Positions 1 to 37,836 of a stretch of 37,836 nt of DNA are shown piece after piece. A program made the position numbers and the translations under genes. Numbering within the stretch: position 1 is the stretch's first letter; the number at the start of each line of letters is the position of its first letter. Origin of the DNA: Phycisphaerae bacterium (GTDB lineage Bacteria; Planctomycetota; Phycisphaerae; UBA1845); NCBI GenBank assembly GCA_029260215.1, contig JAJDDQ010000009.1, positions 1 through 37,836 on the forward strand. The letters are read 5' to 3'. Under the pieces are notes generated by a model that saw only the letters and a program-made list of their open reading frames with translations, did not search any database and was not told where the DNA came from.

Positions 1-1
1 T

Positions 2-196
2 GCTGTGTTGGCCGCCGCCGGGTCGAATTTGCGAAAACTGTTGGGCCTTTACCGTCGGGCCGCCGGGCGGTTTGTCTTTGCGCTGCGCGCATCCGTGCTC
101 CAGACGGTGCTCGCGCTGGCCGGCTGGCCCAAAGCCACAAAATGTGACTATCAATTCCAGCAATTCCAGCCGAAAAAATATCTCGCCGCCGCGTAG
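2..196 (+). pseudogene. C-terminal part of an IS5-like transposase (window edge)
   Basis: An open frame runs in from the left edge and ends at TAG 194-196. Its first visible part reads AVLAAAGSNLRKLL. That resembles the last helix of IS5-family DDE transposases, where a VLAA-G-N-(F/L)-LL pattern followed by a basic stretch is usual. The frame is followed by GGCTTTTTCAGGGACGACG (about 199-217), which looks like an IS5-type terminal inverted repeat. Only the last 64 codons are in the window, so whether the gene is intact upstream cannot be told. The assignment rests on a short pattern; a chance open frame is the alternative. Confidence 0.5.
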
Positions 197-198
197 GA

Positions 199-217
199 GG
201 CTTTTTCAGGGACGACG
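199..217. repeat. Probable IS5-type terminal inverted repeat
   Basis: A TTTTTCAGGGACG-type stretch lies just after the stop of the transposase-like frame. Many IS5-family ends carry a similar GG-TTTTTCAG core. The matching left end is outside the window, so this is positional inference. Confidence 0.35.
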
Positions 218-258
218 ATTTAGTGCAAAATCGCGCGAAAACCGTGATTTCTTGCGGA

Positions 259-1107
259 TCAAGACAAGTGTTTACGTGAAAATTGAAGTGCAGCTTGTAT
301 TCCGGCGTTCTCGCCCGATTGTTCGACGATCCACGGGCCTGAGTAGTTGGCGGTTGCGAATCGTTGGATCATCGTGGGGAAATCCACGACGCCTGTGCCA
401 AGGATGGCGGTCCGCCCGAACGATTGGCTTGGGTGGCTGGAGGGGAGGGCGTCCTTCAAATGCACAAGCCGGGTCCGGAGGGCGAGTATTTCGGCGGCTT
501 GTAGAGGATCGTCGGTGCCCAGAAGAATGAAGTTGGCGGGGTCGAAATTGACCGCGATATCGGGGCTGCCGAGGTCATCGAGAAAGGCAGCCAGCGTGGA
601 GGCTGACTCCTGTCCGGTTTCAGCCAAGATGGTGACGCCGTGTTTGGCGGCTGTTTCAACCGCCTGTGCGACGCGGGTGAGGAGTTTTCGACGCAGCGGA
701 TCGTTGGGGTCGACAGGGATTCGCCCCAGGTGGGCGGCCATCATCTCGACGCCGAGCGATTGAGTCAGTTGTGCGCCGCGTGCGAGCGTGTCGAGGCGTC
801 GCTTGGCGAATTCGTCCGGGACGAGGCCGCCGGTGCGACCGACGGATTCGACCGACGTGCGGTCCAGATCGGTGAAGCCGATGAACGTGGCTTCGATGAC
901 AAGCCCGTGCTCGTCGGCGGTGCTTTGGAGGGCGGCGGTGTCCACGTTGTCGAGTGCGGGTTCGTCGAAGATGCCGAGATGGATGCGATCGAGATTGAAG
1001 TCGGTTCGCGTGCGGCGCATGGGCGCGATGCGGTTGTTGCGGTCGATCGACCAGGTGCAGATGCCGAGGCGATCGGCTGGGCTGTCTTGCGGGTTATCCG
1101 TTTTCAT
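259..1107 (-). CDS. Sugar phosphate isomerase/epimerase-like TIM-barrel protein
   Basis: The product is a 282-residue protein of the xylose isomerase-like / AP endonuclease 2 family, a TIM barrel that binds divalent metal and isomerises or epimerises sugars; the substrate is unknown. Family-type segments seen are LGICTWS at the N-terminus, MMAAHLGRIP, VTILAETGQ (metal-ligand Glu), IAVNFDPANFIL, LVHLKDALP (the HLKD metal motif) and PWIVEQSGE near the C-terminus. The ATG at 1107 overlaps the end of rlmN by 14 bases, so the two are probably translationally coupled. A GTG at 1134 would add nine residues and overlap more. No signal peptide is seen, so it is cytoplasmic. Family confidence is high; the exact reaction is unknown. 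Confidence 0.85.
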   Translation of the reverse strand: MKTDNPQDSPADRLGICTWSIDRNNRIAPMRRTRTDFNLDRIHLGIFDEPALDNVDTAALQSTADEHGLVIEATFIGFTDLDRTSVESVGRTGGLVPDEFAKRRLDTLARGAQLTQSLGVEMMAAHLGRIPVDPNDPLRRKLLTRVAQAVETAAKHGVTILAETGQESASTLAAFLDDLGSPDIAVNFDPANFILLGTDDPLQAAEILALRTRLVHLKDALPSSHPSQSFGRTAILGTGVVDFPTMIQRFATANYSGPWIVEQSGENAGIQAALQFSRKHLS

Positions 1108-2173
1108 GTTGTCTGCGAAGTTGGCCGCAGGCACCGTCGATGTCCAGCCCGCGACTTCGGCGTACGTGTGTGTTGAGGCTTTGATCGCGCAGAATCTGCT
1201 GAAACCGTTGTACGTCGTCGGATCGCGGTTGGTCGTAGGGCAGGCCTTCGACGGGGTTGTAGCGTATGAGATTGATGTTGGCGCGCATGCGTTTGGCGAC
1301 GCCAGCCAACTCGCGTGCGTGTTTCGGCTGATCGTTCAGCCGTCCCAGCAGGATGTATTCGAGCGTGATTTCGCGCCCGGTGTGTTTGAAGTAAACATTG
1401 GCTGCTTCGACGAGCCGGTCGATGGTGACGCCCTCCGCCCAGGGGATTATTTCGCGTCGCAACTCGTCGTTGGGGGCGTGCAGGGAGAGGGCGAGCGTGA
1501 TTTGCAACGATTCGCCGGCCAACCGCTCGATCTGTTTGGGCAGGCCGACGGTGCTGATGGTGATCCTGCGGGCACCGATGTTCAAACCCCAGTCTGCGTT
1601 GATGGTGCGTGCGGCTGCGATGGCGGCGTCGTAGTTGTGCAGCGGCTCGCCCAGGCCCATGAAGACGATGTTGCTGAGGCGGTGTTCACCGCACAGCGCC
1701 CGCACGCGCATGGCCTGCTCGACGATTTGGCTTGTGGTGAGCTGCCGTTCGAGTCCGCCGATACCGCTCGCACAGAATACGCATTTGACCGGGCATCCGA
1801 CCTGGGTGGAGATGCAGGCGGTTCGCCGTTCGCCGTCGGGAATCAGCACGCACTCGGTGGTGGCGTTGTCGGGCCAGCGCAGCAGGAGCTTTCGCGTGCC
1901 GTCCGTCGATTGCTGATCGCGCAGGATTTCGGATTCATGGAGAACGAACGTCTGTTTCAGCTTCTCGCGCAGGTCTTTGGACAGATCGGTCATTGAGTCG
2001 AACGAGTCCGCGCCGCGTTCATACAGCCATCGGAGGATCTGGGCTGCGCGATACTTCGGCTGGCCCAACCGCTCGAGCCGCTCGACGAGCGTTGTATCGG
2101 TGAGCGACAGCATCGCGACGCGGTCGCCGGTCCGCAATTCGCTTACGTTTTGTTGTTCAGCATGCTTGTTCAT
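1094..2173 (-). CDS. rlmN: Dual-specificity 23S rRNA A2503 / tRNA A37 C2-methyltransferase RlmN
   Basis: RlmN is a radical SAM enzyme that methylates C2 of A2503 in 23S rRNA, and often A37 of tRNAs. The 359-residue product has the CxxxCxxC cluster motif (Cys127, Cys131, Cys134), the GLGEPL SAM segment, ALSLHAPND, and both mechanistic cysteines: Cys120 in TACISTQ and Cys349 in DGACGQL, which carries the methyl group. Its length fits the family (about 350-380). ATG 2173 is chosen because family homology begins shortly after it. No SD precedes it, but a TACAAT -10 box ends only about 12 bases upstream, so the mRNA may be nearly leaderless. An in-frame start at 2275 would add 34 non-conserved residues. 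It is first in a two-gene unit with the TIM-barrel gene. Confidence 0.95.
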   Translation of the reverse strand: MNKHAEQQNVSELRTGDRVAMLSLTDTTLVERLERLGQPKYRAAQILRWLYERGADSFDSMTDLSKDLREKLKQTFVLHESEILRDQQSTDGTRKLLLRWPDNATTECVLIPDGERRTACISTQVGCPVKCVFCASGIGGLERQLTTSQIVEQAMRVRALCGEHRLSNIVFMGLGEPLHNYDAAIAAARTINADWGLNIGARRITISTVGLPKQIERLAGESLQITLALSLHAPNDELRREIIPWAEGVTIDRLVEAANVYFKHTGREITLEYILLGRLNDQPKHARELAGVAKRMRANINLIRYNPVEGLPYDQPRSDDVQRFQQILRDQSLNTHVRRSRGLDIDGACGQLRRQHENG

Positions 2174-2185
2174 GTGGAGGGCGTG

Positions 2186-2191
2186 ATTGTA
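2186..2191 (-). promoter_or_regulatory. Candidate -10 box for rlmN
   Basis: TACAAT on the minus strand matches the sigma70 consensus at 5 of 6 positions. The -35 partner (TTCGAA, 18-bp spacing) is poor. A start about seven bases downstream would leave a leader of roughly six bases before ATG 2173, consistent with the missing SD. Confidence 0.35.
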
Positions 2192-2406
2192 GCAGGAATC
2201 GGCGAGTACTTCGAACGCCCTCGAAAGTCGAAAGCAGAAAACCGACAGCCGACGCTTGGCGGGGGCGGTTTCCACAGGGAACGCCTTTTGACGTCGCAGC
2301 GTCCGCCAAACGGCAAGCCACGGTCACACCCATTGGCCCATTCGGGACTGACCAAGCCACGCCACAAGAAAGGGACACCCTCTCTCCGAGGTGAATCAGG
2401 CGATTG

Positions 2407-2434
2407 TTGACGGACACTTTTTTCCACCTACAAC
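2407..2434 (+). promoter_or_regulatory. Candidate promoter of the VWA lipoprotein gene
   Basis: TTGACG is followed after 16 bases by TACAAC, giving 5/6 and 4/6 matches to sigma70 boxes. It would give a 5' leader of about 150 bases that includes the palindromic repeat at 2510-2540. This is pattern-based only. Confidence 0.3.
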
Positions 2435-2509
2435 TGAATCAGCGTCTAACGGTGTGGACACACGATGGTTGCGTGCGTCCGCGCGGTGTCACGAGGAACA
2501 CCATCGTTT

Positions 2510-2540
2510 GCACCGGTTGGAAACCGGTCCCACACGGGAT
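2510..2540. repeat. Dispersed 31-bp palindromic repeat, copy 1
   Basis: The core is a CACCGGTT / AACCGGT(G/C) palindrome around a three-base loop, followed by a CACACGGGAT-like tail. A second copy lies at 9570-9600 with four differences over 31 bases. Both are intergenic. Confidence 0.65.
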
Positions 2541-2588
2541 GCCACGATGTCCACCGGCCGCCACTTCATCTGAACAGGAGTTGTTTCC

Positions 2589-4181
2589 ATGTCTTCAAGA
2601 AAAAACCGCGAAGCCGTTCTTCCAATCTTTTTCGCTGGTCGCGTCGCAATTTTGTTCCGGGCGAAAAGGCGGTGTATCGCCGTTTTGGCATTGTTGTTTG
2701 GAGCCATTGCTGTTGGCGGTTGCGCATTTACGGGACTCAACACGGGCGGCACAGTCGGCACTACGCTTGGCGGGCAGCAGGATATCGCGTCAGCCCGCAC
2801 CGTGATCGAGTCCGGCAGCATTCCCGATCCGGCGGCCATCACCGTCGAAGGGTTTTTGAGCGAACACGACATTCCCATTCCCGCTCCGGAGGGGGTTGAG
2901 GGCACGTTTTTTCCCAATATGGCCGTCGCGTGGCGACAACCGTTCGGTAAGTCCGCACCGCAGGCAGATGTATTTATCGGCATCGGCACGACGATCGATG
3001 TCGACGCCTTTCAACGCGAGCCGTTGGACCTCGCGATCGTGATCGACCGAAGCGGTTCTATGGACGGCGTCGCTTCTGCGACCGACGCGCGCACCAAGAT
3101 GGATGCGGTCAAGGATGCCCTCGGCGGCCTGCTTGACCAACTGAATGGCGACGACCGCATCGCCATTGTCTCGTTCAGTACCACGCCTCGCCTGGAGCTT
3201 CCCTCGACGCCAGCCGACGAACGAAGTCGCATTGAGTCCATCATTGATCGACTTCAGCCCGACGGATCGACCAACATCGAGGACGCGATGCAAACCGGCT
3301 TTTCGCAAATCGCCGTCCCCGACAGTGAAGACAGATCGCGGCGGTTAATCCTGTTCACCGACGCCATGCCCAATGTCGGCGTGACCGGCTCGGACGGTTT
3401 TCTCGACATCCTGGCTGAACAGGCGGCGCGCGGTGTCGGATTCACGCTCATGGGTGTCGGGTATAATTTCGGTACGGAGTTGGCCTACGACATCTCGCAG
3501 CTTCGCGGAGGCAATTCGTTCTTCCTGGCGGACGCCGAGCGCATCGCGACGGTTTTTGACGAGGATTTCGAATTTCTCGTCACGCCCGCTGCGTACGATC
3601 TGACCATCGACTACGTCGTTCCGGAGGGCATTGGTGTTGCTCAGGTGTACGGCGTGCCCGACTACGAGCCGGGGACAAACGGAGCGCGCATATTCGTGCC
3701 GACATTGTTCTTGAGCCGACGCGAAGGCGGTGGGGCAGTGATCGTTCGACTGACATTCGAAACAGACCCGACGTTCGACGAAGCGATCATCATAGGAGAA
3801 GTGGCAGTGTCGTACACGTTGGCGGACGGCACATTTTCGCAATCGGAGTTCGCAATGTCGCTGCCCGCTGGCCTGTCACCGGACGGAACGACTGCCTACT
3901 TCTCCGACGCAGCCGCAAGACGCGGAGCGCTGCTGCTGGACACCTCGCTGGCTATTTTCGACGCAGCCGACGACGCTGTCGAGAGTCGAGGTCGGACCGC
4001 TGTCGGCAACCTCGCCGCGTTTCTGGATTATTTCGACGCAGCCTCACGCGGCATGCCTGATCGCACGGACGCGACATCCCGAGGCCTGAGTGACGAGCGC
4101 GATCTGCTTGAGAATCTGCTGGGTAATATTCAGTCCTGCGTTTCGTTCGGTTGCCGGTCGTTCGGCGGATTCTATCGCTAG
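2589..4181 (+). CDS. VWA-domain lipoprotein
   Basis: This 530-residue protein has a basic, long n-region, a hydrophobic segment and a lipobox-like AVGGC (Cys45), so it is probably a lipoprotein exported by Sec. Residues about 147-330 form a von Willebrand factor A domain with a full MIDAS set: DRSGS (Asp153, Ser155, Ser157), the Thr in the GSTN segment, and the Asp in FTDAMPN. VWA domains bind a metal ion and mediate protein-protein contacts. The remaining C-terminal part is a beta-rich region plus an Ala/Asp-rich helical tail, similar in arrangement to YfbK-type VWA proteins. The start has a good SD (AGGAG, 8-base spacing). It stands alone, with a palindromic repeat just downstream. Ligand and role are unknown. 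Confidence 0.85.
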   Translation: MSSRKNREAVLPIFFAGRVAILFRAKRRCIAVLALLFGAIAVGGCAFTGLNTGGTVGTTLGGQQDIASARTVIESGSIPDPAAITVEGFLSEHDIPIPAPEGVEGTFFPNMAVAWRQPFGKSAPQADVFIGIGTTIDVDAFQREPLDLAIVIDRSGSMDGVASATDARTKMDAVKDALGGLLDQLNGDDRIAIVSFSTTPRLELPSTPADERSRIESIIDRLQPDGSTNIEDAMQTGFSQIAVPDSEDRSRRLILFTDAMPNVGVTGSDGFLDILAEQAARGVGFTLMGVGYNFGTELAYDISQLRGGNSFFLADAERIATVFDEDFEFLVTPAAYDLTIDYVVPEGIGVAQVYGVPDYEPGTNGARIFVPTLFLSRREGGGAVIVRLTFETDPTFDEAIIIGEVAVSYTLADGTFSQSEFAMSLPAGLSPDGTTAYFSDAAARRGALLLDTSLAIFDAADDAVESRGRTAVGNLAAFLDYFDAASRGMPDRTDATSRGLSDERDLLENLLGNIQSCVSFGCRSFGGFYR

Positions 4182-4471
4182 AGCTTTGTCCAGCCCAAAA
4201 TAACGGATGGGTGCCCCACCTCTTCAGAGGTGCGGGAGTCGAATGGTCCTGGGATTCGACTTCCCCACGGCTAAAGCCGTGGGGCACCCATCCCGTCAAT
4301 TGATTCGCGACAACGCGTTGGGGCAAGCTCATCGAGCGCATTGCATTTTCGCAGAAACGCCATAGGCAGCGGGCCGACCGGGATGGGTCAACCCAATCGG
4401 CCCGCGAGCCGTGAAACGCATTGACCCCTCTGCGAAGAATGGTCCGCAGAGGGATCGGGGGAAAAGCATCG
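4182..4471. other. Intergenic region between converging genes
   Basis: This region is almost filled by the palindromic repeat at 4203-4303. The remaining roughly 170 bases show no coding signal. The VWA gene and the dockerin-repeat gene converge here, and the repeat's hairpins could end transcription from both sides. Confidence 0.55.
4203..4303. repeat. Dispersed ~100-bp double-hairpin repeat, copy 1
   Basis: The outer arms GGGTGCCCCAC and GTGGGGCACCC are inverted. Inside are two smaller palindromes: CCTCTTCAGAGG, and CCCACGGCT-AA-AGCCGTGGG. The element ends in CCCGTCAATTGA. A near-identical copy is at 23364-23465, including the ACGG lead-in and the GTCAATTGA end. Confidence 0.85.
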
Positions 4472-5713
4472 TCAGGGCAGCGTCGCACCGGCCCATGTTT
4501 GTGTCGCGGGGGAAATCCCGTTTACGGTCTGCCGAAAGCGCAGCAGGTCGAACGGTGCGATCGCGCCGCTGCGGTCAATGTCCGCGTAGTCCGCGTTCAC
4601 GCCGACCTCGGCTGTAAACGCTCCGTTCACGATCTGCCGGAAGCGCAGCAGATCGAATGGTGAGACCAATCCGTTCTGATCCACGTCTCCTGGAAGGAAA
4701 CCGACTGTGACTTGATCACGCCCGACGATCGGCGCGTCTCCGCATTCGCTGACGGCCGTCGTCGAAATCGTGGTCCATGCTCCAACCATCAGCGGTCGAT
4801 CTAAATGTAGTGTCACATTCATGGCATCTTCGGTCAGAATACCAGTGATCGTTGGCGGGGCGATACCCGCTGTGTGCGCGATGTCGAACGAAGCCGCCGT
4901 CAGCGTGTCGCCGCCAGCGTCCTTGGCTGGTGTTGAGAAGGCGATCGTGATCTCGTTCAAGCCCAGATCGAAATCGGATCCGTTTGTGCTCTCAGCCCGA
5001 GGATCGATGTAGCCGTCAAAAGCACGCTCAGAGAACGATTGCCCGCCGGTGCCGCCGTCCACGAGTTCGAGCGTCCCGCAATCGGCCAGCAAATGAAGCT
5101 GCACACCGTTCATGGCTGCCCCGATCGAAAGGTCCGCCCCGGGCACGTTGCCGGAATGCAGGCCGATGAATCCGTTGGTGATTTCCTGCGTGTGAACCGA
5201 ATAGGTGATGCCTTCGACATGCTCGCCGGTCCATGCACCGCCGATGTCGAATGTGACGGGGTCGAAGTCAAGCCGAACGCGATTGTCGGTTTCGGGACTG
5301 TTGGGCATCCAAGCGTAAGTGATGATTTCGTACGTGCCCGACTCCAAACCGTTGATGAACAAGCAGGTTTCCAAACCGGCTGAGTGGGTCACAATGCAGT
5401 CGTTCATCAGGATGGCATCGTCGCCTTCGACCGAGGGATCGTTACCGGCTGTGATCATGTCCTGTCCGCCGAACTGGTGGAGCGTCACGCCGGTGGCGTT
5501 GCCGTCGAGATCGACCAAATCGTAGATCGCCGTCGGATTGCCAATCGAGGTGTGTTCACCCTCGACGCTGTTCCACTTGCCCGCCAGGCCGGCCGCCGCG
5601 TAGGAATCGGAAGGTCCGTTGCCTGGCAGGCCGAAATCGATATTGATCGATTGCCCCATCGCGGAACCGGTGGCCAACGCCGCCGCCAACAAACTGGTTT
5701 TTACGTAAGTCAT
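4472..5713 (-). CDS. Secreted protein with two C-terminal dockerin-type repeats
   Basis: The 413-residue product starts with a signal peptide (MTYVKTSLLAAALATGSAMGQ). Residues about 20-210 form a beta-rich domain of the kind seen in planctomycete secreted proteins (starts INIDFG; contains GTYEIITYAW, GLHSG). A middle segment with a Big/fibronectin-like look follows. Residues about 350-400 hold two calcium-binding dockerin-type repeats: GDVDQNGLVSPFDLLRFRQ and ADIDRSGAIAPFDLLRFRQ, each D-x-D-x-x-G then DLLRxRQxxNG. Such repeats are abundant in planctomycete surface proteins. No catalytic motif was recognised. Start 5713 is preferred because the signal peptide begins there and GGAG lies ten bases upstream; an upstream start at 5752 would add 13 residues before the signal. 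No cell-wall anchor or PEP-CTERM motif is seen. Confidence 0.85.
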   Translation of the reverse strand: MTYVKTSLLAAALATGSAMGQSINIDFGLPGNGPSDSYAAAGLAGKWNSVEGEHTSIGNPTAIYDLVDLDGNATGVTLHQFGGQDMITAGNDPSVEGDDAILMNDCIVTHSAGLETCLFINGLESGTYEIITYAWMPNSPETDNRVRLDFDPVTFDIGGAWTGEHVEGITYSVHTQEITNGFIGLHSGNVPGADLSIGAAMNGVQLHLLADCGTLELVDGGTGGQSFSERAFDGYIDPRAESTNGSDFDLGLNEITIAFSTPAKDAGGDTLTAASFDIAHTAGIAPPTITGILTEDAMNVTLHLDRPLMVGAWTTISTTAVSECGDAPIVGRDQVTVGFLPGDVDQNGLVSPFDLLRFRQIVNGAFTAEVGVNADYADIDRSGAIAPFDLLRFRQTVNGISPATQTWAGATLP

Positions 5714-5858
5714 GTCCGTTGTCTCCAAGAGGCCTTTCCTTGGTACACGCATTCGGCTGTCGATTCTTCACTTCGAGAATCGGGAATCAACCGAATTCGC
5801 CTCCCCTGACGCCCGCAACAGGCCCAAACGCGGGTGCCTAGCTCATCAGGGACGCCCG

Positions 5859-5887
5859 ATTATGTAATAACGACAAAAATAATGCAA
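5859..5887 (-). promoter_or_regulatory. Candidate promoter of the dockerin-repeat gene
   Basis: On the minus strand TTGCAT is followed after 17 bases by CATAAT. The -10 matches consensus at 5/6 and the -35 at 3/6. It lies in the AT-rich patch and would give a leader of about 140 bases. Several ATGCA words nearby could be regulator sites, but that is speculative. Confidence 0.35.
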
Positions 5888-6101
5888 ATGCATAAGACAA
5901 ATGATATCCAACTGCATAGCCAATAGCATAACAAAATGCAGCAGGAGTGGATCGCCGGCAGGGGCATGCCAAGCCCGAGACGGACCGGCGGCGTCGCGCG
6001 ATTCCCGGATTGGGGCTTTTCTGGAGCGATTTCAATCCGTGCGTCGGGGATTGCGGTTTTTGAAATGGAAAATCAGCGCGAGCTGAAATTCGTACGAATT
6101 G

Positions 6102-6140
6102 AGGTCCGCGCGGACCGAAGTCCGCGGCTCGTTGGGGTTT
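6102..6140 (-). repeat. Dispersed GAGCCGCGGACTTC repeat, copy 1, hairpin behind thiG
   Basis: On the minus strand CGCGGAC-TTCG-GTCCGCG (6109-6126) forms a perfect 7-bp stem with a UUCG loop about 30 bases past the thiG stop, so it may act as a terminator or mRNA stabiliser. The same CCAACGAGCCGCGGACTTC context recurs at 31845-31882 on the plus strand, so it is also a dispersed repeat. No U-tract follows directly. Confidence 0.6.
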
Positions 6141-6154
6141 GGGTTGAAGCTTTG

Positions 6155-7000
6155 TCAGACGGTGACGCTTGGTTGGTGGGGGGAGATCAGGCCGTCGAAC
6201 GTTGAGCTGGCGGATGCGTAGCGTTTTTTGCCTATGCGACCGGCCTGGAAGGCGAGGCGGCCTGCGAGGATCGCGTGATTCATGGCGGCGGCCATCCGGA
6301 TCGGGTCGCGGGCGCCGGCGATGCCGGTGTTCAGGAGGACGCCGTCGGCTCCCAACTCCATCGCGATTGTGACGTCTGAGGCTGACCCGACTCCGGCATC
6401 GACGATGACGGGGTAGTCCGCGTCGCCGTCCTTGAGGTACTCGATGCAGAGGCGGATGCTGTTGTGGTTCAGGATGCCCAGGCCTGTGCCGATGGGGGCG
6501 CCGAGCGGCATGACGCTCGTGGCACCGGCGTCCTTCAATCGTTTGCAGAGGATGGGGTCGTCGTTGGTGTAAACGAGTACGTCGAAGCCGAGGTCGACCA
6601 ATTCGGTTGTCGCTTCCAGTGTGCCGATCGGATCGGGCAGCAGGGTTTTTTTGTCGGCCAACACTTCCAGCTTGACCCATTTCGCACCGGGGTTTCCGAG
6701 TCCTTCGAGAAGCTCGCGCGACAGCCTGGCTGAGCGCACGGCGTCTTTGGCGGTGAAGCAGCCGGCGGTGTTGGGCAGGATGGTGTAGCGCTGGGGGTCG
6801 AGGTGTTCGATGATGTTGCCCTGTTTGGGGCGGCCGTCGGAATCGAGTACGTCGCGTCGTACGGCTACGGTGACGACTTCGCATGCGGAGGCTTCCAGCG
6901 CGGCGGACATCTGATCGAAGTCGGCGTATTTGCCTGTGCCCACGAAGAGCCGCGAGGTAAACTCGAAACCGCTGATGCGATATGTGTCTTGTTCGATCAT
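6155..7000 (-). CDS. thiG: Thiazole synthase ThiG
   Basis: ThiG condenses deoxyxylulose 5-phosphate, dehydroglycine/glycine imine and ThiS thiocarboxylate to make the thiazole phosphate part of thiamine; it is a cytoplasmic TIM barrel. The 281-residue product shows [10 protein letters not shown] at the N-terminus, [20 protein letters not shown] with the Schiff-base lysine (Lys110), [22 protein letters not shown] and [12 protein letters not shown], all family hallmarks. The final 20 residues run past the usual barrel. It follows thiS by 31 bases in one unit and is therefore probably transcribed with it. ThiH/ThiO, ThiF and ThiE are not in this window. Confidence 0.97.
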
Positions 7001-7031
7001 CTTTTCATTCCGCCTTTGCCTGCTGATTTCG

Positions 7032-7232
7032 TCAACCGCCGCCGACGAGTGTAACGATTTCCACTGCGTCGCCGTTGTTTAACGCGGCTGACTCGAATGT
7101 TGCGCGCGGCACCAACTCTTCGTTGACCTCGACAGCTACGCGCACGGGCAGCAGTTCGAACCGCCGCAGCAGGTCCGCGACGGTGTCCGCACCGGTGATT
7201 TCCTGTTCCTTGCCGTTGATGGTCAGCCGCAT
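7032..7232 (-). CDS. thiS: Sulfur carrier protein ThiS
   Basis: The 66-residue beta-grasp protein ends in VTLVGGG, carrying the C-terminal Gly-Gly that is adenylated and thiocarboxylated to donate sulfur to ThiG. It begins [10 protein letters not shown] and has the conserved [12 protein letters not shown] and [10 protein letters not shown] segments. Its length is typical (about 65). It precedes thiG on the same strand. A TATAAT -10 box is close upstream, leaving a leader of about 20 bases with no room for a TPP riboswitch. Confidence 0.95.
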
Positions 7233-7259
7233 GATTCGGATCCCGCTTTCGTTGGGCGG

Positions 7260-7288
7260 ATTATAGAAGTGGCTTCGGGTCGCAGCAA
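7260..7288 (-). promoter_or_regulatory. Candidate thiSG promoter
   Basis: Minus strand: TTGCTG, 17 bases, TATAAT (perfect -10). The predicted start is near 7253, about 20 bases before the thiS ATG. The leader is too short for a TPP riboswitch, and none of the conserved riboswitch segments is present in 7233-7467. Confidence 0.5.
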
Positions 7289-7350
7289 ATGGGGCGGTGG
7301 GGAGATGTTCGCCGTCTCGGGCGTTTTTATCTGAATCGGGAAAGTGCGCT

Positions 7351-7379
7351 TTTTCAATGGCGCGGGATTGGGGTATGCT
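7351..7379 (+). promoter_or_regulatory. Candidate nuoD promoter
   Basis: TTTTCA, 17 bases, TATGCT. Each box matches consensus at 4/6. It lies about 90 bases before the chosen nuoD start, in the region shared with the divergent thiS promoter. Confidence 0.3.
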
Positions 7380-7467
7380 GGCTGGCTGAGTTGTGGGCGT
7401 GCGTTGGCGTTGGCTGGTGACGGATGCGGGCTTAATGCTTCATGGGCGGCGACTCGAAGGCGAGATG

Positions 7468-8718
7468 ATGGAAACGCAACAAATTGAACCAACGGTTTTG
7501 ACGCAGGACGAGCCGGGCGGCGATCTTTGGACGCTGAACTTCGGGCCTCAGCATCCGGCGACGCACACGACGCTGCGACTTGTTCTGGAGCTTGACGGCG
7601 AGCGGGTGATCGCGTGTACGCCGCACATCGGCTACCTGCACAGCGGGTTTGAGAAGCTCGGCGAGCATTTGGATTACAACCAATACGTGGTCGTCACCGA
7701 TCGGATGAATTACATCTCTCCGATGGCGAACAACATCGCTTGGCATCATGCGTGCGAGGTGTTGTTCGGTATCGAGATCACGCCGCGTTGCAAGGTCTTG
7801 CGGACGATCATCGCGGAGCTGGCTCGGATACAGGATCACCTACTGTGCGTGGGGACGGCTGCGCTGGACCTCGGAGCGTTCACCGCGTTCTTGTACGGCT
7901 TTGCCGAGCGCGAGGAAATCTACGATCTGTTCGAGGATATTTGCGGGGCGCGATTCACGACGAGCTACACGCGCGTCGGGGGTTTGATGCAGGACATGCC
8001 CGACGATTGGCCTGCGAAAGTGAAGACGTTTTGCAGAAAGCTTCCCAAGACTTTCGAGGACATGGTTTCGCTGCTGAATCGCAATCGCATTTTCGTGGAG
8101 CGGACGCGCGGTGTTGGTTATATCGATCATGACGACGCGATCAACTGGGGCTTGACGGGTCCGCTGGCTCGGGCGAGCGGCGTGCGGCGCGACTTGCGCA
8201 AGGACGAGCCTTATCTGTGTTACGCCAATGACTGGAACGGTCAGGGTGCGAGCGCGGTCACGTTCAAGGTGCCGATCGCGACTGGCGGTGATGTCTATTC
8301 GCGTTACCTGCTGCGTCTCGAGGAGATGCGTCAGTCGTTGCACATTATCGATCAGCTTATCGACAGCATCCCGGCAGGCCCGATCAACGTGTTGGCGGAC
8401 GACAAGCAAACGCTGCCTGACAAGGGCGAAGTGTATTTCAGTATCGAGGGGCTGATTCATCACTTCGAGCAGGTGATGACCAACCGAGGCCACACACCGC
8501 CGGTGGGTGAAGCCTACGGTGCCAACGAAACCGCCAACGGTGAATTGGGCTTTTATCTGTGCAGCCAGGGCGACCGCTATCCGTACCGGGCGCGGTGCAG
8601 GCCGCCGAGCTTCATCAATTATCAATGCTTCCCGAAGCTGGTTGTGGGTCACCAGATCAGCGACGCGGTGGCGATTCTCGGCAGCCTGAATATCATCGCG
8701 GCGGAGTTGGATCGGTAG
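7468..8718 (+). CDS. nuoD: NADH-quinone oxidoreductase subunit D
   Basis: NuoD is the 49-kDa subunit of the Complex I peripheral arm and helps form the quinone site with NuoB. The 416-residue product has the canonical LNFGPQHPATH at residues about 25-35, GYLHSGFEKLGE, YVVVTDRMNY, GLTGPLARASG and the C-terminal DxxAILGSLNIIAAELDR ending. Its length (about 400) fits. ATG 7468 is seven bases after GAAGG; the adjacent ATG 7465 is too near the SD, and the longer frame from 7393 lacks conservation. It starts a plus-strand nuo run that continues with nuoE and, after three foreign genes, nuoF. nuoA-C do not precede it, so the complex's genes are dispersed. Confidence 0.95.
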   Translation: METQQIEPTVLTQDEPGGDLWTLNFGPQHPATHTTLRLVLELDGERVIACTPHIGYLHSGFEKLGEHLDYNQYVVVTDRMNYISPMANNIAWHHACEVLFGIEITPRCKVLRTIIAELARIQDHLLCVGTAALDLGAFTAFLYGFAEREEIYDLFEDICGARFTTSYTRVGGLMQDMPDDWPAKVKTFCRKLPKTFEDMVSLLNRNRIFVERTRGVGYIDHDDAINWGLTGPLARASGVRRDLRKDEPYLCYANDWNGQGASAVTFKVPIATGGDVYSRYLLRLEEMRQSLHIIDQLIDSIPAGPINVLADDKQTLPDKGEVYFSIEGLIHHFEQVMTNRGHTPPVGEAYGANETANGELGFYLCSQGDRYPYRARCRPPSFINYQCFPKLVVGHQISDAVAILGSLNIIAAELDR

Positions 8719-8719
8719 G

Positions 8720-8860
8720 ATGAAAACGAATCGAGCTACGGTGAACAGTGGGCCGGATGATCGAGCGCAGTGTCTCGATGGAGTCACATTCAGGCCATCG
8801 TGGCCCGATCCATATTCCGTACTTCAGAGTCTCGTATACGTTGCGACGTTGATTCGGTAA
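8720..8860 (+). CDS. Possible 46-residue small ORF between nuoD and nuoE
   Basis: An ATG one base after the nuoD stop opens a 46-codon frame that ends 16 bases before nuoE. It begins MKTNRATVNSGPDDRAQ and ends SLVYVATLIR. The closeness to the nuoD stop suggests coupling. No domain, membrane helix or signal peptide is clear, and the frame may be chance. Confidence 0.25.
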   Translation: MKTNRATVNSGPDDRAQCLDGVTFRPSWPDPYSVLQSLVYVATLIR

Positions 8861-8876
8861 TTGGGACTGGTGAATC

Positions 8877-9521
8877 ATGGCTTGGAAAACACTCGATCGG
8901 ACCGAACCTGTTTACGACAAGGACGCGCCGGTTGTTCTTTCGGAGGCGGTGCGGCGGAAAATTGAATCGTACTTTCCGCGCTACGAGACCAAGCGAGCGG
9001 TTCTTCTGCCTGCGCTGCACGTCGTGCAGGAATCGCTGGGACACGTTTCGTGGAAAGCGATGGCTGAGGTGGCGGAAATTCTGGAGATTCCGCCCTCCGA
9101 CGTTCTGGATACGATATCGTTTTACACGCATTTCTGGACCAAGCCGAAGGGCCGCAAGGTTATTACGGTGTGCCGCAGCATCAGTTGCGAGTTGATGGGC
9201 GGGCGCGAGATGCTCGATGCTGTCAAGGCCAAACTCGGCATCGGGGAACACGAAACGACACCCGACGGTGAATACAGTCTGGTGACCGAAGAGTGCCTGG
9301 CGGGTTGCGATCACGCTCCGTGCATGTTGATCAACGAGCGCTTGCACAAGAATGTGCGTCTCGAAGATGTCGAGAAGATACTGGCTGACCTTGAGAACGA
9401 TCGGATCGACGCACAGCGGAGCGATCTGTACGACGCGCCCGACGAGCCGGAGGCCGGTCAGTCTGGCGATGACGCCGCCGACGCCACATCGGACGTGGCT
9501 GAGATGAAGGCGGCTGATTGA
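8877..9521 (+). CDS. nuoE: NADH-quinone oxidoreductase subunit E
   Basis: NuoE is the 24-kDa thioredoxin-fold subunit carrying the N1a [2Fe-2S] cluster of the NADH module. The 214-residue product has the four ligand cysteines: Cys99 and Cys104 (VCRSISCELMGG), and Cys140 and Cys144 (EECLAGCDHAPC). The helical N-terminal part shows the usual KRAVLLPALHVVQE and VAEILEIPPSDV segments. The last 40 residues are an acidic, Ala/Asp-rich tail not needed for the fold. It partners with NuoF, whose gene lies 4 kb downstream instead of adjacent. Confidence 0.95.
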   Translation: MAWKTLDRTEPVYDKDAPVVLSEAVRRKIESYFPRYETKRAVLLPALHVVQESLGHVSWKAMAEVAEILEIPPSDVLDTISFYTHFWTKPKGRKVITVCRSISCELMGGREMLDAVKAKLGIGEHETTPDGEYSLVTEECLAGCDHAPCMLINERLHKNVRLEDVEKILADLENDRIDAQRSDLYDAPDEPEAGQSGDDAADATSDVAEMKAAD

Positions 9522-9569
9522 TCGTGGTCGGACGGATGACGGGCTGCTGAAGCAGTGTGGCTTGGGTCT

Positions 9570-9600
9570 GCACCGGTTGCAAACCGGTGCCGCACGTGAT
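9570..9600. repeat. Dispersed 31-bp palindromic repeat, copy 2
   Basis: GCACCGGTTGCAAACCGGTG forms an 8-bp stem with a three-base loop, followed by a CGCACGTGAT tail. Copy 1 is at 2510-2540. It sits between nuoE and the first inserted gene and could end or attenuate nuo transcription. Confidence 0.65.
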
Positions 9601-9635
9601 ATCGAAATCACACCCCTCGATTTTTTCGGTGAGCG

Positions 9636-10886
9636 ATGCAGGCCGACCTCAATTCCGCGGGCGAGAAGACGAATCATACAGGTACGCCCACGCCCACATG
9701 GCAGGCGCACGTTGTCGGCCTGTTTCTGATTTACGTCGTGAGCTTGGCAGCGCTGTCCAGCGATGCACACATCTGGCAACCTGCGCGACTTCTCTCGCCG
9801 GATAAGAATGCGAACGTGGCTGAGGGGTTGCGACTTTACGCCACCGGCGACGTTGCGCTCAGTGATCGTCTTTGGGATACGGCTGTTATCGATGGTCGCG
9901 TGGTCAACATTTTTCCGCCGCTGGTCACGATGGTTGCGTACGTGGCAGCCTGGGCGGGGTTCGAGGGGTTGCCGTTTACATGGATTGCGTTGTTGTTCGT
10001 GGTGCCGTTGCCGGGGGTGGTCTATGCGCTCTTTGCGGTATTGACGCGGCGGGTCACGTCGGCGTGTTTGCTTACGTTGGCCTTTGTGCTGGGAACGTCG
10101 GAGTTCATGATTTTACAGCGTTCGCTACAGGGCGGCGGTGTGTATCAGCTTAACCACGCCGTATCGCAACTGGGGTTGGCGATTTTTCTTGTGGATTATT
10201 TTTCGCGTCGTCGGTGGTGGCTTGGCGGAATCGGTTTCGCGATCATGACAGCGTCGCGGCTTACGATGGGTGTGTATGCGCTGCCCTACCTGTGGGCGTT
10301 GTTTCGTCGTTCGGATCGACGGGCCAACCGCTGGTGCAGCCTCGCGATGGTCGTCGGGACGGTCGCGGTTTTGGGTGCGTTCAATTGGGCGCGGACCGGT
10401 TCTGTGTGGGACGCGGGGTATCGTCAGATTTACGCGAATCGCGACACCGCGTCGGATCGGCTTGCGCGGGACGGGGGCGAGGCGCTTTTCGCGTTGCGTC
10501 ATGTCCCGCGAAACCTCTATTGGATGAACGTCGGCCCGCCGGATTTTCAAACGAAATCCGGGCGGACGCGATGGGTCTTGCCGACGGAATCGGTGGGTAT
10601 CTGGTGGACATCGCCGATTCTGCTTCTGCTTTTTCCCGAGGTCCGGCGGATTGTCCGCGACCGGGATCGTGCCACAATGTTGATCGCAGCCGGTGTGGTT
10701 TTTGGGATTTTGATGTGTTACCACACGACCGGCTGGGCACAGCGCGGGTATAATCGGTTTTCGCTCGATTTCCTTCTGGTGTTGTTGGCGTTGATCGCAC
10801 CGCGTCTGGAATTGTGGGCGGCCCGCGTATTCGCAGCCGTGTGTGCCTTGTGGAGCATTGTCTATTTCGTGTGGATCATTGAATGA
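9636..10886 (+). CDS. GT-C-like polytopic membrane protein (inserted copy 1)
   Basis: The 416-residue product has about nine to ten hydrophobic segments. After the first membrane segment comes a loop of the kind seen in lipid-linked GT-C/PMT-type glycosyltransferases: NVAEGLRLYATGDVAL, then WDTAVIDGRVVNIFPP. LPLPGVVYALF and VLGTSEF follow, and near the C-terminus come NLYWMNVGP and AQRGYNRFSLDF. The same blocks recur in the product at 12282-13502, so the two are paralogues. By analogy it would move sugar from a polyprenyl carrier to an envelope acceptor, but no exact family is assigned. Start ATG 9636 has a weak GGTGAG upstream. It sits in the nuo run after nuoE. Confidence 0.75.
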   Translation: MQADLNSAGEKTNHTGTPTPTWQAHVVGLFLIYVVSLAALSSDAHIWQPARLLSPDKNANVAEGLRLYATGDVALSDRLWDTAVIDGRVVNIFPPLVTMVAYVAAWAGFEGLPFTWIALLFVVPLPGVVYALFAVLTRRVTSACLLTLAFVLGTSEFMILQRSLQGGGVYQLNHAVSQLGLAIFLVDYFSRRRWWLGGIGFAIMTASRLTMGVYALPYLWALFRRSDRRANRWCSLAMVVGTVAVLGAFNWARTGSVWDAGYRQIYANRDTASDRLARDGGEALFALRHVPRNLYWMNVGPPDFQTKSGRTRWVLPTESVGIWWTSPILLLLFPEVRRIVRDRDRATMLIAAGVVFGILMCYHTTGWAQRGYNRFSLDFLLVLLALIAPRLELWAARVFAAVCALWSIVYFVWIIE

Positions 10887-10962
10887 CTGGTGTGAATAGG
10901 AATTTTTGTTTCGGGCTGCATGCGCGGGGAATTGGACTTGTCTGTTCGGCGGAAATTTGCGT

Positions 10963-12159
10963 ATGACGCCCACGAAAAAACGTTCGCGCGTGCGAAGGGT
11001 GCTCGACCGCGCAATGCTTATGTCTGCCGGTGTTTTTGTCGCACTTGTTCTCGGCGAAATCGTCGTGCGCATCGGAGGATTCGGACCGGATGTCCACCCT
11101 GTTTTCATCGGCCTTTTTCAACTTTCGGACGACCCACTCCTGCGATACACGCTTGTTCCGAATGCCGAATACGATCGCGCGTACATCAACACGCACGGTT
11201 TTCGCGGGTCTGATGTTTCGCGTCGCAAGAGTTCCGATACATTTCGAATCGTATGCATCGGCGACTCCATCTGTTTCGGATACGCCGTGGGGCAGCGGGA
11301 GACTTTTTCCGCACGGCTTGAGCAAGGTCTCAATGCCGGACCGGCCTCGCAGGGACGCCGTTTCGAGGTGCTCAACTTCGGCGTCACGGGCTACAATATT
11401 GTTCAGATCGCGGAGAATCTACGCGAGCGGGTTGTTGATTTCGACCCCGATCTGATTGTCTATGCCTATTGTCTGAACGATCCGCAGGACTTCAGCCACG
11501 AGTTTGATGCGCTCAGCATCAAGCTTAACAAAGCCGAAATGCGATTCCGGGAACACATGGTCAGTCGTGCCCGGCGGCTGTCATTGCGATCCCGGTTGTA
11601 TGCGCTCGCACGTTTCGCGGTGGAATCGAGCACGCCGGAGGGAATGACCCTTCGCGGCTTGCGCAAAGACCCGCAGTTTCAAAACCTGCATCGTGGGACG
11701 CACGCTGAGTATTTCACCCGGCTTCATCGCGAACCGCCGGGCCTGACGCGCCTGGAAGATGGGCTGGCTGCCATTGGTCGCATCGCTCGTGAACAAGAAA
11801 TACCTGCCAGCCTCGCACTTTTTCCCCTGCTCGTCGATCCGGAAAGCTATCCGTTCCGCGAGGTGCATGAGCAGGTTCTCGCGCTTGCCGAGAAGGAGAA
11901 TCTTCACCCCATCGATCTGACGGATTCTTTTTTGTCTTTCAAGGGTGACGCATTTTGGTCTTTGACGGTTGATCAGCTTCACCCCTCAGCCGCCGGCCAT
12001 ACTGTCGCCGCTATTGCGATTTTGCGCGGACTAATGTCCCACGGACTGCTGGACGTGGCCGATGATACCTTGGCACGACTCTCCTCTGCTCCCGAGCCTG
12101 TAGGCTCGATCGCACGGCACTTGGCGGCGGAGGTTGACGATAGCTCAATCGTGCGATGA
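10963..12159 (+). CDS. Membrane-anchored SGNH/GDSL hydrolase-like protein
   Basis: The 398-residue product has a basic start, one hydrophobic segment (about 17-36, signal anchor) and a domain with all four SGNH blocks: GDS (Ser102, IGDSICFG), the Gly block (FGVTGYN, Gly143), the Asn block (YCLNDP, Asn172), and D337-x-x-H340 (DQLHPSAAGH). Such enzymes remove or transfer acyl groups; AlgJ/AlgX-type and acetylxylan-esterase-type members act on extracellular glycans. It lies between two paralogous GT-C-like proteins, so an envelope-polysaccharide acyl-modification role is inferred. Start 10963 is chosen so that the basic n-region precedes the helix; a start at 10906 would add 19 residues. Confidence 0.8.
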   Translation: MTPTKKRSRVRRVLDRAMLMSAGVFVALVLGEIVVRIGGFGPDVHPVFIGLFQLSDDPLLRYTLVPNAEYDRAYINTHGFRGSDVSRRKSSDTFRIVCIGDSICFGYAVGQRETFSARLEQGLNAGPASQGRRFEVLNFGVTGYNIVQIAENLRERVVDFDPDLIVYAYCLNDPQDFSHEFDALSIKLNKAEMRFREHMVSRARRLSLRSRLYALARFAVESSTPEGMTLRGLRKDPQFQNLHRGTHAEYFTRLHREPPGLTRLEDGLAAIGRIAREQEIPASLALFPLLVDPESYPFREVHEQVLALAEKENLHPIDLTDSFLSFKGDAFWSLTVDQLHPSAAGHTVAAIAILRGLMSHGLLDVADDTLARLSSAPEPVGSIARHLAAEVDDSSIVR

Positions 12160-12281
12160 AAGTGATGACAGGTTGCGATACAATTCGCGGCGGACCGCTG
12201 AAAGCGCTGCCATCGCCGAGACGTCTCGCTCTGAAGCGTTTTTCGATATCCAACACTCTATGCGGCTGAACGTTCACGACG

Positions 12282-13502
12282 ATGGAATCACTCGCGAAAA
12301 CACTTCGCAAACCGATACGCCTCAGCGACGGCACGCGCCGGCATTTGCGTAACCTTCTTATCTTGTATGTGTTGTTCTTTGTGCTCGCTCCTCGCCCGCT
12401 GTGGCGACCGGGGGCGCTCCTCGTGCCGAGTGAAAATCTCAACGTGGCTGAGGCGGAGGCTTGGCTTGACGGCACTATGGCTGTCCGCGACATGCAGTTG
12501 GACGCGGCTGTGCATGAGGGGCAGCTTTACAATGTCTTTCCGCCGTTTGTGTCCATCCTCTCGGTTCCCGTGTTGTTGGTTCAACCGGGCGGTTTTCCCT
12601 ACACGCTGCTCTCGTTGTTGTTTGTGTTGCCATTGCCGGGCTTGACGTATGCACTGTTTCTTCGTCGGTGCGAGAGTTCGTTCGCAGCGCTTCTGATGGC
12701 CGGCTTGTTTGTGCTGGGGACTTCGGTTCTGCCCGTCGCGTCGAAATCGGTGGCGACCGGCAATGTTTGCCGCGTCAACAACACCGTGACCCAGATCGGC
12801 CTGCTGATCTTGTTGTTGGATTTTTATGGACGACGGCGGTGGTGGGTCGGCGGGCTGGGGCTGATGGTTTGTGGCTGGGCGCGTTGGCACATGCTGGTCT
12901 ACGCGGTTCCGTACATTTGGGGGCTGATTCAAAAAGCGGATCGGCGAAATCTCCGAAATGGGATTATTCTGACGGCTGTGCTTTTTGCGTGCCCGCTGGT
13001 GTTGAACATGGCCAAGTTCGGCCATCCGCTGGATACCGGGTACGCGTACATTTACAATCAGAGGGCGGGGACGCTGGCGCAGCGGGCGTGGGAGCATGGC
13101 GTGTTTTCGCCGGTCTACGTGCCGCAAAACCTCTATTGGATGTTCCTGGGCCTGCCGAACATTTTCGTACGCGGCGGGCGATGGTTCTGGATGCACAACT
13201 CCCAGTGCAGCGGGATTTTGTGGACCACGCCGCTTCTGATCTATGCTGCGTTCGATTTCCGCAGGCTGGTGCGCCTGGCGGAGAACCGGGCGCTCATGGC
13301 GGCGATTGGTGTTGTGTTTGCGGTGACAATGCTTTACCACAATAATGGCTATGGTCAGCGCGGGTTCAACCGATTTTCGTTGGACTTCGTGCTTCCGCTG
13401 CTGGTGATGATCGCACCGCAGGTGTTGCGCGGGCGTCGTCGATACCTGACGCCCCTGCTCGCCGTGTGGAGCGTGGTTTACTTTGGCCTCATTTTGTATT
13501 GA
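12282..13502 (+). CDS. GT-C-like polytopic membrane protein (inserted copy 2)
   Basis: This is a paralogue of the protein at 9636-10886. The 406-residue product shares, in order: NLNVAEAEAWLDG, LDAAVHEGQLYNVFPP, LPLPGLTYALF, VLGTS, VNNTVTQIG, RRRWWVGGLG, PQNLYWM and GQRGFNRFSLDF. The loop plus FPP pattern is typical of PMT/GT39-like membrane glycosyltransferases. About nine to ten hydrophobic segments are seen. No clear SD precedes ATG 12282, so the start is uncertain. It is followed after 30 bases by nuoF, making the two likely co-transcribed. Substrate and acceptor are unknown. Confidence 0.75.
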   Translation: MESLAKTLRKPIRLSDGTRRHLRNLLILYVLFFVLAPRPLWRPGALLVPSENLNVAEAEAWLDGTMAVRDMQLDAAVHEGQLYNVFPPFVSILSVPVLLVQPGGFPYTLLSLLFVLPLPGLTYALFLRRCESSFAALLMAGLFVLGTSVLPVASKSVATGNVCRVNNTVTQIGLLILLLDFYGRRRWWVGGLGLMVCGWARWHMLVYAVPYIWGLIQKADRRNLRNGIILTAVLFACPLVLNMAKFGHPLDTGYAYIYNQRAGTLAQRAWEHGVFSPVYVPQNLYWMFLGLPNIFVRGGRWFWMHNSQCSGILWTTPLLIYAAFDFRRLVRLAENRALMAAIGVVFAVTMLYHNNGYGQRGFNRFSLDFVLPLLVMIAPQVLRGRRRYLTPLLAVWSVVYFGLILY

Positions 13503-13532
13503 CTCGGGTTCGCCGGGTCGTGGACGGTACGC

Positions 13533-14843
13533 ATGGGTAAGTATGAACCGGTTCTGTTGCGAAGCGTCGGAGTGGCTGACTCGCGTACGCTGGCTGTCTA
13601 TCAATCTCGCGGCGGGTACGCGGGTGCGAGAAAAGCGCTTACGCAGATGTCGTCCGAGGAAGTGATCGAGGAAGTCAAGCGTGCGAACCTTCGCGGGCGT
13701 GGCGGGGCGGGCTTTCCCGCCGGGGTGAAGTGGACGTTCCTGCCCAAAGATCGCACGCGTACCTACCTGTGCGTCAACGGCGACGAATCCGAGCCGCCGA
13801 CGTTCAGCAACCGCGTGCTCATGGAGCACGACCCGCACCAGCTTATCGAGGGCGTTATCATCGCGGGCTACGCTACCAAAGCGCAGGTGGCGTATATCTA
13901 CCTGCGCGTGGAGTTTCACGAACAGTTTCACCACATGCAGACGGCTGTCGATGAAGCCTACGCGGCTGGCATATTGGGGAAAAACATTTTCGGAAGCGGT
14001 TACGATCTTGACGTCTACGTGCATCGCGGCGCGGGGGCGTATGTCTGTGGCGAGGAGACGGGGCTGATCGAGTCGCTGGAGGGCAAACGCGGTTGGCCTC
14101 GGATCAAACCGCCGTTTCCCGCCATCGAAGGCTTGTTTCGCAAACCGACCGTCGTCAACAACGTCGAAACGCTGTGCAACCTTCCGCACATCATCGAGCG
14201 CGGGGCGGACTGGTTTCTGGGAGTCGGCCCACAGGGTAGCAGCGGCCCCAAGCTCTTTTGCGTCAGCGGTCCGGTGAAGCGTCCCGGTTGTTACGAATCG
14301 CCGATGGACATCACCTGCGAAGAACTGATTATGTCCGACAAGTTTGGCCGGGGCATGACCGACGGCGCGAAAGTGAAGGCGGTCTTTCCGGGCGGAATCA
14401 GCATGGGCGTGCTGTCGGCCGACGAGTTGGGCATGAAAATGGATTTCGACGATCCGCGCAACTTCGGCCTGCTCGGGCTGGGGACGGCGGCGGCGGTCGT
14501 GGTCAACACCGACACGGATATTCGCGAGGTGCTGCGGAATCTGGCCCGTTTTTACGCCCTCGAATCCTGCGGCCAGTGTACGCAATGCAGAATGGGCACC
14601 AGCTGGATGTACCGCATTGCCCAGCGCATCGCGCTCGGTGCGGGACGTTTGGAAGACCTCGACTTGTTCGAGGAAGTTTCGGGACGCATGGGCATGATGC
14701 CGGGCTTGAGCATCTGCGGACTGCCCGACGGTGCGACGTTTCCGCTTCGCGGTTTGATCCAAAAATTCCGTGGAGAATTCGAAGAGCACATTCGCAACCA
14801 AGCCCCCGGCAGGGCGGACGAGTTGCTTACTGTCTTGAATTGA
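13533..14843 (+). CDS. nuoF: NADH-quinone oxidoreductase subunit F
   Basis: NuoF oxidises NADH with FMN and passes electrons through the N3 [4Fe-4S] cluster. The 436-residue product has the FMN/NADH-site glycine motif GRGGAGFPAG (55-64), CVNGDESEP, YVCGEET, and four cluster cysteines: Cys346, Cys349 and Cys352 in ESCGQCTQCRMG, and Cys395 in SICGLPDG. Its length fits the family (about 430). It starts 30 bases after the GT-C-like gene and ends nine bases before the convergent small membrane protein gene. nuoG does not follow. Cys80 and others are structural or incidental. Confidence 0.97.
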   Translation: MGKYEPVLLRSVGVADSRTLAVYQSRGGYAGARKALTQMSSEEVIEEVKRANLRGRGGAGFPAGVKWTFLPKDRTRTYLCVNGDESEPPTFSNRVLMEHDPHQLIEGVIIAGYATKAQVAYIYLRVEFHEQFHHMQTAVDEAYAAGILGKNIFGSGYDLDVYVHRGAGAYVCGEETGLIESLEGKRGWPRIKPPFPAIEGLFRKPTVVNNVETLCNLPHIIERGADWFLGVGPQGSSGPKLFCVSGPVKRPGCYESPMDITCEELIMSDKFGRGMTDGAKVKAVFPGGISMGVLSADELGMKMDFDDPRNFGLLGLGTAAAVVVNTDTDIREVLRNLARFYALESCGQCTQCRMGTSWMYRIAQRIALGAGRLEDLDLFEEVSGRMGMMPGLSICGLPDGATFPLRGLIQKFRGEFEEHIRNQAPGRADELLTVLN

Positions 14844-14852
14844 GTCGCGCGT

Positions 14853-15431
14853 TCAACCTCGTCGCGGGCGGACCGCTACGAGCAGGAAAAGTCCGAACGA
14901 AGCCTGAAAAACGCCGATTCGAGCGTAGAATTGGATCGGTACGTCCGGCATGCCGCCCCATTTGACTGCAGCCCCAATGCCCCCCATGCTCGCGACGGTC
15001 GAGAGCAATATCAGCAAGGCTGATTGACGCAACATCGCTCGGGCGAACCTGAATCCGATGATTCCGAACAGGCTGCCCAGACCGTTCCACGCGCCGGCAG
15101 CGTACGCGATACCCAGCCAACCCAGCAGCATGCCTGGCAGAAGATTGGCGCGCATCTTGCCTTGTGCCCTGAGATCATTGAGCACCGTGGCTTGCTCTGC
15201 GGACGCTTTCTGATTAGACGGCATGAGGGCCATCATCGCCGCAAATTCATCGATGCCCTTGACCATCAGCTTGTCCGTCAGCCAAGGCCGAGCCGTATCG
15301 TGAACCCAATACGACCAACCGCCCGCGAACAGAAGGCTGGCGAACGCGATGATGCGAAGCCAATTGCGCGCACTTTTGGTCTGGGAGGCGCTGTAGATGG
15401 TAATGATCTCAATTCGACGAGCCTGTGTCAT
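14853..15431 (-). CDS. Small polytopic membrane protein of unknown function
   Basis: The 192-residue product has three or four hydrophobic segments: WLRIIAFASLLFAGGWSYWV, GMLLGWLGIAYAAGAW, SALLILLSTVASMGG and ASFGLFLLVAV. Between the first and second is a soluble stretch (WLTDKLMVKG...) with no motif I recognise. ATG 15431 has GAGGGGAAG about ten bases upstream; a longer frame to 15554 would overlap the peptidase gene. It is the last gene of a minus-strand cluster behind the M16 peptidases, about 100 bases downstream, and is convergent with nuoF. Function is unknown. Confidence 0.7.
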   Translation of the reverse strand: MTQARRIEIITIYSASQTKSARNWLRIIAFASLLFAGGWSYWVHDTARPWLTDKLMVKGIDEFAAMMALMPSNQKASAEQATVLNDLRAQGKMRANLLPGMLLGWLGIAYAAGAWNGLGSLFGIIGFRFARAMLRQSALLILLSTVASMGGIGAAVKWGGMPDVPIQFYARIGVFQASFGLFLLVAVRPRRG

Positions 15432-15532
15432 CGTCGTCGTCTTCCCCTCGAAAAATACGCAGGAATCCCGGCGGAAATTTATACACACCCTTCGCCGGTG
15501 GGTTGCGAGTCCGCCGGACGTCGCAACGCTGC

Positions 15533-16783
15533 TCAGTTCGACCCGGCGGGCCATTCCCTGGGGCCGACGCTGATGAAGAAACCGTCGGTGTCGATCGGGT
15601 ACTTCTCGTAGAACTCCGCGATGGAATCGGCTGACACCGCTTCGACGGACTCCAAGCGCTGCGCGACGGTTCGCGGTGCGCCACGGTAATCGACATCGTC
15701 CATAATCTGGACAAGGCGATGGTAGGGCGATTCGCCTTCGACCGCCAGTGTCGTACGCCTCTTGTTCTTGACCCGCTGGACCTCTTCGTCGCGTACTTTT
15801 TCCGTGCAGATGGCGTGGGCTTCTTTGCGCATCGCGTCGACCAGCTTGTTCAAACCGTCGTCGTCGGCGTCCGTCTGGGCGGACAGAATGGTCAGCCCGC
15901 AGTCGTCGAAGTCAAGACGGTAGGCGCCCGCGTGGGGGCTTAAACCGGTCTGCACGATGTTCCAGTAGAATCGCGAATTCGAGCCGCCGAGAATCGCGGT
16001 GGCTGCCTCGGCTGAGTCGTGCATCGGATCGCTGCCGCCGGGCGCGGGGAAGTTCATCGCGATGACCTGCTGGTTGAAACGCGAGACGACCTGCGAGGCT
16101 GATCCCTTGTTGATGCTGGGCGTGACGCGCTTGCGCAATTCCCCCGATGGCTTCCACGAGCCGCAGAGTTGCTCAGCTTGGCCTATGATTTGGGCGGGGT
16201 CCACGTTCCCAGCCACGATGAGGATCATGTTGTCGGGTGCGTAGCGCGATTCGAAATAGGCGTGAAGCTGATCGCGCGTCAGGTTGCCGACGGTGTCATC
16301 GTAACCAAGGACAGGCCAGCGCAGCGCGTGCCCCTCGAAGACTTTTTCGAGCACGAACTCGAATGCAACGTGTTCGAGCGAGTCCTTCGACATGGCGATT
16401 TCTTCAAGAATCACCTTCTTTTCCATGGCGAATTCCTCTTCCGGAATCGCCGGTCTCATCATGTCCGCCAGGATTTCAATCTGTGCGGATATCTGATTTT
16501 GCGGCACCCAGCCGAAGTAGAACGTGCGGTCGGCGCTGGTGAATGCGTTGTACATGCTGCCGAGATCGTCGAACGCGACGCTGATTTCATGCCAATCGCG
16601 TTTGCTCGTTCCCTTGAAACACATGTGCTCCAGAAAATGCGATACGCCGGCGAGTTCGCGCGTTTCGTCGCGGGCGCCGGTCCTCGCCAGAAATCCGGCG
16701 GCGGCGGAATTCACGCCCGGCATGGTCTCGATGACGATTCGCAGGCCGTTGTCCAATGTGTGCAGCGTGTATGGATCGCTCAC
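15533..16783 (-). CDS. M16 family zinc metallopeptidase, catalytic subunit
   Basis: The 416-residue product is a full M16B-type peptidase (PqqL/YmxG/MPP-beta-like) with the inverted zinc motif HFLEH (His49, Glu52, His53) and the distal Glu in ILEEIAM (about 128). M16 enzymes degrade unfolded or targeting peptides. The N-terminal segment LHTLDNGLRIVIE and the C-terminal half with LDFDDCGLTI are typical of the two homologous lobes. The GTG start at 16783 overlaps the upstream gene by four bases (GTGA), so translation is coupled. Its partner, the non-catalytic product at 16780-18054, probably forms a heterodimer with it. No signal peptide is seen. Confidence 0.93.
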   Translation of the reverse strand: MSDPYTLHTLDNGLRIVIETMPGVNSAAAGFLARTGARDETRELAGVSHFLEHMCFKGTSKRDWHEISVAFDDLGSMYNAFTSADRTFYFGWVPQNQISAQIEILADMMRPAIPEEEFAMEKKVILEEIAMSKDSLEHVAFEFVLEKVFEGHALRWPVLGYDDTVGNLTRDQLHAYFESRYAPDNMILIVAGNVDPAQIIGQAEQLCGSWKPSGELRKRVTPSINKGSASQVVSRFNQQVIAMNFPAPGGSDPMHDSAEAATAILGGSNSRFYWNIVQTGLSPHAGAYRLDFDDCGLTILSAQTDADDDGLNKLVDAMRKEAHAICTEKVRDEEVQRVKNKRRTTLAVEGESPYHRLVQIMDDVDYRGAPRTVAQRLESVEAVSADSIAEFYEKYPIDTDGFFISVGPREWPAGSN

Positions 16784-18054
16784 GCGGTTACCCCTTCCGT
16801 CTTGGTGCCGTCAGCCACTTCCGTGCCCTCCATGCGTCGCGGGCCAAGCGTCACAACGCTCAGTGCATCACGCGGATGGGCGTCCAGATAGTTTTGAATA
16901 TCTTTGACCGTTACTCTCTTGATTCGCTCAATCTTCTCGCGTCGATCGCGCGGACGGCGGAAGTGAAACAAGTCGTCGGCCAACTCGCCGCAACGCGATC
17001 GCGTCATGTCGCCTTGCATTTCCCGCTTGGCGACCATGCCGGTAGCAGCCCGCTTCAGCTCTTCGTCGGTCAGGTCTTTTCCAACGCGATCGACTTCGCG
17101 CAGGAGCGTATCGTAGGTTTCGTGACAGCGATCCGGCTTGGTCGAAGCGCCCAGGAAAATCATTCCGCTGCCGCGCGGATATTCGCCCCACGCGCTGACC
17201 CAGTAGACCAGTCCCTGTTTCTCGCGAACTTCGGTGAACAGACGCGAACTCATCCCGCCCGACAGAACGCCGAGCATCACACGCTGTGCGGGATAGTCGT
17301 CCCGATCCAGAGACGTCCCCCGAAACGCGATCGCTATCTGCTGTTGCTCAGCCTCCTTGTCGTGATGAATGCGGCGCGCATCGAACTCGACTTCAAAGAT
17401 ATCTCGCCCGGATTCGGACGGAGAGCCGTAACCCCCAAAATGTTTTTCAAGCAAGTCTGCCAGACGATCCGCGTCGATGGCACCGGAGGCGACCACCTGC
17501 ATCCGTCCCGCGCCATAAGTGTTCGTCCAATGGTCGAGGATGCTCTTGCGGTCGAGCTTCTCCAGTGATTCCGGCGTACCCAGTGCATGACGACCGAGGT
17601 ACTTTCCGTAAGCCTGCGCTCCTATGATCTTGTCCGCGAGGCTTTGGGCGTCATCGTGGAGGGCGCTCCATTCCTGCCGCGTGAGATCGATCGCGACGGA
17701 GACCTTGTCTTCGGGAAACGTCGGGCGTCGCAGGTATTCAGCGTGCAATTCGATGGCACGCTCGACGAATTCCGGCAGAACGAAACAACTGTAACCAGCC
17801 GCCTCGCGCCCGACCCATCCGCTGTGGGACGCGCCGATTTCGTCGAACGCATCGGACAGTGCTCTGCCCTCGAAATTCTCCGTGCCGAGATCGATCGTTT
17901 CCTGAAGCAATCGAGCCACGCCGAGCTTGTCGTCCGGCTCGTGGGCTGTGCCCGAGAAGATGCGGAATTCGATGGCGACGGCGTGCCGATCGGGCAGCTC
18001 CACGCAACCGAATTCAATTCCGCACGGCAGTGTCTTGTGTATGGTTTTTTCCAT
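16780..18054 (-). CDS. M16 family protein lacking the zinc motif (probable partner subunit)
   Basis: The 424-residue product is an M16 homologue in which the inverted HxxEH motif is replaced: the aligned residues are Arg48-Leu-Leu-Gln51-Glu52 (GVARLLQET), so it cannot bind catalytic zinc. The second-lobe residues typical of active pairs remain: SSRLFTEVREKQGLVYWV, with the Arg and Tyr used for substrate binding in MPP-alpha-like subunits. This arrangement is the classical one of a catalytic subunit plus a non-catalytic subunit. The stop overlaps the next gene's GTG. It begins 60 bases after the end of the phosphohexomutase gene. Weakness: the pairing is inferred from gene order and the missing motif. 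Confidence 0.9.
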   Translation of the reverse strand: MEKTIHKTLPCGIEFGCVELPDRHAVAIEFRIFSGTAHEPDDKLGVARLLQETIDLGTENFEGRALSDAFDEIGASHSGWVGREAAGYSCFVLPEFVERAIELHAEYLRRPTFPEDKVSVAIDLTRQEWSALHDDAQSLADKIIGAQAYGKYLGRHALGTPESLEKLDRKSILDHWTNTYGAGRMQVVASGAIDADRLADLLEKHFGGYGSPSESGRDIFEVEFDARRIHHDKEAEQQQIAIAFRGTSLDRDDYPAQRVMLGVLSGGMSSRLFTEVREKQGLVYWVSAWGEYPRGSGMIFLGASTKPDRCHETYDTLLREVDRVGKDLTDEELKRAATGMVAKREMQGDMTRSRCGELADDLFHFRRPRDRREKIERIKRVTVKDIQNYLDAHPRDALSVVTLGPRRMEGTEVADGTKTEGVTA

Positions 18055-18114
18055 GACGCTCCATAACTCGATGATGATATCGTCGCGCGTCGCATTCGAC
18101 GGCGGATCGCAGGA

Positions 18115-19662
18115 TCAATGCGCGACCAGTTGCCCCAGGTACTCTGAAACTTCCTCCAGCTTCTGTTCCATCAGGTCCGGCGAGTCAGCCTCCAGGTTGA
18201 GACGCAGAAGCGGCTCCGTGTTGGACTTGCGAACGTTGAACCACCACGAATCGTATTGCACGGTGATGCCGTCGAGAAAGTCCACCTCTCCATCTTTGTA
18301 GACCTCAGCCAACCTGCGAATAGCCCCGTCCTTGTCTGGTTGCTCGAAGTTGCGCTCGCCGCTGTTGCTGTAGGTTTTCAGAGGGTCGATCAATTGGCTC
18401 AGCGTTTGGCCTGAATCGGTCAGCGCATTGAGCGAGTGAATCAGTGCAAGCATGCCCGAGTCGCAGAAGAAGTTGTCCCGGAAGTAGAAGTGCCCGGACA
18501 GTTCGCCGCCGAAGATCGCGTTCGTTTCCGCCAGCGCCTTCTTCATAAACGCATGGCCCACACGCTCACGACGGGGTTTGCCGCCTTGTTTCCTGATTTC
18601 GTCCGCGACGGTGCGGCTGGAGCGCAGATCGAACACGATCGTCGCCCCCGGCTCGGTTTTCAGGAACGACCGCGAGAGCAGTGCGGTCAGCATGTCGCAA
18701 CGGACGATTTCCGCGTGCTCATCGACCAGCATGCAGCGATCGGCATCGCCGTCAAAACACACGCCGAAGTTCGCCCCCGATTCCTTCACCGCAGCGCGCA
18801 ACTGATCGAGATTGGCATCCACGAGCGGGTTCGGTTCGTGAACAAACTCGCCGGTCGTTTCCATGTTCAGGCAAATGAGTTCGAGGTTGGGCACGTCGCC
18901 GAAAATTACGGGCATCCACGGGCCAGCCATTCCGTTGGAAGCGTCGATGACAATCTTCGTGGGTTTCAGATCGTGAAGATACTTGCGTAGAAACTGCTTG
19001 TACGGATCGGCAAGGTCCGACTCCGTTAGCGAGCCTAGCTGTCCGGTCTTGTGCGGCGTCAGCTTCTGGGCCATCTGGCTGATGTCGGTCAGCCCGCTGT
19101 CAGACCCGACCGGCACGCCGCCGCGCCCGCAGATTTTGAACCCGTTGTAGTGCGCCGGATTGTGGCTGGCCGTCGTTTGGATTCCGCCCATCGCGTCGAG
19201 GTGATTCACGGCGAAGTAAATTTGCGACGTGTCGATCATGCCCACATCGACGACGTTTGTGTCGGCTGCGCGAATGCCGTCAATCAGCGCTGCCGCCAGC
19301 GACGGGCTGCTCTTGCGCATGTCCTGACCGACCACCACCGACGACTTGCGTGCGTCGGCCCGGTCCATGATCGGTTGGGCTTTGCGGAGAAACAGCGCAG
19401 CCGCGTGGCCGATGCGCCACGCATGATCCTCGTTCAACGGATCGGGGTAGGTCGCCCGCACGTCATAGGCTTTGAATACGCTTGCAATATCGCTCATGGA
19501 ATCTCGTCCGCCCTCAGCCGCGTCCGCCGTCTCGTCGTCATTGAATCGGCAGCCTCGGCATTTCGGAAAATTGGATCGTCGCCGCCCGAAGCACACAGCA
19601 TCGGATATCAACACTTCGGCCGTGTCGGGGCAGTATCTGTAATAATCTGTAACTCGTTGCAT
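18115..19662 (-). CDS. Phosphohexomutase (PMM/PGM) with an N-terminal four-cysteine extension
   Basis: The 515-residue product interconverts hexose 1- and 6-phosphates (mannose or glucose) for sugar nucleotides used in the envelope. Domains: a 55-residue N-terminal extension, then an alpha-D-phosphohexomutase from residue 56 (MSDIASVFKAYDV). Active-site phosphoserine loop TASHNP (Ser166), metal loop DGDADR (304-309), sugar loop GGELSGH (385-391) and phosphate loop SNTEPLLR are all present. The extension carries Cys11, Cys24, Cys35 and Cys38 (KCRGC), suggesting a zinc-binding site. ATG 19662 is supported by GAGGG eight bases upstream; ATG 19497 would give the family core alone and has a weaker SD. 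It heads the minus-strand cluster with the M16 pair. Confidence 0.9.
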   Translation of the reverse strand: MQRVTDYYRYCPDTAEVLISDAVCFGRRRSNFPKCRGCRFNDDETADAAEGGRDSMSDIASVFKAYDVRATYPDPLNEDHAWRIGHAAALFLRKAQPIMDRADARKSSVVVGQDMRKSSPSLAAALIDGIRAADTNVVDVGMIDTSQIYFAVNHLDAMGGIQTTASHNPAHYNGFKICGRGGVPVGSDSGLTDISQMAQKLTPHKTGQLGSLTESDLADPYKQFLRKYLHDLKPTKIVIDASNGMAGPWMPVIFGDVPNLELICLNMETTGEFVHEPNPLVDANLDQLRAAVKESGANFGVCFDGDADRCMLVDEHAEIVRCDMLTALLSRSFLKTEPGATIVFDLRSSRTVADEIRKQGGKPRRERVGHAFMKKALAETNAIFGGELSGHFYFRDNFFCDSGMLALIHSLNALTDSGQTLSQLIDPLKTYSNSGERNFEQPDKDGAIRRLAEVYKDGEVDFLDGITVQYDSWWFNVRKSNTEPLLRLNLEADSPDLMEQKLEEVSEYLGQLVAH

Positions 19663-19756
19663 TTTGCAACCCTCGATCGTCGCCTGCTCGGTGCAGCCCG
19701 ATGCTATCACAAAGCTGCGACGCCCACTACTGGAACGTAACACCGCCCACCGTCGC

Positions 19757-19891
19757 GGGTGCATCCCAAAACGGGTGGCCATTCGTAGTGGAGGGTGGCA
19801 CGGTCTACCGGCGCAGTCGGTAGGCCGTGGGAGTTGCGGAACTCCACGGCCTGGCCGCGCCAGACCGTGCCACCCAGAATGGGATGCACCC
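19757..19891. repeat. ~135-bp imperfect palindromic repeat, copy 1
   Basis: Both ends read GGGTGCATCCCA in inverted orientation. Inside, GGTGGCACGGTCT and AGACCGTGCCACC are inverted, and TACCGGCGCAGTCGGTA and GGAGTTGCGGAACTCC form further hairpins. The structure resembles a REP/MITE-like element. An inverted, diverged copy is at 26860-26985, a shorter relative at 29290-29385. Confidence 0.8.
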
Positions 19892-19952
19892 CACCGTCGC
19901 AACCGATGTGTGCAAACTTGTCGCGACGCTTTGGACACCTGTGTCCATCGCG

Positions 19953-19980
19953 TTGACGGGCACTCCGCGCGCGTTAGACT
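19953..19980 (+). promoter_or_regulatory. Candidate promoter of the TolC-like gene
   Basis: TTGACG, 16 bases, TAGACT: a 5/6 and a 4/6 match. The predicted start lies about 85 bases before ATG 20075. Confidence 0.4.
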
Positions 19981-20074
19981 CCAGCGTCCGAACGGTCGGC
20001 GGCGCGGGCCGGGGATTGGCCGTTCGGATTGTTCACGGACGATCGCTACCTCACTAGACGGACGGTTCTAAATT

Positions 20075-21742
20075 ATGAAACGACGCTCATCGGTCCGCCG
20101 CCTCGCGATGGCGGCCATTCTGACGCTGACGACAACCGCGAGCGCCCAATACGACGCCATCGGCATCCTTGAACGCCGCCCGGAAGGGGCAGACCGCCTG
20201 CGCTGGCACGTAGCCGACCCCGCCAACGCCACCGAATCACTCAATCGCCTGCTGGAAGCGGAGCAGACCACCGCGGACGAAAAATTCATCCACGCCGTGC
20301 TCGACAGCCTCAAGAGACTCCACAGGCCGCGACAGGTGCGCCTCAGCCTCGAAGACATCATCCACCGTACGCTGGCGAACAGTTACGCGGTGCGCATCCA
20401 AAGCTACAGCCCCGCGATCAGCACAGCCGCGATGGTCGAGGCGGAGTCCGCATTCGACGCGATCTTCTTTCTCGATCTCAACAAGAACAAGCGGAATCAA
20501 CCGGTTGCGTCAGACCTCGCCGGCAGCAAGGTGGACACGCTGACCTTCTCCGGCGGCATTCGAAAGCTGCTGCCGACAGGAACCCAGGTTTCCGCCAGCC
20601 TGAATTTGAACCGCACATCGACGGACAACCGCTTTCAGACAATCAACCCCGTGTATACAAGCGGATTCGTCGCATCGCTCAACCAGCCGTTGATGCGCGG
20701 AGGCGGAATCGACTTCAACCGTTCCAACATCGTTATCGCGCGCAACGACCTTGGCATAAGCCGTCATGTGTTTCAGCGAGCGATTCGCGACATTCTGTTC
20801 GAAACCGAACGCGCCTACTGGCTGCTCGTGCAGGCCCGCCGAGAAGTCGTGATCCGCGCCAGGCTTCTCGCGGAATTCGAAAAAACCTACAACTACCTTT
20901 ATCAACGCCGGGATTTCGACATCTACCAGATCCAGCTTTCGCAAACCAAAGCCAACGTCGAAAGCTCCAAAGCGGACTACATCCGTGTGCTCAACGACGT
21001 ACGCGACGCTGAGGACGCGCTTTTGGCGCTGATGAACGACCCCGAATTGGACCTTGTTGAAGACGTCGAGATCATCCCGTCTGACTTTCCTGAGCCGATC
21101 CAGCTTGATATCGATCGGGAAGCGTCCGCCCGCGTCGCGTTGGACAGACGCTGCGAAATAGTCGAGTCCCGCCTGCAAGTTGAAAACTCCGCCATCCGCG
21201 CCGGCGTCGCAAAAAATCAGGCTATGCCGCGATTCGATCTTGGATTTCAGTACTCCTCCAACGGGCTGGGCGAAAAAGCGGACAGCGCCTTCAGCCAGGC
21301 GACCCAGAACAACTTCCTGGATTATCTGGTCACCCTGAGCTTCGAAGTGCCGGTCGGCAATCGCGGGCCTCAGGCGGTGGCGCGTCAGGCCCGGCTCGCC
21401 CACGCTCAGGCGATCGCCAACTACAAGAACCAGATGGAACAGATCATCCTCGACGTCAATACGGCAGCCAGGGCGATTCAGACCGCCTACGACCGGCTCG
21501 ACCCCAGCATGGAGTCCGCCGACGCCAACGAGGATCAGGTCACCTCGACCGTCGCCCGGCAGGAGCGGAAGGACTTCACCGCCCTCAATCAGGAACTCAA
21601 CGCCCGCAGTTCATTGGCTAACAGCCGCAGCACCCTGCTGAACGATCTCGTGACCTACCACATCGCCGTCATCGCTCTGGAGCGGGCCAAAGGCACGCTG
21701 CTGGACTTCAACAACATAAAATTGCTCGATCTCGAACACTGA
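20075..21742 (+). CDS. TolC-family outer membrane efflux protein
   Basis: The 555-residue product has a signal peptide (MKRRSSVRRLAMAAILTLTTTASAQ) and then the TolC/OMF alternating helical-hairpin and beta-strand plan: SLEDIIHRTLANSYAVRIQ (first helix), LNRTSTDNRF strands, LMRGGG, SRLQVENSAIRAGVAKNQAMPRFDLGFQYSSN, VSFEVP-like VTLSFEVPVGNRG (second repeat), and long Ala/Gln-rich helices. Such proteins form the outer-membrane channel of tripartite exporters. Adaptor and transporter genes are not adjacent, so it is an orphan here. It is followed after 117 bases by the SH3-like gene. Confidence 0.9.
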   Translation: MKRRSSVRRLAMAAILTLTTTASAQYDAIGILERRPEGADRLRWHVADPANATESLNRLLEAEQTTADEKFIHAVLDSLKRLHRPRQVRLSLEDIIHRTLANSYAVRIQSYSPAISTAAMVEAESAFDAIFFLDLNKNKRNQPVASDLAGSKVDTLTFSGGIRKLLPTGTQVSASLNLNRTSTDNRFQTINPVYTSGFVASLNQPLMRGGGIDFNRSNIVIARNDLGISRHVFQRAIRDILFETERAYWLLVQARREVVIRARLLAEFEKTYNYLYQRRDFDIYQIQLSQTKANVESSKADYIRVLNDVRDAEDALLALMNDPELDLVEDVEIIPSDFPEPIQLDIDREASARVALDRRCEIVESRLQVENSAIRAGVAKNQAMPRFDLGFQYSSNGLGEKADSAFSQATQNNFLDYLVTLSFEVPVGNRGPQAVARQARLAHAQAIANYKNQMEQIILDVNTAARAIQTAYDRLDPSMESADANEDQVTSTVARQERKDFTALNQELNARSSLANSRSTLLNDLVTYHIAVIALERAKGTLLDFNNIKLLDLEH

Positions 21743-21859
21743 CCCGCAGTTTCGCCCAAATTGACACGACCTACCCCGCGAGATAGCCTGCCTGTGCTGC
21801 GGATGTCGGCCCTCGGACCGCCCGAGCATCGCCGCGGCGATCATCACGGAGTTGTCATC

Positions 21860-23101
21860 ATGCTACGGTTTGCCTGCACGCTTTCGACTGTTTTCCTTGC
21901 GCTGGGCTTCGTGTCCGACGCGTTGGCCCAAGCTCCGAAAACACCCGACAAGCAGCCCGCTTTTCAGGCCTATGTGGGCGAAGTCACCGGCAACGGTGTT
22001 TACGTGCGCAGCGGACCAAGCTCAAACTACTACCCCGTGACCAAGCTCAACGCGGGCACTCGCGTTCGCGTGGTTGGCTTGGATGCCGACTGGCTCGCCA
22101 TCGTTCCGCCCGATAACTGCTACAGCGTCGTGCATAAGAAGTACGTGGATGTCGATCCGGACGGCGGGAAGGGCTTCATCAATGCGACGGCTGTCCGCGT
22201 GCGCGCCGGCAGCGCAATAAGCGACGCCCTCTACGCCAAGCAGATGAAACTCAATCGCGGTACCGAGGTGGTTGTCATCGGTTCGCACAACGACGATTAC
22301 ATGCGCATTCGTCCGCCTCAAGGTGCCAAGCTGTACATCTCGCGTGAGTTCGTCGTGCGCGTGCCCGGTGCCCGGCTGGCCGACCTGCCCGCGAGCAAGC
22401 AGAACACAAAACCAACCGGCGCGCAGGCAGCATCCTTCACCGGCTTGCCCGCAACGGATGACGCACCGTCTAAGGCCGCTGAACCGGTCAAATTCGCACC
22501 CGGAAAATACAAGGACGACATCGCGGAGGTCGACGCTCTGCTCGACGCAGAGCAGGAAAAGCCGCTCTTCCAACGCGACTATTCGGGCTTGATCGAACGG
22601 TACGGGAAGTTCGTGAATCAGGAGGAAGACCCCTACGCCAAGGAGTATGCGGGGGCACGCATCCGTCAGATCGAAGATGCACAGGAGACACAGCGCCTTG
22701 TCAAGGGTGTTCGTGAACTCGGAGATTCCCTCGCCAATGAGCGCAAGAACGCGATGCGTGTTCGCGAAAGCGTGCGCCCGCCGATGCGCAAGATCGGCGG
22801 CGGCTTCGACGCTGAAGGCGAGCTGCGCGAGAGCATGATTTTCAGTTCCGTCACCACACCGAGACGATATCGCCTCGTCGACGACAATGGCCTGCGCACG
22901 GTCGCATACATCGAAATACCCGAAACATCCGGCATCGATGTCATGCGCTTCCTCGGGCAGCGCGTCGGCGTGCGTGCTCGCGACATGCGCCTGCTGACAG
23001 AAGACGTCGATCCGCTTATGGTGTACACAGCCTCGGAGCTTGTTCTGTTAAACCCGGACAAGAAGTCATCCGAAGCATCGTCGATCGAATCGGACAATTA
23101 G
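21860..23101 (+). CDS. Secreted SH3-like (SH3b) domain protein
   Basis: The 413-residue product has a signal peptide (MLRFACTLSTVFLALGFVSDALAQ), then two bacterial SH3-type modules: GEVTGNGVYVRSGPSSNYYPVTKL with VRVVGLDADWLAIVPP, and INATAVRVRAGSA with GTEVVVIGSHNDDYMRIRPP. SH3b domains often bind cell-wall peptides or support protein contacts. After a low-complexity Pro/Ala/Lys linker comes a helical region (DIAEVDALLDAEQEKP) and a C-terminal segment of the same SH3-type look (RLVDDNGLRTVAYIEIP). ATG 21860 has GGAG eight bases upstream and opens on the signal peptide. Partners unknown; the tiny ORF at 23130 follows. Confidence 0.85.
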   Translation: MLRFACTLSTVFLALGFVSDALAQAPKTPDKQPAFQAYVGEVTGNGVYVRSGPSSNYYPVTKLNAGTRVRVVGLDADWLAIVPPDNCYSVVHKKYVDVDPDGGKGFINATAVRVRAGSAISDALYAKQMKLNRGTEVVVIGSHNDDYMRIRPPQGAKLYISREFVVRVPGARLADLPASKQNTKPTGAQAASFTGLPATDDAPSKAAEPVKFAPGKYKDDIAEVDALLDAEQEKPLFQRDYSGLIERYGKFVNQEEDPYAKEYAGARIRQIEDAQETQRLVKGVRELGDSLANERKNAMRVRESVRPPMRKIGGGFDAEGELRESMIFSSVTTPRRYRLVDDNGLRTVAYIEIPETSGIDVMRFLGQRVGVRARDMRLLTEDVDPLMVYTASELVLLNPDKKSSEASSIESDN

Positions 23102-23129
23102 CAGAGACCATCAATCAGGAGAATTGAAC

Positions 23130-23276
23130 ATGCGTCGTGCGATTAACCGTTCACTCAAGTTCATGGCTATGGCGTCCGCGGGCATCGTTTGCGGAGGCGG
23201 CTGTGTGCTGCTCAACCCGGTACTCGGTGTGCTCGGAGGCGTACGCAACCTCATCGCCGCCATCCTCAATATCTAG
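23130..23276 (+). CDS. 48-residue small hydrophobic peptide gene
   Basis: The frame reads MRRAINRSLKFMAMASAG at the start, has a Cys/Gly-rich segment (IVCGGGC), then VLLNPVLGVLGG and ends AAILNI. AGGAG (23117-23121) precedes ATG 23130 by eight bases, a strong SD, and it begins 28 bases after the stop of the SH3-like gene, so it is probably in the same transcript. The basic start plus a hydrophobic stretch suggests an exported or membrane peptide, possibly lipidated at Cys21 or Cys25. It is too short for family assignment. Confidence 0.55.
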   Translation: MRRAINRSLKFMAMASAGIVCGGGCVLLNPVLGVLGGVRNLIAAILNI

Positions 23277-23363
23277 CGGGATTTCGTCGATCGCGCAGCG
23301 AACCGCGAGCTTCAGTTCGCGCGATGTGCGTCGGAGCACTCGTGCTTTCTCAGGCGTGAAACG

Positions 23364-23465
23364 ACGGACGGGTGCCCCACCTCTTCAGAGGTGGGGGAGT
23401 CGAACAGCCCCTCGGATTCAACTCCCCCACGGCTAAAGCCGTGGGGCACCCAACCCGTCAATTGA
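23364..23465. repeat. Dispersed ~100-bp double-hairpin repeat, copy 2
   Basis: This is a near-identical copy of 4203-4303, with the same outer GGGTGCCCCAC/GTGGGGCACCC arms, inner CCTCTTCAGAGG and CCCACGGCTAAAGCCGTGGG hairpins and the GTCAATTGA end. It lies 88 bases after the small peptide gene and before gpsA, and may act as a terminator. Confidence 0.85.
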
Positions 23466-23508
23466 GTTGTGGCAATGCACCAGGCGCATCTGAACTGAGG
23501 CTTCGCCC

Positions 23509-24519
23509 ATGCAATCGCCGATCGACAAAGCCACAGTCATCGGAGCCGGGGCGATGGGTACTTTTTGTGCCATCGTCCTTGGCAGCCGGGGCACGCGCGT
23601 GACGCTGTGGGCACGGTCGCCTGACCGTGCTGCCGAGATCGAACGCACCCGCGAAAACCGTCAGTACCTGCCCGGCCATCGCCTGCCTGATTCCGTGAGC
23701 GTGACTTCCGACCGGGCGTCCGCCTTCGCCGGTGCGGAATTGATCGTGTCAGCCGTCCCGTGTCAGCACATGCGCTCCATGTGGGAGGAACTGGCCTTGG
23801 CCCCCCGCACACGCGCACCGGTTGTCAGCGTCTCCAAGGGGGTCGAAGTCCGCACACTCAAGAGACCGTCGCAAATCATCGAAGCCGTCCTCGGCGACGT
23901 GCCCGCTGCCGCCCTGTCCGGCCCCTGTCTGGCCCCCGAAGCAGCCGCGGGTCTTCCAACCGCCGTCGTCACCGCAGCCAACGAACTCGAAATCGCCAAT
24001 CTGATTCAGGACGCCTTTTCCACACCAACGTTTCGCGTCTACACAAACACCGACCTGATCGGAATCGAACTCGGCGGAGCCGCAAAAAACGTCATCGCCC
24101 TCGCCGCCGGTGCCTGCGATGGCCTGCAACTGGGCAACAACGCAAAAGCCAGCCTGCTGACACGCGGGCTGGTCGAAATCACCAGGCTGGGTGTCGCGAT
24201 GGGCGCACACGCCGACACATTTCGCGGATTAGCCGGCATAGGCGACCTCATCGCGACCTGCAACTCAACCATCAGCCGCAATCACACCGCCGGCATGAAC
24301 ATTGGCCGGGGCATGCCCGTCGACAAGGTCATCCGCACCGCCCACGGAGTCGTCGAGGGCATCGAAACCACGCGAAGCATCCTGCAGTTAGCCGAGATGC
24401 ACCACGTGGAAATGCCCATCACACGCGCCATCCACACAGTCCTTTTCGAGCACGAATCCCCCAAATCCGCCATCGCCGCCCTAATGACCCGCCGCCTAAA
24501 GGATGAATCCATTGTTTAG
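23509..24519 (+). CDS. gpsA: NAD(P)-dependent glycerol-3-phosphate dehydrogenase
   Basis: GpsA makes sn-glycerol 3-phosphate from dihydroxyacetone phosphate for phospholipids. The 336-residue product has the Rossmann motif VIGAGAMGT, the ribose-binding WARSPDRA, the SGPCLAPEAA segment (family: SGPSFA-E), and the catalytic-lysine motif ELGGAAKNVIALAAG. C-terminal GLAGIGDLIATC-S and NHTAGMNIGRG match the substrate-binding domain. Length is typical (330-340). ATG 23509 follows a palindromic repeat by about 45 bases. It is cytoplasmic; no operon partner is obvious. Confidence 0.96.
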   Translation: MQSPIDKATVIGAGAMGTFCAIVLGSRGTRVTLWARSPDRAAEIERTRENRQYLPGHRLPDSVSVTSDRASAFAGAELIVSAVPCQHMRSMWEELALAPRTRAPVVSVSKGVEVRTLKRPSQIIEAVLGDVPAAALSGPCLAPEAAAGLPTAVVTAANELEIANLIQDAFSTPTFRVYTNTDLIGIELGGAAKNVIALAAGACDGLQLGNNAKASLLTRGLVEITRLGVAMGAHADTFRGLAGIGDLIATCNSTISRNHTAGMNIGRGMPVDKVIRTAHGVVEGIETTRSILQLAEMHHVEMPITRAIHTVLFEHESPKSAIAALMTRRLKDESIV

Positions 24520-24588
24520 AAGCGCGCTCGACTGGGCGACAAATCCTATTTCGAGAAAAATTGATATAAGGGTTGTCGGGAAAAAGAT

Positions 24589-24768
24589 TTACGACTTGAC
24601 CGCTTCGGAATCGTCCTCGCTCACCAACGCGGTGCGGACATCGCCGCCGGCGGTCAGGCGGAGCTGAATCGTCTTGGCGGTCGTGGCGCAGGTCATGTGG
24701 ATGGTTGTCTCGGGCATGTCGAAAACGTGCGAGCCGCCGCACGCGGGGCAATCGAATCGTACCAGCAT
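24589..24768 (-). CDS. Small zinc-ribbon-like protein
   Basis: The 59-residue product starts MLVRFDCPACGGSH, with a CPxCGG knuckle, and has a later HMTC, so a small zinc-binding fold is possible. The rest (IQLRLTAGGDVRTAL) is a short beta-like segment with an acidic tail. ATG 24768 is chosen; a GTG at 24807 would add 13 basic residues. It is divergent from the nitrilase gene. It resembles, in style only, the protein at 31574-31825. Confidence 0.6.
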   Translation of the reverse strand: MLVRFDCPACGGSHVFDMPETTIHMTCATTAKTIQLRLTAGGDVRTALVSEDDSEAVKS

Positions 24769-24912
24769 TGTTTTGACTCTCTTTGTCCGGTTCGGGGTGC
24801 GTTTCACACAGCCAGCCGCTTACGGGCATATCGACCGTCGGCGGGCGATCGGCTGAGGGGGGATTCTAGCAAAATTTCGCCAACGCTCCAATAATCCCTC
24901 TCGGAAGACTGA

Positions 24913-25779
24913 ATGACGCATATACCCCAACCCAATCCATCGCCCGAATCCCGCTGGCTGCGCGTGGCAGTACTACAGCCCGATCTGCGCTTTGGCCACA
25001 GCATGCCCAACCTGCACCTGCTCCGCCAGACCATCGACCGTCTTGTTGGCGAAGCCGCGTTGGACCTCGTGGTGCTGCCCGAGATTTTCAGCGGCGATCC
25101 CGACTCCGCCGACGGCTCGGTCGCCCGCCAGTTTCTTCAGACGCTCGCCCGAGCCTGCGACGTCAACGTCATCGGCGGCAGCGTCCTCCTCCGTGAAGCC
25201 AACAGCCAGCAGTACAACACCTGTTTCGCCGTCCACCGGGGCGGCGAGCTTGCGGGCCGATACGACAAACGCATCCTGTTTTCCTCCGAGGCTGAGATAC
25301 GCAGTTCTGGCGACGGACCTCTGATCGTCGAGTTTGAAGGGTTCCGCGTGGGCGTCCTCATCTGTGCGGACCTCTGGCATCCTGAGTTGGCCCGCGAGCT
25401 GTGCGGCAAGATCGACGTGTTGGCCGTCGTCGTGAAAAGCAGCGTGCCGACCCACGAGCACAAGGAGTACGCCCGCCAGAACTGGCATGCGATGGCCTTG
25501 ACCCGGGCGATGGAGAATGGTTTCGCGGTGCTGGTGTCGGATTGGCCCGACGCGAGACACGATCACGAGCGAACCTTCAAAGACGGCGTTCGCACCAGAC
25601 ACACGCACTACACCTCGGGAGCTTCGTGCATCGTCGATCCGTCGCATAGGCCTGACATGCCGCGGATTCAACGCATGTTTTTGAAGGGGCAGCCGGGTGT
25701 CTTGCGAGCAGACTTGAATCTCGACGCGCTGAAAAAATTCAGAGCGTATCGCACGAGCGTCGGCCTGCTGCCCGAGTAG
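24913..25779 (+). CDS. Carbon-nitrogen hydrolase (nitrilase superfamily)
   Basis: Members hydrolyse amides or nitriles. The 288-residue product has the catalytic triad in typical context: Glu57 (VLPEIF), Lys119 (RYDKRILF) and Cys151 (VLICADLWHPE). A second conserved Glu-type segment (EHKEYARQNWHAMA) and the SDWPDARH stretch follow. The length and single-domain build match amidase-type members. The exact substrate is not readable; a stand-alone amidase is likeliest. ATG 24913 has a weak GGAAGA upstream. It is divergent from the zinc-ribbon gene. Confidence 0.93.
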   Translation: MTHIPQPNPSPESRWLRVAVLQPDLRFGHSMPNLHLLRQTIDRLVGEAALDLVVLPEIFSGDPDSADGSVARQFLQTLARACDVNVIGGSVLLREANSQQYNTCFAVHRGGELAGRYDKRILFSSEAEIRSSGDGPLIVEFEGFRVGVLICADLWHPELARELCGKIDVLAVVVKSSVPTHEHKEYARQNWHAMALTRAMENGFAVLVSDWPDARHDHERTFKDGVRTRHTHYTSGASCIVDPSHRPDMPRIQRMFLKGQPGVLRADLNLDALKKFRAYRTSVGLLPE

Positions 25780-25876
25780 ACAGTCGTCCGGTCGCGATGA
25801 CAGACAGCCTGATCGGTAATCGTGCCGGATAATCCGCACATTTCACTCATCTTATCTACAGGAAAACAGTTTAGGT

Positions 25877-25897
25877 ATTCTGGCGTATCCAGATAAT
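25877..25897 (+). promoter_or_regulatory. Possible promoter with small inverted repeat
   Basis: A GATAAT -10-like box lies at 25892-25897, with TCTGG-CGTAT-CCAGA immediately before it. If the box is real, translation of the kinase gene cannot begin at TTG 25898, which supports the TTG at 26066. Confidence 0.25.
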
Positions 25898-26065
25898 TTG
25901 GATCGAATCGGTGCATTGCGTAGTTTGACGAGAATTCAGCCGGTCGTTTTCGCAAATTTCAAGCCAAATCGCGCCGCTGGCCGACGTTGGGTAACGAGCG
26001 AGCGAATCGGCTTGGCCAAAAGGCCATACCGGCGGAACCGATTGAATCGCAGGGCGGGGAATCCT

Positions 26066-26857
26066 TTGCCAAAAGTTGTCGTCGATCGCAAAAAATCGCC
26101 CGGGAAATCGTCCGGCGAACGTCAGGTCGCCAAACTGGAGCGAGAGCTGGCCCATGTCCGGGAAGACCTCAGCCGGGCCAAGCAACTCGCGTCCCTGGGC
26201 ACGGCTGCGGCTATGTTTGCCCATGAGTTCAACAACGCAATGACGCCGATAGTGGGATACGCTCAGTTCGCTTTGGACTCGGGCGATCCGGAGCTGATGG
26301 CCAAGGGACTGCGCACAACGCTGAAGCAGACCGAGTCGGTGCTCAAGATGACCGAGCGGATTCTCGGATTGGCCGTCGATGCGCCGGACGAATTCGAGCC
26401 TGTCGCAATCGGCGAACTCGTGCTCGACGCCAGCGACTGCATGGGTCGCGATTGGTCGAAGGACGGCATTACGCTGAACGTCGATATCGACGCGAAGCTG
26501 CGTGTCCACGGGAACCGTCACCTGCTCCGCCACGTATTCTTCAACCTGTTCCTGAACGCTCGCCACGCGCTTGAAGGGCAGTCGGGCAAAGTCACCGTGT
26601 CAGCCGAGGAGGCGGGCGACAAACTCATCCGAATCTTTGTGAAGGACAACGGCCCTGGAATCCCGGCCAAGCACATCGATTCAATTTTCGACGCGTTTTT
26701 CACCACGAAGACCGGACGCTCCGGCGGCCACAAAGGTACGGGGCTGGGGTTGACGTTCTGCCGGGAAATCGCGGAGCAGCACGGTGGAACGATCGAGGTG
26801 TCCCGCAGCTCAAGCAAAGGCACCGAATTCACGCTATCCCTGCCCGCCGCAAAGTAG
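26066..26857 (+). CDS. Soluble sensor histidine kinase
   Basis: The 263-residue product contains a complete kinase core: the H box FAHEFNNAM (phosphoacceptor His), a dimerisation helix, the N box HVFFNLFLNARHAL, G1 DNGPGIP, F FDAFFTTKTG and G2 GTGLGL, ending SKGTEFTLSLPA. HEFNN marks a NtrB-like (HisKA_4-type) kinase. A coiled stretch (ERQVAKLERELAHVREDLSRA) precedes it; no membrane segment or sensor domain is seen, so the signal is cytoplasmic or partner-borne. TTG 26066 is chosen because GGCGGGGA lies just upstream; TTG 25898 would add 56 basic, non-conserved residues. No response regulator is adjacent. Confidence 0.85.
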   Translation: MPKVVVDRKKSPGKSSGERQVAKLERELAHVREDLSRAKQLASLGTAAAMFAHEFNNAMTPIVGYAQFALDSGDPELMAKGLRTTLKQTESVLKMTERILGLAVDAPDEFEPVAIGELVLDASDCMGRDWSKDGITLNVDIDAKLRVHGNRHLLRHVFFNLFLNARHALEGQSGKVTVSAEEAGDKLIRIFVKDNGPGIPAKHIDSIFDAFFTTKTGRSGGHKGTGLGLTFCREIAEQHGGTIEVSRSSSKGTEFTLSLPAAK

Positions 26858-26859
26858 GC

Positions 26860-26985
26860 TGCACCCCATTCTGGGTGGCACGGTCTGGCGCAGCCAGGCC
26901 GTGGTGTTTCGCAACGCTCATCGCCTACCGACTGCGCCGGTAAACCGTTCTGCCCTGCATTACGACTAGCCACCCACTTTGGAAA
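26860..26985. repeat. ~135-bp palindromic repeat, diverged inverted copy
   Basis: The sequence GGGTGGCACGGTCTGGCG-CAGCCAGGCCGTGG, then CTACCGACTGCGCCGGTA, matches the reverse complement of 19757-19891 along most of its length, with drift in the right half. It directly follows the histidine kinase stop. Confidence 0.75.
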
Positions 26986-27046
26986 GCGTCCCAGTCGATC
27001 GGCTTTCGACTTGCGTTGCGACACGGTCGCGTCTTACGCTTGCGTT

Positions 27047-28240
27047 GTGACTTCGCACCACAAACCATCCGCACACAACGTCGCAGCCTGCCTGACGCAG
27101 GCGTGGACGCTTCCATCGCCAGACCAGCCGCTCGATCTTTCGGGCGTCCCCACGCATGGCGGTGTCTACGCATTCCGCGACCAGCAGGGTCAACTGATTC
27201 AAATGCTGCGCGCACAAAATCTGCGCCGATCCGCCGCCGGCCGGCTCGAAAGCGGTTCGGATTTGCCCAACCGCCGGGCGGACCTGCGCGAGGTGGCTCG
27301 CGAAATCCGCTGGACGCCGGCCTATTCCGTCTTCGAGAGCATGCTGACGCTTCTTCGCGTGGCCCGTCTTCTGACGCCCGGGACTTACCGCAACGACATC
27401 GAGTTCGCGCCCGCGTGGTTCGCATCCATCAGACTGGCTGATTCGTTTCCGCGATGGCGCGTAGACAAGATCGCCTTCCAACCCGACGCGACGGAAATCG
27501 GGCCGTTCGGGCGGCGACGAGAGGCTGACTCTCTGACCGCACTGCTCGAAGACGCATTCGATCTCTGCCGCTACCCGGAAATACTCGAAAAAGCGCCGCA
27601 CGGAGAAGCCTGCGACTACTTCGATATGGGACGTTGCCCCGCGCCCTGCGACGGCTCCATTCCGATGACGCAATACCGCGCGTCCCTCGACGCCTCCATC
27701 CAATTCGCATCCGGGGTATTCACGCCAGCCATCGAACGCATTCAAACGCGCATGAACACCGCAGCCGCTGCTCGGGAATTCGCGCTGGCTGCCAGACTGC
27801 GCGACACACTTGATCGCGCGACAAAGACGATGGCCAAACTAAAAAAATCCTGTCGCATTCTGAATAATTATCGCTACCTCATTATTCAGCGAGGTCCGCG
27901 TCGCTCACAGGTCAAACCCTTCTTTCTTCGCAACGGACACCTCGATGATAGCCAGGCTGTTCCGCTCGCCAAAATCGAAAAAAATGTACCCCAATGGCTC
28001 ACGCAACTACAGCAAACACCGAACGATACGATCGATGCGCGTCACGGCAGCGAGCACATTTGGCTCGTCGCGCACTTCGTCGCCAAAGTCGATCGCGGCA
28101 CGGGTTTGTTCTTGCACGCGGACGAAATCGGAACGCCCGATAAACTCGTCGAATCCGTCCGTTTACGTTTTGTGCGAGAGAAAAAGACGCGCCCCGATAA
28201 CGCGCCAAATGAAACCTCAACCGTTGACGCGAAAAACTGA
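27047..28240 (+). CDS. UvrC-like protein with degenerate GIY-YIG and no C-terminal nuclease
   Basis: The 397-residue protein aligns by eye with the N-terminal half of UvrC. Residues about 35-65 resemble GIY-YIG but read GGVYAFRDQ then LIQMLRAQNLRR; the Tyr-Ile/Val-Gly of the second half is lost, so nuclease activity is doubtful. Further on come GPFGRRREADSL (GPYP-type segment), CDYFDMGRCPAPCDGSI (UvrC-like Cys stretch) and a UVR helix pair (AAAAREFALAARLRDTLDR) for UvrB contact. The RNase-H-like endonuclease and helix-hairpin-helix domains of UvrC are missing. The remaining C-terminal part is unrecognised. GTG 27047 is preferred; TTG 27011 is possible. It may be a UvrB-binding regulator. Confidence 0.75.
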   Translation: MTSHHKPSAHNVAACLTQAWTLPSPDQPLDLSGVPTHGGVYAFRDQQGQLIQMLRAQNLRRSAAGRLESGSDLPNRRADLREVAREIRWTPAYSVFESMLTLLRVARLLTPGTYRNDIEFAPAWFASIRLADSFPRWRVDKIAFQPDATEIGPFGRRREADSLTALLEDAFDLCRYPEILEKAPHGEACDYFDMGRCPAPCDGSIPMTQYRASLDASIQFASGVFTPAIERIQTRMNTAAAAREFALAARLRDTLDRATKTMAKLKKSCRILNNYRYLIIQRGPRRSQVKPFFLRNGHLDDSQAVPLAKIEKNVPQWLTQLQQTPNDTIDARHGSEHIWLVAHFVAKVDRGTGLFLHADEIGTPDKLVESVRLRFVREKKTRPDNAPNETSTVDAKN

Positions 28241-28315
28241 ATCGCTACATTGGTATGCGTCGCGAACGAGCGTGCGACACCGTCAGCATCCGGGCCTCTG
28301 CATGAGTGACAAGGT

Positions 28316-29248
28316 ATGACACCCGTTGCACAACAACAGTTCGCGACCCAGCCGATCCGGCAATCTCCGCCGAACATGGTCAAGCGATTCCTCGACTACC
28401 TTTTTGTCGAGTGCGGCCTGTCCGCCAACACGATCACAGCTTACCGTGCGGACTTGTGCGAATTCTGGACCGACTCCTGTCCCGACAATCATTGGCCTGA
28501 AGACCTGGACATTCTCGCCGTCCAGACGCACATGATGAATCTGCACAAACGAGGGTTGTGTACCGCGTCCATCGCCCGGCACCTGGCTGCCATCAAAATG
28601 TTCCTGCGTTATCAGCACCAGTCAGGCCTGTTGCGTCGCGATGTCGCATCCATCATCGAGCTGCCCAAGAAGTGGCGATACCTGCCCGACTCGTTTCACG
28701 CCGACGAAATCCAGCGGCTGCTCGAAGCCCCGCTCCCCACCGATGAATACTACGACCGCGACAAAGCCCTCCTCGAATTGCTCTACGCGACGGGTTTGCG
28801 GGCGAGCGAGGTGGCCTCTCTGACACTCAACCAATTGAACCTGCGCATCGGATACCTGCGCTGCATGGGCAAGGGCAACAAGGAACGCATCGTTCCCATC
28901 GGCAGGCCGGCGATCAAGGCGGTCAATAACTACATTGACTGCTTCAGACGCGCCGTCGAGACATCGAAATCCGAAAACTCGCTTTTTCTCTCGCGCACGG
29001 GCAGGCCGCTGGACCGAAGCAACGTCTGGAGACTCGTACGCAAGTACGCCCTGCGTGCGGGCATCAAGAATCTGCACACGCATTCGTTGCGACACAGCTT
29101 CGCCACACACATGGTCGACGGCGGTGCCAACATTCGCATCGTGCAGGAACTGCTCGGACACGCCGACCCCTCGACGACGCAAGTGTACGTGCATGTCACC
29201 GAGAAGCGACTCAAAGACGTCCATCGCCGGTTCCATCCGCGTCAATAG
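28316..29248 (+). CDS. Tyrosine recombinase XerC/XerD-type
   Basis: XerC/D-type recombinases resolve chromosome dimers at dif. The 310-residue product has an N-terminal SAM-like core-binding domain (FLDYLFVECGLSANTITAY) and a catalytic domain with all residues: Arg162 (ATGLRASE), Lys186 (MGKGNKER), His256 and Arg259 (HSLRHSFATH), His282 (LGHADPSTTQ) and nucleophile Tyr291. Length fits XerC/D. ATG 28316 may have a weak AAGG just before it; ATG 28376 is an alternative. No dif-like site was located, and XerC versus XerD cannot be decided. Confidence 0.93.
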   Translation: MTPVAQQQFATQPIRQSPPNMVKRFLDYLFVECGLSANTITAYRADLCEFWTDSCPDNHWPEDLDILAVQTHMMNLHKRGLCTASIARHLAAIKMFLRYQHQSGLLRRDVASIIELPKKWRYLPDSFHADEIQRLLEAPLPTDEYYDRDKALLELLYATGLRASEVASLTLNQLNLRIGYLRCMGKGNKERIVPIGRPAIKAVNNYIDCFRRAVETSKSENSLFLSRTGRPLDRSNVWRLVRKYALRAGIKNLHTHSLRHSFATHMVDGGANIRIVQELLGHADPSTTQVYVHVTEKRLKDVHRRFHPRQ

Positions 29249-29289
29249 TTCAATACCCGGGGGAACATTGGACGTGTGACGTCAGCAGC

Positions 29290-29385
29290 GTGCAGGGTGG
29301 CACGGTCTGGCGTAGCCAGGCCGTGGAAAACACCGAGTGATTCACGGCCCTACGGCGCTTCGCTTCGCAAGACCGTGCCACCCAA
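29290..29385. repeat. Short relative of the ~135-bp palindromic repeat
   Basis: GGGTGGCACGGTCTGGCG and AGACCGTGCCACCC are inverted at the two ends, with a variable middle. It follows the recombinase gene. Confidence 0.7.
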
Positions 29386-29473
29386 CGCTGTTTGCACTAC
29401 AATGTGTCGCGCATGGCTGAATTGAAGCCATCAGAGTTTCTGAAACGAGACTGCCCGAAAGAAGCCATCACGG

Positions 29474-30103
29474 ATGATGTTTCGCAACACCACAACGCTT
29501 GACGGCGGCAGAATCCTGGACACGTTCCTCGAGGCCGCACATCCCTTCCCAACCGACGCCCTCGACATACGCATCCGCTACAGCCGCGGCGCGGATTTTT
29601 CCGGCACGTGCTTCTATGAACACGATCGCCTCACGGTCAACGTCGGCCGGCATCTGAAATACCCCTACTGCATGGACACGTACATCGCCCGATCGGTGAC
29701 CACGCGGTTGAGTTGGCACAAGCCTATCTACTCCATCGAGTTGGCCGACGCATACCAACTGGCGCTCTTCGTCCTGCTGCACGAGTATTATCATTGGCTG
29801 GTCAAACGGGCCGGCAGAAACACGCGGCAGAAGGAATCAATGTGCGATCGTTACGCCACGAGATTCCTCATCGATCGCTTCAACCTCACGGTGCGTGACG
29901 CGGACCACCAGCCCGTATCGCGCAACGAGTGGGATTTCCAAGATGTGTACGCCTTCGTCGCAGCCGCACAAACACGCACCCCCGCACACAAACCCGCCCG
30001 CGCAGCCCGCACTACCATGCCCATTGCGCCCGCGTCGCGAGCGAACGAACAATTGCTTCTGTTCGATATTGAGAAAGCACAGTCAGCCAAGTCCCGACCC
30101 TGA
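29474..30103 (+). CDS. Small HExxH zinc metalloprotease-like protein
   Basis: The 209-residue product has HEYYH (His103, Glu104, His107) followed by KESMCDRYA (Glu121, Asp125), the Zn-ligand/active-site arrangement of minigluzincin-type metallopeptidases (ImmA/IrrE-like spacing). The N-terminal part is a beta-rich LDIRIRYSRGADF segment. The C-terminal 40 residues are Ala/Pro-rich, then EQLLLFD. No signal peptide, so cytoplasmic. It could be a regulator-cleaving peptidase or a stress protein. ATG 29474 or the adjacent 29477 lacks a strong SD. The recombinase gene lies 225 bases upstream. Confidence 0.7.
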   Translation: MMFRNTTTLDGGRILDTFLEAAHPFPTDALDIRIRYSRGADFSGTCFYEHDRLTVNVGRHLKYPYCMDTYIARSVTTRLSWHKPIYSIELADAYQLALFVLLHEYYHWLVKRAGRNTRQKESMCDRYATRFLIDRFNLTVRDADHQPVSRNEWDFQDVYAFVAAAQTRTPAHKPARAARTTMPIAPASRANEQLLLFDIEKAQSAKSRP

Positions 30104-30171
30104 GCCTGACCGATAACATGTTTGGCACGATTCGTCGGGGAACGAAAGCGGCACCCGTTCCTGGTGCGGGC

Positions 30172-30199
30172 TTGACCGTCGCGGTCGGTCGAATAGGCT
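30172..30199 (+). promoter_or_regulatory. Candidate promoter of the DUF2064 gene pair
   Basis: TTGACC, 16 bases, TAGGCT. The -35 matches well and the -10 poorly. It ends seven bases before ATG 30206, so the mRNA would be almost leaderless; low confidence. Confidence 0.2.
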
Positions 30200-30205
30200 T
30201 TTCGC

Positions 30206-30928
30206 ATGCCGACATCGCACTTGCTCATCCTTGCGAAATACCCGGAACCGGGCGCGGTCATGACCCGTTTGTGTCCGCCCCTGTCGCCGGATGACGCAGC
30301 CCGCCTTCAGCGATCCTGCCTGCGCTTGTTGTGTGAAAGGGCGTTTCGTGCGTGGCCTGTGCAACCCAAGCTGATTTTCTCACCCGACGACGCCGAAGAT
30401 CGCTTCAGAGAACTCGTCGGCCCGTTCATTCCTGCCAGGCCTCAGGGTGAAGGCGATCTCGGTGAGCGCATGTTGCACGCAGCCCAAACCTCGTTCGCCG
30501 ACGGTGCGGATGAAGTCATCCTCGTCGGCAGCGACAGCCCGACCATGCCCGCCGCACGCATCACCGACGTTCAACGGGAACTCCAAAAACACGACGCGGT
30601 CATAGGCCCCTGTGACGACGGCGGCTTTTATGTCTTGGGATTGAAAAAGACGCACGATGAGATGTTCTCCGACATCGCATGGGGCGGCGATCAAGCCTGT
30701 GCCCAGACGATCCAGCGTTTGAAATCCTGCGGCTTGAAGACGACGAGCATCGACCCGTGGTACGACATCGACCGCATCGACGATCTCCGCAGGGCGGTGG
30801 AAGACATTCGCGCCGCCCAGAACCTTGACGACTACGAACTCTTCAAAACAGCCGAAAGCGTACTCGCCACTGCAGCCAAGTCGAAACCAAAATCGAAGAC
30901 GAAGGCAAAGAAAAAGGTCCGAGCGTGA
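30206..30928 (+). CDS. DUF2064 (TIGR04282-type) nucleotidyltransferase-like protein
   Basis: The 240-residue product begins LLILAKYPEPGAVMTRLCPPLS, the KxPxPGxxxTRL motif of DUF2064/MobA-like GT-A folds, and has VGSDSPTMP and GPCDDGGFYVLGL, the metal and sugar-nucleotide motifs. Members take part in sugar transfer or cofactor steps; one subfamily occurs in arsenosugar clusters. The last 25 residues are a Lys-rich tail (SKPKSKTKAKKK). Its stop overlaps the following GTG start by four bases. Function is only inferred. Confidence 0.8.
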   Translation: MPTSHLLILAKYPEPGAVMTRLCPPLSPDDAARLQRSCLRLLCERAFRAWPVQPKLIFSPDDAEDRFRELVGPFIPARPQGEGDLGERMLHAAQTSFADGADEVILVGSDSPTMPAARITDVQRELQKHDAVIGPCDDGGFYVLGLKKTHDEMFSDIAWGGDQACAQTIQRLKSCGLKTTSIDPWYDIDRIDDLRRAVEDIRAAQNLDDYELFKTAESVLATAAKSKPKSKTKAKKKVRA

Positions 30929-31551
30929 GCGATTCATTTCCCAGTCCAGGCGATTTCCTGGACGCCGTCGCCCAGCGAACGTCCACACCCGGCGGCGGAA
31001 CCGTAGCCGCCGCTGCCGGCGCCCTCGCATGTGCGATGGCGCGCATGGCTGCTGAGTATTCGCCGGGCCGCAATGCCACCGAAGAGTCGATGCTGAACGC
31101 GAAACAGTGTCTCGAACAACTCACCCGTTTGGACGACCTACTTCGCGGCCTGATGATCGAGGACGCACACGCATACGCCCAGCTCACGCAGTCAGCCAAG
31201 CGATTTCGAACCGACCCAACCACCGAAGCCGACTATCGAGTTGCCCAAGCTGTGGCACTCCGCGTCCCGCTCGAAGTCGCAGCAGCAGCCGCGACATCAC
31301 TGAACGTCATGGAACGTCTCGCACTGGTCACCGGCCAATACCTGCGCAGCGATCTCGGCGTAGCCGCTGTGCTGGCTGAAGCCTGCGTACGCGCCGCCGG
31401 CTACATGGTCCGAGTAAATTTGGCTTCCGCTCCGAAAGATGAAACCAGCGACCGCACCGCAAGCGACTTGGAGCGACTCCTGACGACCTCGGCTGCTGTA
31501 CTGGGGCAAATCGAAAGCACGCTGGCTGATTCAGTCCAGCCCACCGCTTGA
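30925..31551 (+). CDS. Formiminotransferase-cyclodeaminase-like protein (FTCD_C)
   Basis: The 208-residue, Ala-rich all-helical protein has the family's TPGGGTVAAAAGALACAMARM start and AVLAEACVRAAGYMVRVNL repeat. The FTCD_C family includes methenyltetrahydrofolate cyclodeaminase/cyclohydrolase and FchA-type proteins acting on one-carbon folates; many members have no tested activity. GTG 30925 overlaps the DUF2064 gene stop (GTGA), so coupling is likely. It is the second gene of a two-gene unit. No signal peptide. Substrate inferred only. Confidence 0.85.
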   Translation: MSDSFPSPGDFLDAVAQRTSTPGGGTVAAAAGALACAMARMAAEYSPGRNATEESMLNAKQCLEQLTRLDDLLRGLMIEDAHAYAQLTQSAKRFRTDPTTEADYRVAQAVALRVPLEVAAAAATSLNVMERLALVTGQYLRSDLGVAAVLAEACVRAAGYMVRVNLASAPKDETSDRTASDLERLLTTSAAVLGQIESTLADSVQPTA

Positions 31552-31573
31552 TTCGGTCGATAATCGGGGTGCG

Positions 31574-31825
31574 ATGCAGGACGAATCCAGCCAACACGAG
31601 CCGGTCGATATCATCGTCGGCGACGAGCCGGAAACCACCGAGCAGTCGTCGGGCGACAAACGCCGATGGATCGGCGTACAGTTCGAATGTTGCAATGCTT
31701 ACGCGCGCATCTATCGCAACAGACGCGGAACCGCCTACGACGGCTTCTGTCCCCATTGCAGCGTGCCGATCCACGTACCCATCGGCGACGGCGGAACCAG
31801 CGGTCGATTCTTCCGAGCAACCTGA
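31574..31825 (+). CDS. Small conserved-type protein with C-C...C-C zinc-ribbon pattern
   Basis: The 83-residue protein reads IGVQFECCNAYARIYRNRRG, then FCPHCSVPIHVPIG, with a CC and a CPHC pair spaced as in a treble-clef or zinc-ribbon. A disordered acidic N-terminus (SSQHEPVDII) precedes the core. It ends GGTSGRFFRAT. The arrangement is reminiscent of small planctomycete proteins of unknown function. It follows the FTCD_C gene by 22 bases and may be in its operon. Confidence 0.65.
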   Translation: MQDESSQHEPVDIIVGDEPETTEQSSGDKRRWIGVQFECCNAYARIYRNRRGTAYDGFCPHCSVPIHVPIGDGGTSGRFFRAT

Positions 31826-31844
31826 ACCCCGCACCACATTCAAT

Positions 31845-31882
31845 ACCAACCACAACGAGCCGCGGACTTCAGTCCGGGCGGA
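31845..31882 (+). repeat. Dispersed GAGCCGCGGACTTC repeat, copy 2
   Basis: The CAACGAGCCGCGGACTTC core followed by AGTCCGGGCGGA matches the minus-strand copy at 6102-6140 (where the loop is TTCG). It lies between the zinc-ribbon gene and the GNAT gene. Its stem here is GGACTTCAGTCC. Confidence 0.65.
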
Positions 31883-31943
31883 TTTTCTGACAGTCGAAAC
31901 CGCAATCTTCTACGCACCACGCATTCGCCTAGATCGAGCGAGC

Positions 31944-32561
31944 CTACGAACTGCTTGCACGCCGCAGCCGACCAAGCTTGCGGCGCATAATCGGACGCGT
32001 CGGCGAACGGCGCGCCACCTCCGTGAAACCAGCCCGTACAAACGTCGAAGACAAGCCCGTCCAGACGAACGCATCGGGCGATTCCTTCTGCCGAGGATCG
32101 ATCGGATACCCTTCCACGATGCGCGCACCGCACGACCGAGCAAAGTCAACAGCCTCTTTGAGCATACGCACGGAATAGCCCCTGCGACGGTGTGACTTGA
32201 GCACAAAGAAACAGGTGATCGACCACACCCGCTGATCGTCCAATGCTTTCAGCACGCGCGACCGCTCGAAACGCGGGTAGTCCTCGCGAGGCCCCAGCGC
32301 GATCCACGCGACGGGTTGGCCTTCCGCATAACCGATCAAACCCGGCGGCGGGCCTGCTTTGACAACGCGCTTGAACGCGCTCTTGTTGCGGTCACCCTTG
32401 TTCGCGGTCCATTGTGAATGCGACAATCGCCACCACATGCACCAGCATCCGCCGCACGCACCCCGCACGCCGAAGAGCATCTCCAGATCAGGCCATCGCT
32501 CAATTGTTAATTCGCGACACGCAAACGCGGAAGGTCGCCGGCGGGTTCGCTTTTGGCTCAT
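31944..32561 (-). CDS. GNAT family N-acetyltransferase with Cys-rich segment
   Basis: The 205-residue product has an N-terminal basic stretch, then GACGGCWCMWWRL (Cys- and Trp-rich), and a GNAT core. Beta-4 is ITCFFVLKSHRRRGYSVRML with the Q/RxxGxG-like acetyl-CoA loop; GFTEVARRS follows. Donor acetyl-CoA is assumed; the acceptor is unknown. ATG 32561 has GAGGAG seven bases upstream, a strong SD; the frame from 32621 would add 20 residues. Its neighbours give no clear context. The Cys-rich insertion is shared by some GNAT proteins. Confidence 0.8.
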   Translation of the reverse strand: MSQKRTRRRPSAFACRELTIERWPDLEMLFGVRGACGGCWCMWWRLSHSQWTANKGDRNKSAFKRVVKAGPPPGLIGYAEGQPVAWIALGPREDYPRFERSRVLKALDDQRVWSITCFFVLKSHRRRGYSVRMLKEAVDFARSCGARIVEGYPIDPRQKESPDAFVWTGLSSTFVRAGFTEVARRSPTRPIMRRKLGRLRRASSS

Positions 32562-32653
32562 GTCGCACTCCTCTGCCTCACCCAATCGAATTCGCCCAAG
32601 ATAATACCACACACCAGCCAAACACGCCTGGCGCGTTTACAAGCGTCATCCGA

Positions 32654-32711
32654 CGGGTGGCATGTAGCACCCACAAAGTGTACTGATGGCTGCGCCCAGC
32701 CATGCCACCCG
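32654..32711. repeat. Short inverted-repeat element, possible relative of the REP-like families
   Basis: CGGGTGGCAT and ATGCCACCCG are inverted around a 38-base middle. The sequence after it runs CATCAATTGA, like the GTCAATTGA end of the 4203 and 23364 copies. Confidence 0.5.
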
Positions 32712-32746
32712 ACTCATCAATTGAGAGGTGTCGGAGCAGTTTTCCA

Positions 32747-32775
32747 TTGATACGGGTAAATTGTTCAGATAGGAT
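32747..32775 (+). promoter_or_regulatory. Candidate promoter of the FG-GAP gene
   Basis: TTGATA, 17 bases, TAGGAT: 5/6 and 4/6 matches. The predicted start is about 97 bases before ATG 32879. The transcript leader would contain the 59-bp repeat A (32793-32851). Confidence 0.45.
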
Positions 32776-32792
32776 GACCGTTCGAGGTTCGG

Positions 32793-32851
32793 TATCGGGG
32801 AAAAATCGGATCAATACAGGCTTGCAGCCACCGCGAATTTTCGATGTCGTC
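32793..32851 (+). repeat. 59-bp direct repeat A in the FG-GAP leader
   Basis: The sequence TATCGGGGAA...TCGATGTCGTC matches 35423-35481 with the same length and seven differences (88% identity). It ends 27 bases before the FG-GAP gene start. Confidence 0.8.
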
Positions 32852-32878
32852 GGTGGCTGCCAACAAGGGAGGTCACAC

Positions 32879-35338
32879 ATGGTGCCCATCGTTCAACGCT
32901 TGATCTCGACGAAGTGCTTCTTGTTCCTTTTGTCACTCGTGTTCTCAGCAGCCGCATCCTCCGCAACCGCTCAATGTGCGCAGGGCGACGGCGACGGCAA
33001 CGGAAACGTGAACATTGACGATCAGGCAGTATTCGTCAATTGCGAAACGGGCCCCGGCGGCGGCCCCGTATCGGAGGGTTGCGGCCCTGTCGATCTGGAC
33101 GGCGATGGCGATGTGGACCGGGCTGACTACGCCCGATTCCAGCGAATCTTCGGCGTGACCTACGGTCCACTTTTTCCCGGTCGAGAATTCGGTGGGGACA
33201 TTCGCCCGGGGTCGGTTGCCGTCGGAGACCTGGACGGCGACGGCGATCTCGACCTGGTGTCCACCAACTTTGTGTCCACCATCTATGATAGCGGGTTCTT
33301 GGTGATGCTGAACCACGGCGACGCAACGCTCGCCGACGAAGTGCTCTATGAATCTCTATATTGTCCCCGGCACGTGGTTCTTGGTGACTTGGACGGCGAC
33401 GGCGACCTCGATCTCGTCGTGTCGGCCATCAGCTGGGATCCAAACATTCAGGAGTTATCCAGGGTTGATATTTACCTTAACATTGGCGACGGATCCTTCG
33501 TATTGTGGCAAGCCCACAACATGTTTGGGCACCTTCCCAGAGTTACCCTCGGCGACATGGACGGCGACGGCGACCTAGACCTTGTTGTAGCGAACGCCGC
33601 CTTTTCGTACTGGGAGGATGTATTTTTAAGTTTTGCTGGAGGTGATGTCACAGTGATGCTTAACAACGGCGACGGCAGCATCTCAGGAAGGGAGACGTAC
33701 TACTTGGGCCATCCCGCCGACCCGGCAAATCCTGTTTCGGTAGCTTTGGGGGATATGGATGGCGACGGCGACCTCGACCTCACGATCGCCAATCCCGATT
33801 TTTACCTTTGGTTTTGTTGTGGCAACGATCCTCCTCCTCCCAGCAAGGTGACGGTGATGCTGAATAACGGTGACGGATCTCTTGCGTCTCCGGTTCACTA
33901 TGATTTGGGAACCGATCCAAGTCGGGTGGCCGCCGGAGACCTGAACGGCGATGGGAATGCCGATATCGTGGTGACGTACTCGGGAAATGACGAAGTCTCA
34001 GTCTTTTTGAGTAATGGCGACGGAACGCTCGCCGCTGGCGTGTTGTATGCGGTGGGGACCCCTCCCGGTTCGCCGACGATTTGGGACATGGATGGCGACG
34101 GGGACCTCGACCTTGTTGTGCGGATCACGGATGCACCCAGCTCCGCCTCGGTGCTGATGAATGATGGCGATGGTTTGTTCGCCGAGCCGGTACCCTACGG
34201 CGTGGGAGATGAACCGACCGATATCGCCGTCGGGGACCTGGACGGCGATGGCGACCCCGACCTTGCCTTGTCAAAATACGGTGGCAGAAGCTTTTCGATC
34301 CTGCTCAACCGGGGAGGCGGCACGTTCGGCAGAGACGTAGTCTACGACGTTGGAGGTACTCCCGAATCGGTGACCGTCGGAGATCTGGACGGCGACGGCG
34401 ACCTCGACCTCGTCACGGCAAACGGCGATGACATCTCAGTACTCTTGAATCATGACAACGGCATCTTTGCCGACCACGTGCGGCGGTACGCATCGGGGGA
34501 TGACGCGCGTGCAGTGGCGATTGGGGATGTGAACGGTGATGGGAGTCCCGATCTAGCCGTGGCCAACAGAAACGACACCGTGTCGGTTTTCCGCAACAAT
34601 GGCGATGGCACGTTCGCCGCCGCGGTCTTCTATGACGCAGGAGATTCGCCGTCGTCAGTGGCCGTCGGAGACCTGGATGGGGACGGGACTCTCGATCTCG
34701 TCGTGACAAACTCCGACGGTGACAACGTCTCGGTGCTCCTGAACGACGGAGCCGGCGCGTTCGTGCCCCAAGCGTTCTACGGCACTGGATTCGAGCCTGC
34801 ATCCGTGGCCATCGGTGACCTGGACAACGACGGGGATCTTGACCTGGCCGTGGCATGCTTGCAGAACGGCGCCTCGGTGCTCTTGAATCTTGGCGACGGT
34901 ACCTTTGCTGACCAGATACTTGTTACCAATCTTCGGACACGTTCGGTAGCGGTCGCGGACTTGGACCATGACGGATATCTCGATCTCGCTTTTGCGCGCA
35001 GAGAAAGCCTCGCCCTCGTGAAGATGAATAACGGCGACGGCACCTTTTCCGACGGTGTATCGTACAGCGTAGCAGGCGGGCCTTGGGCGATAGCAATAGC
35101 CGACTTGGATGGCGACGGAAATCTCGACCTCGCCATAGCGAATGGAGGTGGCAACAACGTCTCAGTATTGCGCAACGTTGGCGACGGCACGTTCGCCGAC
35201 CAGATACTCTTCAGTGTCGGAGACAGTCCTCGATCGCTGGCCATCGGGGACTTCGACGGCAACGGCGATCTCGACTTGGCCGTCGCCAACAACGGCAACG
35301 ACAACATCTCCATGCTCTTGAACGGGTGTGTTCCGTAA
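32879..35338 (+). CDS. Secreted FG-GAP/VCBS repeat protein with a dockerin-type segment
   Basis: The 819-residue product starts with a signal peptide (about 1-35, ending SSATAQ). Then comes a dockerin-like pair (GDGDGNGNVNIDDQ ... DLDGDGDVDRADYARFQR), and then 14 FG-GAP/VCBS-type repeats, each with a Ca-binding DxDGDGxxD core (for example GDLDGDGDLDLV) spaced about 50-60 residues. Fourteen repeats would fit two seven-bladed propellers. Repeats near 33960 and 34970 have drifted (GDLNGDGNADI, ADLDHDGYLDL). Such proteins are surface or adhesive, binding calcium and ligands. It ends in GCVP with no sortase, PEP-CTERM or membrane anchor. ATG 32879 has GGGAGG six bases upstream, an excellent start. 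Confidence 0.9.
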   Translation: MVPIVQRLISTKCFLFLLSLVFSAAASSATAQCAQGDGDGNGNVNIDDQAVFVNCETGPGGGPVSEGCGPVDLDGDGDVDRADYARFQRIFGVTYGPLFPGREFGGDIRPGSVAVGDLDGDGDLDLVSTNFVSTIYDSGFLVMLNHGDATLADEVLYESLYCPRHVVLGDLDGDGDLDLVVSAISWDPNIQELSRVDIYLNIGDGSFVLWQAHNMFGHLPRVTLGDMDGDGDLDLVVANAAFSYWEDVFLSFAGGDVTVMLNNGDGSISGRETYYLGHPADPANPVSVALGDMDGDGDLDLTIANPDFYLWFCCGNDPPPPSKVTVMLNNGDGSLASPVHYDLGTDPSRVAAGDLNGDGNADIVVTYSGNDEVSVFLSNGDGTLAAGVLYAVGTPPGSPTIWDMDGDGDLDLVVRITDAPSSASVLMNDGDGLFAEPVPYGVGDEPTDIAVGDLDGDGDPDLALSKYGGRSFSILLNRGGGTFGRDVVYDVGGTPESVTVGDLDGDGDLDLVTANGDDISVLLNHDNGIFADHVRRYASGDDARAVAIGDVNGDGSPDLAVANRNDTVSVFRNNGDGTFAAAVFYDAGDSPSSVAVGDLDGDGTLDLVVTNSDGDNVSVLLNDGAGAFVPQAFYGTGFEPASVAIGDLDNDGDLDLAVACLQNGASVLLNLGDGTFADQILVTNLRTRSVAVADLDHDGYLDLAFARRESLALVKMNNGDGTFSDGVSYSVAGGPWAIAIADLDGDGNLDLAIANGGGNNVSVLRNVGDGTFADQILFSVGDSPRSLAIGDFDGNGDLDLAVANNGNDNISMLLNGCVP

Positions 35339-35378
35339 GCGATCGACACGCACAACGACGGAGACGATTTCCGGCTGA

Positions 35379-35416
35379 ATCGAGCAGGCCATTCTATTCT
35401 GAATGGCCTGCTCGAT
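35379..35416 (+). terminator. Strong hairpin after the FG-GAP gene
   Basis: A perfect 16-bp stem (ATCGAGCAGGCCATTC / GAATGGCCTGCTCGAT) surrounds a six-base loop, 40 bases after the FG-GAP stop. No clean U-tract follows, so it could also stabilise mRNA, but position and strength suggest a terminator. Confidence 0.65.
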
Positions 35417-35422
35417 GTTCAT

Positions 35423-35481
35423 TATCGGGGAAGAGTCGAATCAATACCGGCTTTCAGCCACCGCGAATTTTCGACATCGTC
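35423..35481 (+). repeat. 59-bp direct repeat B
   Basis: This copy of repeat A (32793-32851) has seven differences in 59 bases. It directly precedes the IS3 remnant instead of a gene, which suggests the downstream gene it once led was lost or replaced. Confidence 0.8.
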
Positions 35482-35490
35482 ACCACTTGA

Positions 35491-35610
35491 GCCGGCGTGG
35501 TCGATTACATTGAAGTGTTCTACAATCGCGAGCGTACCCTCGAAGCTCTGGGTTACGTGACCCCGAAGCAATACGAATCCGTCAACGCCCCGGCACCCAA
35601 AACGGCGTAA
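35491..35610 (+). pseudogene. IS3-family transposase remnant (C-terminal tail)
   Basis: Frame 35491-35610 reads VDYIEVFYNRERTLEALGY then TPKQYE and stops at TAA 35608. The FYNRxRxxxxLGYxTPxxYE pattern is the classic C-terminus of IS3 OrfB. The upstream part is missing and a stop (35488-35490) lies in frame before it, so it is a fragment. The following 40 bases (CCGGAGTCCGCCAG-CCTGGGTTACCA) may be the IS end. Confidence 0.8.
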
Positions 35611-35665
35611 GTCGAACCAAACCCGGAGTCCGCCAGCCCTGGGTTACCACAAAGGCTGCAAGATC

Positions 35666-37282
35666 ATGATCATCCGCCTCCCGGTCGCCTCCATCCTGTC
35701 GTTACTGATCTCTGCCTGCTTTCCCGGCCTCTCGTCGGCGCAAAACTCGACCGGCGGCCACGAACCCGCAGGCCCCCCCTTCCTACGCCCCACGGTCCAC
35801 GCCCAGGGCGAGCAGATCAGCGAGTATGTGCGCGAGGTATTCCAGGACCGCGATGGTAATTTCTGGTTCGGCACCAACGGCGACGGCCTCGCCCGCTACG
35901 ACGGGAAATCACTGACTTACCTCAGCGTCGTGGATGGATTGGCGGGCAGTGCGATTCGAGGAATCCTCCAAGCTCCAGACGGTGCGATGTGGTTCGCCAC
36001 CAACCGCGGAGTCAGCCGATACAAGTCCAGCCAGTTCACCAACTACACGGTAGCGAACGGCCTCAGCGACAACAGCATATGGAGCATAATGCAGGATCGT
36101 TCCGGTACCATTTGGGTCGGAACACACGCCGGAGTCTGTCGTTTCGACGGCAAGTCCTTCGTCCCGTTCCCCATCCCGAGGGTCGAGGTCGCGAACCCCG
36201 CGTCCCGCTTCACCCCGAAAGTGGTCTTCGGCATGTTCGAGGACCAGTCCGGCAACCTCTGGTTCGGCACGGACGGCGAGGGGGCGCACAAGTACGATGG
36301 CAAGTCGTTCACTTCCTACGCTCAGAAAGACGGCCTCGCCGGCAACATAGTGCGCTGCATCGTCGGCGATCGTCGTGGGCGAATCTGGATCGGCACAAAC
36401 GGTGACGGCGTGAGTCGCTACGACGGCACAGCCTTCCGCAACTTCACGACAAAGGACGGCCTGAACAACGACCGCGTCTACGAGATACTGGAGGACAAAG
36501 CCGGCAACATGTGGTTCTCCACACTCGGTGCCGGTGCGTGCCGCTACGACGGAAAGTCCTTCACAGCCTTCCGCGAGGACCAAGCCCTGATGATCAACGG
36601 CAGACCGGCCCGCAGCCACGTGCAGGAGTTTTTCGAAGACAAGGACGGGATCCTCTGGCTCGGATGTTCCGGCGGCCTGTTCCGCTTTGACGGTGAGTCT
36701 TTCATCAACGTGACCCGCAACGGGCCTTGGCCGGAATCGGCAAAAGGGACCACGCCCGCCAAGACCGCGAGCGGTGCGAAAGTTGCGCAAAAGTCCGACC
36801 CCGTCTCGCTCGAAGGTTGGCCGTCCGAGACCTTCGCGCTGCCGCCGAGATTCGCGCCGAAGTTTCCGAGCGGCAAAGAGATGTTGCGATTCGCGCCCGG
36901 GTGGCGTGATCGGAACGCCGAGGATTTCTGGTCGTACGCCTTCGTGATGTGGATCGACGAATCCACGCCCAACGCCGCGCGAATCGATGAGTTGCTCGAG
37001 GACTATTACAACGGGCTGATGTCTGCGGTCGCAGCCGGCAAGGACATCATCAGCGACCCGGTACGAGTCGAGGTGGTGCGCACCGCGCCGAACCACTTCG
37101 AGGCGAAGATACACCTCACCGACGCCTTCACCACCCTCAAGCCGATCGATCTGCGCGTAATGATTGAGACCGCCGCCGAATCCGACAATCGCGCGATCCT
37201 GCGCGTCAGGGTCAGCCCCCAACCCAAAGAGCACGAAATCTGGCGATCCCTGCAGGCAGCCATCGCAAGCATTCAGTCATAA
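35666..37282 (+). CDS. Secreted beta-propeller (Reg_prop) sensor-like protein
   Basis: The 538-residue product has a signal peptide (MIIRLPVASILSLLISACFPGLSSAQ) with an in-signal Cys. Residues about 45-355 carry repeats of the two-component regulator propeller type: DRDGNFWFGTNGDGLARYDGKS, DRSGTIWVGTHAGVCRFDG, DQSGNLWFGTDGEGAHKYDG, DRRGRIWIGTNGDGVSRYDG, DKAGNMWFSTLGAGACRYDG and DKDGILWLGCSGGLFRFDG, six to seven blades. In full sensors this domain precedes a kinase; here there is none. Residues about 385-535 are a separate alpha/beta domain (PPRFAPKFPSGKEMLRFAPG, EDFWSYAFVMWIDE). ATG 35666 has AAGG about ten bases upstream. Role: extracytoplasmic sensing or binding, unproven. Confidence 0.85.
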   Translation: MIIRLPVASILSLLISACFPGLSSAQNSTGGHEPAGPPFLRPTVHAQGEQISEYVREVFQDRDGNFWFGTNGDGLARYDGKSLTYLSVVDGLAGSAIRGILQAPDGAMWFATNRGVSRYKSSQFTNYTVANGLSDNSIWSIMQDRSGTIWVGTHAGVCRFDGKSFVPFPIPRVEVANPASRFTPKVVFGMFEDQSGNLWFGTDGEGAHKYDGKSFTSYAQKDGLAGNIVRCIVGDRRGRIWIGTNGDGVSRYDGTAFRNFTTKDGLNNDRVYEILEDKAGNMWFSTLGAGACRYDGKSFTAFREDQALMINGRPARSHVQEFFEDKDGILWLGCSGGLFRFDGESFINVTRNGPWPESAKGTTPAKTASGAKVAQKSDPVSLEGWPSETFALPPRFAPKFPSGKEMLRFAPGWRDRNAEDFWSYAFVMWIDESTPNAARIDELLEDYYNGLMSAVAAGKDIISDPVRVEVVRTAPNHFEAKIHLTDAFTTLKPIDLRVMIETAAESDNRAILRVRVSPQPKEHEIWRSLQAAIASIQS

Positions 37283-37696
37283 AACGACGCATCGCCCGTG
37301 AAGAAAGATGCCTTCGGAAGCAAAAGGAGCGGATCGAGGCGATCGACGCACCGGTCAACGCCCAGCGAAACAGGAGAGGGCTTCGGCTCTCTTCCACCTC
37401 TCTTCATAATGCCCCGCTCCAACGTAGCCGGGGCGATTGCTACGGATAACATATTCTGTCAAGAGTAAGTATCGGCTGTAGGGAAGCGTTATCAGGTTTG
37501 CGCACTCTCGGGCTCCCGTACCGCCCCAACCGGAGTTGGGGTCGTTGGCCACCACCTGCCGACTTGGTACAATTCGACCTACGGAAAGGCCCCTGGACGG
37601 GGCTTCTCGTGAAAGCGCGGAAGTCTATACAGAACGCGCATGGTGAAAAGAGTTCTCATCCAGGACGCGAATCATGAGTGACGCCTTTGTCCCACG
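37283..37696. other. Non-coding region between the Reg_prop gene and the IS21-like end
   Basis: About 410 bases with a hairpin (37373-37394), a GCCCC-TGGAC-GGGGC inverted repeat near 37590, and no convincing frame. The short frames on either strand show no family features. No tRNA was recognised here. Confidence 0.55.
37373..37394 (+). terminator. UUCG hairpin downstream of the Reg_prop gene
   Basis: GGAGAGGGC-TTCG-GCTCTCTTC forms a 9-bp stem (two wobble pairs) with a UUCG loop, about 90 bases after the stop. No U-tract is evident. Confidence 0.4.
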
Positions 37697-37748
37697 TGTC
37701 ACCGGGCAGGTTAAAAGCAGCCACGTGCGGGCGGGTTAAAACCGGCCA
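37697..37748 (-). mobile_element. Right end of an IS21-like element
   Basis: TGTC at 37697 starts a pair of 20-bp direct repeats, GGGCAGGTTAAAAGCAGCCA (37704-37723) and GGGCGGGTTAAAACCGGCCA (37729-37748), 25 bases apart with three differences. Multiple short end repeats of this sort, with a TG...CA end, are characteristic of IS21-family termini. The coding tail beyond it points the same way. Confidence 0.6.
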
Positions 37749-37799
37749 ATGATGTTGGTTCCTTTGTACTTCATTTTCCAGTCTTCCTGCAAGCCTGTT

Positions 37800-37836
37800 T
37801 TACTTTTCTGCTTTCTTGTCGGCCTGATCCGCGGCG
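37800..37836 (-). CDS. Probable C-terminal end of an IstB-like helper (partial)
   Basis: On the minus strand a frame entering from the right edge reads AADQADKKAEK and stops at TAA (37802-37800), 52 bases before the IS21-like end repeats. In IS21-family elements istB ends close to the right terminus, so position and orientation fit. The 11 visible residues have no diagnostic motif, so this is context-based. Confidence 0.35.
   Translation of the reverse strand, partial: AADQADKKAEK

Follow-up and report, generated by a model that had tools for sequence, protein, structure and literature searches.

We analyzed a window of 37,836 nucleotides, positions 1 to 37,836 of contig JAJDDQ010000009.1 from a Phycisphaerae bacterium, in which three genes lie between nuoE and nuoF of the Complex I cluster. 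The features of this region, in order, are:

7393..8718, plus strand: nuoD, the Complex I 49 kDa subunit (Complex1_49kDa, E=6e-102; TIGR01962, 468.6 bits, above cut-off)
8877..9521, plus strand: nuoE (2Fe-2S_thioredx, E=2.4e-43; nuoE_fam, above cut-off)
9570..9590, no strand assigned: REP-like palindrome of 21 bp in the nuoE-GT1 gap (core pattern found 88 times in the genome versus 0 for the reversed control)
9636..10886, plus strand: GT1, membrane protein with a predicted GT-C fold, first paralogue
10963..12159, plus strand (open reading frame from TTG 10906): SGNH/GDSL hydrolase with a hydrophobic N-terminal segment (Lipase_GDSL_2)
12282..13502, plus strand: GT2, membrane protein with a predicted GT-C fold, second paralogue, adjoining nuoF (structure model and GT-C matches)
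13533..14843, plus strand: nuoF (Complex1_51K, E=7e-47; PRK13596.1, 463.6 bits, above cut-off)

Coordinates and domain matches bear out the preliminary description of this DNA in placing the trio between nuoE and nuoF, all on the plus strand, and in leaving 30 bases between GT2 and nuoF. A scan of positions 7000-15600 gave 13 terminator-like hits versus 11.9 expected by chance, with none in the nuoE-GT1, GT1-SGNH, SGNH-GT2 or GT2-nuoF junctions.

GT1 and GT2, each of about 410 residues, are true paralogues that are 38% identical to one another (150 of 391 positions, E=3e-82). Among the sequence blocks they were said to share, NLYWM and RFSLDF are present in both proteins, whereas only GT2 has NVFPP and LPLPG in exact form, GT1 carrying the variants NIFPP and VPLPG. 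The first GT alignment comprised 50 of 62 GT sequences (60 plus the two from the window). The family has no convincing Pfam match, as the 10 Pfam families matched by 50 members at E<=0.1 include no glycosyltransferase and specifically not PMT_2 (PF13231). A profile comparison (hhalign) with seven PMT_2-type proteins from the same genome gave a probability of 72.8 over 293 columns; these represent 7 of the 12 PMT_2 places in the genome, the other five giving no open frame above 350 residues. A search of PDB sequences with the GT profile returned one match, at E 1.3. The predicted structure of GT2 is of high confidence (pLDDT 95.3, pTM 0.92), and the 50 structural matches listed for it, with Z values from 10.8 to 17.9, are PMT, OST, ALG, ArnT, Emb/Aft, PimE, DPY19 and PIG proteins or complexes holding them. 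When the same model was searched with Foldseek, the first 26 of the 50 matches listed were GT-C proteins (best E 1.8e-3, with none of those listed below 1e-3) and the remainder look unrelated. The model also displays the features of the GT-C_A class, namely a multi-helix transmembrane fold and a predicted juxtamembrane helix (residues 53-62) in loop 1. The GT-C-like fold originally proposed for the paralogues thus agrees with structure prediction, and we conclude that GT1 and GT2 are members of a lineage-specific family with a predicted GT-C (sugar-transferase) fold. The GT genes are under purifying selection, with dN/dS values of 0.09-0.36 over seven pairs (some of which share a genome, so not all are independent) versus 0.03-0.12 for nuoF; these values are slightly inflated because stop-to-stop frames were used.

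Association of this family with nuo extends well beyond the window. The main GT clade is carried by 51 genomes from two families, and in 50 of these a copy adjoins nuoE and/or nuoF, with the order nuoE-GT-nuoF present on a single contig in 43. All 64 GT copies found at nuo are on the nuo strand, and at 46 loci the GT-to-nuoF gap ranges from -14 to 258 bases, with five GT genes overlapping the start of nuoF and two having a gap of 0. These copy and locus counts take in fragments at contig ends, and gene calls for neighbors and spacing follow a crude rule of length and GC3; in G074 (locus L156) the GT gene was missed by the gene caller and its position was taken from a separate genome search. 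The close same-strand packing with nuo noted in the preliminary description is therefore kept far beyond this one genome, and the conserved synteny leads us to reject an accidental insertion of GT-C genes peculiar to this locus. Phylogenetically, the GT tree follows families f1 and f8 with repeated duplication in place, and GT1 groups with the first copy of G029 (SH-aLRT 84); this tree omits the second nuo contig of G019 as well as the first copy of G057, which matches poorly. Among 391 genomes sampled across the phylum, matches occur in only two, both from the same two families. Within the samples searched the GT family is restricted to this lineage, noting that homologues elsewhere may be missed because no more than four candidates per genome were scored and another search used a single peptide pattern. 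There are also exceptions to the linkage. In four genomes (G016, G071, G086 and G089) the linkage has been broken while the GT gene was kept, and 17 of 51 genomes of family f1, some of them incomplete, show no GT copy, so that the family is not present wherever nuo is present, as a core subunit of Complex I would be; in 11 of these 17, nuoE and nuoF are direct neighbors.

The middle gene of the trio is an SGNH hydrolase, as first described. Its Lipase_GDSL_2 (PF13472) score is 54.1 bits versus a curated cut-off of 32.9, and it contains G119-D120-S121, G162, N191 and D356..H359, in common with the protein at locus L152, which we take to be blocks I (GDS), II (G), III (N) and V (DxxH), respectively. 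The ATG at 10963 is a more likely start than the TTG at 10906 because a homologue in G014 that is 63% identical matches from residue 20, which corresponds to that ATG. No solved relative was found at E<=0.1 in a PDB sequence search, and the structure model, built from just two sequences, has a pLDDT of 33.5. Among the loci that were read, an SGNH gene is located between nuoE and nuoF only in the window, G099 and G501, in the latter two also between GT copies. However, these SGNHs belong to another lineage, as placing them in one clade with that of the window is rejected by an AU test (p 2.5e-10; the three sequences to be compared had been chosen ahead of inspecting the tree). This result rules out a single ancestral SGNH at nuo and indicates at least two recruitments of SGNHs from separate lineages to a place between GT copies. 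G029 has the same duplicated GT pair with about 0.2 kb between the copies and no SGNH, and the SGNHs most closely related to that of the window are encoded elsewhere. A fixed three-gene module is thus rejected: what is conserved is nuoE, one to three GT copies and nuoF, with the SGNH gene being an addition in the window. Absence of the trio from close relatives, or its presence in them away from nuo, had been named as grounds against a functional link to nuo, and this is what is observed for the SGNH gene but not for the GT-C gene. The idea of a GT and SGNH pairing nevertheless keeps some force because SGNH genes arrived at this site on at least two independent occasions.

The genes that surround paralogues away from nuo suggest an envelope role for both proteins, since lpxA, lpxC/skp or kdsB are found close to some of the SGNH relatives and unlinked GT paralogues; note that this context comes from the paralogues and not from the nuo copies. 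Specifically, at 5 of 20 unlinked loci the GT gene directly adjoins an OmpH/Skp-family gene and at one more such a gene is 1.4 kb away, leaving 14 without a skp neighbor, while LpxC-FabZ is near the GT gene in 4 of the 20. The nearest SGNH relative lies one gene away from lpxA on the same strand, and the SGNH paralogue in the window's own genome is near kdsB. Pfam was run on chosen neighbors only (20 proteins in one set and 10 in another), and Skp/LpxC members were assigned by phmmer clustering, except at L157.

We favor an account, with a probability of about 0.5, in which a GT-C family residing in nuo carries out ArnT-like envelope glycan work, with ester editing by the SGNH and expression set with respiration. 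The family would have gained its place among the Complex I genes, between nuoE and nuoF, in an ancestral member of this planctomycete group, or have spread with it, and it probably shares a transcript with nuoF. The GT protein would reside in the inner membrane with its putative loop 1 site towards the periplasm, like ArnT and other GT-C proteins, where it would bind a lipid-linked glycan such as a polyprenyl-phosphate-linked sugar, and would transfer or handle this glycan for an envelope acceptor for which lipid A/LPS is the best guess. Tandem GT copies may have diverged for distinct donors or acceptors, and the SGNH between them could remove or move an acyl or acetyl ester on the same glycan. 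Placement within nuo would couple GT expression to respiration without the GT being part of Complex I.

Several observations speak against this account: no Pfam glycosyltransferase is among the matched families, no Foldseek match listed is below E 1e-3, no lipid-sugar synthase or flippase gene accompanies the GT genes between nuoD and nuoF, the nuo linkage is broken in four genomes, the envelope context is that of paralogues, and the loop-1 site is unusual. According to a published account, the tip of juxtamembrane helix 1 carries an Asp that is essential and catalytic in all GT-C_A enzymes (PMC12041299). Position 52, assigned to this tip from the sequence and helix bounds, is Asn in 74 of 79 GT sequences and Asp in one (three distant sequences were taken out, leaving 80, of which 79 have letters at loop 1). 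Across positions 49-52 an Asp occurs in 22 of 80 sequences and an Asp or Glu in 51, with 29 having neither. The hhalign alignment with the PMT_2-type proteins began past the helix-1 tip and does not cover the position of the catalytic Asp. The glycan transfer attributed to the trio at the outset was thus an inference, and transferase activity with a polyprenyl-phosphate sugar is putative and unproven. Loss of the Asp would fit a pseudo-enzyme that no longer catalyzes but retains the lipid pocket and the GT-C fold, serving as an envelope scaffold that binds lipid or glycan. PIG-U, a GPI-transamidase subunit, probably plays such a role, and GPI transamidase chains, presumably including PIG-U, are among the structural matches (7w72_U, Z 12.4). 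However, E57 (78 of 79), D or E at 74 (79 of 79), R201, R364 and D368 are all near-fixed, as would be expected if an active site had been preserved; we consider a pseudo-enzyme unlikely.

Two further readings concern the nuo position itself. An ordinary envelope enzyme could owe its place to one ancient insertion followed by vertical inheritance, the position having no functional meaning. The nuoD-nuoE and nuoE-nuoF junctions do hold other inserts, including a REP-associated transposase in L078 (NCBIfam), ORFs similar to it by eye in L085, L096 and L098, a GNAT-type ORF in L080 (below cut-off) and other ORFs in L043 and L051, and the agreement of the GT tree with the two families is as such inheritance would predict. 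The uniform strand of all nuo copies, their tight or overlapping spacing, and the repeated GT duplication and SGNH presence at this site argue against accident, which we regard as improbable. The same position in 43 genomes and the overlap with nuoF at 5 of 46 loci could instead indicate an accessory or assembly factor that acts physically on Complex I or its lipid surroundings. This is quite doubtful given the f1 genomes that lack a copy, many with nuoE and nuoF adjacent, the GT copies that are unlinked to nuo, and the GT-C fold itself. We likewise give little credence to a bolder proposal in which a GT-C protein, rebuilt with Asn for the catalytic Asp, became a lineage-specific Complex I partner in Phycisphaerae that would share its transcript with NuoF and link NADH oxidation to the chemistry of membrane lipids or lipid-linked glycans, with SGNHs repeatedly joining as editing partners. 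Under the favored envelope-enzyme account, GT genes within the Complex I cluster of one planctomycete order point to an unexplored tie between envelope building and respiration. The analysis defines a GT-C-fold family that has no convincing Pfam match and an unusual loop-1 site, and the GT-C and SGNH genes are a concrete pair with which to probe planctomycete envelope decoration and its possible tie to respiration.

A search of literature listings gave no published account of a conserved GT-C-fold gene within a Complex I cluster. Among known proteins, the SGNH resembles SGNH/GDSL acylhydrolases (PF13472) in its above-cut-off score and kept Ser, Gly, Asn and His blocks, and differs from typical members by its hydrophobic N-terminal segment. 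The protein O-mannosyltransferases Pmt1/2/4 and ALG12/ALG9 are among the best structural matches to GT2 (Z 15.1-17.9), but are eukaryotic, only 9-12% identical to it, and presumably carry a catalytic DE motif that the GT family lacks. ArnT of Cupriavidus metallidurans (PDB 5f15/5ezm), a GT83 enzyme, has the same GT-C fold, with Z 14.6-14.9 for alignments of 317-322 residues, and a loop 1 that ends in a Pro-Pro motif as in the GT family. However, it is 9% identical to GT2, is 537-541 residues long versus 406 with residues beyond 452 unaligned, and, unlike ArnT, the GT family has no PMT_2 Pfam match and no conserved helix-1-tip Asp. Finally, multi-component transmembrane glycosylation systems are described as consisting of a lipid-sugar synthase, a flippase and a GT-C protein (PMC8035078). 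They share with the family described here a small GT-C-fold protein that has no Pfam domain and acts outside the membrane, putatively so in our case. In the window, the interval from nuoD to nuoF contains no gene for a lipid-sugar synthase or flippase; in contrast to those systems, the GT genes here are embedded in nuo and have an SGNH hydrolase as their neighbor.

The genes discussed here lie in the following order in the window:

nuoD, 7393-8718, plus strand
nuoE, 8877-9521, plus strand
GT1, 9636-10886, plus strand, 38% identical to GT2 over 391 residues compared
SGNH hydrolase gene, 10906-12159 (likely start 10963), plus strand, passing the PF13472 cut-off
GT2, 12282-13502, plus strand
nuoF, 13533-14843, plus strand

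We explored the conservation of this arrangement by searching 100 relatives with GT1, SGNH, nuoF and nuoE, by then extending the search to the order (114 genomes), and by reading the loci afterwards. The main GT clade is carried by 34 of the 51 genomes of f1, the family of the window itself, and by 17 genomes of a second family, f8, with a GT copy adjoining nuoE and/or nuoF in 34/34 f1 carriers and 16/17 f8 carriers. The complete order nuoE-GT-nuoF is present on a single contig in 30 f1 and 13 f8 genomes. The four other f1 carriers have contig ends (G007, G036 and G049) or a displaced nuoE (G016), while among f8 genomes the GT gene of G086 lies away from its joined nuoE-nuoF pair, nuoF of G071 and G089 is separated from a retained nuoE-GT, and the G501 contig ends within the cluster. 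A GT copy was not seen in 17 f1 genomes, part of which are incomplete, and nuoE and nuoF are direct neighbours in all 11 GT-less f1 genomes where both were read on one contig. Two or more GT copies follow nuoE in 11 genomes, and at three f8 loci a further copy precedes nuoE. All 64 GT copies at nuo are co-oriented with nuo, and the interval between the end of the last GT gene and the start of nuoF is -14 to 258 bases (46 loci, with an overlap in five); strand, spacing and overlaps make co-transcription with nuo a likely prediction. The preliminary description was right to place GT genes between nuoE and nuoF, and the conserved part exceeds its estimate, being a family with the GT-C fold that is fixed within the Complex I cluster of both f1 and f8. 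Note that in the G038 assembly (locus L064) an in-frame TAG breaks nuoF.

The same description had also proposed that GT1-SGNH-GT2 forms a three-gene envelope module, and this trio did not hold up as a conserved unit. Specifically, among 44 loci with a readable cluster (43 intact plus G501), the nuoE-nuoF interval is wide enough for an extra gene in four (the window, G099, G501 and G012). An SGNH gene lies between two GT copies in the first three, on the opposite strand in G501, and the G012 interval contains open frames without a Pfam match. The G099 and G501 SGNH genes are sisters (support 100/99) and the window SGNH, whose catalytic blocks are intact, groups with an unlinked gene of G014 (support 100/99). 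Because of these separate groupings, and because a single clade for all three was rejected (p-AU 2.5e-10), at least two separate arrivals of SGNH genes at this position are indicated by the trees. Three SGNH genes related to that of the window occur in tandem in G003 (L110:3163-6781).

In the window, the nuoE-GT1 gap contains a 21-bp palindrome (9570-9590) whose pattern, CACCGGTTNNNAACCGGTG, has 88 occurrences across the genome versus 0 for the reversed control, and which belongs to a family of REP-like elements in this planctomycete. A REP-associated tyrosine transposase ORF (NCBIfam) lies between nuoE and nuoF at L078:2865-3398, with ORFs resembling it by eye at L085, L096 and L098; all four loci are from genomes of family f4 that have no GT gene at this junction, which seems open to insertions. 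Other oddities are an ArsN1-like GNAT acetyltransferase ORF, below cut-off, between nuoE and nuoF in G056 (L080:3441-4037), and two small ORFs in the nuoD-nuoE gap of G020 (L051:527-1879), which by eye resemble a nucleotidyltransferase/toxin-antitoxin pair and have no NCBIfam match.

Presence of GT at nuo requires nine changes on the nuoD-E-F tree (74 genomes), indicating several gains and losses. The GT tree places f1 apart from f8 with one unresolved row (G018). One GT copy of the window groups with the first copy of G029 (SH-aLRT 84) and the other with the last (96), so the duplication probably predates the split of these two genomes; no SGNH gene lies between the G029 copies. In close pairs dN/dS is 0.09-0.36 for GT versus 0.03-0.12 for nuoF, and by this measure GT is under purifying selection that is weaker than that on nuoF. 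Distant homologues only (E 2e-19 to 8e-39) were found in ten f4 genomes and in one genome each of families f6 and f7, on another contig or far from nuoF in 8/8 of these genomes with nuoF listed. A phylum-wide sample of 391 genomes gave matches at E<=1e-10 in G000 and G057 only, and a one-peptide-pattern scan of 84,980 species genomes returned 40 loci, all in records titled planctomycete or Phycisphaerae, with nuoE and/or nuoF beside the gene in 35. A search of the window's own genome found no GT genes beyond GT1 and GT2; it has 12 PMT_2-type places (11 above cut-off) and 11 PF13472 places (nine above).

Regarding function, f8 GT paralogues lie directly beside an OmpH/Skp-family gene at 5 of 20 unlinked loci, with a sixth at 1.4 kb and LpxC-FabZ near in four of these; no such neighbour was seen at the remaining 14. 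The f8 skp-lpxC-fabZ cluster adjoins a GT paralogue at L157:5699-12146, L159, L158, L161 and L162, and is near one at L156. The G014 relative nearest to the window SGNH is one gene away from lpxA, a G025 relative is followed by flippase-like and L,D-transpeptidase genes, and an own-genome SGNH paralogue (contig C63) has kdsB nearby, with the two on opposite strands. Such neighbourhoods favour a role in the envelope, perhaps in lipid A/LPS; because they concern paralogues, such a role for the nuo-linked copies is one that we only infer. An unlinked f1 GT copy (L140:309-4189) precedes two genes, one of LOG/MazG type and one for a ubiD-type decarboxylase, the latter a weak hint of quinone metabolism.

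GT1 and GT2 have no convincing Pfam match, and at E<=0.1 ten Pfam families are matched among 50 members of the family, EpsG by three of them (best E 3.7e-4) and each of the others by one. An AlphaFold2 model of GT2 (49 sequences) has pLDDT 95.3 and pTM 0.92, and the 50 VIA-align 2 matches listed for it are all GT-C proteins or complexes with one, including Pmt1/2 (6p25_B, Z 17.9, rmsd 4.8, 331 aligned), ALG12 (Z 17.9), AftB (15.8), ArnT (14.9), PimE (10.8) and OST. The first 26 Foldseek rows are likewise GT-C, none with E under 1e-3. According to a published structure paper (PMC12041299), every GT-C_A enzyme carries, at the tip of its juxtamembrane helix 1, an Asp that is essential. This helix spans 53-62 in the GT2 model, and the residue preceding it is Asn in 74/79 sequences. 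An acid occurs within 49-52 in 51/80 sequences at variable position, the fixed loop 1 acids are E57 (78/79) and D/E74 (79/79), and R201, R364 and D368 show no variation in the sequences that cover them. Among 17 unlinked copies counted, loop 1 has Gly at P87 in 10 and Glu at D74 in 11. Thus, given the GT-C model matches and the Asn before helix 53-62, the family shares its modelled fold with GT-C_A enzymes but does not keep their helix-1-tip Asp, and either E57 or D74 substitutes for this residue or the family is non-catalytic.
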